In this document: piece after piece, positions 1 through 55,716 of the stretch | Layout: each line of letters begins with the position of its first letter | Numbering within the stretch: position 1 is the first letter of the stretch | Virus record (IMG/VR): IMGVR_UViG_3300022540_000741 | Coordinates: 1 to 55,716 of that record | Strand: one strand, 5' to 3' | DNA: 55,716 nucleotides | From: a virus | Notes under the pieces: generated by a model | The model's database searches: none | What the model was told of the DNA's origin: nothing | What the model saw: the letters and a program-made list of their open reading frames with translations, nothing else | Made by a program: the position numbers and the translations under genes

Positions 1-186
1 AAATGCTTAGGAATAAAGATTCTTGAAAGAGAAGTTGATAAAGGAATAGCTATTGTTCAGCAGCAAATTAAGGATAATCCTAAGATCCTGGATGCAGATA
101 TCGTCACGTATATTCCTGGACTGATAGCAGCAAGAGCGGTTATAAAATTATTTGAAGAGATGTTTAGATCTATAAATGACAATTAA
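1..186 (+). CDS. 3' end of a gene cut by the window start
   Basis: Frame 1 is open from the first base and stops at 184-186, giving the last 61 residues of a protein that starts outside the window. The fragment is an ordinary helical charged sequence with no motif I recognise. It runs into a 26-base gap with a ribosome site (gcggaggaag) for the next gene, so it belongs to the same operon. The last gene of the window also runs off the end in a poly-A run, so the two could be one gene if the genome is circular; that is inference only. Confidence 0.7.
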   Translation, partial: KCLGIKILEREVDKGIAIVQQQIKDNPKILDADIVTYIPGLIAARAVIKLFEEMFRSINDN

Positions 187-212
187 TAAGAGAGAAAAGC
201 GGAGGAAGAAAG

Positions 213-827
213 ATGCTTTTCCTTATAAAAGGACAGTGTCCAGCTAAGAAGAGCTCTCACGTCATCAGGAAGAAAGGATCTAGATCCTGGATAGCTCCTA
301 ATGATGAGTATCAAGCGTGGGAGCGTGATGCTGCGAAGCAACTTATGATCCAGAAGTCTGAGCTCGGACTCATAGAAGCTTTAGCTTATCCTCTGGACGT
401 GCGTTTTTTAATCTATCGCTCAGGAACTGGAAGAGCGGATCTCACAAACTTGATCCAGAGCTGTGAAGATGCGTTGGAAAAAGGAGGAGTGATCAGCAAT
501 GATTTTCTGATTGAGAGTACAGATAGATCTCGCAGATTCTTAGGAGTTCCTGAAGGAGAGGAACGCATTGAGATTGAGATCCTTCCATATCATGAGACTT
601 TGAAGATGGCATTTTCTCAAATGAAGAAAGGAGCTCCGATGGAAAAAAAGAAGTATGAAATCAAAGATGAAGAGCTGGAGCTCCTAGCGGATGATCTCTT
701 AGTTAAGCTGTGCTTTATGCTGGAGGAGAAATTCTGCACTGAATCATTTAAGATGAAATCAAAGATGATCCTGAAGCAAGCACTAAAAGACATCTTCTCT
801 ACTTCTGGAGTGAAGCTTAAAAAATGA
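213..827 (+). CDS. RusA-like Holliday junction resolvase
   Basis: RusA-family endonucleases cut four-way DNA junctions as dimers and resolve recombination or replication intermediates before packaging. The N-terminal 125 residues fit the family: a short beta start (residues 1-9), a GRADLTNL segment at 73-80 with Asp76 and Asn79, Asp86 in the following helix, and Asn96-Asp97 in a GGVISND turn, matching the acidic active-site layout of RusA. Residues 130-204 are an extra charged helical tail that normal RusA (about 120 residues) lacks; its role is unknown. The start is an ATG 8 bases after ggaggaag. The gene overlaps the next by four bases. Confidence 0.8.
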   Translation: MLFLIKGQCPAKKSSHVIRKKGSRSWIAPNDEYQAWERDAAKQLMIQKSELGLIEALAYPLDVRFLIYRSGTGRADLTNLIQSCEDALEKGGVISNDFLIESTDRSRRFLGVPEGEERIEIEILPYHETLKMAFSQMKKGAPMEKKKYEIKDEELELLADDLLVKLCFMLEEKFCTESFKMKSKMILKQALKDIFSTSGVKLKK

Positions 828-1159
828 TATATGTAGATAGCTTGAGGAGCTGTATTCCTAATCGTAAATGGAAATGGAGTGAGAGCTGTCATCTGCTTGC
901 TGATTCGCTGGAAGAGCTCCATGAATTTGCTCTCAAATTAGGACTAAAAAGAAGCTATTTTCAAGCAGGATCTATAGTTCCTCATTATGATCTCACGAAA
1001 AACAAAAGAGAAGGAGCTATAGCTGAAGGAGCAAAAGAGATTTTGAACGTGATCAAAGAACTTCCTGGAACTGGAGGATACATTAGAAAAAATCCTGCAC
1101 ATTTTTTTAAGGAAGGCTGTTGTTCTGGACTTATCATAAAAGGAGATTTACATAAATAA
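824..1159 (+). CDS. DUF4031 family protein
   Basis: This 111-residue protein has the layout of DUF4031: an initial MIYVD strand, a CHLLADSLEELHEFA segment around residues 25-39, then a LGLKRSYFQ and PHYDL segment followed by a KRxxAIAEGAKEI helix. Family members are small phage and bacterial proteins of unknown biochemical role. It overlaps the RusA-like gene by ATGA at its start and the next gene at its end, so it is translated by coupling within the same operon. Confidence 0.75.
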   Translation: MIYVDSLRSCIPNRKWKWSESCHLLADSLEELHEFALKLGLKRSYFQAGSIVPHYDLTKNKREGAIAEGAKEILNVIKELPGTGGYIRKNPAHFFKEGCCSGLIIKGDLHK

Positions 1160-1478
1160 GAAACAGTTCATAGAAAGATTCTCACAGCTCTTTCCACTTG
1201 CTGCTAAATTCTGGAAAGAGTATTTTCTTTCTATTCCTGATGCTGGAATGATCAATGAGGAGCTGCAAGAAATCATTCTTATAAGAAATGAATTACATTC
1301 GATAGAGTCTATCATACTGCGAGCGATGTCTATAGCTGCTTTTGATTTCGATTGTGACTATGATGACTGGACAATAAGATTTTTTGATGTAAATCGTGGA
1401 GATCTCCAGGAGATAGATCTCATCAAGACATATTATGATGTCATGGAGAAGGAACATTCTCCTCACAGGAGGCAATAA
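1152..1478 (+). CDS. Hypothetical protein, probable ATA start
   Basis: A 108-residue protein of unknown function. The first in-frame ATG is at 1248, but it has no ribosome site, and the frame upstream of it stays open and protein-like (NKKQFIERFSQLFPLAAKF). A strong AAAAGGAG sits at 1138-1145, which puts the in-frame ATA at 1152 six bases downstream. I therefore take ATA as the likely start; otherwise the gene is 1248-1478 with 76 residues. The C-terminal half is acidic (DFDCDYDDW). It ends in TAATG with the portal gene. Confidence 0.55.
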   Translation: MNKKQFIERFSQLFPLAAKFWKEYFLSIPDAGMINEELQEIILIRNELHSIESIILRAMSIAAFDFDCDYDDWTIRFFDVNRGDLQEIDLIKTYYDVMEKEHSPHRRQ

Positions 1479-2995
1479 TGCAAAAAACTAAAACAAAAAA
1501 AGAAGCTAAGACTACGCTCAGAAAAGGAAAAGCTTTTATATACACTTCCAAAGGACACTTAGTTTCTTTAAAAAAGCTAGATCGCTATGAAGTAAAGAAG
1601 ACTTCTAAGCAGCTAAAAGAAGACAGACAGTACTTCAAGGAAAAAGGATTAATGTCTCCTCCTTATGATCCTAGTGTGTTCCTGGATTACTATGAATCAA
1701 ATGGATATCTGATGCGCAGCGTGGATCAAGTAGCTCAGGATGTAGGAGGACTCGGATACACGCTTAAACCAAAAGAAGAAGTGGATATAAAAACAGACAA
1801 AAAAGCGCAGGAGATAAAAGGAAAAATGGAGAAGCTGCTGCTGCGTCCTAATGATGAAGACTCGCTGATCCAGATCCTTAAGCATCTCATCACAGACTGG
1901 GGCTCTATGGGCTGGTGGTGTCTGGAGATTGTGCGCAATAACATAGATGAAGTAGTAGAGCTATATTATGTTCCTGCTCATACAATCCGAGTTCATGAAT
2001 CATCAAATAAATATTGTCAAATTCGCTATATCAAAGGAAAGAAAGCTCATCGCTGGTTTAAAAATTTTGGATATGAAAAGGACGTTCACAAAGATACAGG
2101 AGAAGAAAAGAAAAAGAATGGAATCACTGAAGCTGATCGAGCGAATGAATTGATCTTCTACAGAAACTTCACTTCTAGATCTGATTACTATGGAACTCCT
2201 AACATTCTAGGATCTATCGGAGCTGTGCTTAGTCTCATAGGAATACGTGATTATAATTTATCCTTCTTTGAGAACTATGGAGTTCCTTCAGCTTTAGTTG
2301 TGCTTCAAGGAGAATGGGATGAGGATTCTGATAAGACTATAAAAGAATTTCTGGATACTGAGATCAAAGGATCTGAGAACGCTCATAAGACTTTAGTGCT
2401 GCAGATTCCCGAAGAAGGAGGAAAGCTGGAGTGGATTCCACTCGAAACTAAGAAAAAGGATGAAGGAGGATTCAAGATCTACTTGAAAATGCAGCGAGAT
2501 GAAGTGCTAGTAGCGTATTCAATGCCTCCGTACAAATTAGGAATAGCGGAGGAAGGAGCTTTAGGAGGAAATACAGCTAAAGAATCTAATATCAATTACA
2601 TCTTTTCCATGATCCGTCCACTGCAGCTCGATATGGAATTCATATTCAACGGACGCATACTTCCTACTTTCTATCAAAAAGATAAAGAAAAAGATTTCAT
2701 TCCTCTCTTTGATTTTGTACTCAAAGTCACTGATACACGTGATCTAGATGCTGAAGTGAAGCGCTGCTTCCAGCTCTTTAGTGTAGGAGCTATGAATCCT
2801 AATCAGATCCGTAAGAAGTTGGATCTCGGAGATGCGTATGATGAAGGAGAACAGTATCATATAGGAGCGCAATTCAAACCGATAGGAGAAGAAGTGACGG
2901 AGAAGCTAGCTTCAGAGCAGCTCGGAATCCTGCAGCAGATAGAACAGAAATATGAAGAGATCTTTGAGAGATTGATAAAAGGATCAGATTATTGA
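1478..2995 (+). CDS. Portal protein (PBSX/HK97-like family)
   Basis: The portal is a dodecameric ring at one capsid vertex through which DNA enters and leaves and to which terminase and connectors bind. At 505 residues the size is normal. Family marks are VDQVAQDVGGLGYTL near residues 74-88, a long central wing, NYGVPSALVVLQG near 263-275, the YSMPPYKLGI loop, and the ESNINYIFSMIRPLQ helix. The N-terminus has a basic extension of about 40 residues. It starts with an ATG after cacaggaggcaata and overlaps the next gene by TTGA. It is separated from the terminase genes, which lie at 48-50 kb. Confidence 0.93.
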   Translation: MQKTKTKKEAKTTLRKGKAFIYTSKGHLVSLKKLDRYEVKKTSKQLKEDRQYFKEKGLMSPPYDPSVFLDYYESNGYLMRSVDQVAQDVGGLGYTLKPKEEVDIKTDKKAQEIKGKMEKLLLRPNDEDSLIQILKHLITDWGSMGWWCLEIVRNNIDEVVELYYVPAHTIRVHESSNKYCQIRYIKGKKAHRWFKNFGYEKDVHKDTGEEKKKNGITEADRANELIFYRNFTSRSDYYGTPNILGSIGAVLSLIGIRDYNLSFFENYGVPSALVVLQGEWDEDSDKTIKEFLDTEIKGSENAHKTLVLQIPEEGGKLEWIPLETKKKDEGGFKIYLKMQRDEVLVAYSMPPYKLGIAEEGALGGNTAKESNINYIFSMIRPLQLDMEFIFNGRILPTFYQKDKEKDFIPLFDFVLKVTDTRDLDAEVKRCFQLFSVGAMNPNQIRKKLDLGDAYDEGEQYHIGAQFKPIGEEVTEKLASEQLGILQQIEQKYEEIFERLIKGSDY

Positions 2996-3363
2996 AAGCT
3001 CTGAGCATCAAACAACCTTGGGCTAATATGATTGTTAATAGAATGAAGAGCATCGAGACTAGATACTGGAGCACAGACTATAGAGGAGATCTGGTTATAG
3101 TCTCATCAAAAATTCCTAATATTCATCCTGCTGGATTTGCTCTTGCTATAGTGAAAGTGAAGGACTGTAGGAGGATGAGAAAAGAAGATGAAGATGCTGC
3201 ACGATGTCCTTTTGATCCTAGAGCTTTTTCCTGGATCTTGACTGATGTGAGAAAGATCCATCCTGTTCCAATAAAAGGACAGAAAGGATTATACGATATT
3301 AATTTAATAGGAGCGCAAGATGAACAAAGACGAACTAAAAACAGTGGAGACTTGCTGTTTTAA
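2992..3363 (+). CDS. ASCH domain protein
   Basis: A 123-residue protein starting with TTG that overlaps the portal stop codon. The opening KALSIKQPWANMIVN, followed by KSIETRYWSTDYRGDLVI, is the hallmark of ASCH (ASC-1 homology) domains, which form a small PUA-like barrel that binds RNA or modified nucleotides. FSWILTDVRKIHPVPIKGQKGLY near residues 79-101 completes the fold. ASCH genes are common phage passengers; the exact substrate is not known. Confidence 0.85.
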   Translation: MKALSIKQPWANMIVNRMKSIETRYWSTDYRGDLVIVSSKIPNIHPAGFALAIVKVKDCRRMRKEDEDAARCPFDPRAFSWILTDVRKIHPVPIKGQKGLYDINLIGAQDEQRRTKNSGDLLF

Positions 3364-3526
3364 CTGCAGATTGAAAACTATCTGTAAGATTGTTAATAAT
3401 ATCTGGAGCGCTGATTTCAAAAAGAACATAGCTCCAGCATCAGAATCTGATAAAATGCAGCGATTCTTTGAAGCTACGGAAAGACTCTTAGCTCAAATCT
3501 GTGACTTCTTCGAACCGCAATTATAA
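3320..3526 (+). CDS. Small cysteine-containing hypothetical protein
   Basis: A 68-residue protein that overlaps the ASCH gene by 44 bases in another frame. Its ribosome site (aggagcgcaag) lies upstream of the ATG, inside the ASCH gene. It contains a CCFNCRLKTIC cluster (residues 12-22) that could bind a metal, and then a helical second half. I do not recognise the family. The codon use matches its neighbours, so it is probably real. Confidence 0.55.
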   Translation: MNKDELKTVETCCFNCRLKTICKIVNNIWSADFKKNIAPASESDKMQRFFEATERLLAQICDFFEPQL

Positions 3527-3540
3527 GAAAGGAGAATAAA

Positions 3541-3915
3541 ATGAGATTAAAACTTATCAAAAATTGGGGTCAATACAAAATTGGAGACGTTATTCTAGAT
3601 CCATCTCCATCAACAGTTGAAGCTCTTACACGTACTTATAAAGTTGCTGTAAAAGTAGAAGAAGAAGAAGTTAAGATCGTCAAGAAAGGAAAAAAATCTA
3701 AAATCGAAGAGAAAGTTACTGAAGAAGTAGTTGAAGCAAAAGAAGACAGAGAAATGACAGAAGAGGAAAAAGAGGAAGAAGCTAAGATAGACAAAGAAGC
3801 ATCTGAAGAAGTTAAAGAGGAAGTTAAAATTGAAGAAGAGACTGCAGAAAGCGATTTTCCTCCAGAGAAAAAAGAAACAGCTTCAAAGAGAGTCTCCAAG
3901 AAAAGCAAGAAATAG
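3541..3915 (+). CDS. Small head-module protein with acidic tail
   Basis: The first 38 residues (RLKLIKNWGQYKIGDVILDP and following) resemble the small barrel proteins often found between portal and capsid genes of phages. The remaining two thirds is a low-complexity Glu/Lys segment that ends in a basic SKKSKK. The protein is likely structural or associated with capsid assembly, but nothing shows its exact role. The start is an ATG 5 bases after aaggagaataaa. Confidence 0.6.
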   Translation: MRLKLIKNWGQYKIGDVILDPSPSTVEALTRTYKVAVKVEEEEVKIVKKGKKSKIEEKVTEEVVEAKEDREMTEEEKEEEAKIDKEASEEVKEEVKIEEETAESDFPPEKKETASKRVSKKSKK

Positions 3916-3997
3916 CGAGTGCTAGTACACTCGGATGCTTAAGATCGTCCGTTAGGCGATGACCTAGAGCTTAATTCTCTGAAGAAATAGCTATTTT
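3916..3997 (+). promoter_or_regulatory. Folded RNA leader before the minor head gene
   Basis: The 82 bases between two genes contain a perfect hairpin CGAGTG(3916)-CACTCG(3933) with a six-base loop. A second stem follows, TTAAG (3939-3943) with CTTAA (3970-3974), directly stacked on ATCGTC/GGCGAT (3944-3949, 3955-3960, one G-T pair, loop CGTTA). No good promoter or ribosome site is visible. It probably controls translation or processing of the next gene, which has a weak TTG start; this is inference. Confidence 0.5.
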
Positions 3998-5494
3998 TTG
4001 AAAAAAATGCAAGATTTAGTCCTAAAACAAGAAATTGATGAGCTCCAGAAGTCCGTCCAGGATCTCATGACATCTCCTCTGATAAAAAGAAAAGTAAACA
4101 GGATCTATGAGCGAGTCCAGAATGAGAATATTCCTAAAATGCGATCAGCAGTCAATAGCTGGTTTACTGATATCGTAGATCCTGAACTCAAGCGTGCTTA
4201 CAATAAATCTCTGCGAATAGTACAGAAGGATCAAGCTAGTATAGTTTCTGCTCGGATTATAAGAAATACAAACTGGAAGTGGATAGAGGAACAAGGAGAA
4301 AGCATATTAAAGCCTATTCATTTAACTGCTGTAGCTGGAGGAGGACAAGCTGCGTATGATCTTGCTGGCATTGAAGCGAGTTTCAACGTAGTAAAGAGAG
4401 AAGCTATCAAAGCAGTGGATAAAATTAATGCAGCTCTTATCACAGAGATTATTATTAAACAGAAAGAAGCGATTAAAAAGTTAGTCAAGCTCGCTATTAA
4501 AGAAGGACTTTCTATGATCCAGCTTGCAGCTTCGCTCAAAAAAACAACTGGACTTCACTGGAAATGGAGTAATGCTGTTCATCGTTTTGAACAGAAACTC
4601 TTAGCTGCAAAGATTCCTGGAGCAGTAGTAAGTCAAAGAGTAAAGAAATACAAGAATTTCCTTCTACAGAAGAGACATCTGATGATAGCACGCACTGAGA
4701 CAGCGATAGCTCAAGCTCATGGATCTCTAATAGGATATGGAGACTTAGGAGCTAAGAGAGTCCGCTTCTATGCTGCAGCAGGAGCTTGTGTGGAGTGTGC
4801 TGCGCTGGATGGAAGGATCTATGATATCAGTCACGCTTTTGGAATAATTCCTGTTCATCCTCATGGACGTTGTGACTGGCTAGCTGTTACTCCGAGACGT
4901 GGATATCGTCATCCTTCAAGAGGAGTAGTAGATCGAGCTTTTGCAGGAATGAAAGTCACTCCTATCTCTGCAGCAGAGAGAGCAGCTTATCAAAAGTGTA
5001 TGCTGGAATATCATAAGACAGGAAAAGAGTACTGTGTCGCTCTGGATTCCAAAGGACGGACTATCTTGGAAAAACTAGGATCTAGGACTGGAATCACTTT
5101 TACTGATGAGGAGATGATGCTCCTGGATGGAACAGAATTCTTTGTCCATGCACATCCGAGGAGTGGAGCTTTCAGCGCTCCTGATTTTGGATTTATGGCA
5201 CAAGCAAGAGTAAATCGATTAGCTATAATATCAGATGGATATTCTTATGAGCTGCGAGCATTAGAGAAAGGAATCCTTCCTGATCCAGATGAGATCTTAA
5301 AATTTGCAAAAAAAACTTATGATGATCTCTTGGAAAAGTATGAAGGAGTTTATACAGGATTCAGGAGCTCAGGAATCGCAGAGGACGCAGCTAATAAGCT
5401 TACTCATATTCAACATACTCAGGAAGTGAGTCGTAAAGTAGCAGCTCACTTTTCAGAGCTCGGATATAAAATGAAAGATCTTTCAGGAGGATAG
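3998..5494 (+). CDS. MuF-type minor head protein with extra C-terminal domain
   Basis: The central part (about residues 150-300) is a phage Mu gpF / SPP1 gp7 domain: ARTETAIAQAHG at 231-242, CxxC at 264-267 and HPHGRCDW at 287-294. These proteins are minor capsid components placed near the portal. Residues 345-498 form an added domain with HAHP at 384-387, Ser393 and Asp396, a pattern like JAB/RadC-type metal sites (HxHP, then S-x2-D). MuF proteins are known to carry C-terminal effector domains, so this part may act on host or phage proteins. The start may be TTG 3998 or ATG 4007; neither has a strong ribosome site. Confidence 0.85.
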   Translation: MKKMQDLVLKQEIDELQKSVQDLMTSPLIKRKVNRIYERVQNENIPKMRSAVNSWFTDIVDPELKRAYNKSLRIVQKDQASIVSARIIRNTNWKWIEEQGESILKPIHLTAVAGGGQAAYDLAGIEASFNVVKREAIKAVDKINAALITEIIIKQKEAIKKLVKLAIKEGLSMIQLAASLKKTTGLHWKWSNAVHRFEQKLLAAKIPGAVVSQRVKKYKNFLLQKRHLMIARTETAIAQAHGSLIGYGDLGAKRVRFYAAAGACVECAALDGRIYDISHAFGIIPVHPHGRCDWLAVTPRRGYRHPSRGVVDRAFAGMKVTPISAAERAAYQKCMLEYHKTGKEYCVALDSKGRTILEKLGSRTGITFTDEEMMLLDGTEFFVHAHPRSGAFSAPDFGFMAQARVNRLAIISDGYSYELRALEKGILPDPDEILKFAKKTYDDLLEKYEGVYTGFRSSGIAEDAANKLTHIQHTQEVSRKVAAHFSELGYKMKDLSGG

Positions 5495-5497
5495 AAG

Positions 5498-5635
5498 ATG
5501 TCTAAGAAAAAAGAGAAATTTAATACACTGGACGGAAAAGAATCTTTTGAATATCCAGGAGCTAAACCATATAAAAAAGCAGAGGAGCGCTTCCAGAGAT
5601 CTCAGAAAGGAAAGAAGAAGAAGAAAAGGAGCTAG
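5498..5635 (+). CDS. Small basic hypothetical protein
   Basis: A 45-residue lysine-rich protein (MSKKKEKFNTLDGKESFEYP start, KGKKKKKRS end). The ribosome site caggagg overlaps the last codons of the head gene, 7-8 bases before the ATG. It is of unknown function, possibly nucleic-acid binding because of its basic tail. Confidence 0.55.
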   Translation: MSKKKEKFNTLDGKESFEYPGAKPYKKAEERFQRSQKGKKKKKRS

Positions 5636-5644
5636 ACTTCCAGA

Positions 5645-5806
5645 GTGAATATCACAGACTATCATTTAGGAATGATTGAGCAAAAAAGATTTATAGTCAC
5701 TTATTTTTGCAGGAAGTGTTTTAGATTTTTTGTTAGAAAGGATCTCTTGAATAAATGTCGCTGTGGAGATCCTCTCACTATCGTAGAATTGGAAGCAAGG
5801 AGATAA
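5645..5806 (+). CDS. Small zinc-ribbon protein, GTG start
   Basis: A 53-residue protein with CRKC at residues 22-25 and CRC at 38-40, a compact zinc-ribbon pattern with aromatic residues between the knuckles. The GTG start lies 14 bases after an aaaaggag site, which is a long spacing, so the start is uncertain. The next gene begins four bases after its stop. The function is unknown. Confidence 0.5.
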   Translation: MNITDYHLGMIEQKRFIVTYFCRKCFRFFVRKDLLNKCRCGDPLTIVELEARR

Positions 5807-5810
5807 GAAA

Positions 5811-6953
5811 ATGAGGATAGAAAATATAACTAAAAAAAAGTTGACTGCTATTTCATATAAGGAATTAGAAGATACAAGAATGAGGATCGTGCAGCAGTGG
5901 GATAGATATTTCAAAGATTCAAAAGAGGATAAAATAGGAACGCTGGATAGAGGATTTCTAGTAGAAAAATATAAACTCCTTGTGAGAGAGAGAGTAAAAA
6001 ATAGACATATTTTATTGAAGACAGCTCATGCTATCGATCAATATATCTTTGATATTTCTATGTTTAAATTATCTGTTCCTAATCTAGGAGAGATGGTAGT
6101 TATTCCTGATTTTTGCTCCTTAGCTGGATCATTCGTAAAGAATCCTCAAGAAGCTGATGATATAGAAATAGTCATAAAACTTTCTGGAGAAAAAAAGAAT
6201 GAAGATCTTGAGCGTGAATTAGGAGGATTACTTGCTAGTGCTATAAAGAGAAAAGAAGGAAAAAAAGAAAGGAAGATAGAGTTTATTTATTGTGCTGCGG
6301 GTCCAGATTCCTCCTACATTCCATTGTATGATTTTGTGTTAAAACCAAAAGAAAAAACAGAAGTAAAGCGGATTAAAAAATCAATCACCGAAGAAGGACT
6401 GAAGGAAAAAATCTCCATAAAAAAACCTGAAGAGAATAAGGATAGAATACGGATTCCTGTTAGTCCTGAGTGCAAAGTGACAGCTACTATAACTATATCT
6501 GAAGATGAAGGAATAACAGCGCTCTATTGTGGAGAGATAAAGAGGATTCGTACATTTATATTTGATAAGAAGAAGAAAGCTTGGACTATGAGTTCTGCAA
6601 AAGCTTGGATAAAGGAACATAAAGAAAAAGTAAACAAACAACTGGAGGAAAGTCTTGAAACTTTTGAATATTTAATCCATCATATTGCAGTAGAAGGAGA
6701 TAAGGAGACAATACATCACTGCTATTTATATGATCACATCGGAAATTTGTATGAACAGTCTCATCTCTGGATAGAAAAAGGAAAGATCTATCTGGATGGA
6801 AAGGAGATCAAAGAAGGACATTATCATGTTATAAAAGGATTAGAAGAGACTCAGGAAGTTGCATGGAGTGAAGAGGAAGCTGCTGCTGCAGATATTAAAC
6901 CAAAACAGATGAAGAGTGGAATGACATTAAAAGAAAAAGCAAAGGAATGGTGA
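5811..6953 (+). CDS. Nucleotidyltransferase-like protein with XkdF-associated motif
   Basis: A 380-residue protein of two parts. Around residues 100-125 it has a GSFVKNPQEADDIEIVI segment, the G-S ... D-x-D/E shape of polymerase-beta-like nucleotidyltransferases, preceded by about 90 helical residues. Residues 215-270 contain FDKKKKAW...AKAWIKEHKEK, a tryptophan-helix motif I associate with XkdF-type phage proteins. It overlaps the asparagine-synthase-like gene by seven bases, and XkdF itself is two genes on, so the three probably work as a unit. The substrate is unknown. The assignment of the catalytic fold is by motif only. Confidence 0.5.
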   Translation: MRIENITKKKLTAISYKELEDTRMRIVQQWDRYFKDSKEDKIGTLDRGFLVEKYKLLVRERVKNRHILLKTAHAIDQYIFDISMFKLSVPNLGEMVVIPDFCSLAGSFVKNPQEADDIEIVIKLSGEKKNEDLERELGGLLASAIKRKEGKKERKIEFIYCAAGPDSSYIPLYDFVLKPKEKTEVKRIKKSITEEGLKEKISIKKPEENKDRIRIPVSPECKVTATITISEDEGITALYCGEIKRIRTFIFDKKKKAWTMSSAKAWIKEHKEKVNKQLEESLETFEYLIHHIAVEGDKETIHHCYLYDHIGNLYEQSHLWIEKGKIYLDGKEIKEGHYHVIKGLEETQEVAWSEEEAAAADIKPKQMKSGMTLKEKAKEW

Positions 6954-7642
6954 TGATCATATATCCTCAGAACTGGAAAAAGATAGGAATGAGAATTACT
7001 GCTGGAGAAGTGGAGCAGAGATTAATGAGTGTTCTAAGAGGAATTGATTGTGATTGTTTATCATTTTCTGGAGGAGTGGATTCCTCCTTGTTGCTATATT
7101 ATATGATCCAGATATTTCATAAAGTTAAAATTTTCACAATGGGGATCTCTGAGTCTCATCCAGACGTGATGTTTGCAAAAAAAGTTGTAGCTCATTATAA
7201 AAAGAAATATTTCTCTCCACTTACTCATTTCATTTATTATCCAAAGGATCAAGAAATAAAGTATTCTATTTATGAATTGTTTTATCGATATGTTAATAAA
7301 TATACAAAGAAAATAATTGCAGGAGATACGATTGATGAATACATGTGCGGATATTATGATCACATGACTAATCCTACAGAAGAAGTATATTATGAACACA
7401 TTAGACGATTACAGGAGGATCATTTAATTCCTCTTGATATGAGCAGCGCTGAAGTCCAAGTTTGTCTTCCTTATGCGGATGAGAGGATCATAGCTATGCT
7501 ATCTCAAATTCCATTGAAGGATAAGGTTGATTCCTATAATAGGAAAAAAATAATAGTGGAGATGGCAAAAGGAAGAGTTCCTAAAGAGATTATTCATAGA
7601 AGAAAATATGGATTTTGTGATGCGCTAAAAATAAAGGAGTGA
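6947..7642 (+). CDS. Asparagine-synthase-like ATP pyrophosphatase
   Basis: The PP-loop SGGVDSS at residues 41-47 is the ATP-binding signature of the N-type ATP pyrophosphatases, and the C-terminal half (KVDSYNRKKIIVEMAKGRVPKEIIHRRKYGF) is typical of the synthetase domain of asparagine synthetase B. The glutaminase domain is absent, so ammonia or another amine donor would be needed. The real product may be an adenylated or amidated substrate other than Asn. It sits in a head-gene neighbourhood between a nucleotidyltransferase-like gene and XkdF, an unusual place for a metabolic enzyme. Confidence 0.8.
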   Translation: MVMIIYPQNWKKIGMRITAGEVEQRLMSVLRGIDCDCLSFSGGVDSSLLLYYMIQIFHKVKIFTMGISESHPDVMFAKKVVAHYKKKYFSPLTHFIYYPKDQEIKYSIYELFYRYVNKYTKKIIAGDTIDEYMCGYYDHMTNPTEEVYYEHIRRLQEDHLIPLDMSSAEVQVCLPYADERIIAMLSQIPLKDKVDSYNRKKIIVEMAKGRVPKEIIHRRKYGFCDALKIKE

Positions 7643-7645
7643 AAA

Positions 7646-8119
7646 ATGATAAAGCATATAATTGAGGATGGAAATTTAATTCATAAATCAGTAGCTCCAG
7701 AAATCGAAATCAAAGAAGTTGATATAGAGAAGCTGCTGCAGGAAGAGATCTCAATTTCTCTTTTTAAAGTATCAGATGATGAGCAGATAGTAGGAGGAGT
7801 AGTTTATGAGCCGATGAAAGTGGATACTCAAAAGGACTTCGCTACTGCAAAAGATATTAAAGAAGCTTGCTATTATTATATGGAGCACGCACAACAATTT
7901 AAGATCCAGCACAAGGGAGAATTCATAACTAAAAGAATTAAGATCCTGGAGAATTATATTGCTCCTGTAGATTTTGAAGTAAACAATGAGAAAGTAAGAA
8001 AAGGATCATGGATACTGATCATTAGAGTCCTGGATAATAAGATCTGGAAAGATATAAAAGAAGGAAAGATAACTGGATTCTCTATGGCTGGAATCGCTAG
8101 TCGTAGAAAAATAAAATAA
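7646..8119 (+). CDS. XkdF-like putative phage serine protease
   Basis: Matches the XkdF family: GGVVYEPMKVDTQKDFATA (residues 50-68), IQHKGEF with His89, NYIAPVDF (103-110), RKGSWILIIRVLD (118-130) with Ser121, and TGFSMAG (143-149). XkdF proteins are proposed head-maturation proteases in PBSX-like phages. Location just before the scaffold and capsid genes supports a role in cutting the scaffold. The catalytic residues are not proven for the family. The start ATG lies 9 bases after aaaggagtg. Confidence 0.8.
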   Translation: MIKHIIEDGNLIHKSVAPEIEIKEVDIEKLLQEEISISLFKVSDDEQIVGGVVYEPMKVDTQKDFATAKDIKEACYYYMEHAQQFKIQHKGEFITKRIKILENYIAPVDFEVNNEKVRKGSWILIIRVLDNKIWKDIKEGKITGFSMAGIASRRKIK

Positions 8120-8127
8120 ATTAAAAC

Positions 8128-8156
8128 TTGACTTTCACTTTTTTAATCATTATTTT
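8128..8156 (+). promoter_or_regulatory. Sigma-70-like promoter for the capsid operon
   Basis: TTGACT (8128-8133), a 17-base spacer and TATTTT (8151-8156). It lies in the only sizeable gap of the head module and is followed by a long folded leader. Confidence 0.6.
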
Positions 8157-8324
8157 TTAATAGATATTTTCGATCTGGCTTCAGATCGCTTGTCATGGTG
8201 AGTCTGATCCACTCAGAGCTCACGCAAGAAAGCGATGCTAAGAAGCAGCTACTGAGCTTCCTAGTATCGCTTCAGCAAAAGGGATACAGGAAAAACTCAT
8301 AGAAATTTTTTATGGAGGTTACGT
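8157..8324 (+). promoter_or_regulatory. Structured 5' leader of the capsid operon
   Basis: Three hairpins follow the promoter: CGATCTG(8171)/CAGATCG(8188) with a four-base loop; GTGAG(8198)/CTCAC(8223), which has an inner GAGT/ACTC; and AAGCGAT(8230)/ATCGCTT(8272), which encloses a further stem GCTAAGAAGC/GCTTCCTAGT. The ribosome site GGAGG at 8314-8318 lies outside the folds, six bases from a TTG start. The element could stabilise the mRNA or set the level of capsid proteins. Confidence 0.55.
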
Positions 8325-9350
8325 TTGCCTCATAAATTGAGTCACATTGAACTTGATGAGATATCCTTAGTGGATCTTCCAGCTAACAAGAAGAAATTTC
8401 TCTTCAAGAAAGCTGCAGATAAAGATGCAAGAGGATATCTCATTTGTGACTGCGGACATAAGGAAGCTCTCATAGACTTTTTAAAAAGTGCTAGTGAGGA
8501 GTGTCCTAATTGTGGCGAAAATCTTATGGAATCCGCCACAAAAATCATCTTTAAAGGGAAAAAAATCATGAAAAAATTATCGGATCTATTAATAGAATTC
8601 ATCGGAGAGGATGAGCTTACAGATGATGAAGTAGAGAAGTTTGAAAAAGCTGATAAAAAGTTAGCTGCGGATGTATCCAAAGCTATAAGAAGAGCTCTCA
8701 ATATCCTCAATAAATTTGAGGATTTTCCTGATGATGTCAAGGAATCAATTGATACTCTTGCTAAGTATGCTGCTTTTGGATATCCAACTACAAAGAAAAA
8801 AGACAAAGAGGATGAAGAGGATGAAGAGGATGAAAAAGATCTGGAGAAAGCTGGAGCAAAGCTTTCTAAAGCTACAATGGAGCTGATCAAGAGCGTAGTC
8901 GAAAAAGGAAAACCACTGGATAAAGCAATCAAAGCGCTCGCTGCTCTTGTCCAGAAAGATGCTGGAAAATCTGCTGAACTGCTTGTCATTGAAGAGAAAA
9001 TGGATGAACTCACAGAGAAGCTCGATAAAGCTCTAGCGAAGAAAAAGAAGAAGATAAAGAAAGAGAAAAAAGAAGAGGATGAGGAAGAAGACGAAGACAA
9101 AGATGAAGAGGAAGACGAAGAGGAAGACGAAGATGAGGATGAAACAAAAGATGCTGAAAAAGAAGTCAAGAAACTCAAGAAGCGGATCAAAGCTCTAGAA
9201 GAGAAGAAAGGAACAAAAAAGAGTCTCAAAGGACAGGATGATGAAGACGAAGTCGAAGATGAGGATGAAGAAGTAGATGAGGATGGAAAGAAAATCAAGA
9301 AGAAAAAACCCTGGAGCTTTAACTTAGCAAAAACAGAAACTGACGAATAG
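8325..9350 (+). CDS. Acidic scaffold-type protein with XkdF-like start
   Basis: A 341-residue protein directly before the major capsid gene. Residues 8-22 (IELDEISLVDLPANK) resemble the opening of XkdF-type proteins, and residues 42-67 hold a CDCGH...CPNCG zinc ribbon. The middle is helical and the last third is a run of Asp/Glu/Lys, as in many scaffolding proteins. Position and composition point to capsid assembly scaffold. The TTG start has GGAGG six bases upstream. An internal ATG near 8570 could give a shorter form, as seen in scaffold genes, but its ribosome site is weak. Confidence 0.65.
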   Translation: MPHKLSHIELDEISLVDLPANKKKFLFKKAADKDARGYLICDCGHKEALIDFLKSASEECPNCGENLMESATKIIFKGKKIMKKLSDLLIEFIGEDELTDDEVEKFEKADKKLAADVSKAIRRALNILNKFEDFPDDVKESIDTLAKYAAFGYPTTKKKDKEDEEDEEDEKDLEKAGAKLSKATMELIKSVVEKGKPLDKAIKALAALVQKDAGKSAELLVIEEKMDELTEKLDKALAKKKKKIKKEKKEEDEEEDEDKDEEEDEEEDEDEDETKDAEKEVKKLKKRIKALEEKKGTKKSLKGQDDEDEVEDEDEEVDEDGKKIKKKKPWSFNLAKTETDE

Positions 9351-9402
9351 TCTCAATCAAAATTTAAATTTTAATTAAGTCTCATTAGGAGGCAAGTTTA
9401 AA

Positions 9403-10473
9403 ATGAGAACTAACAAATCACTTCTAAAAAAGAAAAGAATCAAGAAAGCTCTTATCTCAATTCCTACACTAACTCTAGATCCTGAAGAAGCTGATCGATT
9501 CCTGGATTATGTAGTCGATCAGTCTGTGCTCAAGAACAATGCTCGAATTGTACGGATGCCGAGAGCAGAAAAAAGAATCAGAGCTCTAGGACTCGGATCT
9601 GAAAGAGTTCTGTATCCAGCAGCGAATTTTGACAGCGCTAAATATAAAAAGGAATTCACGCAGAATACTATCACTCTTCAAACTACAAAATTCAGAGGAT
9701 GCGTAGTCATCTTTGATGATGACTTGGAAGATATTCTTCCTGTTGAATCAGATCGAGAATTCACAGATCACATCATGAAAATGGTCACTGCTGATATCGC
9801 TAATCAATTAGCTGAATGTTACTGGATCGGAGACACTCACGCTCTTGGAGGATTTGCTGCAGATGATATCCGTTCTAAACTGGATGGATGGCGCTATATC
9901 ATAACTCATTCTGGAGCTGGAGAAGATTATGAAAATGATGTTTCAGGATCTGCTTCGATCCTGGACGCTACTGCAGACTTCACTTTTGCTGGAAAAATAG
10001 CAGAGCAAAAAGGAACAGCTCCTTATAACTGGGAGTTCAAATTCTCAAAAGCAAAGAAGGCGCTGGATTCAATCTATAAATCAAAAGGTGGAATGGCAGC
10101 TCTCAGATTCCTGCAATCTGATCAAGTCGTTGATGACTATATTGATGCGCTCGCAGCGAGATCCACAATCTTAGGAGATCAAGCAATTCTCGGAGCAGAG
10201 AAAGGACTGAAATTTGGTCAAGTTCCTCTAGTTTCCATGCCTTTAATGCCGACTACTCTCAATGCAGCAGGAAAAATTGGAGCAGGATCTTACACAGACT
10301 GTTGCTTGACTCATTTCAAGAATTTCATCATAGGACTTCAAAGAGAGATCAAACTCGAAACTGAGCGTCAAGCTGCAGATGAAGCTAACTATTTCTTCTA
10401 TTCCATCAGAACGTGCGTCACTATGGAGAATGTCAACGCTGTAGTTCTAGTGGAGAAACTCACAATCGGATAA
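9403..10473 (+). CDS. Major capsid protein (HK97-fold)
   Basis: A 356-residue protein following the scaffold, with a strong ribosome site (aggaggcaag). It has a basic N-terminal tail, a long alpha helix region, FDDDLEDILPVESDREFTDHIMKMVTADIANQLAE, typical of the E-loop/spine helix part of HK97-fold capsids, and a C-terminal beta-rich part with CVTMENVNAVVLVEKL. It forms the icosahedral shell. The assignment rests on motif shape, length and gene order. Confidence 0.88.
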   Translation: MRTNKSLLKKKRIKKALISIPTLTLDPEEADRFLDYVVDQSVLKNNARIVRMPRAEKRIRALGLGSERVLYPAANFDSAKYKKEFTQNTITLQTTKFRGCVVIFDDDLEDILPVESDREFTDHIMKMVTADIANQLAECYWIGDTHALGGFAADDIRSKLDGWRYIITHSGAGEDYENDVSGSASILDATADFTFAGKIAEQKGTAPYNWEFKFSKAKKALDSIYKSKGGMAALRFLQSDQVVDDYIDALAARSTILGDQAILGAEKGLKFGQVPLVSMPLMPTTLNAAGKIGAGSYTDCCLTHFKNFIIGLQREIKLETERQAADEANYFFYSIRTCVTMENVNAVVLVEKLTIG

Positions 10474-10475
10474 TT

Positions 10476-10751
10476 ATGAGCGAAGCTTTTGTAGTTATGA
10501 ATCATGGAAATAGTAGAATTGTGCCTACTCATTTAGGAAACATGACTCTCTCTGCTGGATTCTTATTCCATTCAAAGGATCTGAAACTAGTAGAGGAACT
10601 GAGCACTGTGCCTCATATTGAAGCTAAGAGCTTAGGAGACATTGATTCGATGAGTATCCAAGAGCTCAGAAAGCTTGCTACTAGCTGTGGAATGAAAGGC
10701 ACATTCCACATGAAAAAAGTTGAGCTCATAAAATTTTTAGGAGGAAATTAA
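10476..10751 (+). CDS. Small head protein with HeH/SAP-like C-terminus
   Basis: A 91-residue protein starting at ATG 10476, two bases after the capsid stop. The N-terminal half is beta-rich. The C-terminal SIQELRKLATSCGMKGTFHMKKVELIKFL is a helix-extended-loop-helix (HeH/Rho-N-like) motif that often binds nucleic acid. Similar proteins sit after capsid genes in many phages; the role is not established. Confidence 0.65.
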   Translation: MSEAFVVMNHGNSRIVPTHLGNMTLSAGFLFHSKDLKLVEELSTVPHIEAKSLGDIDSMSIQELRKLATSCGMKGTFHMKKVELIKFLGGN

Positions 10752-10752
10752 A

Positions 10753-11535
10753 ATGAGTATAAGAAATCTAGCAGCTTTAGATCGTAATATAAGTCAATCA
10801 CTCGGCAGAATAATTCAAGAAGCTTTTTCAGATGGAATAACATTCACAGGAGTAGCTACTGGAGAAAGCAATTATACTGGAACTGGAATTTATGGAAAAG
10901 CTGGATTTAGCGTAGGAACTAAATCTAGTCCTGTCCTAGTTACTTTAGCTGGGGGTAATGCTGGTCTTCAAGCTCACGTTCAGCAAGATGCACTGATGAG
11001 TGCAGCTACTCAAATTCTCTCTGGACTCTATATTACTGCGTCTCATGGAAACGTCATTTCCACTAATGGAGCAGTTGAAGGACTTTCAATCTTTGCTCGG
11101 AATAGTCTAGGAGGAACTTGTATAGATCTGAAAGGCGGATTGTTCATGCTCTATTGTAGTGGTACAAGCAAAACTAAGTACAAAAAAGGACTCTTGATCG
11201 ATATTCTTGATCATGCTACTTCTCATCCGGCTGGAGGAGGAACTCAAGGAATCATTCTGCAATTGAATCCTACTAGTATTGTCAATAATCAAGTGGATGC
11301 TATTCTTATCAATCAGAACAGCGCTCAACAAATAGCTGGTGGAATCGTATTCAACGGAAAGATGGGGAATGTTTCTGGAAGTCATGCAGTAATAAGTTTT
11401 GTCGGAGCGAATGATGGAGCTCACACTTCAGGCAACAAAGGAAATATGCTCAAGTTCAGATCTGGAGGAACAACTTATGTCATGACTCCTGCGCAGTTCA
11501 AGACAGTAGTTGGAGCTAACTGTACTGCGATCTAA
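10753..11535 (+). CDS. Beta-rich head decoration or spike-like protein
   Basis: A 260-residue Gly/Ser/Thr-rich protein with repeating short strands (ASHGNVISTNGAVEGLSIFA). The pattern resembles that in the tail-fibre-like gene at 23338 (QASNGALVATGTIRALELKA), which suggests the two share a fold such as a trimeric beta-helix. In the head module it is best read as a decoration protein on the capsid surface. There is no catalytic motif. Confidence 0.55.
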   Translation: MSIRNLAALDRNISQSLGRIIQEAFSDGITFTGVATGESNYTGTGIYGKAGFSVGTKSSPVLVTLAGGNAGLQAHVQQDALMSAATQILSGLYITASHGNVISTNGAVEGLSIFARNSLGGTCIDLKGGLFMLYCSGTSKTKYKKGLLIDILDHATSHPAGGGTQGIILQLNPTSIVNNQVDAILINQNSAQQIAGGIVFNGKMGNVSGSHAVISFVGANDGAHTSGNKGNMLKFRSGGTTYVMTPAQFKTVVGANCTAI

Positions 11536-11559
11536 TTGATTTTTGAGTTAATAAGTTAA

Positions 11560-11603
11560 TCCTATATTGCAATGTCGTACAAGAATCTATCGCTCTAATA
11601 GGA
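11560..11603 (+). promoter_or_regulatory. Sequestered ribosome site and antisense target
   Basis: TCCTAT (11560-11565) can pair with ATAGGA (11598-11603), which covers the ribosome site GGAG at 11601-11604 of the next gene. The loop contains ATTGCAATGTCGTACAAGA (11566-11584). This 19-base stretch is perfectly complementary to 34425-34443 in the leader of the replication operon. A trans-acting RNA could open or lock this hairpin; that is inference. Confidence 0.55.
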
Positions 11604-11610
11604 GAGACTT

Positions 11611-11940
11611 TTGAGAAAATTAAATTTAGAAAATTATCAGTTTGATGTAGTCGATGAGAAAGGAGAAATAACAAAAGGAACATACGAATTTAGAGGTTCT
11701 CTTTGTGCGATCCTTTTCAATGCTAATCTTCAATTAAATGCAGTTGATCTCTTGGATAGAGAAGACATTGCTCGAAAGATCAGAGATTGCAATGGAAAAA
11801 ATCTTCTTTTAGAAGAAGAAGAATACTCAAAGATCAAAGCATCCTTAGACGCTTTTCAAGGATTTGGACAGAATGATGTTCCATTCGTAAAGCGGATTGT
11901 AGATTGTTCTGAGATTAAAGTAGAAGAAAAAAAATCTTAG
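11611..11940 (+). CDS. Conserved small phage protein, TTG start
   Basis: A 109-residue protein with the pattern LNLENYQFDV...GTYEFRGSLCAILFN...LLDREDIARKI...LEEEEYSKIKASLDAFQGFGQNDVPFVKRI. This layout is familiar from small proteins between capsid and connector genes in other phages, where the role is unknown. The TTG start has tAGGAGAG six bases upstream. Its translation may be controlled by the hairpin and antisense target just upstream. Confidence 0.6.
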   Translation: MRKLNLENYQFDVVDEKGEITKGTYEFRGSLCAILFNANLQLNAVDLLDREDIARKIRDCNGKNLLLEEEEYSKIKASLDAFQGFGQNDVPFVKRIVDCSEIKVEEKKS

Positions 11941-12051
11941 TAGCTAAAAAATTAAATCATTATTTTAATTTTATAGAAGAGAGCAGGAGCAGCATCCTCT
12001 TTCTCTCTCATGTCTAAGAGAGCTGCTCTGTTCTCTATTTAGGAGCTTTCT
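11941..12051 (+). promoter_or_regulatory. Leader with a 15-bp stem before the connector gene
   Basis: Bases 11978-11993 pair with 12022-12036 to give about 15 base pairs broken by one bulged G (AGAGAGCA-G-GAGCAGC with GCTGCTCTGTTCTCT, one G-T). The loop is pyrimidine-rich. The ribosome site tAGGAG lies just 3' of the stem. I see no convincing promoter here. Confidence 0.5.
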
Positions 12052-12957
12052 ATGACTGAGAGCTATCAAGGAAATTATTTAACTGATGAAGACGCTCTGA
12101 GCGTCTATTGCGAATCAGGATCTACAGCTACAATAAAACTTGTAGGAAATACTCTCACTCTCACTAGAGATGGAACTCCTACAGCTATAGATCTCCCTCA
12201 AGATGCAAATGATACTCTAGGAGAGCTGGTTACTGTGATCAACGCTCTTGGAAATTGGAGCGCTACGCTTTTAGGAATCACATCCAGAGCATCTAAGGAT
12301 CTCTTAGTGGATAAAGCAGAGACTGATTGTTTGCTCATTGCAAATGTTCAAACTCTAAAAACAATCGAGCAGGATGTCTCAAACTGGGATGCTGCGTGGG
12401 TAGCACTGCAAAAGAGACAGTTGATCCAGGAGCAAGAAGCGATACTGGAAAAGATCACACGTGATTATTTCTATTCCAAAGCTTTTGTAAGAGAGCTGGA
12501 TGGAAATAATAAAGATAGAATCTTTTTAGGATTCATTCCTGATATCCTCACTGTCACACAAATAGAGATCTATGGAGTGGTGCTTAATTCCTCCTACTGG
12601 ACTTATGATAAATACTCCGTCTATATCGATCTTGAAAGCGCAACTTCGAGTCAAGCAGAGCTCAAACATCTTCTTAAGGAAACTGAAGTATATTCACTCT
12701 TTCCACGTGGCATAAAAAACATCCGAGTCACAGGAACTTACGGACGGAGCTCCTGTCCACATGAGATCAGAAGAGTAATAATCATGATGATAGAAGAGTT
12801 CAATGATCCTACTTTATATGATCACTGGATAAAAGGATCTCAATCCGTAGGAAAAGATTTCAGCTATACAAATCCTAATAAAGTTTATACAGGAATTGTT
12901 AAAGTAGATCGGATTTTAGCTCGCAATATAAAAAAGAAAGTGAGTCTGCAAGCATGA
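12052..12957 (+). CDS. Head-tail connector protein
   Basis: A 301-residue protein at the usual place of the adaptor that extends the portal. The C-terminal third (GIKNIRVTGTYG, PHEIRRVIIMMIEEFNDPTLYDHW) fits the small helical connector family (HK97 gp6-like). The first 90 residues are a separate beta-rich domain (SVYCESGSTATIKLVGNTLTL) not found in the minimal adaptors. It overlaps the head-closure gene by four bases. Confidence 0.7.
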   Translation: MTESYQGNYLTDEDALSVYCESGSTATIKLVGNTLTLTRDGTPTAIDLPQDANDTLGELVTVINALGNWSATLLGITSRASKDLLVDKAETDCLLIANVQTLKTIEQDVSNWDAAWVALQKRQLIQEQEAILEKITRDYFYSKAFVRELDGNNKDRIFLGFIPDILTVTQIEIYGVVLNSSYWTYDKYSVYIDLESATSSQAELKHLLKETEVYSLFPRGIKNIRVTGTYGRSSCPHEIRRVIIMMIEEFNDPTLYDHWIKGSQSVGKDFSYTNPNKVYTGIVKVDRILARNIKKKVSLQA

Positions 12958-13295
12958 TCAGAAATCAATTTAGACACAAAATAGATATAGAAAAATTTAC
13001 TGAAACTGATGTAGGAGGAGGCTCTAAAACTAAAGCATGGAACGCTGTCCATGAAAATGTTCCTTGTTTGATTATAACTAATGATGGAGGAGAAAAATTT
13101 CAAGCTGGAAAAACAACTGTAATGACTTCTCATAAGATCCTTATGAGCTATCTCGCTGATCCAGTTATTAATGAAAAGCATCGAGTTAAATATATAGAAA
13201 ATGGAGTCACACGATATTTTCAAATTGTGTGGATAAAATCACATAGAGAACTGAATCAAACAATGAGGATCGAAGTTATAGAGAAAGATTTCTAA
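12954..13295 (+). CDS. Head closure / head-tail joining protein
   Basis: A 113-residue beta-barrel type protein: RHKIDIEKFTETDVGGGSKTKAW and VKYIENGVTRYFQIVWIKSHRELNQTMRIEVIEKD match the SPP1 gp16 / HK97 gp7-type head-tail joining family, which closes the DNA channel after packaging. It overlaps the following gene by one base. Confidence 0.82.
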   Translation: MIRNQFRHKIDIEKFTETDVGGGSKTKAWNAVHENVPCLIITNDGGEKFQAGKTTVMTSHKILMSYLADPVINEKHRVKYIENGVTRYFQIVWIKSHRELNQTMRIEVIEKDF

Positions 13296-13723
13296 TGGCA
13301 AAGATCACAATAAAATTAATAGGAGAGAAAGAATTCCAAGTAGATCTAAAGCGCTTGAAGGGAAAAATCAGAAAAGATGTGGGAGTTTTAACTAAAGGAA
13401 CTGGAGTAAAGATCGCTGATCAGTCAAAGAAAAATCTCACAGCGAATAGAAGCGTAGTGACAGGAACTTTGAGGAGATCCATGACATCAGAATTCTATGA
13501 AACTCGCTGCTACAGCGAAGCAGGAACAAATGTTAGTTATGCTCCTCCTGTGGAGTTCGGTCACAGACAAACGCCAGGACGCTATGTCCATGCTATAAGA
13601 AGGAGATTAAAAGCTGCTAGAGTAGCTGCTAAACCATTTCTCACTCCAGCATATAAAAGATACGAACCTGTATATTATCGAGCTTTAATGATGCTGCTCA
13701 AAGGAGCTTTTCCTAGAGGATGA
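13295..13723 (+). CDS. HK97 gp10-like tail completion protein
   Basis: A 142-residue protein with the gp10 family layout: GxKIADQSKKNLTANRSVVTGTLRRSM near residues 41-66, then AGTNVSYAPPVEFGH near 78-92 and KPFLTPAYKRYE near the end. These proteins join the tail terminator to the neck. It overlaps the next gene by ATGA. Confidence 0.85.
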   Translation: MAKITIKLIGEKEFQVDLKRLKGKIRKDVGVLTKGTGVKIADQSKKNLTANRSVVTGTLRRSMTSEFYETRCYSEAGTNVSYAPPVEFGHRQTPGRYVHAIRRRLKAARVAAKPFLTPAYKRYEPVYYRALMMLLKGAFPRG

Positions 13724-14517
13724 TCATGGCAAGAATATTCATAGCTACGATAGATAATTCTGGAGCTAGATTCTGTACAGAAGTTTTTAAAAGATTCACA
13801 GATTATCCAGCTTTCCATGAACAGAGTCCTTGCTGTGAAGGACAAGTGTGCAGAGAGATAAACAATATAGCTGGAATAACAAAAATGACTAGAGAGATCC
13901 TGAAAGAAAAGCTAGCACAAATTCTAAGAGATAGTGAAGATGGAAACTACATGGAAGCTAATCAGATGTTTATAAAAAGCTATGTCCATCTAGTGACTTA
14001 TAAGAAAGAGCTCCAGCCAATTTATGTGATTTATTTGCATAGAAATCCTGTGGACGTTCTTCTGAGTTATGATCAGAATTTAGATCTAAGTTGGTTTTTA
14101 CAACCTCACTGGAGTAAAAATCTTTCTCGATGTACTAAAGGAATGAGCTTCAATGAGATCGTGCTATGGCAATGGACAGAAGTGAGAGAGCGCTTTCTGC
14201 TCTATAAACCTAAATTCGCAAAAACTTTTGATCTGGAATTTGAAGATCTAAACAATCCTGAAACATGGAAGCTGCTCTTCCAGCATTTTGACATAAGATA
14301 TGATTTCATTCCTTCAGATTTTGCAGAGTCTTTGAAGGAAGACAAAAAGATAAGAAAATCTCTTCATGTTTCTGAAGGAAAATCTTTAGGATCGATGAGA
14401 AGAGACTGGAATAAGAAAGGAAGAGATAGAACTATAGATGGATCTGAAAGCTTTCTTAGACAGATGGAGAATCGAGCGAGAAAATCAAGAGAAGAAAAAT
14501 TGAAGGAGATTCAATGA
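13720..14517 (+). CDS. Sulfotransferase-like protein in the neck module
   Basis: A 265-residue protein. The N-terminal strand-loop ARIFIATIDNSGARFCTEVF occupies the place of the PAPS-binding P-loop of sulfotransferases. IYVIYLHRNPVDVLLSYDQN (residues 101-120, His107-Arg108-Asn109-Pro110, Ser116) matches their second PAPS contact. If active it would transfer sulfate from PAPS to a virion or cell-surface substrate. The P-loop lacks the usual GSGT form, so activity is uncertain. It is embedded between tail completion and tail terminator genes with four-base overlaps on both sides. The start is ATG 13720 or 13726. Confidence 0.55.
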   Translation: MIMARIFIATIDNSGARFCTEVFKRFTDYPAFHEQSPCCEGQVCREINNIAGITKMTREILKEKLAQILRDSEDGNYMEANQMFIKSYVHLVTYKKELQPIYVIYLHRNPVDVLLSYDQNLDLSWFLQPHWSKNLSRCTKGMSFNEIVLWQWTEVRERFLLYKPKFAKTFDLEFEDLNNPETWKLLFQHFDIRYDFIPSDFAESLKEDKKIRKSLHVSEGKSLGSMRRDWNKKGRDRTIDGSESFLRQMENRARKSREEKLKEIQ

Positions 14518-14957
14518 GACCGCAAATAGGAAGCGCTTTTTGGGCTGTCCATAAAGAAACTTATGACAGATTGAAAGCTCATTCAGCTATGGATACGTGG
14601 AAGGATAGTATCTTTGATGAAGTTCCTGAAGATCAAGGATGTCCTTATGTGAAAGTAGGACTTTCCTTTTCTGATGATTTTGGAGCTAGAGATATCTCAG
14701 GAGAGGATCTAACTCACATGATTGAAGTCTTCTGTGACAATAAATTCAAATCAGGAAAAAAGGAATGTAATGAAATTTTGAACGCAGCTCTATTAGCTAT
14801 GACGGACACTGTATTAGGACTCCTGGATCTTTCTGCTCATGGATTCAAAGCGATCCTCCAGAAACTTGCAGGAAAGAGAATCCTGGAGGAAGAAGCTGAA
14901 GACGGAATCTCATATCATGGCGTTATAGAATTAAATTATTTAATACAAAAAATCTAA
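14514..14957 (+). CDS. Tail terminator (DUF3168-like)
   Basis: A 147-residue protein with DUF3168 features: an N-terminal helix, an IFDEVPEDQGCPYVKVG segment near residues 33-49, and LTHMIEVFCDNKFKSGKKECNEILNAALLAM near 67-97. These proteins cap the tail tube and dock it on the head. Position just before the tail tube genes agrees. Confidence 0.8.
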   Translation: MRPQIGSAFWAVHKETYDRLKAHSAMDTWKDSIFDEVPEDQGCPYVKVGLSFSDDFGARDISGEDLTHMIEVFCDNKFKSGKKECNEILNAALLAMTDTVLGLLDLSAHGFKAILQKLAGKRILEEEAEDGISYHGVIELNYLIQKI

Positions 14958-14971
14958 AATAGGAGGTAAAA

Positions 14972-15307
14972 ATGGCTGATTTATCAGTACAAGACATTAT
15001 TGCAGGACTAACTGCAGGACTCGAACCTACTCTAGTTGGATGCACTGATCCTGATTATTTTACGAATGATGGAAGAATATTCCTTTATCTTTTTGCAGGA
15101 GCTACACAAGCAATCGCTACTATCGATTCAGTTGAACTTTGCGAGCATGGAGTCGATCATAATGTTGTAGTGACAGTTCCAGCAACTGAATACAGGATGA
15201 TTGGACCCTTTCCTAAAAGCAGATTCAATGATGGAAATGGAAAAGTCAAGATCACGTATGACAATGTGACTACTATTACAGTCGCTGCGATAAGGCTTCC
15301 AGTCTAG
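14972..15307 (+). CDS. Small tail-module structural protein
   Basis: A 111-residue beta-rich protein between the terminator and the tube gene, with a strong ribosome site (taggaggtaaaa). It has VTVPATEYRMIGPFPKSRFNDGNGKVKITYDNVTTITVAAI, as in small phage structural proteins that decorate the tube or virion. No family was firmly recognised. Confidence 0.6.
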   Translation: MADLSVQDIIAGLTAGLEPTLVGCTDPDYFTNDGRIFLYLFAGATQAIATIDSVELCEHGVDHNVVVTVPATEYRMIGPFPKSRFNDGNGKVKITYDNVTTITVAAIRLPV

Positions 15308-15342
15308 AAGATCAAAAATTAAATTTTTAATAGGAGGCAAAA

Positions 15343-15729
15343 ATGAGCCCTGCTGTATCAGGCATAAACTTCACTCTTTCAATCGGTGGTCAGATTCTCG
15401 GAGGACAACGAAACGTGACTATGAATTGGAGCATGGAGACAATAGACAAAACATCACGTGACTCTGCTAATTGGTATGAATATCTTGCTGGACTCAGAGG
15501 CTGGACAATAGACTTTGACGGACTATTTTTGGAAGATGATAATGCTGAAGAGAATTTGGAATCTGCTTGGATAAATCATACATCTTTAGCGATCATCGTC
15601 ACTACTCCAGCAGCAGTCACTTATACTGGAACTTGTTTTCTCACAGCATTTTCTTTTACGGGTCCCTATTCTGCAGAGTCCACAGCTACAGGAACTCTTC
15701 AAGGATCTGGCGCTTTAGCTAAACCTTAG
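15343..15729 (+). CDS. Major tail tube protein
   Basis: A 128-residue protein of the TP901-1 major tail protein type: GINFTLSIGGQILGGQRNVTMNW start, ETIDKTSRDSANWYEYLAGLRGWTIDFDGLFLE, and TGTCFLTAFSFTGPYSAESTATGTLQGSGAL near the end. It stacks as hexamers to form the tail tube. It has a strong ribosome site taggaggcaaaa. Confidence 0.87.
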   Translation: MSPAVSGINFTLSIGGQILGGQRNVTMNWSMETIDKTSRDSANWYEYLAGLRGWTIDFDGLFLEDDNAEENLESAWINHTSLAIIVTTPAAVTYTGTCFLTAFSFTGPYSAESTATGTLQGSGALAKP

Positions 15730-15788
15730 TCTATTTAAATACAGAGAGGATGGAGCTGATTACTTCTAACTTTCTGGAGGAGAAATAA

Positions 15789-16199
15789 ATGCAAAATGAA
15801 AGTTTAAAAGAAAAGAAAAAAGAGGAAGTAAAACCTCTTGAAATCAAAATGAATTTGGACAAGGAGCGAACTCTGAAATATAGATTCAGAGCTATCAAAC
15901 TCCTTGAAGAAAAATTTGATGTTCCTTTTGGTCAACTGGATACAGTCTTTAGTGACACTTCAAAATTAAAAGTTGATGACATCATAACTCTCATTTGGGC
16001 GGGGCTGATCCATGAAGAAAAAGATCTTACTCATGAACAAGTCTATGCAATGCTCGATGCTTCTGATTATTCATTTATGGATGTGATTGCTTTGTTTGCA
16101 AAAGGATTTGGAATCTCCACTCCTGAACTCGAAGCTCTAAAAAAAAAGGCTTTGGAGCTGAACAAATCGAGTGGAATTGGAGTGAAGCAAGAGAAATAG
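15789..16199 (+). CDS. Tail assembly chaperone, short form (gpG-like)
   Basis: A 136-residue protein between tube and tape measure genes with the layout of lambda gpG-type chaperones: EIKMNLDKERTLKYRFRAIKLLEEKFDVPFGQL and a DDIITLIWAGLIHEEKDLTHEQVYAMLD helix pair. Near its end it carries a slippery A AAA AAG at 16142-16148, where a fraction of ribosomes can shift by -1 to make the longer form. The ratio of the two products normally sets tail length control during tape measure folding. Confidence 0.85.
   Translation: MQNESLKEKKKEEVKPLEIKMNLDKERTLKYRFRAIKLLEEKFDVPFGQLDTVFSDTSKLKVDDIITLIWAGLIHEEKDLTHEQVYAMLDASDYSFMDVIALFAKGFGISTPELEALKKKALELNKSSGIGVKQEK
16142..16148 (+). other. Programmed -1 frameshift site
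   Basis: The zero frame reads CTA AAA AAA AAG GCT. The heptamer A AAA AAG is a classic bacterial -1 slippery sequence. After a slip, reading continues in the -1 frame from 16148 (GGC TTT GGA GCT) with no stop until 16558. Confidence 0.85.
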
Positions 16200-16558
16200 C
16201 ATACGGATTTCTAGGAATAAGAAATGAAGAGGATTTCTGGAATCTAACTCCGCTTGAATATTATGAGATGCTCAAAGGATATCAACTGAAAGATGAGGAA
16301 CACTGGCATAGAGCAGCTCTCCTCACTGCATGGATCGTCAATGTATGCGGACTAGGATTAGGAAGTCTGAAACGCAGGATCTCTCCAAGTCAGCTTCTAG
16401 GAATAAAAGTTGTGAGTGCAGAAAAAAGCAAGGAAGACAGGAAAGGATATGAGGCTATGAAAAAGAAGCATGAGCATTTACATAAAAAACTTTTTGCTGA
16501 TCAGCAGAAAGAATTGGAGACAGCTTCAAAGGATATAAAAAAAGAGATTAAAGCATGA
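16148..16558 (+). CDS. Frameshift extension of the tail chaperone (gpT part of gpGT)
   Basis: The -1 frame is open from the slippery site and reads GFGAEQIEWNWSEAREIA then YGFLGIRNEEDFWNLTPLEYY, the expected T-domain pattern (aromatic WxWSxA and a FWxLTPxE motif). The first ATG in this frame is at 16268, which would cut off this conserved part and has no ribosome site, so the product is made as a fusion to the upstream 119 residues. It probably binds the tape measure protein. It overlaps the tape measure start by ATGA. Confidence 0.85.
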   Translation, partial: GFGAEQIEWNWSEAREIAYGFLGIRNEEDFWNLTPLEYYEMLKGYQLKDEEHWHRAALLTAWIVNVCGLGLGSLKRRISPSQLLGIKVVSAEKSKEDRKGYEAMKKKHEHLHKKLFADQQKELETASKDIKKEIKA

Positions 16559-19356
16559 TCATAAAATCACTCTTAGTAAGAATCGGAGCGGATATCTCTG
16601 AAGTGGATGCAAGTCTGAAGCGAGTAGGACAATCCATGAAAAAAGCTGGAGCTGGATTCAAGAATGTAGGAAAGACTCTATCTACTAGATTGACTGCTCC
16701 ACTCGCTATAATGGGAGCTATTGCTGTCAAAGTTGGAGCGGATTTTGAGCAAGCGATGATGAACGCTGCTTCCGTCTCAGGAGCTACAGCAGTCGAAATC
16801 AAGCAGATGGAGGAGACTGCACGCAAGATGGGCGCAACGACTGTCTTCTCCGCTAAGGAAGCTGCTGATGCTATGTATTACATGGCATCTGCAGGATGGA
16901 AAGCTAATGATATGTCGAAAGCTCTTAAACCAACACTGGATCTTGCAGCAGCTACTCAATCGGATCTAGCTTTCACTACGAATACAGTCGTATCAGCTCT
17001 GAATCAATTTGGACTCTCTTCTGATAGTGCTGAAAAAGTCTCGAATGTCTTTGCTTCAGCTATAAGGAATTCTCAAGCTACTATGGAGAAACTCTCTACA
17101 TCGATGGCTTATGCGGGTCCAGTTATGAAGAGCTTAGGAAAAGGAGTGGAGGAGACAGGAGCAGCTCTCATGGTCATGTACAATGCAGGACTCGATGCTT
17201 CAATGGCTGGAACTGCTCTTAAAGGAATTATGGGGAGACTCGCTGAAGCAAATGCTTCCACTACAAAATCTGTTGAAGGACTCGGAATTTCAATGGAGGA
17301 TCTCAATCCTGAGACTCACAGTCTAGCTGAAATCGTAGCTACATTAGGAAAGAGTGGAGCGACTACAGGAGATATTTTTAAAATATTTGGACAGCGTGCG
17401 GGTCCAGCTATGGTTTCTCTGCTCGGAGCTGGAGCTGATAAGCTGCTCGAATATCAAGATACTATTACAGGAACTGCTGCAGCTAGCGAGATGGCTGAAA
17501 TGCAGATCAATACTCTCAAAGGAAGCTTTAAACTTTTGACATCAGCTCTCACAGAAGTAGCGATTCAGATCTCTAAAATCCTGATGCCTATCATCAAAGG
17601 ATTCATCGATAAAGTAATTATTCCTTTAGTCGAATGGATAGGAAAACTTCCTAAAGGATTGAAGATTGCAATCATAGCTTTTGCAGCTTTACTCGCAGCT
17701 TTGGGTCCGATCCTGATGATCGTAGGAATGTTGATTTCTGCTCTTCCAGCATTGATTACTGGATTAACTATTCTCGCTGGAGCATTTACTCTTGTGACTG
17801 CAGCTATCGGAATTATTGCAGTTGCAATCATAGGAGGAATTGTCCTCTGGACTAAATATAAAAGCGCTGTAAATGAAGTGGAGAAAGCTGAAGCACGCTT
17901 GATCGAAGCTCAAAAATCATTGAAACAGAAACTCATCGACATGAAGAATGAAGCTGGTATGACTGGAGAAGAATTTGGAAAACTTACTAATAAATACAAA
18001 GGAAATATAGTCGCTATGACGATGGCGATCTATAAAGGAAAAGAAGGAGTGGAGCTCCAGAAAGCTTTAGCTACAGTTAGCAAAAAACATAAAGAAGAAA
18101 TTGATAAACAGAGAGCTGCTGCTGATAAGGGAAAAGATTCTTTTAAAGGACTCACTGATCAGCTTGATAAATATAAAAAAGGAATCGAAGTTACTAGCGA
18201 TGCTACTATGGAATGGATTGATTATCTTCACAAAATCGGATTAAAAACAATAGAAGAAAAGCAGGATAGAATCGCAGCGCTCGAAAAACATCTTATAAGC
18301 TTGAAGAAAGCTTTGGATGATAAGAAGATCTCACTTCAGACTTATACTGAAGCTGTTAAAAAAACAAATAAAGAGCTCTCTTCACTCACTGAAAAAACAA
18401 AAGAATCCACTAAAGAAATAGGAAAAGCTAGCGGACTCATCGGAGGAATGTTTACTCCTCAATTAATGGAAGGAATTCTCTATTTGAAACAGCTAGGAGA
18501 AGCAGCAGAGGAAGCTGGAGTAAAAACTAGAGAGCAGCTCGGAGTAGAACTTACGAAGCTGGAAAAGAACTGGGATTCATTGAAAGAACATATCGATCCA
18601 CAAGAACAGGAAAAGATAATTGATCAGATAATAGAATTATATGGAAGATTAGGAGAGGAAGTTCCAGCGAATTTCGTAGCAATATCGGAATCTTTTAAAA
18701 CAGAAGCTGAAAAATTTCAGGAGACTTTAGCTTCTATGGATGAGCTCACAAGAGCTACGTTCAATGCGATGTCCAATGTAGTGCAGGATGGAATCTACGG
18801 AATCATGGACGCTTTTGAAAAATGGGGTGAAGAAGGAGGAAGCATCCTCACTGGATTAGCAGAAGCTTTCAAAGGATTCACAAAATCCGCTATAGGAGCA
18901 CTCAAAGATCTTGTCACTGGAATACTTACTTCAGCGATGAAAAATATCCTGGCAAAGCAAGCTGAAGCTATAGCTGGAATAATTGCTTCAGTCATGACTT
19001 CAATTCCTTTTCCTCTGAATCTCGCTTTAGTAGGAGCTGCGATTGCTGGAGTATCTGCGCTCTTTGGAGCGATAAAGCTCGCTGAAGGAGCTGTGGTGAC
19101 GAAACCGACTCTAGCAGTGATAGGAGAAGCAGGAACTGAAGGAGTGATTCCCTGGAAGGATATTAAGAAAGGATTTGGAGGAGGAGGACAGACAATTTTT
19201 GATATAAAGAACATATTCGATATTAGAGCGCTGGATGCTGCAGGAGTAGCAGAAATAACCGAGAATGTGATCATTCCTAAGATCGTAGAAAGCATAAAAT
19301 TGAATGTCAATGAAGCGAATACTAAAATGAATAATGCTCTAAAAAGGAGACTTTAA
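16555..19356 (+). CDS. Tape measure protein
   Basis: At 933 residues this is the longest gene. The N-terminal part has the TP901 tail tape measure domain (about residues 85-290: ARKMGATTVFSAKEAADAMY, AATQSDLAFTTNTVVSALNQFG and GTALKGIMGRLAEA). Hydrophobic helices lie at about 345-430, a coiled-coil middle at 435-720, and further hydrophobic segments at 790-850. It fills the tail lumen and sets tail length: 933 residues at roughly 1.5 angstrom each would suggest a tail of about 140 nm. Confidence 0.93.
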   Translation: MIIKSLLVRIGADISEVDASLKRVGQSMKKAGAGFKNVGKTLSTRLTAPLAIMGAIAVKVGADFEQAMMNAASVSGATAVEIKQMEETARKMGATTVFSAKEAADAMYYMASAGWKANDMSKALKPTLDLAAATQSDLAFTTNTVVSALNQFGLSSDSAEKVSNVFASAIRNSQATMEKLSTSMAYAGPVMKSLGKGVEETGAALMVMYNAGLDASMAGTALKGIMGRLAEANASTTKSVEGLGISMEDLNPETHSLAEIVATLGKSGATTGDIFKIFGQRAGPAMVSLLGAGADKLLEYQDTITGTAAASEMAEMQINTLKGSFKLLTSALTEVAIQISKILMPIIKGFIDKVIIPLVEWIGKLPKGLKIAIIAFAALLAALGPILMIVGMLISALPALITGLTILAGAFTLVTAAIGIIAVAIIGGIVLWTKYKSAVNEVEKAEARLIEAQKSLKQKLIDMKNEAGMTGEEFGKLTNKYKGNIVAMTMAIYKGKEGVELQKALATVSKKHKEEIDKQRAAADKGKDSFKGLTDQLDKYKKGIEVTSDATMEWIDYLHKIGLKTIEEKQDRIAALEKHLISLKKALDDKKISLQTYTEAVKKTNKELSSLTEKTKESTKEIGKASGLIGGMFTPQLMEGILYLKQLGEAAEEAGVKTREQLGVELTKLEKNWDSLKEHIDPQEQEKIIDQIIELYGRLGEEVPANFVAISESFKTEAEKFQETLASMDELTRATFNAMSNVVQDGIYGIMDAFEKWGEEGGSILTGLAEAFKGFTKSAIGALKDLVTGILTSAMKNILAKQAEAIAGIIASVMTSIPFPLNLALVGAAIAGVSALFGAIKLAEGAVVTKPTLAVIGEAGTEGVIPWKDIKKGFGGGGQTIFDIKNIFDIRALDAAGVAEITENVIIPKIVESIKLNVNEANTKMNNALKRRL

Positions 19357-19357
19357 A

Positions 19358-20158
19358 ATGGGTCTGATCTATGTTCCTGGAAATAGAGTAAATGTGGACA
19401 CAGTAAAATCTGTGACTAGCGTAGATCCAAGTGGATATTTTAATAAAGAAAATCTTTATAATCAGCTTCCTTCAATTCCTTTCAGATTCAATGCTAAGAC
19501 TGGAAATCAAATTAAAATAGATCTACTCTCTCCATTGAATATCACTGCAGTTGCAGTTGTGAATCATAATTTCCTAGCTCCTACTTTACTGAAGATCAAA
19601 GCTGCTGCTGCAGATCCTCCGGCTGGAGGAGACTGGGATAATCCTGATTACTCTGCGGATCTCAGTCTTTGCACTGGAGTAAATAATCTATATAAAAAAA
19701 TTGATGAAACTTATCAATACTGGGTTCTGGACATCGATGATGCAACTAATGATTTCAACACAGAAGTAGGAGAGTTCATACTCTATACATGGAGCAGCTT
19801 CTCGCTCTTTCATATCATGAAGGATAGCGAGTCTTTGAGGATCAATGTAGCAAGCACTCCTACTCATTATGATCAGGATCATGATGCTTATCTTTCAGAA
19901 TGTTTAAGATTTATGTTGAGTCCGAGAAAAGAAACTACTAGAGGACAGATCGATGAGATAAGGACTTTTCTCTCTACTATAAAAGGAGCTGCAGGAAGAT
20001 TCCTTTTCATTCCTGATGATACATACTGTCACTGTTATTATGTTAAAGTTGAAGGAAGAGATTTCCTAGCGGACAGAGTTTATCATTCTCCAAAAGATAT
20101 CCTGGATTGGAGTCTCACACTAAAAGAACTAACTAAAGGATTATCTATGTTGAGCTAA
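19358..20158 (+). CDS. Distal tail-like protein
   Basis: A 266-residue protein directly after the tape measure gene, the usual place of the distal tail (Dit) protein that forms the hub ring at the tail tip. It has a beta-rich N-terminal part (IKIDLLSPLNITAVAVVNHN), and the C-terminal part contains RGQIDEIRTFLSTIKGAAGRFLFIPDD, as in phage tail proteins of the distal type. No motif proves it; position carries most weight. The gene starts one base after the tape measure stop. Confidence 0.6.
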   Translation: MGLIYVPGNRVNVDTVKSVTSVDPSGYFNKENLYNQLPSIPFRFNAKTGNQIKIDLLSPLNITAVAVVNHNFLAPTLLKIKAAAADPPAGGDWDNPDYSADLSLCTGVNNLYKKIDETYQYWVLDIDDATNDFNTEVGEFILYTWSSFSLFHIMKDSESLRINVASTPTHYDQDHDAYLSECLRFMLSPRKETTRGQIDEIRTFLSTIKGAAGRFLFIPDDTYCHCYYVKVEGRDFLADRVYHSPKDILDWSLTLKELTKGLSMLS

Positions 20159-20159
20159 A

Positions 20160-22508
20160 ATGATTCCATTTAAAGAATTTATACTTTTCCATTCAGCGAA
20201 TATAGAAGGAATCGCTCCTACTCCTCCAGGAACTTTCGCAGATCCTTCAGATTGGACAACTACTCATTATAGATATTGCAAATTAGGATATGGGTATTTA
20301 TCAACCAATGTGAGAACTCAATTCAGACCTGTCTTCATTCCTAAAGAAAAGGATTTTGAATTAGTGGATGGATTAGACGTGACAGTGAAAGCTCATTTAG
20401 ATCTTATATTAGCAAAGACATTAGATACATGTTCTCCTGCATTGGACGATTGTGATTTAATTTATGGCATATTGAATGATCCTTCATCTCCTAAAGTTTG
20501 GCACAAATATAAAGTCACTGGAAGACATTATGATGGAACTAATCTCTGGGATAGAAATCCTCCTTATATGATAGGAAATCCAGGTTTTGGTGATATTCAA
20601 ATGGCAGATCTTCCTAAACTTTATCCTTTGATTATGGAAGCATATCGAGCTGGAGTAGGATGCTTTGTCAATAAATATCAAGAAGAACTTTTCAGATTAG
20701 GACTTTGTGGTTATTTATCAAATTTTAATCCTGGATTATCTACTCCATCAGAAAGAGTCTATTTATCTTGTGAACCGAGCAGCTTGAGAGTCTTTTATCT
20801 CAATCCTATAGTGAACAGTCTTTCTGTTAAATATGCTAAGACAACAGGAAATAAAGAGCTGATCCTCACTGGATTAGGATTTAAAAATAGCAATGCAGAA
20901 ATGGATGAAGGAGGAGCTTCAAATCCAGGAGCTCACGCAGTCGGTTGGGAGGATAATGTTCTGTACATAGATTTTATCGGATTGCAAGGACAAGGAACTA
21001 CTACATTGAGGAGGACTGCTTCTCCTGCAGATTTCACAGTCACTAATACTGAAATTATTATTCCATCAGCTAGATTTCCAACTTTAGCAAAAGGAACTTA
21101 TGAATTATATTTAAGAAAGTATAATGCTGGAGGACTTCTCGCTTTTCCTGAAGGTTATGCTGGAGACTGGAGGACTGATCCTTTAGGAAGAATTTATAAA
21201 GGAAATAGATTCACTTTTTTGATAGACGATGACTATGTGGAGAAAGGATTCAGATCCAAGAGATCTCCTATGATGCTAATAAACATGAGTTTTAAAAATA
21301 GACAAGGAACTTTATTCCAACAGCCTATCGCTGAAATGGACGTGAGGACTAGCAATAAAATTTATCGTGGATTCCTGCTCAACTATTCAAGTATCAATAG
21401 AGCTGTAAATGATAAAGCTGGAAATTTTAAAGGAACATCGATGGAGCTGGATCTATCAAATCATAATAAAGATTATTCCATAACTCTTCATGACTATCCT
21501 GTTTTGAAAAATCAAGAAGTGGAAATAGCTGTAGCGCAAATGGATGAGCCTGAATCCTGGAAAATTCCATTATTAAAAATGATAGTGGATGACTATCATC
21601 TAAAAGGAACATCTTTTAAAGTTGTGCTTAAGGATCTAGCTCAGAAGATTTTTAATAAAACTGTTCCTAAGAGGATCTGCACTACAGCAGATTATCCTAA
21701 TTTGAGTGATGATTATGTAGGAGCTGCGATGCCCGAAGTGCTAGGACTCAATGTCTTAGGAGTAGGAAAATATCCAGGAGCAGTAGAAGCTGCACAAGTG
21801 AGTGCTGATGTGTATCTTGCTTCATACAGAACTTTAAAGAGCATAGATGCAGTCTATTCAGACTACTCAGTAGTAGGAGGATGGACTGTCTTCTATGATC
21901 ATGGAGGAAGAACTTATATCAGATTAGCTGGACAAGATGATAAAGTGATCACTTTTGATTGTAAAGGATGTATGTTCAAAGACTGGAATTCTGTAAACGG
22001 ATATATCGAAAATCCAGCTTATATCTTGCTTCATTATATAACTAAAATCATGGAAGTAAGACTCGCAGATATCGTGCGCTATTCATTTGATGAAGTAGCT
22101 GCGCTCTTTGAAAGCATAGCGGAGGAAACATCAGGAAGACTTATTATTCAAAATACTCAAAGAGCATCCACTGAAATGAAACAATTATTATTTGACTATG
22201 AGACAAAAGCTTTTGTAGCTACTGATGGAAGATTAGAAATAGGAAAAAAAGACATCTCGAATTATAGTTCAGATCTATTAATTTTTGATCAAGCGGATCT
22301 CCAAGAATCTGCAGATAGAAAATGGAATCAGGATGAATCTATAAATAGAGTGAAAGTTGAATCTGATTATTATCCTTCAGCAGATAAATTCAAATCAGGA
22401 GAAGAGGATGAGAAAGCAGATCTAATAGAAGAGATCGATGAGACAAGAGAAGATACTAGAGGAAGAGATCGTGAAGATCGTAGAAGAGGAAGAAGAGCAG
22501 AGAGATAA
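20160..22508 (+). CDS. Large baseplate/tail tip protein, first part of hub
   Basis: A 782-residue protein. Residues 215-320 look like an IPT/TIG-type beta sandwich (NSLSVKYAKTTGNKELILTG). From about 380 onward (MDVRTSNKIYRGFLLNYSSINRA and LLKMIVDDYHLKGTSFKVVLKD) it resembles the central hub proteins of siphovirus tail tips. The last 30 residues are an Arg/Asp/Glu run (RGRDREDRRRGRRAER) that looks like out-of-frame reading of purine-rich DNA. The next gene continues with hub-like sequence, so the two may form one protein by a frameshift at 22429-22508. Confidence 0.7.
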   Translation: MIPFKEFILFHSANIEGIAPTPPGTFADPSDWTTTHYRYCKLGYGYLSTNVRTQFRPVFIPKEKDFELVDGLDVTVKAHLDLILAKTLDTCSPALDDCDLIYGILNDPSSPKVWHKYKVTGRHYDGTNLWDRNPPYMIGNPGFGDIQMADLPKLYPLIMEAYRAGVGCFVNKYQEELFRLGLCGYLSNFNPGLSTPSERVYLSCEPSSLRVFYLNPIVNSLSVKYAKTTGNKELILTGLGFKNSNAEMDEGGASNPGAHAVGWEDNVLYIDFIGLQGQGTTTLRRTASPADFTVTNTEIIIPSARFPTLAKGTYELYLRKYNAGGLLAFPEGYAGDWRTDPLGRIYKGNRFTFLIDDDYVEKGFRSKRSPMMLINMSFKNRQGTLFQQPIAEMDVRTSNKIYRGFLLNYSSINRAVNDKAGNFKGTSMELDLSNHNKDYSITLHDYPVLKNQEVEIAVAQMDEPESWKIPLLKMIVDDYHLKGTSFKVVLKDLAQKIFNKTVPKRICTTADYPNLSDDYVGAAMPEVLGLNVLGVGKYPGAVEAAQVSADVYLASYRTLKSIDAVYSDYSVVGGWTVFYDHGGRTYIRLAGQDDKVITFDCKGCMFKDWNSVNGYIENPAYILLHYITKIMEVRLADIVRYSFDEVAALFESIAEETSGRLIIQNTQRASTEMKQLLFDYETKAFVATDGRLEIGKKDISNYSSDLLIFDQADLQESADRKWNQDESINRVKVESDYYPSADKFKSGEEDEKADLIEEIDETREDTRGRDREDRRRGRRAER

Positions 22509-22509
22509 A

Positions 22510-22953
22510 ATGTGGAATATATGCTGGTCACGCTCCGCTACTTGGATTAGATCTCTAATTCGATCAGAGCTTCTAAAGAGAGGAGAAGGATACAGGACAG
22601 CAGATATCGTGCTTCCTCTTTGGTGGATGGAAAAACTTGATATCCATCAGAGCTTTAAATTTCAAGATCCTTATGGATTGAGTGCTGATGGATCTGGAGA
22701 AGTGGAGCGCTATTATTATGTGGAGGATCTCCAGTATGATATCAGAGCAAAAAAATTAAGAGTCAAAGCTGTAGATCTCCAGTATCTACTCCGTCAATAT
22801 CTCATACTAGGAGATGAGACGCTTATTGCTTCTAATTATAATGTAGCTTCAGACAGTGATAAAATGTACGCTTATTGCTGTGATGAGATCTCAGAGAAAT
22901 TTGCAAATGGAGATCCAGGGAAGATCTTTGCTAATGAAATTTTAGGACTATAA
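22510..22953 (+). CDS. C-terminal part of tail hub protein
   Basis: A 147-residue protein that starts one base after the previous stop. RTADIVLPLWWMEKLDIHQSFKFQDPYG and VEDLQYDIRAKKLRVKAVDLQYLLR are typical of the C-terminal part of tail tip hub proteins, normally joined to the region encoded upstream. The frame is open back to 22429, inside the preceding gene, so a +1 shift there would give one protein of about 930 residues. The start used when translated alone is ATG 22510 (22438 is an alternative). Confidence 0.65.
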   Translation: MWNICWSRSATWIRSLIRSELLKRGEGYRTADIVLPLWWMEKLDIHQSFKFQDPYGLSADGSGEVERYYYVEDLQYDIRAKKLRVKAVDLQYLLRQYLILGDETLIASNYNVASDSDKMYAYCCDEISEKFANGDPGKIFANEILGL

Positions 22954-22954
22954 A

Positions 22955-23341
22955 ATGAGATTAAAAATTTTCAAATGGATAGAAAAAACTTTTGGAATTC
23001 TTTATTCAGGAAGTGGATTGAGTTTCAATGAGCTAATGACTGATCAGTTAATTAAAGAACGCTTGTTCAGGTTCACTGAAATCACTTTTCAAATTAAAAT
23101 AAAAGATGCTGCAAAAACATGGATGGACATAACACTTCATGAGGAATGGAAAAATCATATAAAGAAAATTGCGAGTCCTGGATTAGAAGATACGTTTACT
23201 TTTCATATCAGCAAGAGTGAGGATCACGTGACTCCTTCTGATATAGATATCTTTAAAGGATCAGCTAGTGATAGATTGATCACAAAATACTCACTAACAT
23301 TATCTGTAGTTATTATGAAAAAAAAGGAGATCTTAAAATGA
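22955..23341 (+). CDS. Baseplate-module hypothetical protein
   Basis: A 128-residue mixed alpha/beta protein between the hub and fibre genes, overlapping the fibre gene by four bases. No family recognised. WMDITLHEEWKNHIKKIASPGLEDTFTFHISK suggests a beta-sandwich typical of small tip proteins. Inferred structural. Confidence 0.55.
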   Translation: MRLKIFKWIEKTFGILYSGSGLSFNELMTDQLIKERLFRFTEITFQIKIKDAAKTWMDITLHEEWKNHIKKIASPGLEDTFTFHISKSEDHVTPSDIDIFKGSASDRLITKYSLTLSVVIMKKKEILK

Positions 23342-24621
23342 CTTTAGCAAATGGAGATCCTTTCGTAGTAGGAGACATATTCAGCTTCCAGCAAGCTGAA
23401 AGAATGAAGGATAATTGGAGAGCAGTTGGAGCTCCTTCAAATCCTCAAGCTGGATCTCTGTGGTCTAAAACTACAAATGATAAACTTTATCATCGCAAGA
23501 CTTCAGCATGGGCTGAAATCCTTCAAATGGGAGTGGAAGCTTCTGGATATATAGATTTAGTCCGTTTATCCACATCCGCAAGTGGAGCATACGCATTAAG
23601 AATAGATGCTTATCAAGATGACGTGACTGCTCTCACTGGACTTCTGAGAGGAGCTTATATTCAAGCTTCAAATGGAGCGCTAGTTGCTACAGGAACTATA
23701 AGAGCTCTGGAGCTCAAAGCAAGAGCAGGAAGACCTGGAGAGACAGGAAACGATATCGCTGTCCTTGAAGGACTCTCCATAAGCGCAGACGCTAAAACTT
23801 ACGATATAACTACAGTGATGAGAGGAGCTGAAATCATCCTGGATGGCGAGTCTGGAGCTATTACTAAAGCTGTAGGGATAAGAATTGCTCAAAATTTTCA
23901 AGCTGATATAGCTACTCTCTGCTATGGACTTGAGATCTATCGGGACAGCTTTGATTATGACGCTGATATTGTCCTTTCTTCTGGAGCGAAAATAGGGGGG
24001 AAAGCTGCAGATGTTAGTATAAGTCCTACTGGTCAAGTAGGAATAGGAGTGCTGGATTCAGATCGTCCTCTTTCGATTTGTAGTGATGTTAATTCTATGC
24101 CGGCTGGATATGGTTCTCTTCTTATTTATGGCGATTCTAATAATGAACGATTCGATCTGCAAAGCACAGTAGATCCAGGATTCTTAATGAGGAGATGCTC
24201 AGGAGCAAGCTATGACGCTCCAGGAGCAACTTTATCAGGCACGACTTTAGGCTTCTTGGGATTTACTGGACACGATGGCGTTGATTGGGTTACTGGAAGT
24301 AAAGTCGTAGTCATCGCTAAAGCTGCTGAGAACTGGACTCCTACAGAACAAGGAACATATCTTAATCTTGAAACAACTCTGATAGGCTCAGTCGGGAGAG
24401 CATTGGCAGTCCGTATTACAGATGATAAAAAAGTAGGAATAGGATTAGTTCCTACAGTTAATATGATAGGACTTTCTATTGAAGCTGGATGTCTCACGCT
24501 TAAAGAAATAGCTACTCCTACAGCAGATGTTAATTATGGCAAAATTTATACTAAAGATGATAATAAACTTTATTTTCAAGATGGGGCTGGAACAGAGCAT
24601 GAAGTAGCTTACGTTCCTTAA
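23338..24621 (+). CDS. Tail fibre / receptor-binding-like protein
   Basis: A 427-residue protein. The N-terminal 60 residues (NPQAGSLWSKTTNDKLYHRKTSAWAEIL) resemble the virion-attachment part of fibres. A beta-repeat middle (LLRGAYIQASNGALVATG and following) is similar to the head gene at 10753. The C-terminal NYGKIYTKDDNKLYFQDGAGTEHEVAY is a widespread fibre ending. It probably trimerises and contacts the host surface. Confidence 0.72.
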   Translation: MTLANGDPFVVGDIFSFQQAERMKDNWRAVGAPSNPQAGSLWSKTTNDKLYHRKTSAWAEILQMGVEASGYIDLVRLSTSASGAYALRIDAYQDDVTALTGLLRGAYIQASNGALVATGTIRALELKARAGRPGETGNDIAVLEGLSISADAKTYDITTVMRGAEIILDGESGAITKAVGIRIAQNFQADIATLCYGLEIYRDSFDYDADIVLSSGAKIGGKAADVSISPTGQVGIGVLDSDRPLSICSDVNSMPAGYGSLLIYGDSNNERFDLQSTVDPGFLMRRCSGASYDAPGATLSGTTLGFLGFTGHDGVDWVTGSKVVVIAKAAENWTPTEQGTYLNLETTLIGSVGRALAVRITDDKKVGIGLVPTVNMIGLSIEAGCLTLKEIATPTADVNYGKIYTKDDNKLYFQDGAGTEHEVAYVP

Positions 24622-24649
24622 ATAAAATCATAAAAAAGGAGATTGAAAA

Positions 24650-24910
24650 ATGCCCGATTCAGAAGAAGAAAAACTTGAAAACAAGAAAGCAGAAATCACT
24701 AAAAGAAAATTTATTGAAGGATTAGAAGGCTATACTAGCTGGGATCAAGTCAAAAATTTCATTGAACATAGTCCAGCTTTTGTAAGGACTATGATAGTAA
24801 ATGATCTTCAAGACGAGATTGATAGCTTTGCTGGAAAAGTAGAAAATATAACAAAATGGAATGATTTTCTCATTGAATTAAAAACTGAAATAGAAGCTAT
24901 CGGTTCTTAA
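24650..24910 (+). CDS. Small hypothetical protein
   Basis: An 86-residue acidic helical protein with a strong ribosome site (aaggagattgaaa). It contains YTSWDQVKNFIEHSPAFVRTMIVNDLQDEIDSF. The family is unknown. Location after the fibre gene suggests a late structural or assembly role. Confidence 0.55.
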   Translation: MPDSEEEKLENKKAEITKRKFIEGLEGYTSWDQVKNFIEHSPAFVRTMIVNDLQDEIDSFAGKVENITKWNDFLIELKTEIEAIGS

Positions 24911-24931
24911 ATATTTATTAAGGAGATTAAA

Positions 24932-25366
24932 ATGCAAATAGACATGAATTACAAATTTAAACAACTGGACGGAAAGGATCTAAAAGATTTAGTCATCGAT
25001 GAAGATAAGGACGGAAATCCTAAAAGAGATAAAGATAATATTCCGATCCTGAAGCTCGGAGCTGCTATGACTTTGAAAAAAATTTGTACAGACGTTCTTG
25101 TTAATCCTCCTGTGGAATTAGATCCTATGACAAAAAGAGCGAAGGAAATTCCATCGGATAAAAAGCTTGATATGTGGAATCTCGCTCAAAAAATTCATAC
25201 TTCAAATGGACTTGTGGATCTAAAATCTGATAAAGTCGAAATGCTCAAAAAACTCATAAACAGAAGATATCCTTCAGGAATGAGTTCCACTTTGATAGTC
25301 GCTCAAGCATTTGCTACTTTAGATCCAACAGCAGAAGAAGAAGATAAAAAAAAGAAAAAAAGCTAA
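24932..25366 (+). CDS. Conserved late-operon hypothetical protein
   Basis: A 144-residue protein with an ILKLGAAMTLKKICTDVLV segment, a KKLDMWNLAQKIH helix and a C-terminal VEMLKKLINRRYPSGMSSTLIVAQAFATLD, the layout of small proteins seen near the end of tail operons in other phages. The role is unknown. It ends with a lysine run just before a 213-base gap. Confidence 0.6.
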   Translation: MQIDMNYKFKQLDGKDLKDLVIDEDKDGNPKRDKDNIPILKLGAAMTLKKICTDVLVNPPVELDPMTKRAKEIPSDKKLDMWNLAQKIHTSNGLVDLKSDKVEMLKKLINRRYPSGMSSTLIVAQAFATLDPTAEEEDKKKKKS

Positions 25367-25436
25367 TAATCTGCTCAGAAATAGTAGATTGTAAGATCCA
25401 CTCCCTCAAGTCATTTAAAACACTACATTTAGGCTC

Positions 25437-25465
25437 TTGACAGGCTATAGGAAAATCCTTATATT
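25437..25465 (+). promoter_or_regulatory. Sigma-70-like promoter of accessory operon 1
   Basis: TTGACA (25437-25442), a 17-base spacer and TATATT (25460-25465); a second TATACT follows at 25465-25470. It is the best promoter in the window. The 70 bases before it (25367-25436) hold nothing else that I can see. Confidence 0.75.
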
Positions 25466-25579
25466 ATACTATAGACATGAGAGAGAGACTGAGATTAGCT
25501 TTACATCCTTCCTTTAGGAAATTCCTTCCTAGATCCTTATCCTCTCTCTTTATTCTCGGTCTCTCTCCAGGAGGATTCT
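25466..25579 (+). promoter_or_regulatory. Leader with a 14-bp closing stem
   Basis: GAGAGAGACTGAGA (25481-25494) pairs over its full length with TCTCGGTCTCTCTC (25554-25567, one G-T), and TAGGAA/TTCCTA (25515-25520, 25526-25531) forms an inner hairpin. The ribosome site AGGAGGA starts three bases after the long stem. An ATG at 25477, about five bases from the expected transcript start, opens a 41-codon frame that overlaps the first gene; it has no ribosome site and may be chance. Confidence 0.6.
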
Positions 25580-25786
25580 ATGGGTTTATCAAAATTTTCT
25601 GATGGCATAATTCAGCATGATGGAAAAAAGCTCCAGAAATGCTACATCAAAACTACTGATGAATTTTATGTGAACTGTCCTTACTGTGGAAATACTATTG
25701 ATTGTGGAACTGATGATCACGTAGAAAAATGTACTTCCTGTAATAAAGAATTCTATGCTGAATTTAGCTTTCCAAATATCATCTAA
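25580..25786 (+). CDS. Small zinc-ribbon protein
   Basis: A 68-residue protein with CPYCGNTIDC (residues 33-42) and CTSC (51-54), a rubredoxin-like zinc ribbon of the type phages use in small regulators or adaptors. It is the first gene of the promoter-led operon that ends at the 29538 terminator. It has a strong ribosome site AGGAGGATTCT. Confidence 0.65.
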   Translation: MGLSKFSDGIIQHDGKKLQKCYIKTTDEFYVNCPYCGNTIDCGTDDHVEKCTSCNKEFYAEFSFPNII

Positions 25787-25796
25787 AGGAGGATCT

Positions 25797-26231
25797 ATGG
25801 ACATAACAAAATTTGAAGAAATCTCTAAAAAAATTGATAAGCAGATCAAAGAGAATAATGCTCATGTGACTGCGATGTTTAGAGTAAGTCATAAAGATGG
25901 AAGCAAAGCTGCTTTTGAAGCTCAAGCGAAGCTCACGAAACTTTTTAAAGATCTGGATATCAATCCGAGTGAATGGACTAGAAGGAAGCTAGCTCAAAAA
26001 GTAGAAGCGAACAAGCGAGAACTACTGCAGAAAAGAATCAGAGAGAAGCAACGGAATGGTGACATGAAAATGACTGGAGATCTTATAAAAAAAGCTCGAT
26101 GTTTTTATGCTTGGATCAAAGATGGAAGTGGATACGACACAAATGAAGGATACATTTTTCCAGCAGGAAGCAGCTTCTCTTTTATCAAGTTTGATATCGG
26201 AGATGCGAATTACAAATTTTATATCTCATGA
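25797..26231 (+). CDS. Hypothetical protein
   Basis: A 144-residue protein. Its start is placed at ATG 25797 because AAAGGAGGATCT directly precedes it. Charged helices (KKIDKQIKENNAHVTAMFRV, KVEANKRELLQKRIREKQRN) are followed by a beta-rich end (GYIFPAGSSFSFIKFDIGDANYKFYIS). Not recognised. Confidence 0.6.
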   Translation: MDITKFEEISKKIDKQIKENNAHVTAMFRVSHKDGSKAAFEAQAKLTKLFKDLDINPSEWTRRKLAQKVEANKRELLQKRIREKQRNGDMKMTGDLIKKARCFYAWIKDGSGYDTNEGYIFPAGSSFSFIKFDIGDANYKFYIS

Positions 26232-26269
26232 ATAGAAGGAGGAGATAAAAAAATTTTAAGGAGGTATCT

Positions 26270-26686
26270 ATGGACAATCTTAGTGGATGTATCGTTAATG
26301 AGAGGAATAAAAAACCTCTCATTAGAATCGGAGTTAGGATCAAATCTATTCTCAAGTTTGATGACATTTGTGCAGATGACATCAAAGAGATGATCCACGA
26401 TCTAGCTACAATCCAGCTCCAGGAACAGGACAGGAAAGAGGACGTGACTTTTATTCCAGTGAATGTAGAAGAAGAGAGATCCTCAATATTAGCTATTCTG
26501 GAAAGGAAGAAAGAGGAAGCTCCTGCGAGAATGATTTCATTCAATTTTGCTGTGACTGATTCTATAGGAACTAAATTAGGAAATCTCAAAATTGATGCTA
26601 TAGATAGAGCTGATGCTGATAGAAAAGCTCAAACTGCTGCTCGGAAAAAGTTCAAAGGAAAGAAGATCAGCTTAAGATGCAAGTGA
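26270..26686 (+). CDS. Hypothetical protein
   Basis: A 138-residue alpha/beta protein with a strong ribosome site (AAGGAGGTATCT). Its end ISFNFAVTDSIGTKLGNLKIDAIDRADADRKAQTAARKKFKGKKI resembles small proteins with a beta-hairpin and a terminal basic helix. Not recognised. It overlaps the next gene by ten bases. Confidence 0.6.
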   Translation: MDNLSGCIVNERNKKPLIRIGVRIKSILKFDDICADDIKEMIHDLATIQLQEQDRKEDVTFIPVNVEEERSSILAILERKKEEAPARMISFNFAVTDSIGTKLGNLKIDAIDRADADRKAQTAARKKFKGKKISLRCK

Positions 26687-26916
26687 TGATCATGGATGTA
26701 GCATACTCAAATTTCTTTGGATTCACTAAACTGGATGGAAGCATCGTTATCTACTGTTCTACGAATGACAACTTGGATCATGGAGTTCCATCGGAGTTCG
26801 CTGAATGGACTTCCACAGCTAAGGATAGAGCTCAATTCGATAAGATCTATGGAAAGTCCAGAACAGGATGCGTAGGAACAGTAGTCACTGTCACGCTGGA
26901 TGGAAAGACTCTTTAA
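26677..26916 (+). CDS. Small hypothetical protein
   Basis: A 79-residue beta-rich protein. ATG at 26677, 26686 and 26692 are all possible starts; none has a clear ribosome site, and coupling to the upstream gene is likely. No family recognised. Confidence 0.5.
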   Translation: MQVMIMDVAYSNFFGFTKLDGSIVIYCSTNDNLDHGVPSEFAEWTSTAKDRAQFDKIYGKSRTGCVGTVVTVTLDGKTL

Positions 26917-26926
26917 AGGAGGATCT

Positions 26927-27508
26927 ATGGATAAGAAACTAACAAGGATCAAACAGCAGATCTCTAGACTGGAGTACAGACAGCTTTCTGAGCTCGATAA
27001 ATATCTGTCTAAAAAGAAGGATGAGGCATGGAGAAGAATAAGAGCTCAGGAAGCTAAAGATCGTAACTTAAAAATCGTTGCGCTTCCTAGAGGATCTAAA
27101 TTAATCTTCACTGATTCTCGTTATGATCTCTGTGGAAAAATCGGAATTAAAGAGAGAGATTTAAGCAGAGGATCTAATAGGACTACAGTAATATTTGGAA
27201 CTACACGCTGGAACTGTCCTAGAAAGGATCTCTCCACTGATATCAGTGAAGAGAATATCAGGAGACTCACTGCAGCTCGATCAGCTTCAGCAGCTCTTAA
27301 TCGCATGTTCTCTGGAGCGCTAGGAGATCAGAAGCGAGATCTCCGTCCGTACTGCTGTGCATGTGGATGGAGGATTGACAAAGGAAAGAGCAAGAGATTC
27401 AAGGGAAAATATCAAACTTTCACTATGCACAAATTCAGAAAGGACTGTGATAAGAAGAGTAGCTGGAGCAGGATCAGAAAACAACAGTCTGAAAAGGAGG
27501 ACACATGA
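26927..27508 (+). CDS. Basic hypothetical protein with cysteine cluster
   Basis: A 193-residue, strongly basic protein (start at 26927 after AAAGGAGGATCT). An N-terminal coiled-coil-like helix (about 1-45) precedes a mixed region with CxC-type residues: CPRKDL near 96, PYCCACGWRIDKG near 147-159, and FRKDC near 175-179. The cysteine and histidine pattern could form a zinc site that binds nucleic acid. Not recognised. Confidence 0.55.
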   Translation: MDKKLTRIKQQISRLEYRQLSELDKYLSKKKDEAWRRIRAQEAKDRNLKIVALPRGSKLIFTDSRYDLCGKIGIKERDLSRGSNRTTVIFGTTRWNCPRKDLSTDISEENIRRLTAARSASAALNRMFSGALGDQKRDLRPYCCACGWRIDKGKSKRFKGKYQTFTMHKFRKDCDKKSSWSRIRKQQSEKEDT

Positions 27509-27681
27509 AAGATTTTTCAATCAAGACTATCTACAAAGGAATAAAACTAGAATTTGATGTAGAAGCAGAACATATAGACGCTGCTCTGGATGAAGGAAAA
27601 GAGATAGCATTGATGGTGTATCAGCAAACTTTTGGAGATCTCAAAAAGAGTGAGATCTATATAATAGTTGGAAGTTTGTAA
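27505..27681 (+). CDS. Small hypothetical protein
   Basis: A 58-residue protein starting at ATG 27505 after AAAAGGAGGACAC. It overlaps the previous stop by four bases. It is acidic and mixed alpha/beta (IYKGIKLEFDVEAEHIDAAL). The function is unknown; codon use is typical of the phage. Confidence 0.6.
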   Translation: MKDFSIKTIYKGIKLEFDVEAEHIDAALDEGKEIALMVYQQTFGDLKKSEIYIIVGSL

Positions 27682-27702
27682 TTAAAATCAAAGGAGGATT
27701 AT

Positions 27703-28905
27703 ATGTTATCAACTACAAAAGGAGTCACTGAAAGAGTGACGGAAAAAGTAGTGAGAGCCGAGCCACAACCGACTTTCACTGAATCATGGCATCCTTTCTC
27801 ACATGGAGTAGTCCTAGATGCTGTAGCTGCAGCTTGCAAGAAGTTCAATCTCACTGTAGAGAGAAAGGAATATTCGATCAGAAAGAATTCCAAGATGTTC
27901 GCATCCTGGGAAGTTAGGAGCAGATCAGAAGTCCTAGTAGCACAGAAGAGAGACTTCACTCTTGCAATCGGAATCAGGAATTCAATTGATAAGACTCACA
28001 GTGTAGGACTGTGCGCTGGAGAGCGGATCATTGTCTGTGACAATCTCATGTTCTCAGGAGACTTTGTAGTTTTTCGTAAGCACACAGGAAGTCTGGAGAT
28101 TGAGGAAATAGAATTCTATGCTGAAGAAGCGCTGGATGCACTGCTTCCTAAGATGAATCAGTTTCACAAATGGCATGAGAAACTCAAGGCGACTAAGATC
28201 ACTTATGATCAAGCTTCTCTCCTCACTGTAGCTGCTATGAAACAGGATCTAATTCCTAGCTCAAAATTTCCACAATTCTATGATCTCTTTTACGTGAAGG
28301 AATCGAGATACGCTACTACTCTTCATGGATGGCATGGAGCAGCTACTGAAATCATGAGAGAGAATTCGCTCCTCACAATCCAGTGGAAAAATGAACGTCT
28401 GAATAAGTTCATCGATTATCAAGTTCCTCTTCTCCTCACTGGATATAAGGATCTTGAACATACTGTAGAACTCGCTGAAGAAAGCTTCCAAAAGGATAAA
28501 GGAATGAGGAAAGTTGCAGCTAGAGCGATGCTAACCGGAATCAGAAAAAAAGCAAAGGAGATCAAAGACAAAAAGAAAGCTAAGGAAGTGATCAGAACAG
28601 AGTCAAAAAAAGCTGCTGTAAAGCGCTCAGAGGAGCGTAGCAAGACGATCTCCAGGAGTAGGAAGGAAGATACTAAGAAGAAGCAGAAAGGAGCTCAGAT
28701 CGCTAAAGATCCTGCTGATAAAAAGATCCTCAAAGACTTTGATAAAGGAGCAGATAAGTTCACAAAGAAGCTCGAAAAGTTTGCTAAAGCTGGAATCAAA
28801 GCTCAAAAAGCAGTAAAGAAAGTTATCAAGAAATGTCCATTTTGCAATGCTACAATTTTGACTGAGACTATTTCCTGTCCTGCATGTGGAGCGAACTTAG
28901 ACTAA
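27703..28905 (+). CDS. DUF932-like phage protein with C-terminal zinc ribbon
   Basis: A 400-residue protein. Its first 260 residues follow the DUF932 (phage/plasmid-like TIGR03299-type) plan: an N-terminal HPFSHGVVLDAVAAAC, SRSEVLVAQKRDFTLAIGIRNSID, and the GLCAGERIIVCDNLMFSGDFVVFRKHTG core. A lysine-rich linker (about 270-375) leads to a zinc ribbon with Cys378, Cys381, Cys392 and Cys395. DUF932 proteins are common and highly expressed in phages and plasmids but their role is unknown. The added ribbon suggests nucleic-acid or protein binding. Confidence 0.75.
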   Translation: MLSTTKGVTERVTEKVVRAEPQPTFTESWHPFSHGVVLDAVAAACKKFNLTVERKEYSIRKNSKMFASWEVRSRSEVLVAQKRDFTLAIGIRNSIDKTHSVGLCAGERIIVCDNLMFSGDFVVFRKHTGSLEIEEIEFYAEEALDALLPKMNQFHKWHEKLKATKITYDQASLLTVAAMKQDLIPSSKFPQFYDLFYVKESRYATTLHGWHGAATEIMRENSLLTIQWKNERLNKFIDYQVPLLLTGYKDLEHTVELAEESFQKDKGMRKVAARAMLTGIRKKAKEIKDKKKAKEVIRTESKKAAVKRSEERSKTISRSRKEDTKKKQKGAQIAKDPADKKILKDFDKGADKFTKKLEKFAKAGIKAQKAVKKVIKKCPFCNATILTETISCPACGANLD

Positions 28906-28914
28906 GGAGGAACA

Positions 28915-29352
28915 ATGAAAATTAAAATATTCTTACTTCTATTTTTATTATGTGGAATAGCGATTTATGCAGATGATTATTCAAAACGTAGTCTTGAAGA
29001 CATTGAATATGGAATATCAGAGGCGCTCACTAAAAATGGTTTTGATTATGTTCATGTATCGCTCGGAAAAAACAATTCAGGAATCGTTGACTTCCATGTT
29101 TTTGTTCTTAAGGAATTGAATCCTGAAAAGTTCTTCACCATGACTGGAGCTATTGCTTTGACTGTTGGAATAATAACTAGGAAGACTAACTGGAAATCGA
29201 ATAAAGTCTATTTCTATCAAGGATGGAAAAGGAGTAAAATGCTCGCATGGATATCCACTAGAGATTGTAGAAGCATATCAAAGATCAAGACTCCTAAAGA
29301 AATTACAAAAGCTGTTATAGAAAAAATTCACATTACAAAAGTCGAGAATTAA
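28915..29352 (+). CDS. Exported hypothetical protein with signal peptide
   Basis: A 145-residue protein that starts MKIKIFLLLFLLCGIAIYA, a clear signal sequence with likely cleavage after residue 19. The mature part is alpha/beta (FDYVHVSLGKNNSGIVDFHVFVL) with no known motif. It would act in the periplasm or cell envelope, perhaps altering the infected cell. It has a strong ribosome site (aaggaggaaca). Confidence 0.65.
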   Translation: MKIKIFLLLFLLCGIAIYADDYSKRSLEDIEYGISEALTKNGFDYVHVSLGKNNSGIVDFHVFVLKELNPEKFFTMTGAIALTVGIITRKTNWKSNKVYFYQGWKRSKMLAWISTRDCRSISKIKTPKEITKAVIEKIHITKVEN

Positions 29353-29362
29353 AGGAGGACAA

Positions 29363-29518
29363 ATGAAGAAGAAAAAACGCTACACAAAACCTGAGATCAG
29401 AAGAGTTCCACTCAGACCGCAAGAATCAGTGCTCGGATTCTGTAAGAATTCAAATACTCAGGGTCCACGCATCGGAACTTGCACACGTCCAGGATCTTGT
29501 CTCATAGAAGGATCTTAA
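29363..29518 (+). CDS. Short cysteine peptide resembling a RiPP precursor
   Basis: A 51-residue peptide. The leader-like first half has KKRYTKPEIRRVPLRPQESV, similar to the YxxP-E-I and PE(x)AVL leader patterns of small ribosomal peptides that are later modified. The second half is short, Gly/Ser-rich and has Cys27, Cys40 and Cys46. No modification enzyme is next to it, though radical SAM genes lie at 41069 and 51342. It is the last gene before the terminator and has AAAGGAGG. Confidence 0.5.
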   Translation: MKKKKRYTKPEIRRVPLRPQESVLGFCKNSNTQGPRIGTCTRPGSCLIEGS

Positions 29519-29537
29519 AGCAGAAAGCAGCGCTCTG

Positions 29538-29574
29538 AAAAAGGAGAGGACTGATCATCCTCTCCTTTTTTTTT
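29538..29574 (+). terminator. Rho-independent terminator
   Basis: AAAAAGGAGAGGA (29538-29550) pairs perfectly with TCCTCTCCTTTTT (29558-29570) around a seven-base loop and is followed by a T run to 29574. It is the only textbook terminator I found in the window and closes the 25.4-29.5 kb operon. Confidence 0.93.
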
Positions 29575-29587
29575 ACCAAAAAAACAC

Positions 29588-29615
29588 TTGACAAGCAGTT
29601 AGGGTTTGCTAATAT
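29588..29615 (+). promoter_or_regulatory. Sigma-70-like promoter of accessory operon 2
   Basis: TTGACA (29588-29593), a 16-base spacer and TAATAT (29610-29615), placed right after the terminator. Confidence 0.72.
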
Positions 29616-29636
29616 CCGATGCACTAGGATAGTGTG

Positions 29637-29717
29637 ATGATCAGATCTCATCGATTCTATAATTATTCTCAATCAATTCCATTCATGAAATTTGAAGGAG
29701 TAATCTCTATTCCATAA
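29637..29717 (+). CDS. Possible 26-residue leader peptide
   Basis: ATG 29637 lies about 15 bases after the expected transcript start, seven bases after AGGA, and opens a 26-residue frame (MIRSHRFYNYSQSIPFMKFE start) that ends just before the next ribosome site. It may be a leader peptide; it could also be chance. Confidence 0.3.
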   Translation: MIRSHRFYNYSQSIPFMKFEGVISIP

Positions 29718-29730
29718 AAAAGGAGGTGAT

Positions 29731-29868
29731 GTTAGGAAGCGATACTGTTTCTTTTACTATTTCAGACCGCATCCTGAGCATGATGTAAAACTGCTCAAAA
29801 AAAAAGGAGCTGCAAGCTGGCGCTACACAGCTCCTCATAAGGAGGATTCTATGTGGAGGAATGGATAG
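29731..29868 (+). CDS. Possible small gene without a normal start codon
   Basis: A 45-codon frame with phage-like codon use reads RKRYCFFYYFRPHPEHDVKL and then an AASWRY segment, ending at TAG 29866-29868. AGGAGG lies at 29721-29726 but the codon at the right distance is GTT (29731). The ATG at 29729 is out of frame. An in-frame ATG at 29851, preceded by AAGGAGGATTCT, would give only the five-codon peptide MWRNG. Either the gene has an unusual start, or only the minigene is made. Confidence 0.3.
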   Translation, partial: VRKRYCFFYYFRPHPEHDVKLLKKKGAASWRYTAPHKEDSMWRNG

Positions 29869-29926
29869 TGTCTGAAAAATCCTCACACTATAAAATCCTT
29901 CCGAGTATTGCATGAAGGAGGCTTTT

Positions 29927-30283
29927 ATGTCAAGTGTAAAGGAGCAAGATAAAAAAGTTTACTTTGGAGAAAGGACAAATGAAGTAGGAGCGCTGAAGAT
30001 CAAAGTCCTAGCTATAGAAAAGGAATATGATCTTCCTCACATTGAGAAGCACAGTCCCGATGGATTCAACTGGGGATATGGAGGATCAGGAGCTGCGGAC
30101 ACAGCGCTCTCCATCCTAGTTGATTTCCTGGATGGAGATAGAGAGAAAGCAGAGAGATTCTATCAGGATTTCAAATGGGGATTTGTAGCTAATATCAAAG
30201 GAGAAGATGATCTTGTTATTCATGGAGTTAGAATCCGCTACTGGATCGAGCGCATGATCCACAAACAGGAGACAGCGACATGA
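29927..30283 (+). CDS. DUF6166 family protein
   Basis: A 118-residue protein whose core HSPDGFNWGYGGSGAADTALSILVDFL and YQDFKWGFVANI is the mark of DUF6166, a family in phages and plasmids with no known activity. ATG 29927 is chosen because GAAGGAGGCTTTT precedes it. It overlaps the next gene by four bases. Confidence 0.78.
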   Translation: MSSVKEQDKKVYFGERTNEVGALKIKVLAIEKEYDLPHIEKHSPDGFNWGYGGSGAADTALSILVDFLDGDREKAERFYQDFKWGFVANIKGEDDLVIHGVRIRYWIERMIHKQETAT

Positions 30284-30504
30284 TCAAATTTGATATAGAC
30301 TGCAATCAATGTAGCTGCTCTATGGATGATGGCGAGGATAGTTATTGTGCTAGATGTTATGCTAAACTGGAGGATGATATTAAAGGATTACAAGATGAAA
30401 TTTCAAGCTTAGAATCGGATAAGGATGAGCTGGAGAAGGAGAAAGAAGATTTGACACAAAAGCTAATGGATCTAGAATCGGAAAGAAACAGGAGCGATGT
30501 ATGA
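30280..30504 (+). CDS. Zinc-knuckle plus coiled-coil protein
   Basis: A 74-residue protein with CNQCSC at residues 8-13 and CARC at 23-26, then a clean coiled coil from about 30 to 70 (LQDEISSLESDKDELEKEK). It probably dimerises through the coil and binds a metal at the head. The function is unknown. It overlaps both neighbours by four bases. Confidence 0.6.
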   Translation: MIKFDIDCNQCSCSMDDGEDSYCARCYAKLEDDIKGLQDEISSLESDKDELEKEKEDLTQKLMDLESERNRSDV

Positions 30505-30824
30505 AATTTATGAATCTGAGACAAGCTGTAGTCTTTGGAATCCTGATGCAGAATAATTTTGGAGTCTTAGCAAAGAGTCCTAAATACATCATGGAAAAAG
30601 CGGAGCTCTGCAGCATAGCGAATATTCCTGAGACTATACTCGATGCTCCTAATCGAGGCACTTTCTATGAGTTCGCTAAAAAATGGAATTACGACTGGAA
30701 TACAAAGAGAGATCAGAAGATCGAAGGAGCTGAATTTAATCCTAAAACTGGAGAAGCAATTCTCGATGTTAAAATTTTTCCAGTCTTCAGAGGAGGAAAG
30801 AGGAAAGATGAAAATCATTTATAA
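30501..30824 (+). CDS. Hypothetical protein
   Basis: A 107-residue protein beginning MNLRQAVVFGILMQNNFGVLAKSPKYIMEKAE, a helical start seen in small phage proteins without known role. The second half is mixed, with YEFAKKWNYDWN. Not recognised. Confidence 0.55.
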   Translation: MKFMNLRQAVVFGILMQNNFGVLAKSPKYIMEKAELCSIANIPETILDAPNRGTFYEFAKKWNYDWNTKRDQKIEGAEFNPKTGEAILDVKIFPVFRGGKRKDENHL

Positions 30825-30839
30825 ATATAAGGAGGAGCT

Positions 30840-32060
30840 ATGATAGCTAAAATTTTAAGAGAACAAAAGGATCTCAAAGTAGTAAGAGATAGTAAAATAG
30901 TTAAATGGATATCTGAGAACTATCGCTTTGAGTCTAAGCATGGAAGAGGAGGACAGATCAAAGAGAAAGGAGATCAGAAGAGAAGAAATCTCTACATGAG
31001 CGATGTTCATCGATGTCCTAGAGAGATCTATTTTATGTTCCATTCTCCAGAAGTAGCTAGAGACTACACAATAAAAGGACTCATGCTTTTTGCTGATGGA
31101 AACTATCATCATCAGGATATCCAAAGAAGACTGGAAGAAAGGAAGAGAGGACGGAATCCAGAAGGATTCCTGGAAGATCCTGAGACTGGAGCTACAGGAT
31201 ACTATGATGAGCTCATTCCAGTAGGAGAAGAGAACGGATGGCAAATCTGCGATCTCCTGGAAATCAAGTCTAAGAACTCTCCTGCGATGACTAAAGTAGC
31301 TCAAGGAGACTATGATCAAGGACAGTATTATCTGCTTGCTGCTGGATGGAGCAGGAGACTGAAGACGCTAGGAATCAAGATCCGCAATCTCAGAGTCTTA
31401 TATAAGGACAGATCTTTGATGCTGGATGAACCGCTAGTAGGATGGACAGCAGCTCCAGATCCTGAAAGACAGAAAGCAATCAGAGAGCACTTTATGTGGA
31501 TGAAGGAAACTATTATCGAGAAAGGAAAGATCGTGGATCAGCCTTACGCTAGAGACTATTACATGTGTCAATTCTGTAGATATCATCACTGGTGCTGGAA
31601 AGGATTTCCTGATCCTAAATCTGTGGAAGCAGCTCCAGAGATCCTAACAGATGAACGTCCAGAACAAGAAATCCTGCTCTCTTTAAGTACTCGCTTCCTG
31701 GATCTGAAAGCAGAATCAGCAGCATTAAAAAAGGAAGAGGAAGGAATCAAGAAAGTCTTCATGAATTACTTTGCTCATACTAAAACAAAAACTTTTCCTA
31801 TTTCAGAGGATAAAAATGTAGGACTTGTAAAAAGCGTGAAAGAAGTCCTGGATAATGAATATCTGCTTAAGAGATTAGGAGCTACAAAATATTCTAAGAT
31901 CTCAGAGCCTGTGACGAAGCTTATTGCTAAAGGAATAGAAGAAGGATATATCAGCGCTAAAGCTATCCAGCGAGCGAAGTCTCCTAAAGTGGAATTCTCC
32001 ATCCGCATACTTAAGAAAAAAGAAGAAGTCAAAAAGGAGGAAACAGAAAGTGAACGCTAA
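30840..32060 (+). CDS. Cas4/RecB-like PD-(D/E)XK nuclease with Fe-S site
   Basis: A 406-residue protein. Motif I is in the RCPREIYFMF segment (Cys59). The active site is GYYDELI (120-126, Asp123), then DLLEIKSK (138-145) with Glu141 and Lys143. A C-terminal YMCQFCRYHHWC (241-252) supplies Cys243, Cys246 and Cys252. Cys59 plus these three is the four-cysteine iron-sulfur pattern of Cas4 and AddB-type nucleases, which digest single-stranded or end DNA. Phage versions act in recombination. The extra 100 residues at the end are helical. It has ribosome site AAGGAGGAGCT. Confidence 0.82.
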   Translation: MIAKILREQKDLKVVRDSKIVKWISENYRFESKHGRGGQIKEKGDQKRRNLYMSDVHRCPREIYFMFHSPEVARDYTIKGLMLFADGNYHHQDIQRRLEERKRGRNPEGFLEDPETGATGYYDELIPVGEENGWQICDLLEIKSKNSPAMTKVAQGDYDQGQYYLLAAGWSRRLKTLGIKIRNLRVLYKDRSLMLDEPLVGWTAAPDPERQKAIREHFMWMKETIIEKGKIVDQPYARDYYMCQFCRYHHWCWKGFPDPKSVEAAPEILTDERPEQEILLSLSTRFLDLKAESAALKKEEEGIKKVFMNYFAHTKTKTFPISEDKNVGLVKSVKEVLDNEYLLKRLGATKYSKISEPVTKLIAKGIEEGYISAKAIQRAKSPKVEFSIRILKKKEEVKKEETESER

Positions 32061-32571
32061 ACAATTAATTAAAGAAGGATTCAAACATATAGAGGAGGAG
32101 AGAGCAAAGATGATCAAGCGATTAGAGGAGCTCTGTCCTCCTTGTAAATTCTCCATCACTACAAATGATGAGGAGATTAAGATCAAAGATAATCCTACAA
32201 CTAGTGGAAAGCTAGTGGATTTCTTTGTGAATCTCAAAAAAGTAGGAGAGACTCCTGAAGAATGGTTACGTAGAGAAATCAAATCACAGGAAGATAAAAT
32301 GCAGCAGAATGGATATCAAGCTAAGAACAAAAAAATAAAGAACGTCCTGGATTCCACAGCTAAAAGTGTATTTGGAATAAGTACTGGAGAAGCGCTGGAA
32401 AAGAAGCTCTGTGTTAAGTGCAGGAAGGAAGCTAAGGAGTTCAAAGACGCACTCTCTGAAAAGGAATACTGGATCTCTGCTCTATGTCAAGAATGTCAAG
32501 ATGAATTCTTTGGAGATGCGTCTGAGCTCCAGTTCGAGACAAGTGATCCAGTGAAAAAAGGAGACATTTAA
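32050..32571 (+). CDS. Zinc-finger-like hypothetical protein, GTG start
   Basis: A 173-residue protein that overlaps the nuclease gene by 11 bases; GTG is preceded by AAAAAGGAGG. It has CPPC at residues 29-32 and CVKC near 121-124 with CQEC near 145-148, likely a metal site. It may be a partner of the adjacent nuclease, by position only. Confidence 0.55.
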   Translation: MNAKQLIKEGFKHIEEERAKMIKRLEELCPPCKFSITTNDEEIKIKDNPTTSGKLVDFFVNLKKVGETPEEWLRREIKSQEDKMQQNGYQAKNKKIKNVLDSTAKSVFGISTGEALEKKLCVKCRKEAKEFKDALSEKEYWISALCQECQDEFFGDASELQFETSDPVKKGDI

Positions 32572-32574
32572 AAG

Positions 32575-32994
32575 TTGTCTAAGAAAGTCTCTAGAAATAA
32601 TTGGAAAAAAATAGATCCTCATCTCGCAGAAAAATTAGGAGATGCGCTGATTTATGCGTTTAGATTTTTAGAAGGAAGAGAAGCTATTATTTTCTTTTTA
32701 CGAAGTGGACTTCTAGGAGAGATTTTTACTCTAAAAGAAATTGGAGCTATTTTCAAAATAACTGGAAGCAGAGTGAGTGGAATTGAAGCAAAAGCTAGAA
32801 CAAAAATTCGACATCCAGCAATACAAACTCCAGCATTGAAAGGAGCAAAGTTGAATCTTAGAGATATAAAGGAATTTAGAAAATGGTTAATATATTCATG
32901 GTTAGGAACTGGAGGAATTTCTAGACCCATGATAAGAGGAATTTTAAAAGAAGCAATGAAAATAAAATTCAAACGGAGGATTAAATGCCGATAA
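32575..32994 (+). CDS. Sigma-70 region 4-like regulator, TTG start
   Basis: A 139-residue protein. Residues 49-81 (EIFTLKEIGAIFKITGSRVSGIEAKARTKIRHP) match sigma-70 region 4.2, the helix-turn-helix that reads the -35 box, including the IEAKAxxKIRHP end. Regions 2 and 3 are missing, so it is not a full sigma factor. It could bind -35-like DNA or act as an anti-sigma or co-activator that switches phage promoters. The rest is basic. Confidence 0.72.
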   Translation: MSKKVSRNNWKKIDPHLAEKLGDALIYAFRFLEGREAIIFFLRSGLLGEIFTLKEIGAIFKITGSRVSGIEAKARTKIRHPAIQTPALKGAKLNLRDIKEFRKWLIYSWLGTGGISRPMIRGILKEAMKIKFKRRIKCR

Positions 32995-34364
32995 AAGGAA
33001 TCACAGACATTATTCGCTATCAGCGAGCAGGAAAGATCCGTCTCGGAACTAGGATCAAGACAGAAAAAAGATGTCGATGTGTTGAAGATGGAAGAGCAAA
33101 TCCAGAATGTAGGATGTGTCTAGGAACTGGATGGATTCATCGTCCGCATGAGGAGGATTATTTTGTTCTGAAGGACAGTCCTGAGCTCATCGAGTTTTAT
33201 CCAGGAGAGCCTAAGCTGCTGCACGTCAAGCTTCCTCTAAGCTATAAGCTGGAGCAGATCTTCTCTCAGGATCTCAAGCGCTATGGAATGGATAAGCTGC
33301 TGTGTAAAGGAGACGGAACTAAAGCTCATTGTGTGGACTTTGATAAAGGAGAGCTAGTGGAAATCGATTGTCCTTGCAACTATCTGGAAGATGGAAAATG
33401 CGGAGCTGCAGCTATCATGAATGTGCGGATCTCAGAGCTTGAAAACAGCATGAGAGTCTATCAGATTTCGACACAGAGCTTCAATTCAATAGTGAACTTG
33501 AACAATGCTATACGTGAAATAATCTGGAGATGCTACTCTAACAAGATCAACATCTCCTCAGTCTTCCTCCAGCTCACAAGAGAGAAAACAAAGACGCAGC
33601 GTTTGACTGGAAAGCAAGTCGCTAAAGGAATCCATTATCCTATGTTCCTGGATCTGGACAAGAGTAAATATAAGTCCTGGGATGATGTCATAAAGACTGC
33701 AGAGCCACTTCCTTTCACAGCTCCTGCGATCCAGCTTCCAGCTCCTGATCTATCAGAAGAAGAAGTGATCCGTCCTGATAATGATGTAATTACAGTAGAA
33801 AAAGAAGAGGAAAAGATTCCAGAAAAAGAAGAAGTGAAGGAAGAGAAAATAGAAGAGAAAGCTAGAGATCCTAAGCTAGTTCCGATAGAAGCTGAAGATG
33901 ATATAGAGGACTCTCCACAGAAAGTAGAGTTTGACAAGCTAGCAGCGCAGCTCAGAGCTACTCTCAATACTCTAGAATTTATGAACATAAAACTTGATCC
34001 AGAAGAAGAGAAAAAGCTCAAAGGAAAGATGACTGTTCATAGCATGAGAGAACTCAATAAGTATTTTGCTGAAAAGCTCGAAGCAGAAACAAAAAAGTCT
34101 GAGAAGAAAGCTGCTAAGAAAAAATCTCCTACAGAGATCTCCGCAAAGAAAGCTCCAGATCAAGATCCAAAAGAGACAGAATTGGATAGGATCAGAACTG
34201 AATTAAATAATCTTGTACATCGTTTATTCGCTGGATATGGATATCAGACTACAGAGGAAGATCAGCAGATGATCATTAATATTAAAACTGAAGAGGATGG
34301 AAAGAAAGCGCTGGAACATTTTAAAGCAAAACTTGAGAGAGCTAAGATAGATAGAGGATATTAA
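32985..34364 (+). CDS. Recombination-directionality-factor-like protein
   Basis: A 459-residue protein. It has a cysteine cluster at residues 30-45 (CRC...CRMC) and AHCVDFDKGELVEIDCPCNYLEDGKC at 115-139, followed by VYQISTQSFNSIVNLNNAIREI, the layout of the RDF-like family found in actinophage and other phage genomes. Known RDFs reverse serine integrases, but no integrase is present here, so another role is likely. Residues 260-400 are an acidic/lysine linker and the end is helical. It overlaps the sigma-like gene by 10 bases. Confidence 0.6.
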   Translation: MPIKGITDIIRYQRAGKIRLGTRIKTEKRCRCVEDGRANPECRMCLGTGWIHRPHEEDYFVLKDSPELIEFYPGEPKLLHVKLPLSYKLEQIFSQDLKRYGMDKLLCKGDGTKAHCVDFDKGELVEIDCPCNYLEDGKCGAAAIMNVRISELENSMRVYQISTQSFNSIVNLNNAIREIIWRCYSNKINISSVFLQLTREKTKTQRLTGKQVAKGIHYPMFLDLDKSKYKSWDDVIKTAEPLPFTAPAIQLPAPDLSEEEVIRPDNDVITVEKEEEKIPEKEEVKEEKIEEKARDPKLVPIEAEDDIEDSPQKVEFDKLAAQLRATLNTLEFMNIKLDPEEEKKLKGKMTVHSMRELNKYFAEKLEAETKKSEKKAAKKKSPTEISAKKAPDQDPKETELDRIRTELNNLVHRLFAGYGYQTTEEDQQMIINIKTEEDGKKALEHFKAKLERAKIDRGY

Positions 34365-34371
34365 AAAATCC

Positions 34372-34400
34372 TTGACATCAAATTTACCCTAATTTAGAGT
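34372..34400 (+). promoter_or_regulatory. Sigma-70-like promoter of the replication operon
   Basis: TTGACA (34372-34377), a 17-base spacer and TAGAGT (34395-34400), starting eight bases after the previous stop codon. Confidence 0.65.
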
Positions 34401-34585
34401 CTGAGCACTGTGATAGTGAATTCATCTTGTACGACATTGCAATTGAGCGCTCCTTCTTCCTCTGTCTGTAAATTCACTATCTTTAGTTTCGCAAAAGGAG
34501 GAGCGCTTTATTTCTTTTTTAGGAGGATTTTATGCTGCAGAGGAATTCAGATCATGTAGGATCTTGCTACTAAAGGATTCTCCTA
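34401..34585 (+). promoter_or_regulatory. Structured leader with antisense segment
   Basis: GATAGTGAATT (34412-34422) pairs perfectly with AATTCACTATC (34471-34481), enclosing a 48-base loop. That loop carries TCTTGTACGACATTGCAAT (34425-34443), perfectly complementary to 11566-11584, and AGCGCTCC (34446-34453), which can pair with GGAGCGCT (34500-34507). The second pairing crosses the first, giving a pseudoknot or a switch. A tiny gene with AGGAGG follows at 34532. Confidence 0.6.
34532..34573 (+). CDS. Thirteen-residue minigene in the leader
   Basis: AGGAGGATTTT directly precedes ATG 34532, giving MLQRNSDHVGSCY and stop. The strong ribosome site and the next gene 13 bases on suggest translation coupling or a leader peptide. 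Confidence 0.4.
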   Translation: MLQRNSDHVGSCY

Positions 34586-35320
34586 ATGGCAAGAGGACGC
34601 ATGATGGATAGACGTATCAGTAAATCTAAAAAATTAGCAGCACTAAAAACAGACAAAGCTAGACTCCTATATCACATGATCTATCCACACGTGGATCGTG
34701 AAGGACGCTACTCAGGAGATCCTCTGGATATAAAAGAGGATTGTGTTCCTAGATTAAAATATTCAGTTAAGAAAATTGCAGAATGTTTAGTGGATATGGA
34801 TGATGTTGAGCTCCTCACTTTATATGCAGTGAAGGATATTCCTTATCTACAAATGGAGCGCTTTCTTGATTTTCAAACTATAAGAAAAGATAGAGAAGCA
34901 GAATCTGTTATTCCTCCTTATGGAAAGAGAACTCCTGCTCTACTCCAGCAGTACTCCAGGAGTACTCCTCTCTTAAGTTTAAAGTTAAGTTTAAGTTTAA
35001 GGAAGGAAGGAAGGAAGGAAGATAAGCAGATGTTTTTTTCCTTTGAGGATGCTAAGTGGATCAACATCAAAGAAGAGCATATCAAAGGATGGAAGCAAGC
35101 TTATCCTGCGTGTGACATTATCATAGAGCTCTATAAGATGCGTGAATGGTTACTCGCTAATCCAGCTCAAGCTAAATCCAACTACAGGAGATTCATTGTC
35201 AACTGGCTTACTTCGCAGCAGAATAAAGGAGGAACAAAAGGAATTGATAAGCAGAGATTCTCAGGAATTAAGGAATGGTATGAAGGAGAACTAGAGAAAG
35301 GAACTCATGAAGCAAAATGA
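34586..35320 (+). CDS. Replication initiator-like protein (lambda O / DnaT-like)
   Basis: A 244-residue protein. The N-terminal half (KLAALKTDKARLLYHMIYPHVDREGRYSGDP) matches helix-turn-helix initiators of phage replication. The C-terminal WKQAYPACDIIIELYKMREWLLANPAQAKSNYRRFIVNWL (about 170-215) is a DnaT-like helical domain. It would bind the origin and recruit the loader encoded next. A basic, low-complexity linker near residues 115-150 coincides with iteron-like repeats in the DNA, as in lambda O. It overlaps the next gene by 14 bases. Confidence 0.75.
   Translation: MARGRMMDRRISKSKKLAALKTDKARLLYHMIYPHVDREGRYSGDPLDIKEDCVPRLKYSVKKIAECLVDMDDVELLTLYAVKDIPYLQMERFLDFQTIRKDREAESVIPPYGKRTPALLQQYSRSTPLLSLKLSLSLRKEGRKEDKQMFFSFEDAKWINIKEEHIKGWKQAYPACDIIIELYKMREWLLANPAQAKSNYRRFIVNWLTSQQNKGGTKGIDKQRFSGIKEWYEGELEKGTHEAK
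34941..35020 (+). other. Candidate replication origin inside the initiator gene
   Basis: Three TACTCC repeats at an 11-base spacing (34941, 34952, 34963) overlap a palindrome AGTACTCC-A-GGAGTACT (34950-34966). They are followed by an AT-rich TTAAGTTTAAAGTTAAG tract (about 34973-35000) and five GGAA repeats. Iterons plus an unwinding tract within the initiator gene is the lambda arrangement. Confidence 0.5.
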
Positions 35321-35774
35321 TCTAAAGGATTTTTCTGTGCTGATGGCAGCGCTGGAAGAAATGTTCTCTGATGTTCCGATATCGAAAGAAAGAGTAGGAT
35401 TATATTTCAATCTTCTCAGAGATATTAAAATAGAGCTGATCAGAGAAGGAGTGATAAAAGTTCTTATGACAAGAAAGTATAATGGTCTTCCTAAACCAGC
35501 AGATATTAGAGATGCTGCGCTCGGAGCTATGGAAGACAAAGCGCTCCTGGCATGGAATCAAATTATATCAAGATCCTGGGGATCAGAACATCCTAAATTT
35601 GAAGATCCAATGGTGAAAGAAGTTATAGATAAAGCTTTTGGAGGATGGACTGCTTTCATGAATGAAGATCATCCTGGAGATAGGAAACACTTCCTAGAGT
35701 GTTACAGGATCTACAGAACAGAAAAAGAAATGAAGCAGCTCATGACATCAAGAATAAAACTTTTGGAAAAATAA
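35307..35774 (+). CDS. Helicase-loader-like protein (lambda P / G39P-like)
   Basis: A 155-residue protein following the initiator. The first half (LMAALEEMFSDVPISKERVGLYFNLLRDI, GLPKPADIRDAAL) resembles the N-terminal helical domain of phage helicase loaders such as SPP1 G39P. It would bring host replicative helicase to the origin. There is no polymerase gene, so host replication proteins are needed. Assigned by position and pattern. Confidence 0.62.
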   Translation: MKQNDLKDFSVLMAALEEMFSDVPISKERVGLYFNLLRDIKIELIREGVIKVLMTRKYNGLPKPADIRDAALGAMEDKALLAWNQIISRSWGSEHPKFEDPMVKEVIDKAFGGWTAFMNEDHPGDRKHFLECYRIYRTEKEMKQLMTSRIKLLEK

Positions 35775-35775
35775 A

Positions 35776-35864
35776 TGGTGCAGTACTCTGGATGAGATAT
35801 TCTCTCTCCTCTTGCATCGCTCATCTTGATAATGAGGCTTTGAAGAAAAGGAGTACTGCAGCCA
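35776..35864 (+). promoter_or_regulatory. Hairpin leader with 10-13 bp closing stem
   Basis: TGCAGTACTC (35779-35788) pairs perfectly with GAGTACTGCA (35851-35860), and the stem extends by TGG/CCA past one bulged base. Inside, GATGAG (35791-35796) pairs with CTCATC (35820-35825). The AGTACTC word is shared with the iterons at 34950, so this could also be a second initiator binding site. No promoter is visible. Confidence 0.5.
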
Positions 35865-35883
35865 AAATTTAAAGGAGGATTTT

Positions 35884-36366
35884 ATGACAAAAATGCACGA
35901 AACAGCTTTTGAAGATTTAACTAGTCGTGATAAGGAGCTCTATACGAAATTCGCTGAAGTCCTTGCTGCTGCACTGATGAGAACTGTAGATCTAAAAGAA
36001 GCGAAGTATAAGCTCGATGCGCTGCTAAGACTCTCTGAAGAGGAAGAGAGAGTAGAAAAAGATAGAGTAGGAAAGCTTAGTGATCTAATAGCAGATGCAA
36101 GAAAAAAGTTGATGGAAGCGCCTCACTGGAAAGAGCGGATGAGCAAAATGTTTCCTACTGTAATTCAAGCGCTCAAGGATTATCATGAAGACAAAGCTAA
36201 AAAAGGAAGCTCGATTCTAGCGATCTATTTAAATAATGACTATAGAGATTTATCACAAGCTGAAGCTGAAGAACATGGACTCAAAAAAGGATGGACACAC
36301 AAAGAAAGAACTGGAATTAGACTGATCGCATTTACAGTCGATACTAGAGAAAGAGAAATTATATAA
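35884..36366 (+). CDS. Hypothetical protein
   Basis: A 160-residue helical protein with AAGGAGGATTTT. TFEDLTSRDKELY-type start, then LKEAKYKLDALLRLSEEEERVEK. Not recognised; it follows the replication genes and may belong to that set. Its stop codon lies inside a 12-bp inverted repeat. Confidence 0.55.
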   Translation: MTKMHETAFEDLTSRDKELYTKFAEVLAAALMRTVDLKEAKYKLDALLRLSEEEERVEKDRVGKLSDLIADARKKLMEAPHWKERMSKMFPTVIQALKDYHEDKAKKGSSILAIYLNNDYRDLSQAEAEEHGLKKGWTHKERTGIRLIAFTVDTREREII

Positions 36367-36386
36367 ACTTTTATGTTTATATAATT
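36357..36386 (+). repeat. Perfect 12-bp inverted repeat
   Basis: AATTATATAAAC (36357-36368), loop TTTTAT, GTTTATATAATT (36375-36386). The repeat overlaps a stop codon and lies 22 bases before the next start. It could be an operator, an attenuating hairpin or an RNA stability element. Confidence 0.7.
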
Positions 36387-36408
36387 ACTCTTTATTGAGG
36401 AGGATTCT

Positions 36409-36642
36409 ATGAAATTATTTACTGTGAAAGGAGACAGGAGCAGCTTCGTATTCAAGGAATCTAAGCAAGTCTTTCCTATGGTGAGAGCGGAGATCACAGC
36501 TCATATCATATTTGAATTCACTCCTACGGCACTTTTAGAATGGAACAGACTCAGTGAGGAGGATAAGAAGCATCTGATTCGCACAGTAGCACAGAAGGAG
36601 CTCAAAATTGAGGATCTAAGAGTAGGAATTATCGATGAATGA
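36409..36642 (+). CDS. Small hypothetical protein
   Basis: A 77-residue alpha/beta protein with GAGGAGGATTCT. It contains FEFTPTALLEWNRLSEEDKKHLIRTVAQKEL, a helical pair. Not recognised. It overlaps the next gene by eight bases. Confidence 0.55.
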   Translation: MKLFTVKGDRSSFVFKESKQVFPMVRAEITAHIIFEFTPTALLEWNRLSEEDKKHLIRTVAQKELKIEDLRVGIIDE

Positions 36643-36889
36643 ACATAATAAAATAGAAAAAATAGACTGGAGCGGAGCGCAGACTCTCATCACTGGAGCG
36701 TGCTGCTTAGTCTTCCTGGTCATTGGATTGATGATAGGAGCAGGAATCACTCAAAAGAATGTGGATCGTAGAATAGAGAAAGCTCAGAAAGAAATCAGAT
36801 CCGAGATCCAGAAGATAGAGGAAGAGAAACAAATCGAGCTGGATCGATTATCGGATCTTGTAGAAAAACATCTTAAAGGAGGAATCTAA
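36635..36889 (+). CDS. Small membrane protein with coiled coil
   Basis: An 84-residue protein with one transmembrane helix (about 16-38, TLITGACCLVFLVIGLMIGA) and a charged helical tail (IEKAQKEIRSEIQKIEEEKQ). It would be anchored in the inner membrane. The role is unknown; distance from the lysis genes makes a spanin role unlikely. Confidence 0.6.
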   Translation: MNEHNKIEKIDWSGAQTLITGACCLVFLVIGLMIGAGITQKNVDRRIEKAQKEIRSEIQKIEEEKQIELDRLSDLVEKHLKGGI

Positions 36890-37117
36890 ATGGGATCACA
36901 AACATTATTAAAAACGCAGCTCACAGAAGAGCTGGAAATAGTTTTTAAAGCTAGGATCTCTCACTTGAAAGATGAGATAGGAAGAAGAAAGAGAACTCCA
37001 TATCGAGATCCAGCAGTCCAGAAAGTAGAGCTGGCAAAATACAACTTCAAATTATCTGTAGCGATTATTGCACTGGATCAGATCCTGGATCTAATAAGAG
37101 ATCATGTCCACGTGTGA
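36890..37117 (+). CDS. Small hypothetical protein
   Basis: A 75-residue helical basic protein directly after the previous stop, with AAAGGAGGAATCTAA before the ATG. It has KARISHLKDEIGRRKRTPYRDP. Not recognised. Confidence 0.55.
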   Translation: MGSQTLLKTQLTEELEIVFKARISHLKDEIGRRKRTPYRDPAVQKVELAKYNFKLSVAIIALDQILDLIRDHVHV

Positions 37118-37291
37118 ATGAAGATGAACAAAGTATCTATAAGCGATTATTCAGTCACTATAGTCCAGACAGACGATAAAAAATTTCTTTTAATAAACAA
37201 GCAGGAACAGACACGCATAGCTAACACAATCGATGAGCTCTGTAAGATCCTGAAAGCGATGTTTAAAAAAGAAGGAGCTGAAGATGAATGA
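37118..37291 (+). CDS. Small hypothetical protein
   Basis: A 57-residue protein starting right after the previous stop. It has an alpha/beta pattern (VSISDYSVTIVQTDDKKFLL, IDELCKILKAMFKKEG). It overlaps the next gene by eight bases. The function is unknown. Confidence 0.5.
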   Translation: MKMNKVSISDYSVTIVQTDDKKFLLINKQEQTRIANTIDELCKILKAMFKKEGAEDE

Positions 37292-37487
37292 AAAAGAAAT
37301 GAAAAAATGGATAGACAATGCTACTTATAATGAGCTTCTTTTTCGATGGAGAACTGCTCCATCAGGAGATCCTTTTTTCCAGGGAGAAATCGGAGATTAT
37401 TATGCTGAAGTCATGAAGAAGAAGAGAGCGCAAATAGGAGATGCAGAACACGTGAGAGCTAGTAAGGAGATCGGATGGAAACATTAA
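37284..37487 (+). CDS. Small hypothetical protein (NELLFRWR motif)
   Basis: A 67-residue protein with a MKKWIDNATYNELLFRWRTAPSGDPFFQG start, seen in small phage proteins with unknown function. AGGAGCTG precedes the ATG. It overlaps the methyltransferase-like gene by 13 bases. Confidence 0.6.
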   Translation: MNEKEMKKWIDNATYNELLFRWRTAPSGDPFFQGEIGDYYAEVMKKKRAQIGDAEHVRASKEIGWKH

Positions 37488-38110
37488 AAGCTTTTAGTAT
37501 GAAGGAGTACTTTCCTGAAGGAATAAAAGGAAAGCGCTTTGAGATCGATCACATAGATCTCGATCAGGATAAAGTAAATAAAAGAAAACTTGGAGCAGCG
37601 CTCCAGAGCTCCTTTTGGTTTAATGAATATCATGATCTAGTTCCTGGAGTTTATACTCGACTGCGTGATAATAAAAAGAGCGAGACTGTCATGACGGATA
37701 CTCCAATGGAGATCAGATCCAACATGTATTTCGTAGCTGCTGCGCATGGAAGAGTGCTTATAGCTGGACTTGGAATAGGATTAATACTGATGAGCATCCA
37801 GGATAAAGAGAATGTGGAATCTATAATTGTAGTTGAGATCCACAAAGAGATCATAGATCTTGTCACAAAGCAGCTTCCACTGAATGACAAAGTGAAGATC
37901 ATCCATGCTGATATATTCAAATTCAATCCTAGAAAAGGAACTAAGTTTGACATTATTTATTTCGATATCTGGAATGACATAGCAGGAGAAAATTATGCTT
38001 CTACAAAGATCCTCCACAGGAAGTACTATCGCTTCCTGAATAGAGAGAATTCTAGAGCGTGGATGGATTCCTGGAGGAGAGAGGACTTCAAAAAAATGAG
38101 CAAGAGATAA
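37475..38110 (+). CDS. Class I SAM-dependent methyltransferase-like protein
   Basis: A 211-residue protein with a Rossmann-type SAM site: VLIAGLGIGL at 94-103, SIIVVEIHKE near 116-125, VKIIHADIFKF near 139-149 and FDIIYFDIWND near 155-165. The shape is nearest to spermidine-synthase-like methyltransferases. No DNA target motif (DPPY or similar) follows, so a protein, small-molecule or polyamine substrate is as likely as DNA. It ends two bases before the next gene. Confidence 0.7.
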   Translation: METLKAFSMKEYFPEGIKGKRFEIDHIDLDQDKVNKRKLGAALQSSFWFNEYHDLVPGVYTRLRDNKKSETVMTDTPMEIRSNMYFVAAAHGRVLIAGLGIGLILMSIQDKENVESIIVVEIHKEIIDLVTKQLPLNDKVKIIHADIFKFNPRKGTKFDIIYFDIWNDIAGENYASTKILHRKYYRFLNRENSRAWMDSWRREDFKKMSKR

Positions 38111-38111
38111 A

Positions 38112-38918
38112 ATGATAGGAGCAGAGCGAGTGGAAATAGCTTTAGAGGAGAGATTCTCAGGAGCTGGATGGGCTTTTTTCAAGCAGTTCCGTCCAATGAC
38201 TAGCTTTGCTGCAACGTATAGCTGCATAGACGCTGTAGCAGTAGGATTGTGGATGAAGAATTATAAGATCCTAGCTTTTGAAATCAAAGTGGAGCGATCA
38301 GATTTCCTAAGAGATGTCGAAGTATTTAATAAGAAGCATAGATACGCTCTAGAAATCAGTCATGAATTTTATTACGTATGCCCCTGGAATCTGATTGATC
38401 GATCTGAGATTCCTGAGATCGCTGGATTGATGTATGTGGACAAGAGCTTCGCTATCAAGAAGAAAAAACCAGCAGTACTGAGAGAGATGGAATCCATTCA
38501 GTTCCAGTTCTTTCAAGCGTTTGCTAAGGAATTTGGAAATACGATCTATCACACAAAAATTCCTATTAAGTACTTAGGAAAGAAGATGACACAGGAACAT
38601 TTCAATGAGCTCCTGGAAGAGAAAAAAGGAGCGGACTGGAAGGAAGAAGTTAAAGATCGAGCAAAAGAGATCCTGAAAGAAAGGAAGCAAAACAAAGCAG
38701 ATCTAGATGAGTTTCTCCAGGAGCTCAAAAGTCTCTGTGGAATGTATGCTGGAAGAACAGATGAAGAAGTATGCTTAGAGATCAAAAGATATTGTGATCT
38801 AGGAAAGAAGCTTTCCACTGATTATGATTTCCTTTATCACTTAAAGCAGCTAAAGGAACACACAGATAAGATCTTAGTGATCATAGAAAGAGAGAAGGAA
38901 GATGAAAGCAAAATTTAA
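38112..38918 (+). CDS. MmcB-like PD-(D/E)XK protein
   Basis: A 268-residue protein. Residues 35-70 (TYSCIDAVAVGLWMKNYKILAFEIKVERSDFLRD) hold the D40 ... E57-x-K59 PD-(D/E)XK site followed by RSDFLRD. PWNLIDRSEIPEIAGLMYVD further on matches the MmcB DNA-repair family. The C-terminal 110 residues are a coiled-coil-like extension. It probably cuts or processes DNA in replication or repair. Confidence 0.72.
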   Translation: MIGAERVEIALEERFSGAGWAFFKQFRPMTSFAATYSCIDAVAVGLWMKNYKILAFEIKVERSDFLRDVEVFNKKHRYALEISHEFYYVCPWNLIDRSEIPEIAGLMYVDKSFAIKKKKPAVLREMESIQFQFFQAFAKEFGNTIYHTKIPIKYLGKKMTQEHFNELLEEKKGADWKEEVKDRAKEILKERKQNKADLDEFLQELKSLCGMYAGRTDEEVCLEIKRYCDLGKKLSTDYDFLYHLKQLKEHTDKILVIIEREKEDESKI

Positions 38919-39342
38919 TATTAAAAATTACACGACTGAAGTTCCAGCAGACAGGAGCATCCTAGAAATAGAGAAGCTGCTCACGCTCTTTGGAGCTGCA
39001 GCAATCATCAAAGAATACACTCCTGATCAAAGAGTCCACAGTCTATCATTCAAGCTCCAGGATGAAGCGTTCAAGCTTCCATCAAATGTTGAAGGAGTGG
39101 AGAAGATCTTGTTTGAAGGAATCCGAGCTCAAAGAGATTCAGAGAAAAGAAGAGCGGACAAAGCTTATAGAGTAGCGTGGAGAATATTAAAGGACTGGAC
39201 TCATGCGCAGCTCAGTCTCATAGCATCAGGACAAGCTCAAGCACTGGAGATCTTCCTTCCATATATGTTTGATGGCAAGATTACTTTCTTTCAGAAATAT
39301 ATGGAAGGAAAATTATTGACTGCAAAAAAGGAGAAGCGATGA
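38902..39342 (+). CDS. Conserved phage protein (AYRVAWRILKDW motif)
   Basis: A 146-residue protein of a type common in replication regions of phages: KNYTTEVPADRSILEIEKLLTLFGAAAI near the start, LPSNVEGVEKIL, and AYRVAWRILKDWTHAQLSLIASGQAQALEIFLPYM. The role is unknown. It overlaps the previous gene by 17 bases and the next by four. Confidence 0.65.
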   Translation: MKAKFNIKNYTTEVPADRSILEIEKLLTLFGAAAIIKEYTPDQRVHSLSFKLQDEAFKLPSNVEGVEKILFEGIRAQRDSEKRRADKAYRVAWRILKDWTHAQLSLIASGQAQALEIFLPYMFDGKITFFQKYMEGKLLTAKKEKR

Positions 39343-39635
39343 GAAAAAGAAAAAAGATCGCAACTATAGAAGTTCCTTTATATGAACATGGAGAGCGAGA
39401 ATTATTTCTTAAAGTAGCTTTAGTTGAAGCGGAGTGCGGAGGAATTAAAATGGACATCACTTATTCTGGAGCAGGACTACATTTTCACATAGATAAGAAA
39501 TATTATCTGATCCACTTTAATGAAATAATCGAAGCAGTTTATACTGAATTACTTACTTCAGGAAAAGTGAGTCAACTTCCAGAGCGATCTCAAAAGGAGA
39601 AAAAATTATGGAAAGAGAAACATACTGGAAAGTAG
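39339..39635 (+). CDS. Small hypothetical protein
   Basis: A 98-residue beta-rich protein (IEVPLYEHGERELFLKVALVEAECGGIKM) with a basic C-terminal tail. Not recognised. It overlaps the following gene by 28 bases, which is a long overlap for this genome, so its end may be unstructured. Confidence 0.5.
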   Translation: MRKRKKIATIEVPLYEHGERELFLKVALVEAECGGIKMDITYSGAGLHFHIDKKYYLIHFNEIIEAVYTELLTSGKVSQLPERSQKEKKLWKEKHTGK

Positions 39636-40375
39636 AGGATATGGCAATCGGAGATTTTGTTGAAGTTCAAGTTATGAATAAGAAAGGAGATAGGAATCTC
39701 GATGGAATGATCCTCAGAGGAATAATCAAAGAATTATCTCCATCTCATAATATGGTTAAGCTGCATACAGAATGGTGCTGTCACACAAAGGATAAACTCC
39801 TGAAGCATATTCCTAAAGTCCAATTGGTCACGCTGCACAGAAAGGAGCAATTAGCTCAATTAGATTACTGGGGAAGTGAATGTCGAAAACATGCAGAGGA
39901 ACATGACTATTCTTGCGAGACAGGATGTCCTCATCAACAGCGCTGCGAGCTAGCATATCAGCTAATACAAAAGAGGATACAGAAGGATCTTGTTAAGCTT
40001 CATGACGCTAATATCAAATGGATTGAAGACATGATTGAGATAGTCCTGGAAAGTGTTTCTTGTGATCATTCCATAGATGAAGATGGAGCAGGAAAGCCTT
40101 ATGAAGATGTCATTTATAATTTGAATTATGAACAAGATGTTATCAAAAAATGTATCGAAGCGATTCCAGAAGTGGAGCTGAAGCTGGAAGTAGATGATGA
40201 ATTCATGGAAGAGAAAGCGAGACTCATTGTTCAAAATCTATACATGTTTATAATGGATAAAAAATCACATTATATTCCAAGTGCATCTGAAATGAAACAT
40301 TACAACATAAAGATGAAAGTAGCGAGAAATTTCCTCCGCTTAATCATCGATGAGTTAGGACAAAAGATAAAGTGA
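39608..40375 (+). CDS. Hypothetical protein with small-barrel start and Cys/His cluster
   Basis: A 255-residue protein. Residues 10-60 look like a small barrel (VEDMAIGDFVEVQVMNKKGD), with WCCHTKDKLLKHIPKVQLV. Then comes CRKHAEEHDYSCETGCPHQQRC (about 92-113), a metal-binding type cluster, followed by a helical second half. No family recognised. Confidence 0.5.
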   Translation: MERETYWKVEDMAIGDFVEVQVMNKKGDRNLDGMILRGIIKELSPSHNMVKLHTEWCCHTKDKLLKHIPKVQLVTLHRKEQLAQLDYWGSECRKHAEEHDYSCETGCPHQQRCELAYQLIQKRIQKDLVKLHDANIKWIEDMIEIVLESVSCDHSIDEDGAGKPYEDVIYNLNYEQDVIKKCIEAIPEVELKLEVDDEFMEEKARLIVQNLYMFIMDKKSHYIPSASEMKHYNIKMKVARNFLRLIIDELGQKIK

Positions 40376-40382
40376 GAAGTGG

Positions 40383-40610
40383 ATGAAACTCATAGAAAAA
40401 ATAAATCAACATAGAAGAGATTTTACTGGCAAGTATCAGTGTGAAGGATGCGGAGAAATAGAAGTGCATCCTGCTTGTTATGATGACAGGAATTTCCATG
40501 ACAATGTAGCTCCTAGTTGGAAATGTAAAAAGTGTGGAAAAAGCACGCTTGATATCAAAGGAAAATCAGAGTTTGTTCCTACAAAATATAATGATCTTAA
40601 AATTGTTTAA
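40383..40610 (+). CDS. Small zinc-ribbon protein
   Basis: A 75-residue protein with CEGCGEIEVHPACYDD (residues 20-35) and CKKCG (48-52), the pattern of phage zinc ribbons that follow a FHDNVAPSWKCKKCGKST module. Probably a small regulator or adaptor. Confidence 0.65.
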   Translation: MKLIEKINQHRRDFTGKYQCEGCGEIEVHPACYDDRNFHDNVAPSWKCKKCGKSTLDIKGKSEFVPTKYNDLKIV

Positions 40611-40624
40611 AAGGAGGAATCCAA

Positions 40625-41068
40625 ATGAGTCTTTATAATATTTTACATGGAATGAATTATTTAACACCTGTCCTACTTGCAATTTTAGATATTGATCAGA
40701 AAGGAAGCAGATGGAATAGTGGAAGATTCAGAGACATTTATTTGAATGAGGATGGAACAAAAATCATTCTCTTCACACGCAATGGAGGAGGAAATAGAGA
40801 AAGCTATTTTCCTGATGATATTGTAGAACATCCTAATTATCTCACAGATTATGACGATGATTTCGATTCTACTTATGCTTATATAGAATTCAGCGTTCCT
40901 AAAGAATTTAAACGTCTGATAAAAAAACTATCAACAGGAGAAAAACCAAAAAGTCTCAAACAGAAAACAGATGAATATCTTGAGAAATTAAAAAAAGGAG
41001 AGTGTGAGATTCCTGAACAAATCCTCCAAATCTTTGAAGAAATAATCAAAAAAAGCAAGGAGAAATAA
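40625..41068 (+). CDS. Conserved phage protein (FTRNGGGNRESY motif)
   Basis: A 147-residue protein with NYLTPVLLAILDIDQKGSRWN, FRDIYLNEDGTKIILFTRNGGGNRESY and HPNYLTDYDDDFDSTYAYIEFSVPKEFK. This pattern is widely found in phages, often near replication genes. No activity is known. It stops directly before the radical SAM gene. Confidence 0.65.
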   Translation: MSLYNILHGMNYLTPVLLAILDIDQKGSRWNSGRFRDIYLNEDGTKIILFTRNGGGNRESYFPDDIVEHPNYLTDYDDDFDSTYAYIEFSVPKEFKRLIKKLSTGEKPKSLKQKTDEYLEKLKKGECEIPEQILQIFEEIIKKSKEK

Positions 41069-41746
41069 ATGTCTTTAACTAAATCAAAAGGAAACATGTA
41101 TCCTTTCGTCTCGCACACTTGGAATCCGATTAGAGGACGTTGTCCTCATCAGTGCTCCTACTGCTATATGAAGAGATATAAAGTAGGAGATCTGAGACTT
41201 GTCTTCAAGGAACTCAAAACTAATTTAGGATCTAAGAATATTATTTTCGTAGGAAGCTCCACTGATATGTTCTCGGAAAGCGTCCATCCAAATTGGATAG
41301 ACTATGTTCTTGAACACTGTAGGAAATATCCAGAGAATATGTATCTTTTTCAAAGCAAGAATCCAGGAAGATTCAAGAAATTTATCGATTACTTTCCTGC
41401 TCATCGTACTGTATTAGGAACTACAATCGAGACTAACATAGCTTCTCTCACTACTAAATACTCCACTACTCCTCTTCCTCAAGAGAGAGTGACTCACATG
41501 ATGGATCTTGCTTTTCCTACAATGATCAGCATCGAGCCGATTCTTGACTTCGATTTGAATACGATGGTTGACTGGATCAGGATGATAGCTCCTGATTTTG
41601 TAGCTATAGGAGCGGACTCTAAAGGATGGGATCTGAAAGAACCATCTCCAGAAAAAGTTCTATCATTGATCTCTCAATTGAAGGAGATCACTAAAGTTAA
41701 AATCAAGGAAAATCTTTTAAGGATCGTGGATGTAGATCCTAATTAA
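41069..41746 (+). CDS. Radical SAM protein of the phage Gp37/Gp68 (DUF5131) type
   Basis: A 225-residue protein. HTWNPIRGRCPHQCSYCYMKRY has Cys25, Cys29 and Cys32 in the CX3CX2C order that binds the 4Fe-4S cluster of radical SAM enzymes. VGSSTDMFSESVHPNWIDYVLEHC and TTIETNIASLTTKY follow, as in the phage Gp37/Gp68 group. The substrate is unknown. It lies 18 bases before the Tas-like gene; whether the two are linked is not clear. Confidence 0.8.
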   Translation: MSLTKSKGNMYPFVSHTWNPIRGRCPHQCSYCYMKRYKVGDLRLVFKELKTNLGSKNIIFVGSSTDMFSESVHPNWIDYVLEHCRKYPENMYLFQSKNPGRFKKFIDYFPAHRTVLGTTIETNIASLTTKYSTTPLPQERVTHMMDLAFPTMISIEPILDFDLNTMVDWIRMIAPDFVAIGADSKGWDLKEPSPEKVLSLISQLKEITKVKIKENLLRIVDVDPN

Positions 41747-41764
41747 TTTTTTAAGGAGGATTTT

Positions 41765-42550
41765 ATGCAAAATTCTAAAGTTATTGTAATTTCAAATGCA
41801 CTCTATTTTATCCAGAAAGCAAGAGTAGCAGCACAAGTGAGGAGGACTCATCTCTCTAAGAGGAAAAAGAAATGCAAGCTTACGGATGAGATCCTGGAGC
41901 GGACTGCTCTTTTTGAGTCATGGTTAGATACGGAATTAAAAGATTTCGTGAAAGCTCATCCTGCGTATGAATGGTTTTCAAAAGTCAAAGGAGTAGGAGA
42001 TCTGAACATCGGAAAAGTCATATCACTGATCGACATTAAAGAAGCATCGATGATCTCTAAATTGTGGCGCTATGCTGGATATGCTCCTGCGAATGGAAAA
42101 ACTGAAAGACGGACTACTGGAAAGAAGCTGCACTACAATCAAATGTTGAAATCAATGTGCTGGAGACTAGCTAAAAGCTTGATCAGAGCAAAAGCTGAAT
42201 ACTATGATTATTATCGAGAACAGAAAAAGAGACTCACAAAAAGATTAGAAGGAGACGGATTTACTATAGTTCCATCTGCGCAGCTTCCTAAAGAAAAAAA
42301 TACTAAAACAGGAAAGATGAATAGAGTAGAGAAGGACGGATATTTTGCTCTAGGACACGTTGACACAATGGCAATGAGGAAGATGATCAAGCTCTTCCTT
42401 TCTCATTTATGGTTGAAATGGAGAGAAGCTGAAGGACTGGAAGTGACTAAACCATACGCACATGCTATAAAAGGACACACTGATTTTAGAGCTCCTGAAG
42501 AATTCATGAGCTGTGATATTCAAGAAACTCACGCTTCGAGTGCGAGCTAA
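41765..42550 (+). CDS. Tas-like protein (IS110/Transposase_20-related, no nuclease)
   Basis: A 261-residue protein. Residues 73-140 (KVKGVGDLNIGKVISLI, then SKLWRYAGYAPANGK, then GKKLHYNQMLKSMCWRLAKSLI) match the C-terminal Transposase_20 domain of IS110 transposases, with a helix-hairpin-helix at 75-86. Residues 1-70 are helical, and 141-261 are a basic extension ending FRAPEEF. The DEDD/RuvC catalytic domain of IS110 and any HNH domain are missing, so it is not a working transposase. Its stop codon lies inside the first unit of the 36-base array. This pairing is the layout of TIGR-Tas systems, where such proteins bind dual-spacer guide RNAs. I infer a TasA-type, nuclease-less effector. AAGGAGGATTTT precedes the ATG. 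Confidence 0.75.
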   Translation: MQNSKVIVISNALYFIQKARVAAQVRRTHLSKRKKKCKLTDEILERTALFESWLDTELKDFVKAHPAYEWFSKVKGVGDLNIGKVISLIDIKEASMISKLWRYAGYAPANGKTERRTTGKKLHYNQMLKSMCWRLAKSLIRAKAEYYDYYREQKKRLTKRLEGDGFTIVPSAQLPKEKNTKTGKMNRVEKDGYFALGHVDTMAMRKMIKLFLSHLWLKWREAEGLEVTKPYAHAIKGHTDFRAPEEFMSCDIQETHASSAS

Positions 42551-43305
42551 AGGGAAAAAGGAATCCAGCAACGCTAAGCGAGCTATCATGTTAGAGAAAT
42601 CCATTAGAACAGAGCGAGCTATCGTTATCGAGGAATCCATTTTTCCTGAGCGAGCTAAAAAAATGGAGAAATCCAAAGTCAATGAGCGAGCTAAGACTAG
42701 CGAGAAATCCAGACTGAGTGAGCGAGCTATATTGGAAAAGTACTCCACCAAACAAGAGCGAGCTACAAGGAGCGAGAAATCCACCATGACAAAGCGAGCT
42801 ATCTTCTTTGAGAAATCCATCACATAGGAGCGAGCTATTTTCAAGAAGTAATCCATGAATAAGGAGCGAGCTACACAAAGAATGAAATCCACACGTTATG
42901 AGCGAGCCATGAAACACAAGAAATCCATGTTGTATGAGCGAGCTAGAATCAGCAAGGAATCCAATGGATTGAAGCGAGCTATGATTAAGAAGGAATCCGA
43001 GTAGTAGAAGCGAGCTATGTTCAGGAAGTAATCCAACATGTCTGAGCGAGCTAAAATAAAGGAGTAATCCTACAACATGGAGCGAGCTAAACACTGTGAG
43101 GATTCCACTAAACAAGAGCGAGCTATGAGTTTTGAGAAATCCAATTTTGACAAGCGAGCTATTGACATGAAGAAATCCATGTAAGAAAAGCGAGCTAGAC
43201 TATGAGAGAAATCCACGTACAATGAGCGAGCTTTAACATATTAGAAATCCATGTATATCAAGCGAGCTAACATAATTAAGGAATCCAGAAATTATGAGCG
43301 AGCTT
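42542..43305 (+). repeat. TIGR-like guide array, 36-base period
   Basis: GCGAGCTA occurs at 42542 and then every 36 bases exactly to 43298 (22 copies, 21 full periods, no indel). Halfway through each unit, 18 bases on, stands GAAATCCA (variants GGAATCCA, GTAATCCA). The 10 bases after each 8-mer vary from unit to unit, except that the last two are almost always GA or AA. Thus each unit is two conserved 10-mers (RAGCGAGCTA, RAGAAATCCA) and two variable 8-mers. I found no repeated spacer by eye. Stops appear in the + frame from about unit 7 on, so it is not a protein gene. It is best read as a tandem array of about 36-nt RNAs with two short guides each. Confidence 0.85.
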
Positions 43306-43347
43306 AAGTTGACTCAATGAAAATAATTATGAGATACTTTCCAGGAG

Positions 43348-43860
43348 ATGAAGAAATTGACTGATCGAGGAACTAAAGATGTGCAGCTCTCTCCATCTCA
43401 AAGAAAGGATAGGATCAAAGACTTCAGCGACTATTTCTATGATCCTCCTCTCCATCTTGGATACGTGAGTGACATAGATTTTATCTTCTATGAATACAGA
43501 AATCGAGTGCTTATAGACTACGCTTTAGTTGAAGTCACTAAGACGGATTCCGTAGTCAATGAGAATCTCCTGAACGCTATCCAGAAGAATTTTTATACTA
43601 CAGGAGGACAAGCGAATTTCGTTAAGCATAAAGCTCAAGCTCTGAATATTCCAGCGTATTTAGTCGTGTATAATGTGCTGGAAGATCTTTATGTCTGGAG
43701 CTTCCAGCAAGAGAAAGAATGGGAGCGGATGACACTTCAGGAATTCACTTATCATCTAGCAAGACTCAGAAATAAGAGAATGATAAGATCTTATAAAAGA
43801 GAAACAGATCTAAAAGCTTTAAGAAAAAAGGAGGAAAGAACTGATGGAGTTAGCAGCTAA
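43348..43860 (+). CDS. PD-(D/E)XK-like protein next to the array
   Basis: A 170-residue protein. Residues 38-66 (GYVSDIDFIFYEYRNRVLIDYALVEVTKT) have the D-x-D ... E spacing of PD-(D/E)XK nucleases (Asp42, Asp44, Glu62), though the expected lysine is at Lys65 rather than two residues after the Glu. The following helix (QKNFYTTGGQANFVKHKAQALNIPAYLVVYNV) fits the fold's next helix-strand. It may be an independent nuclease or the cutting partner of the nuclease-less Tas-like protein. Start ATG 43348 lies tight against aggag. Confidence 0.5.
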   Translation: MKKLTDRGTKDVQLSPSQRKDRIKDFSDYFYDPPLHLGYVSDIDFIFYEYRNRVLIDYALVEVTKTDSVVNENLLNAIQKNFYTTGGQANFVKHKAQALNIPAYLVVYNVLEDLYVWSFQQEKEWERMTLQEFTYHLARLRNKRMIRSYKRETDLKALRKKEERTDGVSS

Positions 43861-43960
43861 CAAAATAAACAGATCCCCACAAAGATATTTCATCAAGAAC
43901 CCCCTTATTGCGTCCGTCCATATCCTGTTTTTATGGTCGAGTTTGACAGGATGCTGCTAG
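43844..43960 (+). CDS. Possible small lipoprotein-like peptide
   Basis: A 38-residue frame that starts after AAAAAGGAGGAAAGAACTG, overlapping the previous gene by 17 bases. A basic N-terminus precedes a hydrophobic stretch and ends LWSSLTGCC, a lipobox-like end with almost no mature part. Codon use (CCC, GTC, TCC) is unlike the rest of the phage, and a TTGACA promoter word lies in the last codons. It may be a lysis peptide; it may also be chance. Confidence 0.35.
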   Translation: MELAANKINRSPQRYFIKNPLIASVHILFLWSSLTGCC

Positions 43961-43971
43961 CTCCTTCAAAT
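43943..43971 (+). promoter_or_regulatory. Possible weak promoter
   Basis: TTGACA (43943-43948), a 17-base spacer and TCAAAT (43966-43971), a poor -10 box. It would start transcription just before the ribosome site of the 43988 gene, so at best it gives a very short leader. Confidence 0.3.
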
Positions 43972-43987
43972 AAAAAAGGAGGTTTTT

Positions 43988-44212
43988 ATGAATATGAAGT
44001 ACATTTTAAAGCAGCATTTTAACTCTACTCGCTTTGTGATCGTATTTCTAGTGATCATGATTTCATTCCTTGCTGCTATTATCAAAACTATTTTCACAGG
44101 ATTTCCTTTTGCTATCCTAATCGGATTCCTGAATGGAGCTGCAATTGTCACTTACATCACTAAGACGCTAGAACCTGGAGCAAAGGAAAGGAGGAATAGG
44201 AACGCACCATGA
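43988..44212 (+). CDS. Small membrane protein, holin candidate
   Basis: A 74-residue protein with two hydrophobic helices (about 16-38 and 42-60) and a charged C-terminus (LEPGAKERRNRN), the size and shape of class II holins. AAAAAAGGAGGTTTTT precedes it. It is placed upstream of the coiled-coil membrane protein and endolysin. The holin call is by topology only. Confidence 0.5.
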   Translation: MNMKYILKQHFNSTRFVIVFLVIMISFLAAIIKTIFTGFPFAILIGFLNGAAIVTYITKTLEPGAKERRNRNAP

Positions 44213-44418
44213 AGATGACATACAGAATAGAAATCGGAATCAGGAAAGGAAGAGGACGTATTCTCCTAAAAGAGAAAGTTGAAGTTGATGAGTGTGTGAT
44301 GAAAGATCTACTGGACGTTCTAGCAGTTCGCAAACCAATGACGCTAACAAATATAATCAAAGTCCTGGAGCTAGCTGAAGATTCTACAATTGAGTCCATA
44401 GAGATAAGAGAGGATTAA
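44209..44418 (+). CDS. Small hypothetical protein
   Basis: A 69-residue basic alpha/beta protein (MTYRIEIGIRKGRGRILLKEKVEVDE), overlapping both neighbours by one to four bases. Not recognised. Confidence 0.5.
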   Translation: MKMTYRIEIGIRKGRGRILLKEKVEVDECVMKDLLDVLAVRKPMTLTNIIKVLELAEDSTIESIEIRED

Positions 44419-44579
44419 TGGAGCTCAAATCAATAGCAGCAATTATTGTAGTGATCATCTTTCTCGGATCTTATTTGTTTGTGATTTTAAGAATGTACGT
44501 TTTAGTTAAGAGAATCGTGAAGGACAATGAAAAAATAAAGAAATTCTTAAACATATTAGAGAAGGAGGAATCCAAATGA
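44418..44579 (+). CDS. Small single-pass membrane protein
   Basis: A 53-residue protein with a transmembrane helix at about 6-26 (IAAIIVVIIFLGSYLFVILR) and a charged tail. It starts in TAATG with the previous gene and overlaps the next by ATGA. It may belong to the lysis set. Confidence 0.55.
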   Translation: MELKSIAAIIVVIIFLGSYLFVILRMYVLVKRIVKDNEKIKKFLNILEKEESK

Positions 44580-45307
44580 AAATAGATCTATCAAAGATAA
44601 TAATCGTGATCCTCATTTTAGCTGCTGTGTTCATATTCCTGGATCGTAGCTGCACTCACAAGAAGCTGAATATCGCTCTAGGAGAGCTGGAGAAGCAGAA
44701 AGAAGTCACTGCTGCTGCAGAGACTAAAGCTGATGAAGCTATAGCGAGAGAGAAGGAGACAAAGACTCTTCTTGACAATGAAATTAAAAAGCTCACTGGA
44801 TCTATCACTGTAAAGGACAAGAAGATCAAAGAAAAAGATACAAAGATTGCGGATCTGGAAAAGGAGGAGGAGACGTTGACTGATCCTCCTTCACTCATAG
44901 CTAATTTGAGAGAACAAATAGCGCAGTGGAAAGGAAAGTTCACTTTATCGCAGCAGCAAGTAGCGCAGCTCGGAGTTCCGTATGAAGTTGAGATCGATGG
45001 AAAGATGATCATGAAATATCCTCATGGATCTGTGACATTCAATCTCAATGAGAAGTATCTATCGCAGCTCAGGATCACTGATCAGTGGATAGTGAAGTAT
45101 GATGCGCAGTTTGATCTTGCAAAAGGAAGCGATAAGGCGCTGAAGCAGTGTATGAAAGATATCAAAGGAATAAGATTCATGTCCAAGATCAAAACTGGAG
45201 GAATGATATTCGCAGGAACTTATGGAGCAGCTTACTTTCTAGGAGCTGATACGAAGATCTCACTCATCGCTGGAGCTGTCACTACAGCAATTTATCTAAT
45301 TTTCTAA
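44576..45307 (+). CDS. Membrane-anchored coiled-coil protein (spanin-like)
   Basis: A 243-residue protein with an N-terminal transmembrane helix (about 8-22), a long coiled coil (30-120, LGELEKQKEVTAAAETKADE) and hydrophobic helices near the C-terminus (about 205-243). The N-terminal anchor with a periplasmic coil is the plan of inner-membrane spanins; the C-terminal hydrophobic part is not usual. It lies just before the endolysin. An outer-membrane partner is not clear. Confidence 0.45.
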   Translation: MKIDLSKIIIVILILAAVFIFLDRSCTHKKLNIALGELEKQKEVTAAAETKADEAIAREKETKTLLDNEIKKLTGSITVKDKKIKEKDTKIADLEKEEETLTDPPSLIANLREQIAQWKGKFTLSQQQVAQLGVPYEVEIDGKMIMKYPHGSVTFNLNEKYLSQLRITDQWIVKYDAQFDLAKGSDKALKQCMKDIKGIRFMSKIKTGGMIFAGTYGAAYFLGADTKISLIAGAVTTAIYLIF

Positions 45308-45316
45308 GATCGTCTT

Positions 45317-45383
45317 AGAGCGCTCCTAATGGATTTCGCAGTCCATCCTACTCTCAGGAGTAAGATCGCTGCAGGAGCGCTCT
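45317..45383 (+). promoter_or_regulatory. Three-way-junction RNA element
   Basis: AGAGCGCTCCT (45317-45327) pairs perfectly with AGGAGCGCTCT (45373-45383). Inside are two hairpins, ATGGA/TCCAT (45329-45346) and TACTC/GAGTA (45349-45362). The same AGCGCTCC / GGAGCGCT pair occurs in the 34401-34585 leader. It has no T run, so it is not a standard terminator. Confidence 0.55.
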
Positions 45384-45431
45384 TAGAGCTATAAATTGAG
45401 CATGTTTTAGCTTAGAGATGAGACTCTGAGC

Positions 45432-45460
45432 TTGACATTGAAGGAAATATTTTTTATTTT
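45432..45460 (+). promoter_or_regulatory. Promoter-like sequence before the endolysin
   Basis: TTGACA (45432-45437), a 17-base spacer and TATTTT (45455-45460). The expected start of transcription falls on the ribosome site of the next gene, so the transcript would have almost no leader; read-through from upstream may matter more. Confidence 0.5.
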
Positions 45461-45480
45461 CTTTGAAGGAGGATAGAAAG

Positions 45481-45921
45481 ATCGGAGACGTAACATTAAA
45501 CTTTTCATTCTCGGAATTTAAAGTGAGCGCAGATCATCCTGAGCTCGCTAAAAGAATCATACTAACTCCTAAAGACAAAGCTAAGATCCTGTATATGTGT
45601 CTTCATTTTCTACAGCCACTGAGAGATGATACGGACAATAGTGTTTCTGTGCTTTCAGCAAAGCGCAGCATCGCTCTGAACGCAGCAGTAGGAGGAGAGG
45701 AATATTCTGATCATCTGTTTAAAGGATTCTATAGTTGTGCTGCAGATATCTTTCCTGCTGCTATCGGAGATCCTAACTCGGACTGGAACGTGGAGCGGAT
45801 CATTGAATGGTTTAAAGCTAGAGGAGGATTCAAGCAGCTCATTTGGTATTCAAAGAAGAACTTCTTTCATCTAGCTCCTTTCGCACTAACTCCAAAAGAA
45901 AAACAAATCCTATATTTCTAA
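45481..45921 (+). CDS. M15-family peptidase endolysin
   Basis: A 146-residue peptidoglycan peptidase of the M15 type (D-Ala-D-Ala or L-Ala-D-Glu cutting). FSFSEF opens the fold, AAVGGEEYSDHLFKG supplies His78, CAADIFPA Asp89 and KNFFHLA His130, the expected zinc and active-site residues. AAGGAGG (45466-45472) points to a start near 45478-45481, where the in-frame codon is ATC. The TTG at 45463 comes before the ribosome site, and the next GTG (45523) would lose FSEF. I therefore take ATC 45481 as start, with doubt. It has no signal sequence, so a holin is needed. Confidence 0.75.
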   Translation: MGDVTLNFSFSEFKVSADHPELAKRIILTPKDKAKILYMCLHFLQPLRDDTDNSVSVLSAKRSIALNAAVGGEEYSDHLFKGFYSCAADIFPAAIGDPNSDWNVERIIEWFKARGGFKQLIWYSKKNFFHLAPFALTPKEKQILYF

Positions 45922-45932
45922 AGGAGAGGAAC

Positions 45933-46349
45933 ATGCAACAGATTCCATCTAGTAGTACTATAATCTGGATTATCGTAAGCATTTTAGTGGGTGTCGCTGG
46001 ACTTATAGCTAAAGAGATCATCCGTTCACTTCGCTATAGAAGTCATCTCAAAGAAAGTAATGATGTTCAGAAGGAGATAAAAGAAGCTCTGGATACAATC
46101 AATAACAGCAATGATCAGAAGGAGATTAAAGCAGCTCTGCAAAAAATCCAGGATGATTCAGGAACTATAAGCAAAGATCTTGTCAAAACAGGAAGAGACG
46201 TGCTGAAGATCGCAGGAACGCTCAAAGGATTTGATGAGCGATGTACAGCTCATCTTCAAACTCAAGATAATATTAATCAGAAAGTGAATGGTAGCTTAAA
46301 GACGCTGGATGGAAGAGTTTTTGATATTGCTAGGAAAAAGAAATCATGA
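45933..46349 (+). CDS. Membrane-anchored coiled-coil protein
   Basis: A 138-residue protein starting at ATG 45933 (AAAGGAGAGGAAC). The N-terminal helix (about 9-27, IIWIIVSILVGVAGLIAKEI) is a membrane anchor and the rest is a charged coiled coil (KEIKEALDTINNSNDQKEIK). It could be a second spanin or holin regulator after the endolysin. Confidence 0.5.
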   Translation: MQQIPSSSTIIWIIVSILVGVAGLIAKEIIRSLRYRSHLKESNDVQKEIKEALDTINNSNDQKEIKAALQKIQDDSGTISKDLVKTGRDVLKIAGTLKGFDERCTAHLQTQDNINQKVNGSLKTLDGRVFDIARKKKS

Positions 46350-47041
46350 CTGATAAAGTCAATCATGCAGAGATCCTCCACTTCATGAAGGAGACTCTGC
46401 AGCTCCAGAAGCGAGCTGAATATCTCCTAGTGGACATATCTAAGCTTCATCCTTTTCCTGGAAATCCATCCATTGAGGGTCCGATGTCAATTGAAATGCT
46501 GAAGAAATCCATCAAAGGACAAGGATTCGTAGAAGATACGATCTGTTTCCGAGAAAAGAATGGAGAACTCCTGATCATCGCTGGACATAAAAGGACTAAA
46601 GCGATGCAGCAGCTAGGAGCTACAAAGATTCCTGTTAAGATCTATCCGTTTAAATCCAAGAAACACGCTGTCCTGTACTGCATTGCTTCTAACAGGATCG
46701 CTCAAATAGCAGAGACTGATTTTCCTAAACTGAAAGACGCTCTGGAATTCTGCGATGATGGAGCTCACGATCTAGAAATGAGCGGAATTTCTGATCAGGA
46801 AATAAAGGACATGATTGATTACACTAACTATATGAGCGAAGGAGTAGAGTTCATCAAAGAATCTGATCGTAGAGCTGTGAATATAAAATGTGAATCGGAT
46901 GATGAGCTGCTGCGTATGAAAGCAATCCTTAAAATCGATCATCAGAAATTGAACGTGATCAAAGCTAAAAAGCTTCTCGAAAGAATAATAGAGATCTCCA
47001 ATGATGAGATTAGCGAAATACTAAAGGAATTTTATAAATGA
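46346..47041 (+). CDS. ParB-like nuclease-domain protein
   Basis: A 231-residue protein with a ParB/Sulfiredoxin-type N-terminal domain (about 25-115): LVDISKLHPFPGNPSIEG, MLKKSIKGQGFVEDTICFR, and IIAGHKRTKAMQQLGATKIPVK. In phages, such single-domain proteins are often found next to terminase and DNA-modification genes, where CTP binding or nuclease activity is proposed. Residues 120-231 are helical. It overlaps the next gene by four bases. Confidence 0.8.
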   Translation: MTDKVNHAEILHFMKETLQLQKRAEYLLVDISKLHPFPGNPSIEGPMSIEMLKKSIKGQGFVEDTICFREKNGELLIIAGHKRTKAMQQLGATKIPVKIYPFKSKKHAVLYCIASNRIAQIAETDFPKLKDALEFCDDGAHDLEMSGISDQEIKDMIDYTNYMSEGVEFIKESDRRAVNIKCESDDELLRMKAILKIDHQKLNVIKAKKLLERIIEISNDEISEILKEFYK

Positions 47042-47958
47042 TTAAAGCAGTGATCATAGAGCCTGAGCGCAGGAGGATATCCTCCACTCCTTACTGGAGG
47101 ATGGATCGCTATATAGAAGAACTGTTCTCAGTTCCAGTCATTAATAAGCAATATTCAAGATACTGGAATGAGAAAATAGAGAAGATCTTCCTCTCCTATG
47201 CTGCTTTTTGGGGTGACTTCCAGGAGATCCTCCAGTTCCTGCAGCGACATCCAGAGTCTCAGATCCACTGGATCACAAATGAGTACAACATCCGCTTGAA
47301 TTCTGAGATCGTGAAGTACATACGCAGCTCTAAGCGCAAGCTTCATATCCTGGCAAATTATCCAGAACCAAAGTCCAAGAGACATCTCTGGAGCTCATTT
47401 CTCCAGTTGAATCTCAATGCGCTGATCTTCCAGGATCTAGTTCCTGTTCCTACTATCAGTAGAGCATATAATCTCCTCTATTATGGAATGTATAGAGAAG
47501 GAAGAGCTAAATATTTCCGTAAATATTTGAATAAAGACTTCATAGTTTCCACGTCTCCTAAGAATATAATCACGTTCAAAGGATTAGGATGTAAGTGTAG
47601 ATTCTGCAGACCTTTTCGATGGAGCAGCAGAGGATCTGTATTCTCGCTCTTTCGATACTCGCTCTATATAGAAGATGAATACACTCATAAGCATTATAAC
47701 TATCCAGCGAATAGATTTTATGAAGCTCTAAGTTACGGACTCATTCAGCTATTCGATGAGAATTGTATTCCTACTTTTTTGAAAGCTGGATACGATATCG
47801 CTCCTTTCATAGTACAGAACTCCAGGAGCTTGAATTTAGCAATAACTCGCATATCTAAAGACTATGATCATATTATCGAGCATCAGCTAAAATGGAGAAT
47901 TAAAGCTAAAAAGGAGAGAGAGGAGACTGTGTCTAAACTCAAGGAGATATTCCAATGA
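47038..47958 (+). CDS. Hypothetical protein, glycosyltransferase-like end
   Basis: A 306-residue protein. HKHYNYPANRFYEALSYGLIQLFDEN (about 221-246) recalls the nucleotide-sugar site region of GT-B glycosyltransferases. CKCRFCRPF near 183-191 is a metal-like cluster. The N-terminal half is alpha/beta (IFLSYAAFWGDFQEIL). If correct it might sugar-coat DNA or the cell wall, but I am not sure of the fold. It overlaps both neighbours by four bases. Confidence 0.4.
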   Translation: MIKAVIIEPERRRISSTPYWRMDRYIEELFSVPVINKQYSRYWNEKIEKIFLSYAAFWGDFQEILQFLQRHPESQIHWITNEYNIRLNSEIVKYIRSSKRKLHILANYPEPKSKRHLWSSFLQLNLNALIFQDLVPVPTISRAYNLLYYGMYREGRAKYFRKYLNKDFIVSTSPKNIITFKGLGCKCRFCRPFRWSSRGSVFSLFRYSLYIEDEYTHKHYNYPANRFYEALSYGLIQLFDENCIPTFLKAGYDIAPFIVQNSRSLNLAITRISKDYDHIIEHQLKWRIKAKKEREETVSKLKEIFQ

Positions 47959-48440
47959 AGAAAAAACCACGTGGAAAGAGAAGAGGAGCTCCTTCCAAAT
48001 ACGATGATAAAGATTATCCTGGAACTGTGGATGGAGTTACAGAATCAATGACTCATAAACAGTTCTTTGAATGGTGCAGTGTCGAGCACATAGCACAAGC
48101 ATTAGGAATCCATAGAGATACTCTAAATCTGTGGAGATCTAAGCACGCAGAATTTGAAGATTCGATGGAGCGATGGGAGCTAAAAAGGAATACTCTATTT
48201 TATCTGTTTTGTAGAGTGCTGCAACCTGGAGTGTGGATATTCCTAGCTAAGAATTGGTTAGGGATGCGTGATCAGCAGTTTATAGAAGCGAAGTCCACAG
48301 AGACTATAAAATTCGTGTCCAAATTTCCTATCTTAGGAGGAAAGAAATCCAAAGTTAAAGAAGAGGAGTATAAAAGTCCTGTAGAAGAGAAGAGTTTTGA
48401 GCTTCCTCCAAAGGAGAAGAGTGAAGACAATCCAAATTAA
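47955..48440 (+). CDS. Terminase small subunit-like protein
   Basis: A 161-residue protein with a basic start (KKKPRGKRRGAPSKYDD) and a helix-turn-helix (about 45-70, VEHIAQALGIHRDTLNLWRSKHAEF) of the kind used by small terminases to bind packaging sites. It lies about 0.9 kb before the large subunit, separated by four small genes. Confidence 0.75.
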   Translation: MKKKPRGKRRGAPSKYDDKDYPGTVDGVTESMTHKQFFEWCSVEHIAQALGIHRDTLNLWRSKHAEFEDSMERWELKRNTLFYLFCRVLQPGVWIFLAKNWLGMRDQQFIEAKSTETIKFVSKFPILGGKKSKVKEEEYKSPVEEKSFELPPKEKSEDNPN

Positions 48441-48588
48441 GTGTCCTTCCTGCAGCAGAGAAGTGAGCGCTGTTCAGTATCCAGGGATTAAGATAATTCA
48501 AGGATTTTGCTCAGACTGTGAAAAGCAGTTCACTTTTAAGTTAAGGAAAGGATGTGGAATTCCTATGTTAATGGAGAAGGAGTCATGA
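48421..48588 (+). CDS. Small zinc-ribbon protein, GTG start
   Basis: A 55-residue protein whose GTG start follows AAAGGAGAAGA, overlapping the previous gene by 20 bases. CPSC (8-11) and CSDC (27-30) form a zinc ribbon. Its function in the packaging operon is unknown. Confidence 0.6.
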   Translation: MKTIQIKCPSCSREVSAVQYPGIKIIQGFCSDCEKQFTFKLRKGCGIPMLMEKES

Positions 48589-48752
48589 GAACTGTCTGGA
48601 TTTTGACTGAAAAAGAACAGTGGAGATTCGATGCTTATCTCAAATCGATAGCTGAAGCTGCAATCACTATGCGAGAACTTGCTGAAGCTATGTATAAAGC
48701 TGGTCTAGCTGCGATCACGCTCAAAGATACGATGAAGATAGCTAAAAAGTGA
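48585..48752 (+). CDS. Small hypothetical protein
   Basis: A 55-residue helical protein (start ATG 48585, after gagaaggag). It contains TEKEQWRFDAYLKSIAEAAITMRELAEAM. Overlaps the previous stop. Not recognised. Confidence 0.5.
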   Translation: MRTVWILTEKEQWRFDAYLKSIAEAAITMRELAEAMYKAGLAAITLKDTMKIAKK

Positions 48753-48755
48753 TGT

Positions 48756-48800
48756 ACAAGATCTTGTGGAGCTCGGAGCTCCTTAGATACTATATATAGT
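48756..48800 (+). repeat. Three adjacent palindromes in a 58-base gap
   Basis: ACAAGATCTTGT (48756-48767), GGAGCTC-G-GAGCTCC (48768-48782) and ACTATATATAGT (48789-48800) are each perfect palindromes and fill most of the gap between a small gene and the 48811 gene. They could be operators or part of the packaging recognition site, as they lie between the two terminase genes. Confidence 0.6.
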
Positions 48801-48810
48801 GGAGGATTCA

Positions 48811-49119
48811 ATGTGCAAATTTGGAGATTTTGAGACGATAACTATCGCTCCAAAGGAACATTTTTCTCCTAAAGACATTCCTAAGATCGAAGGAGCTGCA
48901 TCACATAGAGTAAATGTTGATCGCTGTCTCGCTCCACTTATAGAGATGCTGAATCTCTATGGAATAAAGACTATAGCTTGCTGCTGCGGACATGGAAGGA
49001 GTCCTAATTCCAGCATCAGGATCTCTGCTCACAATCTAGATATCATAGCTTTAGGAGAAGATCTTACTATCCATCTCAAATTTCCGTATTCTGGATTAAA
49101 GAAGGAGACAACATTATGA
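48811..49119 (+). CDS. Conserved hypothetical protein (ACCCGHG motif)
   Basis: A 102-residue protein starting at ATG 48811 after TGGAGGATTCA. HRVNVDRCLAPLIEMLNLYGIKTIACCCGHGRSPNSSIRI is a phage motif seen in small proteins whose cysteine/histidine cluster may bind metal. The function is unknown. Confidence 0.6.
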   Translation: MCKFGDFETITIAPKEHFSPKDIPKIEGAASHRVNVDRCLAPLIEMLNLYGIKTIACCCGHGRSPNSSIRISAHNLDIIALGEDLTIHLKFPYSGLKKETTL

Positions 49120-49304
49120 TTTTCAATATATTTGGATTTCTAGGAGATATATCTAACAAGATAGCGCAGCTTCCTAATAAGGAAAAGTCCAAGAAGCAGA
49201 TCAAGTGTATAAAAGCGGAGCATGAACAGAAATCCAGGACTCAATTAAAGGAAGGAAAGAAGAGAAGTGAGCATATTTCCTCCTTCCATCATCAGAATAG
49301 ATAA
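49116..49304 (+). CDS. Small basic hypothetical protein
   Basis: A 62-residue basic protein (KEKSKKQIKCIKAEHEQKSRT) with a hydrophobic start. Overlaps its neighbours by one to four bases. Not recognised. Confidence 0.5.
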   Translation: MIFNIFGFLGDISNKIAQLPNKEKSKKQIKCIKAEHEQKSRTQLKEGKKRSEHISSFHHQNR

Positions 49305-50647
49305 TGAAACAAGAAGAAAGAGTAATAAGCAGCGCTGATCCTACTCCAAGACAGATTGAAGCTTCAGTCTCTCCAGCTAGATACGTGCTCTATGGAGGAG
49401 CTATGCGTGGAGCAAAGACAGCGTGGTTGTGTAACTGCGCAGTCGCTCTTTCAACAGGAATTCCAGGAAATAGAGGATACATGGCACGTCATGAGCTTCA
49501 TGAATTTAAGCTCAGTACGCTCCTGGAGCTCCAGAAATGGTTAGATCCTGAGCTGCTGCTGTTTCATAACAAAAGTGATCATCTATTCAAGTTTAAAAAT
49601 GGATCTGAGCTCTTCTATGGAGGATTAGGAGACGATGAGCGAGCTATAGACAGACTTAAATCAATGGAACTGGGATGGTTCGCTATAGATCAAGTAGAAG
49701 AGACTACTGAAAAGCATTTTCTCCTTTTGTGTACTCGCTTGAGTCTCAATATTCCAGGAATAGTGTTTAAAGGACTCTGTACAGCTAATCCTACATCCAA
49801 CTGGGTGAAGCATCGATGGATAGATCCTTCTCCTCCACTCGCAGATCACGCTTTTGTTCCTGCTTTTATTCGTGACAATCCTCACAATCCTCCAGACTAT
49901 GAAGAGAAGATGCGTGAAGTACTTCCTGCGGATCTCGCTCAAGCGTGGATCGAAGGAGACTGGAATGTAGTCTCAGAGTGCAATGCGCTGTTCCAGTATT
50001 CAAAAGTGACGCTGGCAATGAATAGGAATTTAAGAGCAGAGTCTCCAGTGACGGACATAGGAGTGGATGTCGCTAGAGAAGGAGATGATGAGACTGTAAT
50101 CGCTCTAAAGCAGAAAGCAGCGTCCAAGTTGGAAGTTGATGCTGGACTAGGAGCTAAATTCACTCTCATAAAGAAGATAATCGGACAGGATACGATGCAG
50201 ACTGCAGATGATGTCATTGAACTGATGCAGATCCATCATTCTGCAAATGTGAAAATCGATTCTATAGGATATGGAGCTGGAGTCTTTGATAGGATCAAGC
50301 GGATGTTAAAAGAGCTGCGCACTCGCTGGAAATACACTGGATCGCTTTTAGAGTATAAAGGATCGAATAAAGCTCAAGATCCTGCACGCTATCGCAACCG
50401 GAGAGCGGAGGATATGTTTATGTTTAGCAAGAAGCTTTCTTACGTGGATATTCCACAGGATCAGAAATTGAGAAATGAGATGTCGATCCGCTATCGACTA
50501 TTGAGCGCAGATGGACTTTTCAGAATAGAGAGCAAAGAGGAGTTTAAGAAGAGAATGAAGATGAGCACAGATCGTCTGGACGCTATTGTTATAGCGGACG
50601 CAGCTTGCAAAGAGAAAAGAAGAGGAAGAGTGTTTAGATCATGGTGA
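49304..50647 (+). CDS. Terminase large subunit
   Basis: A 447-residue DNA-packaging motor. Walker A GGAMRGAKT (31-39), Walker B with catalytic Glu in WFAIDQVEE (125-133), a CTANPTSNWVKHRW coupling segment (159-172) and a nuclease domain with GVDVAREGDDE (253-263) and DRLDAIVIADA near the end. It cuts concatemeric DNA and pumps it through the portal. It overlaps the PAPS-reductase-like gene by seven bases. Confidence 0.94.
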   Translation: MKQEERVISSADPTPRQIEASVSPARYVLYGGAMRGAKTAWLCNCAVALSTGIPGNRGYMARHELHEFKLSTLLELQKWLDPELLLFHNKSDHLFKFKNGSELFYGGLGDDERAIDRLKSMELGWFAIDQVEETTEKHFLLLCTRLSLNIPGIVFKGLCTANPTSNWVKHRWIDPSPPLADHAFVPAFIRDNPHNPPDYEEKMREVLPADLAQAWIEGDWNVVSECNALFQYSKVTLAMNRNLRAESPVTDIGVDVAREGDDETVIALKQKAASKLEVDAGLGAKFTLIKKIIGQDTMQTADDVIELMQIHHSANVKIDSIGYGAGVFDRIKRMLKELRTRWKYTGSLLEYKGSNKAQDPARYRNRRAEDMFMFSKKLSYVDIPQDQKLRNEMSIRYRLLSADGLFRIESKEEFKKRMKMSTDRLDAIVIADAACKEKRRGRVFRSW

Positions 50648-51345
50648 GAATCCTTTCATACGGAGCAGGAGTCAACAGCACAGCTCTCATTGCATTGACG
50701 CTGCTTAAAAGGATTCCTCCATTTGATGAGATCGTATTCTCAGACACAGGAACTGAGTATCCTCATACTTATCAATATATGGACTATTTAGAGTCGCTAG
50801 GAATCAAAATCACGTATCTAACTGGAGGAGTGGAGCATCAGACGCTGCTAGAGCGCTGTCAAAAGCATAAAGTCATTCCTTCGATGATGAATCGCTGGTG
50901 TACTGAGAAATGGAAGATCCGTCCTATATCGTATTATACGAAGTCTCTAGATCCTGGAGCTGAAACAATAATAGGAATAGACGCTGGAGAATCTCATCGT
51001 GTCTCCAGGAAGTACAAAAGGAACAAATATCCGCTAGTGGATATGGGGATAGATCGCAGTGGATGTCGTAAAGTGATAAAGGAAGCTGGACTCGGACTTC
51101 CAATGAAGAGCGGATGCTATATCTGTCCTTTTCAGTCCAAACGCAACTGGATAGAACTGAAAAAGTCGTATCCTGAGCTCTGGACTATAGCTGTGGAGCT
51201 GGAGAAGGAGTGTATCATCGAGAAAGAGAAATATACTTATAGGAGAGGAACTACAATCGTGGACTTCGTAGGAGATCTAGATCTACAGCAGGATCTAGAC
51301 TTTGACTTCGAGCTGGAGCAATCCTGCTGGTGCATGTTCCAATGA
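50641..51345 (+). CDS. PAPS-reductase-family ATP pyrophosphatase
   Basis: A 234-residue protein. SYGAGVNST (residues 6-14) is the PP-loop, DEIVFSDTGTEYPHTYQYM the following strand-helix, CTEKWKIRP the adenylate contact region, and SGCYICPFQ a cysteine pair. Phage members of this group are linked to sulfur or nucleotide modification, but the substrate is not known. The next gene is a radical SAM enzyme, overlapping by ATGA. Confidence 0.82.
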   Translation: MVRILSYGAGVNSTALIALTLLKRIPPFDEIVFSDTGTEYPHTYQYMDYLESLGIKITYLTGGVEHQTLLERCQKHKVIPSMMNRWCTEKWKIRPISYYTKSLDPGAETIIGIDAGESHRVSRKYKRNKYPLVDMGIDRSGCRKVIKEAGLGLPMKSGCYICPFQSKRNWIELKKSYPELWTIAVELEKECIIEKEKYTYRRGTTIVDFVGDLDLQQDLDFDFELEQSCWCMFQ

Positions 51346-52286
51346 AGAAAATAGGACTTATAGACATAGATTCTAAGATGGCAAACCTAGCATTGATGAA
51401 ACTGAGCTCATACTACAAGTCCAAAGGAGACAAAGTGGAGCTCACAGCTCCTCTCTTCGCTAAGAACTATGATCGTGTTTACGGATCTAAGATCTTCTCC
51501 TATTCTCGTCTTCCTACTCTTCCTTCATCAGCAGTCATCGGAGGATCAGGAGTGGATCTCGGATTGAAGCTGGATCTCTGCATTGAGAGGATAATGCCCG
51601 ACTACACACTGTATCGAGATCTGGATTACAGTCTAGGATTCACTAGTAGAGGATGTAGCAGACGCTGTAGATTTTGCGTTGTTCCTATTAAAGAAGGAAG
51701 ACTGATCAAAACAGCATCGATCTATGAATTCTGGAATCCCTGGCACAAAAAGCTTGTTCTCCTGGATAACAACATTCTAGGACTGAAATATAATTTTGAA
51801 CAAGTAGCAGAGGATCTACTTAAAGAGAGAATAAAAGTGGACTTCACTCAAGGACTCGATATCAGATTATTGAATGATGATAATACTAAGATCCTGAGAC
51901 AGCTCTCCTTCTTCCAGGACGTGAAGTTCTCCTTCGATAGACTGAGCTATGAGACTGGATTCAGGAGAGGAGCAGAGCTCCTGCAGAAATATCAATTCTC
52001 TAAGACGCATGTGACGATATACGTTCTAGCAGGATATGATGAGGACTTTGAATCCACGCTCCAGAGAGTAGAGATCATCCTGGAGTATGGATTCGCTCCT
52101 TATATCATGATCTATAGATCTAGGACTGGAGAGAGGATAGGCGATGAGCGCTTCCATCGATTGATGCTCTGGAGCAATAAGAAGCAGAGACTCCGCTCTT
52201 CATCATTCGCAGACTTCAATCGTCAATTCAGAAGAAAGGAGAATTATGTCTCTCCATCACAGATGCAGATTAAGGAGGATCTATGA
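51342..52286 (+). CDS. Radical SAM enzyme with B12-binding-like start
   Basis: A 314-residue protein (start ATG 51342, overlapping TGA). IDIDSKMANLALMKLSSYYKSKGD is a Rossmann-like start as in cobalamin-binding domains. GFTSRGCSRRCRFC has Cys105, Cys109 and Cys112 (CX3CX2C) for the 4Fe-4S cluster, and LLDNNILG and FTQGLDIRLLNDD follow. Phage versions are common with unknown substrate. Together with the preceding gene it may modify a nucleotide or RNA. Confidence 0.8.
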   Translation: MKKIGLIDIDSKMANLALMKLSSYYKSKGDKVELTAPLFAKNYDRVYGSKIFSYSRLPTLPSSAVIGGSGVDLGLKLDLCIERIMPDYTLYRDLDYSLGFTSRGCSRRCRFCVVPIKEGRLIKTASIYEFWNPWHKKLVLLDNNILGLKYNFEQVAEDLLKERIKVDFTQGLDIRLLNDDNTKILRQLSFFQDVKFSFDRLSYETGFRRGAELLQKYQFSKTHVTIYVLAGYDEDFESTLQRVEIILEYGFAPYIMIYRSRTGERIGDERFHRLMLWSNKKQRLRSSSFADFNRQFRRKENYVSPSQMQIKEDL

Positions 52287-52603
52287 ACAACTATTTTCCT
52301 AAATTCAATAAAAGAGAGAAAGAGCTGCTGAGAGTAGAGCATCAGAAAGGAATGATCGAGAACTCAGTCAATTTCTTTTCTTATAATATGAAGCATGAGC
52401 TCTTAAAGCATCTAGACAGACCTGGATGGAAGAGAGAGACAATTTCATATTTGAAGCGCAGACTCAATGAGGAGCTATGGGAATTTGAGCGAGCGATATT
52501 TGAATCTAAGTCTAGAGAAGAAGTACTGAGAGAAGGAGCAGATGTAGCTAATTTCGTGATGATGATTGCTGATATTTATAGAGAAGGAGCTATTGTTCAA
52601 TGA
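52283..52603 (+). CDS. MazG-like nucleotide pyrophosphohydrolase
   Basis: A 106-residue helical protein with RRLNEELWEFERAIFESKSREEVLREGADVANFVMMIADI (about 59-99), the ExxE ... ExxD pattern of all-alpha NTP pyrophosphatases (MazG group), which split dNTPs or ppGpp-like signals. It has AAGGAGGATCT before its start. It follows two possible modification genes and may clear unwanted nucleotides. Confidence 0.72.
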   Translation: MNNYFPKFNKREKELLRVEHQKGMIENSVNFFSYNMKHELLKHLDRPGWKRETISYLKRRLNEELWEFERAIFESKSREEVLREGADVANFVMMIADIYREGAIVQ

Positions 52604-52704
52604 TCAGACATTACTATAAAGAAGAAATTAGAACTTATATCAAGCGATATCTCATCTATCGTTTGATAGCTGCAGTAATGCTCCTGCTGCTGATCTTTGG
52701 ATAG
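52600..52704 (+). CDS. Tiny single-pass membrane protein
   Basis: A 34-residue protein with a C-terminal transmembrane helix (YRLIAAVMLLLLIFG) after a basic start. It overlaps the previous stop by ATGA. Many phages carry such membrane miniproteins; the role is unknown. Confidence 0.5.
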   Translation: MIRHYYKEEIRTYIKRYLIYRLIAAVMLLLLIFG

Positions 52705-52707
52705 ATA

Positions 52708-52875
52708 ATGATCTATAGATATTGCTGGAGTAATAATGAGAAGAGGAGGACTCTTCACATGAGGAGATGTCGAGTCTTAGCTTATGGACGGAGGAACTCC
52801 GCTCTCATTCAATTTAGATCAGGACAGAGAGAGATCGTATCTCGCTTTGCTCTAAGGAGGACAAATGGAACTTGA
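52708..52875 (+). CDS. Small barrel-like basic protein
   Basis: A 55-residue basic protein with CRVLAYGRRNSALIQFRSGQREIVSRFALRR, the plan of very small phage barrel proteins ending in a LRR. It overlaps the next gene by 11 bases. The function is unknown. Confidence 0.5.
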   Translation: MIYRYCWSNNEKRRTLHMRRCRVLAYGRRNSALIQFRSGQREIVSRFALRRTNGT

Positions 52876-53110
52876 CGTAACAATAACAAAGACTAGGACT
52901 GGAACTCAGGATTATATCCAGATCTTTAGCGATGATCAGATCTCAGTGAATATCTGCTTAGTCGCTGATGAGATCCGAGTCTCAGATCATCGAGTGAAGA
53001 TAGACGTGGAGGAGTTAGCAAGAGAGCTTTTTGGATGGAGCGCAGATCCTCATACTATAAGTGAATGTGAAGACTTCATTCGATCAATTTATAAAAGGAA
53101 GAAGGAATGA
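52865..53110 (+). CDS. Small hypothetical protein sharing a C-terminal motif with the next
   Basis: An 81-residue protein (TAAGGAGGACAA before the ATG). The first half is beta-rich. The C-terminal ELFGWSADPHTISECEDFIR is closely like ALFEWQAHPHSVKECVSYIQ in the next gene, so both share a small helical module LFxWxAxPHxxxEC. Not recognised. Confidence 0.6.
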   Translation: MELDVTITKTRTGTQDYIQIFSDDQISVNICLVADEIRVSDHRVKIDVEELARELFGWSADPHTISECEDFIRSIYKRKKE

Positions 53111-53352
53111 TCGAGCTTAGATCCAAGTGTCATGGAGCGCAGCTCGAAGTCCGAGAAGGAAATATTCCTGGACTTGAAACATATTACGCATGTGTGGAGT
53201 GTGGATGTATGTGTGAGATCTCAATCGTGAATCTAGACTGGGATCTAGATGAGGAAGGAAGAGCGCTATTTGAATGGCAAGCTCATCCACACTCTGTTAA
53301 GGAGTGCGTGTCTTATATCCAGGATTTAATCCGTAAATTAACAGGAGGATAA
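53107..53352 (+). CDS. Zinc-ribbon-like protein with shared C-terminal motif
   Basis: An 81-residue protein with CHGAQLEV near the start and CVECGCMC (29-36), a likely zinc site, then the LFEWQAHPHSVKEC module shared with the previous gene. Overlaps the previous gene by four bases. Confidence 0.6.
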   Translation: MIELRSKCHGAQLEVREGNIPGLETYYACVECGCMCEISIVNLDWDLDEEGRALFEWQAHPHSVKECVSYIQDLIRKLTGG

Positions 53353-53353
53353 C

Positions 53354-53605
53354 ATGATTGAATTAGGAGACAAAGTCCATGACGATGTTTCTGGAATGGA
53401 AGGAATCGCAGTGTCCGAGATCCGCTATCTGAATCACTGTCATCAGATCGGAGTCCAGTCTGAGTATTTAAAAGAAAGTGGGAAAATGCCCAGTGTCGAG
53501 TATATTGATGTAGGACAACTGCTCCTTATGGAGAAGCGTGTTGTAGTCATAGCTAAAGAAGAAGATCCAGGAGGAGCTCAGTCTTATGCTCCTCAATCAA
53601 AATGA
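53354..53605 (+). CDS. Small hypothetical protein
   Basis: An 83-residue protein with a small-barrel look (IELGDKVHDDVSGMEGIAVSEIRYL), often found in phage accessory regions. ACAGGAGGATAAC precedes the ATG. The function is unknown. Confidence 0.55.
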   Translation: MIELGDKVHDDVSGMEGIAVSEIRYLNHCHQIGVQSEYLKESGKMPSVEYIDVGQLLLMEKRVVVIAKEEDPGGAQSYAPQSK

Positions 53606-53639
53606 GCAGGAAGAAATCTGAAAGGATCATAAGGAGTCA

Positions 53640-53753
53640 ATGCTGATGTATGTGCTCGAAGCTTACTTCATCTGCAGTGGATGTAGGATGAATCCATGTG
53701 AAGTGGAGTCTAAGTCTGAGAGAATCAAAAGGAGAGGAGGATCTAATGGATGA
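53640..53753 (+). CDS. Tiny zinc-knuckle-like protein
   Basis: A 37-residue protein after AAGGAG with CSGCRMNPC (residues 12-20), a short cysteine cluster, and a basic end. It overlaps the next start by eight bases. The start may be ATG 53640 or 53646. Confidence 0.45.
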   Translation: MLMYVLEAYFICSGCRMNPCEVESKSERIKRRGGSNG

Positions 53754-53979
53754 GATCAAGTTTCCTAGATTTAAGAAGATGATTTCTGCTATGGACTTCC
53801 AGGAAGAGCTCCAGAGACTAATAGATCTTAAGCTGTATTCCAGAGAGAAAGCTGAAGCTGGAGTAGGAGTCAAGATCCTATTAGATGCTTTCCTTCCTAG
53901 AAAGACAGCGCTCCTCATCTCAGAGGATGATAAGATAGTAGCAGTGATCCAGGATCGTAAAGTAGTGGAGATCAAATGA
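53746..53979 (+). CDS. Small hypothetical protein
   Basis: A 77-residue alpha/beta protein starting at ATG 53746 because AGAGGAGGATCTA precedes it. It contains MDFQEELQRLIDLKLYSREKAEAGVGVKIL. Not recognised. Confidence 0.55.
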   Translation: MDEIKFPRFKKMISAMDFQEELQRLIDLKLYSREKAEAGVGVKILLDAFLPRKTALLISEDDKIVAVIQDRKVVEIK

Positions 53980-54296
53980 AAAGCAAATGCTGTGGAAGCA
54001 GAATTCGCAGAGACAGCATAGGACTGATCTTAGTTAAAGGAAGCTATGTGAGAAGAGGAGTGTGTAGAGAGTGCATGAGCTTCTGTGTAGTAGAGCGTAG
54101 AGACAGTAAAATTTTTCACGCAGCGCTTCAGCTCCTAAAGAATATATATAAAGGAATGATCATAATAGTAGCTACATGCTTCCTGCTTCCTACTCTTCTC
54201 TTTGTACTAATGCTTACACACGTAATAAGGATAGAGCATAAGATCACTCTCTATCCGATACTCAGGACAAGAGATGATCATAGAGAGGTGATATGA
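53976..54296 (+). CDS. Zinc-knuckle membrane protein
   Basis: A 106-residue protein: CCGSR (5-9) and CREC (30-33) give a zinc-ribbon-like head. A transmembrane helix follows at about 60-82 (GMIIIVATCFLLPTLLFVLM) with a basic tail. It would sit at the inner membrane with a metal-binding head. The role is unknown. Confidence 0.55.
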   Translation: MKSKCCGSRIRRDSIGLILVKGSYVRRGVCRECMSFCVVERRDSKIFHAALQLLKNIYKGMIIIVATCFLLPTLLFVLMLTHVIRIEHKITLYPILRTRDDHREVI

Positions 54297-54535
54297 AGTG
54301 TCTTGTATTCGCTTCTCAAGATCTAGAGATAGATCCTGCTCCTGGAACAGAAGTCATAGTTCATCCTCTCCTTCCTTTGGACTCTGCTGTTCTTTTGAAT
54401 CACATAGGAGAGATAATTGGAATCTACTCTAATGGAAAGCTTGTCGAGTTACCCCTAGATTCTGCAATAAACTACCTCGCCATATCTCCGCTTGCAATAA
54501 AAAAAAAGCCTCTGTTGGAAGTGAGCGATGAGTAA
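54293..54535 (+). CDS. Small hypothetical protein
   Basis: An 80-residue hydrophobic beta-rich protein (VIVHPLLPLDSAVLLNHIGEII). Overlaps the previous gene by four bases, with gagaggtgat before the ATG. Not recognised. Confidence 0.5.
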   Translation: MKCLVFASQDLEIDPAPGTEVIVHPLLPLDSAVLLNHIGEIIGIYSNGKLVELPLDSAINYLAISPLAIKKKPLLEVSDE

Positions 54536-54680
54536 GCGGATCTCAAAGGAGGAGAAGGAGAGAATTAAGAAGAGAGTTATGCTGATGAGAGACAGAGACA
54601 AGCTGATCTTCAGGATCATCGCTGAAAGAGTAGGAATAAGTGAATGGTTAGTTAGAGCTGCGTATTATGAGTGGAAGTGA
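54528..54680 (+). CDS. Tiny helix-turn-helix-like protein
   Basis: A 50-residue basic protein overlapping the previous gene by eight bases. FRIIAERVGISEWLVRAAYYEW (29-50) looks like a helix-turn-helix (xxAxxVGIxxxxVRxA), so it may bind DNA. The upstream ggaagtgagcg is a weak ribosome site. Confidence 0.45.
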   Translation: MSKRISKEEKERIKKRVMLMRDRDKLIFRIIAERVGISEWLVRAAYYEWK

Positions 54681-54752
54681 CTGTGTCGCATAACGTTTAT
54701 TATGTCAACTAGGATTGTGAGTTAAGTGTATATAGGCTATGGAGTTAGCTAA

Positions 54753-54956
54753 ATGAGCAACGAAATTGACTACAAAACACTACGAAAAGAGCTTAAATTG
54801 ACTCAATTAGAGCTCTCTGCTGCTATAAGAGAAGAGGAGTCAAGGATCTGGCTGCTGGAGGAAGGATTCATTCATAGAGTAGATCCTGAAGCTGTGGAAA
54901 GGATAAAGGATAAGCTCCTGGATCTCTGTGAAAGAAAAGAGCTGGAGATGTTGTGA
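54753..54956 (+). CDS. XRE-like helix-turn-helix regulator
   Basis: A 67-residue protein: LRKELKLTQLELSAAIREEESRIWLLEEG (10-38) follows the XRE/Cro helix-turn-helix plan (LTQxELSxxI ... I). The 72-base gap before it contains a near-palindrome ATAACGTTTAT (around 54691) and a TATA-like tract that could be an operator. Possibly a Cro-like repressor; no partner repressor is visible in the window. Confidence 0.55.
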   Translation: MSNEIDYKTLRKELKLTQLELSAAIREEESRIWLLEEGFIHRVDPEAVERIKDKLLDLCERKELEML

Positions 54957-55060
54957 ACTTAGGGGTCATATTGTTCAGTGGTTGTGATCTTGGTGGCTGT
55001 GTCATTGAATGGGATGTAGGGATGAAAAATAAAAAGGAGTTCTTAGTAACCTTAGTATAA
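54953..55060 (+). CDS. Possible small gene with atypical codons
   Basis: A 35-residue frame from GTG 54953 overlapping the previous stop. It uses GGT, GGG and GGC for glycine, in contrast to GGA elsewhere, and is hydrophobic with a CDLGGC centre. It could be newly acquired or not coding. Confidence 0.3.
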   Translation: MNLGVILFSGCDLGGCVIEWDVGMKNKKEFLVTLV

Positions 55061-55064
55061 GCAG

Positions 55065-55208
55065 ATGAAGAAAGAATTAAGTAAGAAGGAGAAGAAGTTA
55101 ATTCACAGATTATACTGGCAATGTTATTGTTTAATATTTTCAAGGAAGAAGATTGAGAGGATGGCAGAGGAGGATATAGCTAGAAGGAAATGGTATGAAA
55201 AACCATGA
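55065..55208 (+). CDS. Small basic hypothetical protein
   Basis: A 47-residue protein (MKKELSKKEKKLIHRLYWQC start). Its charged start resembles that of the 54528 gene (MSKRISKEEKERIKKR). The ribosome site is weak. The function is unknown. Confidence 0.4.
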   Translation: MKKELSKKEKKLIHRLYWQCYCLIFSRKKIERMAEEDIARRKWYEKP

Positions 55209-55217
55209 GGAAATCAG

Positions 55218-55427
55218 ATGACTAAATTTTCTCTTTCTACTCTTAAGACAAAGCGTGTTTCCTGTTGGAATTGCAGGAAGATAGTAGTAGTTCCTCTTCC
55301 TTTAGATCCTGAAAGCATAATGGATGAGAATCCTAGACATATTATTCCTTATAAAATGAAATGTCCGTATTGTGGAGACTCGATATATAAATATAAATGT
55401 AGAGAAGAGTCTCAGTTCGTACATTAG
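55218..55427 (+). CDS. Small zinc-ribbon protein
   Basis: A 69-residue protein with CWNC (16-19) and CPYC (49-52), a zinc ribbon spaced by about 30 residues. Overall pattern as in other small phage ribbons. A weak gaggaaat site precedes the ATG. Confidence 0.6.
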   Translation: MTKFSLSTLKTKRVSCWNCRKIVVVPLPLDPESIMDENPRHIIPYKMKCPYCGDSIYKYKCREESQFVH

Positions 55428-55455
55428 GAACTGGATTTGAATTTGGAAATTAAGA

Positions 55456-55581
55456 ATGAAAATCAAATCGCCTAAAAAATTTTTTAAAAATAAAAAAGGA
55501 GTGAGGATAGTGAGAGGAAGCTTGAAATACTGGACATTGATAGCATTGCTCTTGCGCTCCGATTTAAAAAATGAAAGATAA
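55456..55581 (+). CDS. Small basic hypothetical protein
   Basis: A 41-residue frame with a lysine-rich start and a short hydrophobic part (KYWTLIALLLRSD). An AAAAAGGAG site lies inside it, so the real start may be one of the GTG codons near 55501-55510. It overlaps the next gene by 11 bases. Confidence 0.35.
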   Translation: MKIKSPKKFFKNKKGVRIVRGSLKYWTLIALLLRSDLKNER

Positions 55582-55716
55582 GACTATTGCGCACATTAAA
55601 ATAAAAGGAAACAAGGAAGCAGTGGAGACAATGATGAGATTGAGAGACGTGCTCCAGGATGAAGGAGTAGAGATTACTCTGGAAATTAAGTCGAGCGAAT
55701 TGCGCTCCAAAAAAAA
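55571..55716 (+). CDS. 5' end of a gene cut by the window end
   Basis: ATG 55571 opens a frame to the last base, giving at least 48 residues (MKDKTIAHIKIKGNKEAVET start). It ends in a run of eight A. The sequence is alpha/beta with no known motif. It could continue into the fragment at the start of the window if the genome is circular and the A-run length differs by one. Confidence 0.55.
   Translation, partial: MKDKTIAHIKIKGNKEAVETMMRLRDVLQDEGVEITLEIKSSELRSKK

Follow-up and report, generated by a model that had tools for sequence, protein, structure and literature searches.

A 19-nt sequence in the leader of the replication operon (TCTTGTACGACATTGCAAT, positions 34425-34443) has its exact reverse complement in the gap before a 109-aa gene at 11611, downstream of the capsid gene (ATTGCAATGTCGTACAAGA, positions 11566-11584). 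We consider genuine RNA pairing in trans, taking both directions of action together, to be the best single class of explanation for this match and a modestly probable one. Within that class, we tentatively favor a reading in which the leader (~34407-34520) is a promoter-proximal terminator switch whose loop pairs in trans with RNA transcribed before gene 11611. We infer the existence of both RNAs, their meeting, and its outcome from what was directly found, namely the perfect complement, a promoter-like site, two competing stems (A and B), and the order in which these fold in an energy model. The window examined comprised the whole 55,716-base stretch of the virus record, which carries portal, capsid, tail tape measure, and terminase genes.

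An earlier, sequence-only reading had claimed that the two segments are perfectly complementary and non-coding, and this was confirmed, with both segments lying in gaps, outside all listed open reading frames of at least 60 aa. The match ends exactly at 19 nt, the flanking bases being unpaired. Both regions are transcribed rightward, and the match is inverted, the orientation that RNA pairing between two co-directional regions needs. No other inverted match in the window is as long (the runner-up is 16 nt), and inverted matches between gaps rank at 19, 15, and 13 nt. Among gap-to-gap controls, direct matches reached at most 14 nt (ribosome sites and A-runs), and reversed and complemented matches at most 11 nt each. 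No third copy of the 19-mer within 3 mismatches was detected in the whole window. Screening of viral contigs for the 19-mer returned no match, and screening of cellular genomes returned two, about the number expected by chance, one within a coding region and the other in an unrelated gap.

The gaps total 5.4 kb, for which the analytic expectation is 1.3e-4 chance matches of 19 nt from gap to gap and 0.0096 across the window, and the longest match in 400 simulated gap sets was 16 nt. By these values a chance match is unlikely, with the qualification that the tail of the background is heavier in real phage genomes. Specifically, inverted matches of 18-23 nt were identified in the related phage G003 and one of 22 nt in G009, with genes and gaps taken together, and the longest of these are palindromic repeats or low-complexity A/T runs. 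The simulated rate is therefore a slight underestimate of how often chance would give such a match. Judged from sequence, the pair is unlikely to reflect chance and may reflect RNA-based coupling of early and late genes.

The leader occupies the gap between the end of a gene at 34364 and the start of a replication-initiator-like gene (34586-35320, + strand; PHROG replication initiation protein, E 7e-9). A promoter-like site, TTGACA-17-TAGAGT (34372-34400, + strand), was predicted by a consensus scan (10/12) and is one of four TTGACA-type sites within gaps; its predicted start is at ~34407. Stem A follows, with 11 perfect pairs (34412-34422 with 34471-34481), and holds the 19-mer in its loop. 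A perfect inverted repeat of this length was recovered in 1 of 300 shuffles, so that the earlier description of the 19-mer as lying in the loop of an 11-bp stem just after a promoter was borne out. Stem B is terminator-like, with 14 pairs, some of them G-U (34445-34458 with 34495-34508), followed by a U-rich tract that extends the feature to 34520. Its 5' arm begins 2 nt after the 19-mer, still within the loop of stem A, and its own loop of 36 nt is long for an intrinsic terminator. Two stems of at least 11 pairs, as in A and B, were likewise found in 1 of 300 shuffles. Downstream, a strong ribosome site (AGGAGG, 34521-34526) precedes a 13-codon open reading frame read from the sequence (MLQRNSDHVGSCY, 34532-34573, + strand).

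In the energy model, the growing RNA folds as stem A up to ~34500, and once position 34508 has been made stem B is favored over stem A by 7 kcal/mol (-25.0 vs -18.0). Holding the 19-mer open, which mimics a bound RNA, costs stem A ~5 and stem B ~3 kcal/mol. This order of folding, together with the costs of opening the loop, suggests that the leader is laid out as a terminator switch whose loop could sense another RNA. The model favors stem B even when no RNA is bound, and the total fold energy of the leader is ordinary (z -0.9). The two stems could also coexist as a pseudoknot, in which case stem A would not delay stem B. The elements of an RNA attenuator (a promoter, an early terminator, a competing upstream stem, and a replication gene) are all present in the leader as predictions. 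A search of Rfam returned no match, and no similarity to the leader was detected in phages or plasmids.

Attenuators of the pT181 type stand in front of a replication gene. The gene downstream of the leader described here encodes a replication initiator, a class that is under RNA attenuation in both P4 and pT181, and this argues for reading the leader as an attenuator. During transcription, stem A would fold first and delay stem B. A late mRNA carrying 11566-11584 would bind the loop, weaken stem A, and favor the terminator stem B, and an abundant late transcript would thereby turn down the replication operon. The short terminated leader RNA may simultaneously act back on the late mRNA. If this is true, the phage genome would need nothing but RNA to monitor its late transcription and switch off its replication genes.

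Immunity in the satellite phage P4 involves a CI RNA that pairs with seqA and seqC and causes early termination of the replication operon (PMC4825925). The arrangement described here is like that of P4 in combining a replication-operon leader, an early terminator, and complementary RNA segments within one phage. However, the pairing RNA of P4 is processed from the same leader transcript, whereas the putative partner here is the mRNA of the capsid region 23 kb away. The leader also resembles pT181-type plasmid attenuators in having a first hairpin with a pairing loop and then a terminator (PMC3753616), whereas the antisense RNA of pT181 derives from the opposite strand of the leader and the partner here would be a separate locus on the same strand. 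We interpret these likenesses as ones of mechanism rather than of membership in either system. The reverse direction of action would resemble IsrK of the prophage Gifsy-1, which also involves a terminated phage leader, a read-through form, and action in trans on translation, the counterparts of all three being predictions in the present case (PMC4825925). IsrK acts on its own read-through mRNA, whereas the putative RNA here has its complement in a distant operon.

Most regulatory RNAs known from phages either are antisense to a gene that they overlap or are directed at host genes. Of the phage small RNAs, sar, OOP, and aQ are of the antisense kind, PreS has a host gene as its target, and VpdS acts on host RNAs and affects the levels of phage and host mRNAs (reviewed in PMC12197685). 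Action of a phage RNA by base pairing is common to these five and, as predicted, to the pair described here. None of the five joins a replication leader to the mRNA of a capsid region (PMC12197685).

A second pair of this kind was identified between another leader and the gap that follows gene 11611. The leader side (TAGACATGAGAGAGA, 25472-25486, + strand) lies where the RNA from a promoter at 25437-25465 is predicted to begin, and is a perfect 15-nt complement of TCTCTCTCATGTCTA (12002-12016, + strand). The target side lies within the apical portion of a stable hairpin (z -3.6) before gene 12052, which encodes a head-tail adaptor and is the next gene after 11611. When 60-nt promoter-proximal segments were compared to the gaps, the longest complements were 19 nt for the segment from 34407, 15 nt for that from 25472, and 10 nt for each of the other two promoters; the longest among control segments was 13 nt (n = 136). 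The 15-nt pair alone is only suggestive, since it is partly low-complexity (GAGAGAGA) and ~2% of simulated gap sets contained a match of 15-16 nt. L002, a relative whose contig does not cover the matching leader region, retains 14 of the 15 target bases, and no longer run in that gap is conserved. In G003, the leader before the homolog of the gene at 25580 and the gap before the homolog of gene 12052 share, in a comparison by eye, a complement of only 7 nt, which is at chance level.

That this second leader-to-gap pair adjoins the first, with its target side kept in L002, is a further reason for reading the replication leader as an attenuator. The leaders at 34407 and 25472 might even pair with both gaps around gene 11611 and tie the operons together by RNA, a broader scheme that we regard as unlikely. 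If true, late transcription, replication, and a third operon would sense one another without a protein regulator. The second pair also suggests a screen of other phages, from genomes only, in which promoter-proximal RNA is compared to intergenic gaps.

The alternative that survives best is that the 19-nt match is a product of chance or an evolutionary relic without present function, which we consider possible but somewhat unlikely. The low gap-to-gap expectation, simulations that never exceeded 16 nt, the location of both ends in gaps and of one end in the loop of a non-random leader, and the presence of the second pair all argue against it. Conversely, many windows and kinds of pattern were screened initially, related phages contain the inverted matches of 18-23 nt noted above (the longest being repeats or low-complexity sequence), and the pair is kept in no relative that was found. 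As for covarying pairs in related phages, to which the sequence-only reading had pointed as a check, the relatives found lack the target element or the leader, and none holds both regions closely enough for covariation to show.

The closest relatives of the capsid protein are L001 (90% identity), L002 (88%), and L003-L005 (63%), with others lower, and the replication half of the genome has no close relative in the collection. Searches with the initiator gene, the gene preceding it, the 109-aa gene, and the genes at 30840 and 20160 (tail region) recovered no close relatives, and a profile of the gene preceding the initiator recovered the distant G003 contig again and nothing else. In G003, the initiator gene directly follows the upstream genes, with no leader. 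L002 carries a different 240-aa gene in place of the region corresponding to 10762-11978 of the window (a 260-aa gene, the 19-mer gap, and the 109-aa gene), and L004 (record G003) also carries this kind of gene. L026 retains the 109-aa gene (56% identity, with the same TTG start), and the gap before it contains another hairpin and an open ribosome site and lacks the 19-mer. Because relatives lack the target element or the leader, the pair is, as far as seen, confined to this lineage. Positions 10753-11978 appear as a swappable cassette after the capsid gene, with an unrelated gene there in L002 and L004. Similarity of the 260-aa protein to several relatives extends over its first ~30 residues and not beyond.

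A second alternative reverses the roles, with the leader, once terminated, acting as a ~110-nt small RNA that uses its exposed 19-nt seed to bind the loop before gene 11611 and change the translation of that gene. The predicted layout is appropriate, with a promoter, then a loop that presents the seed toward the 5' end, and then a terminator-like stem and U-rich tail at the 3' end, and prophage IsrK is an earlier case of action in trans by a terminated leader (PMC4825925). The target lies in the gap 11536-11610, where a weak hairpin (11560-11565 with 11598-11603, + strand) is predicted to cover the ribosome site of gene 11611 (11611-11940, + strand, TTG start). The claim that a hairpin hides this ribosome site therefore holds as a predicted fold, but its 6-bp stem is no better than chance, since 160 of 300 shuffles gave a stem as long. 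When the 19-mer is held open, another stem forms instead and keeps most of the ribosome site paired. The 19-mer stops 16 nt before the ribosome site, with no overlap. Duplex energies fail to single out gene 11611, as several other start regions rank higher, and L026 encodes the 109-aa gene without the element. Direct translational control is thus possible and is not favored, given the chance-level hairpin, the ribosome site that stays paired, and the 16-nt distance, and we regard this small-RNA scheme as unlikely. The only match of the 109-aa protein in an annotated phage is in the archaeal ANMV-1 virus (KP703175.1, 31444-31746; ~30% identity, E 1e-9), and its predicted structure is of low confidence (pLDDT 45.5).

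The earlier proposal of a trans-acting RNA that couples early transcription to late translation therefore stands in part. A link in trans is the best reading, and a similar second pair was found. Control of late translation by an early RNA fared less well, given the ordinary target hairpin, the lack of overlap with the ribosome site, the undiscriminating energies, and the absence of the element in relatives. The leader, as a predicted terminator switch before the initiator, resembles a regulated partner no less than a regulator, and by analogy with the known systems we slightly prefer the replication leader over late translation as the regulated end.

A shared DNA site, with a phage regulator or another protein binding at each copy and RNA complementarity being incidental, is improbable. 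In its favor, the 19-mer contains an imperfect dyad (TTGYA-N6-TRCAA), and a promoter-like site lies a short distance upstream of the copy at 34425. However, in place of the several variant dyad copies near promoters that would characterize a duplicated operator there are only two copies, identical through their asymmetric center, and no variant occurs within 3 mismatches. The dyad shows no enrichment (7 found vs 5.3 expected), and no + strand promoter is listed near 11566.

Several other features of the window were noted. The early region includes a gene with a sigma-70 region 4 domain (32575-32994, E 2e-9), a possible phage transcription regulator, and the early genes are preceded at 29353-29911 by a strong hairpin with a T-run and then a good promoter (29588), which is followed by a ~300-nt leader with internal hairpins. 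A sulfotransferase-like gene is present in the head region (13720-14517; E 2e-4, just under the Pfam cut-off), and PAPS-reductase-like and radical SAM genes are present near the terminase gene (50641-52286). The gap at 42541-43305 contains ~20 degenerate 36-nt repeats with alternating AGCGAGCTA and AGAAATCCA boxes, which look like an iteron or partition-site array, and a ParB-N-like gene was identified at 46346 (E 2e-5, just under the Pfam cut-off).
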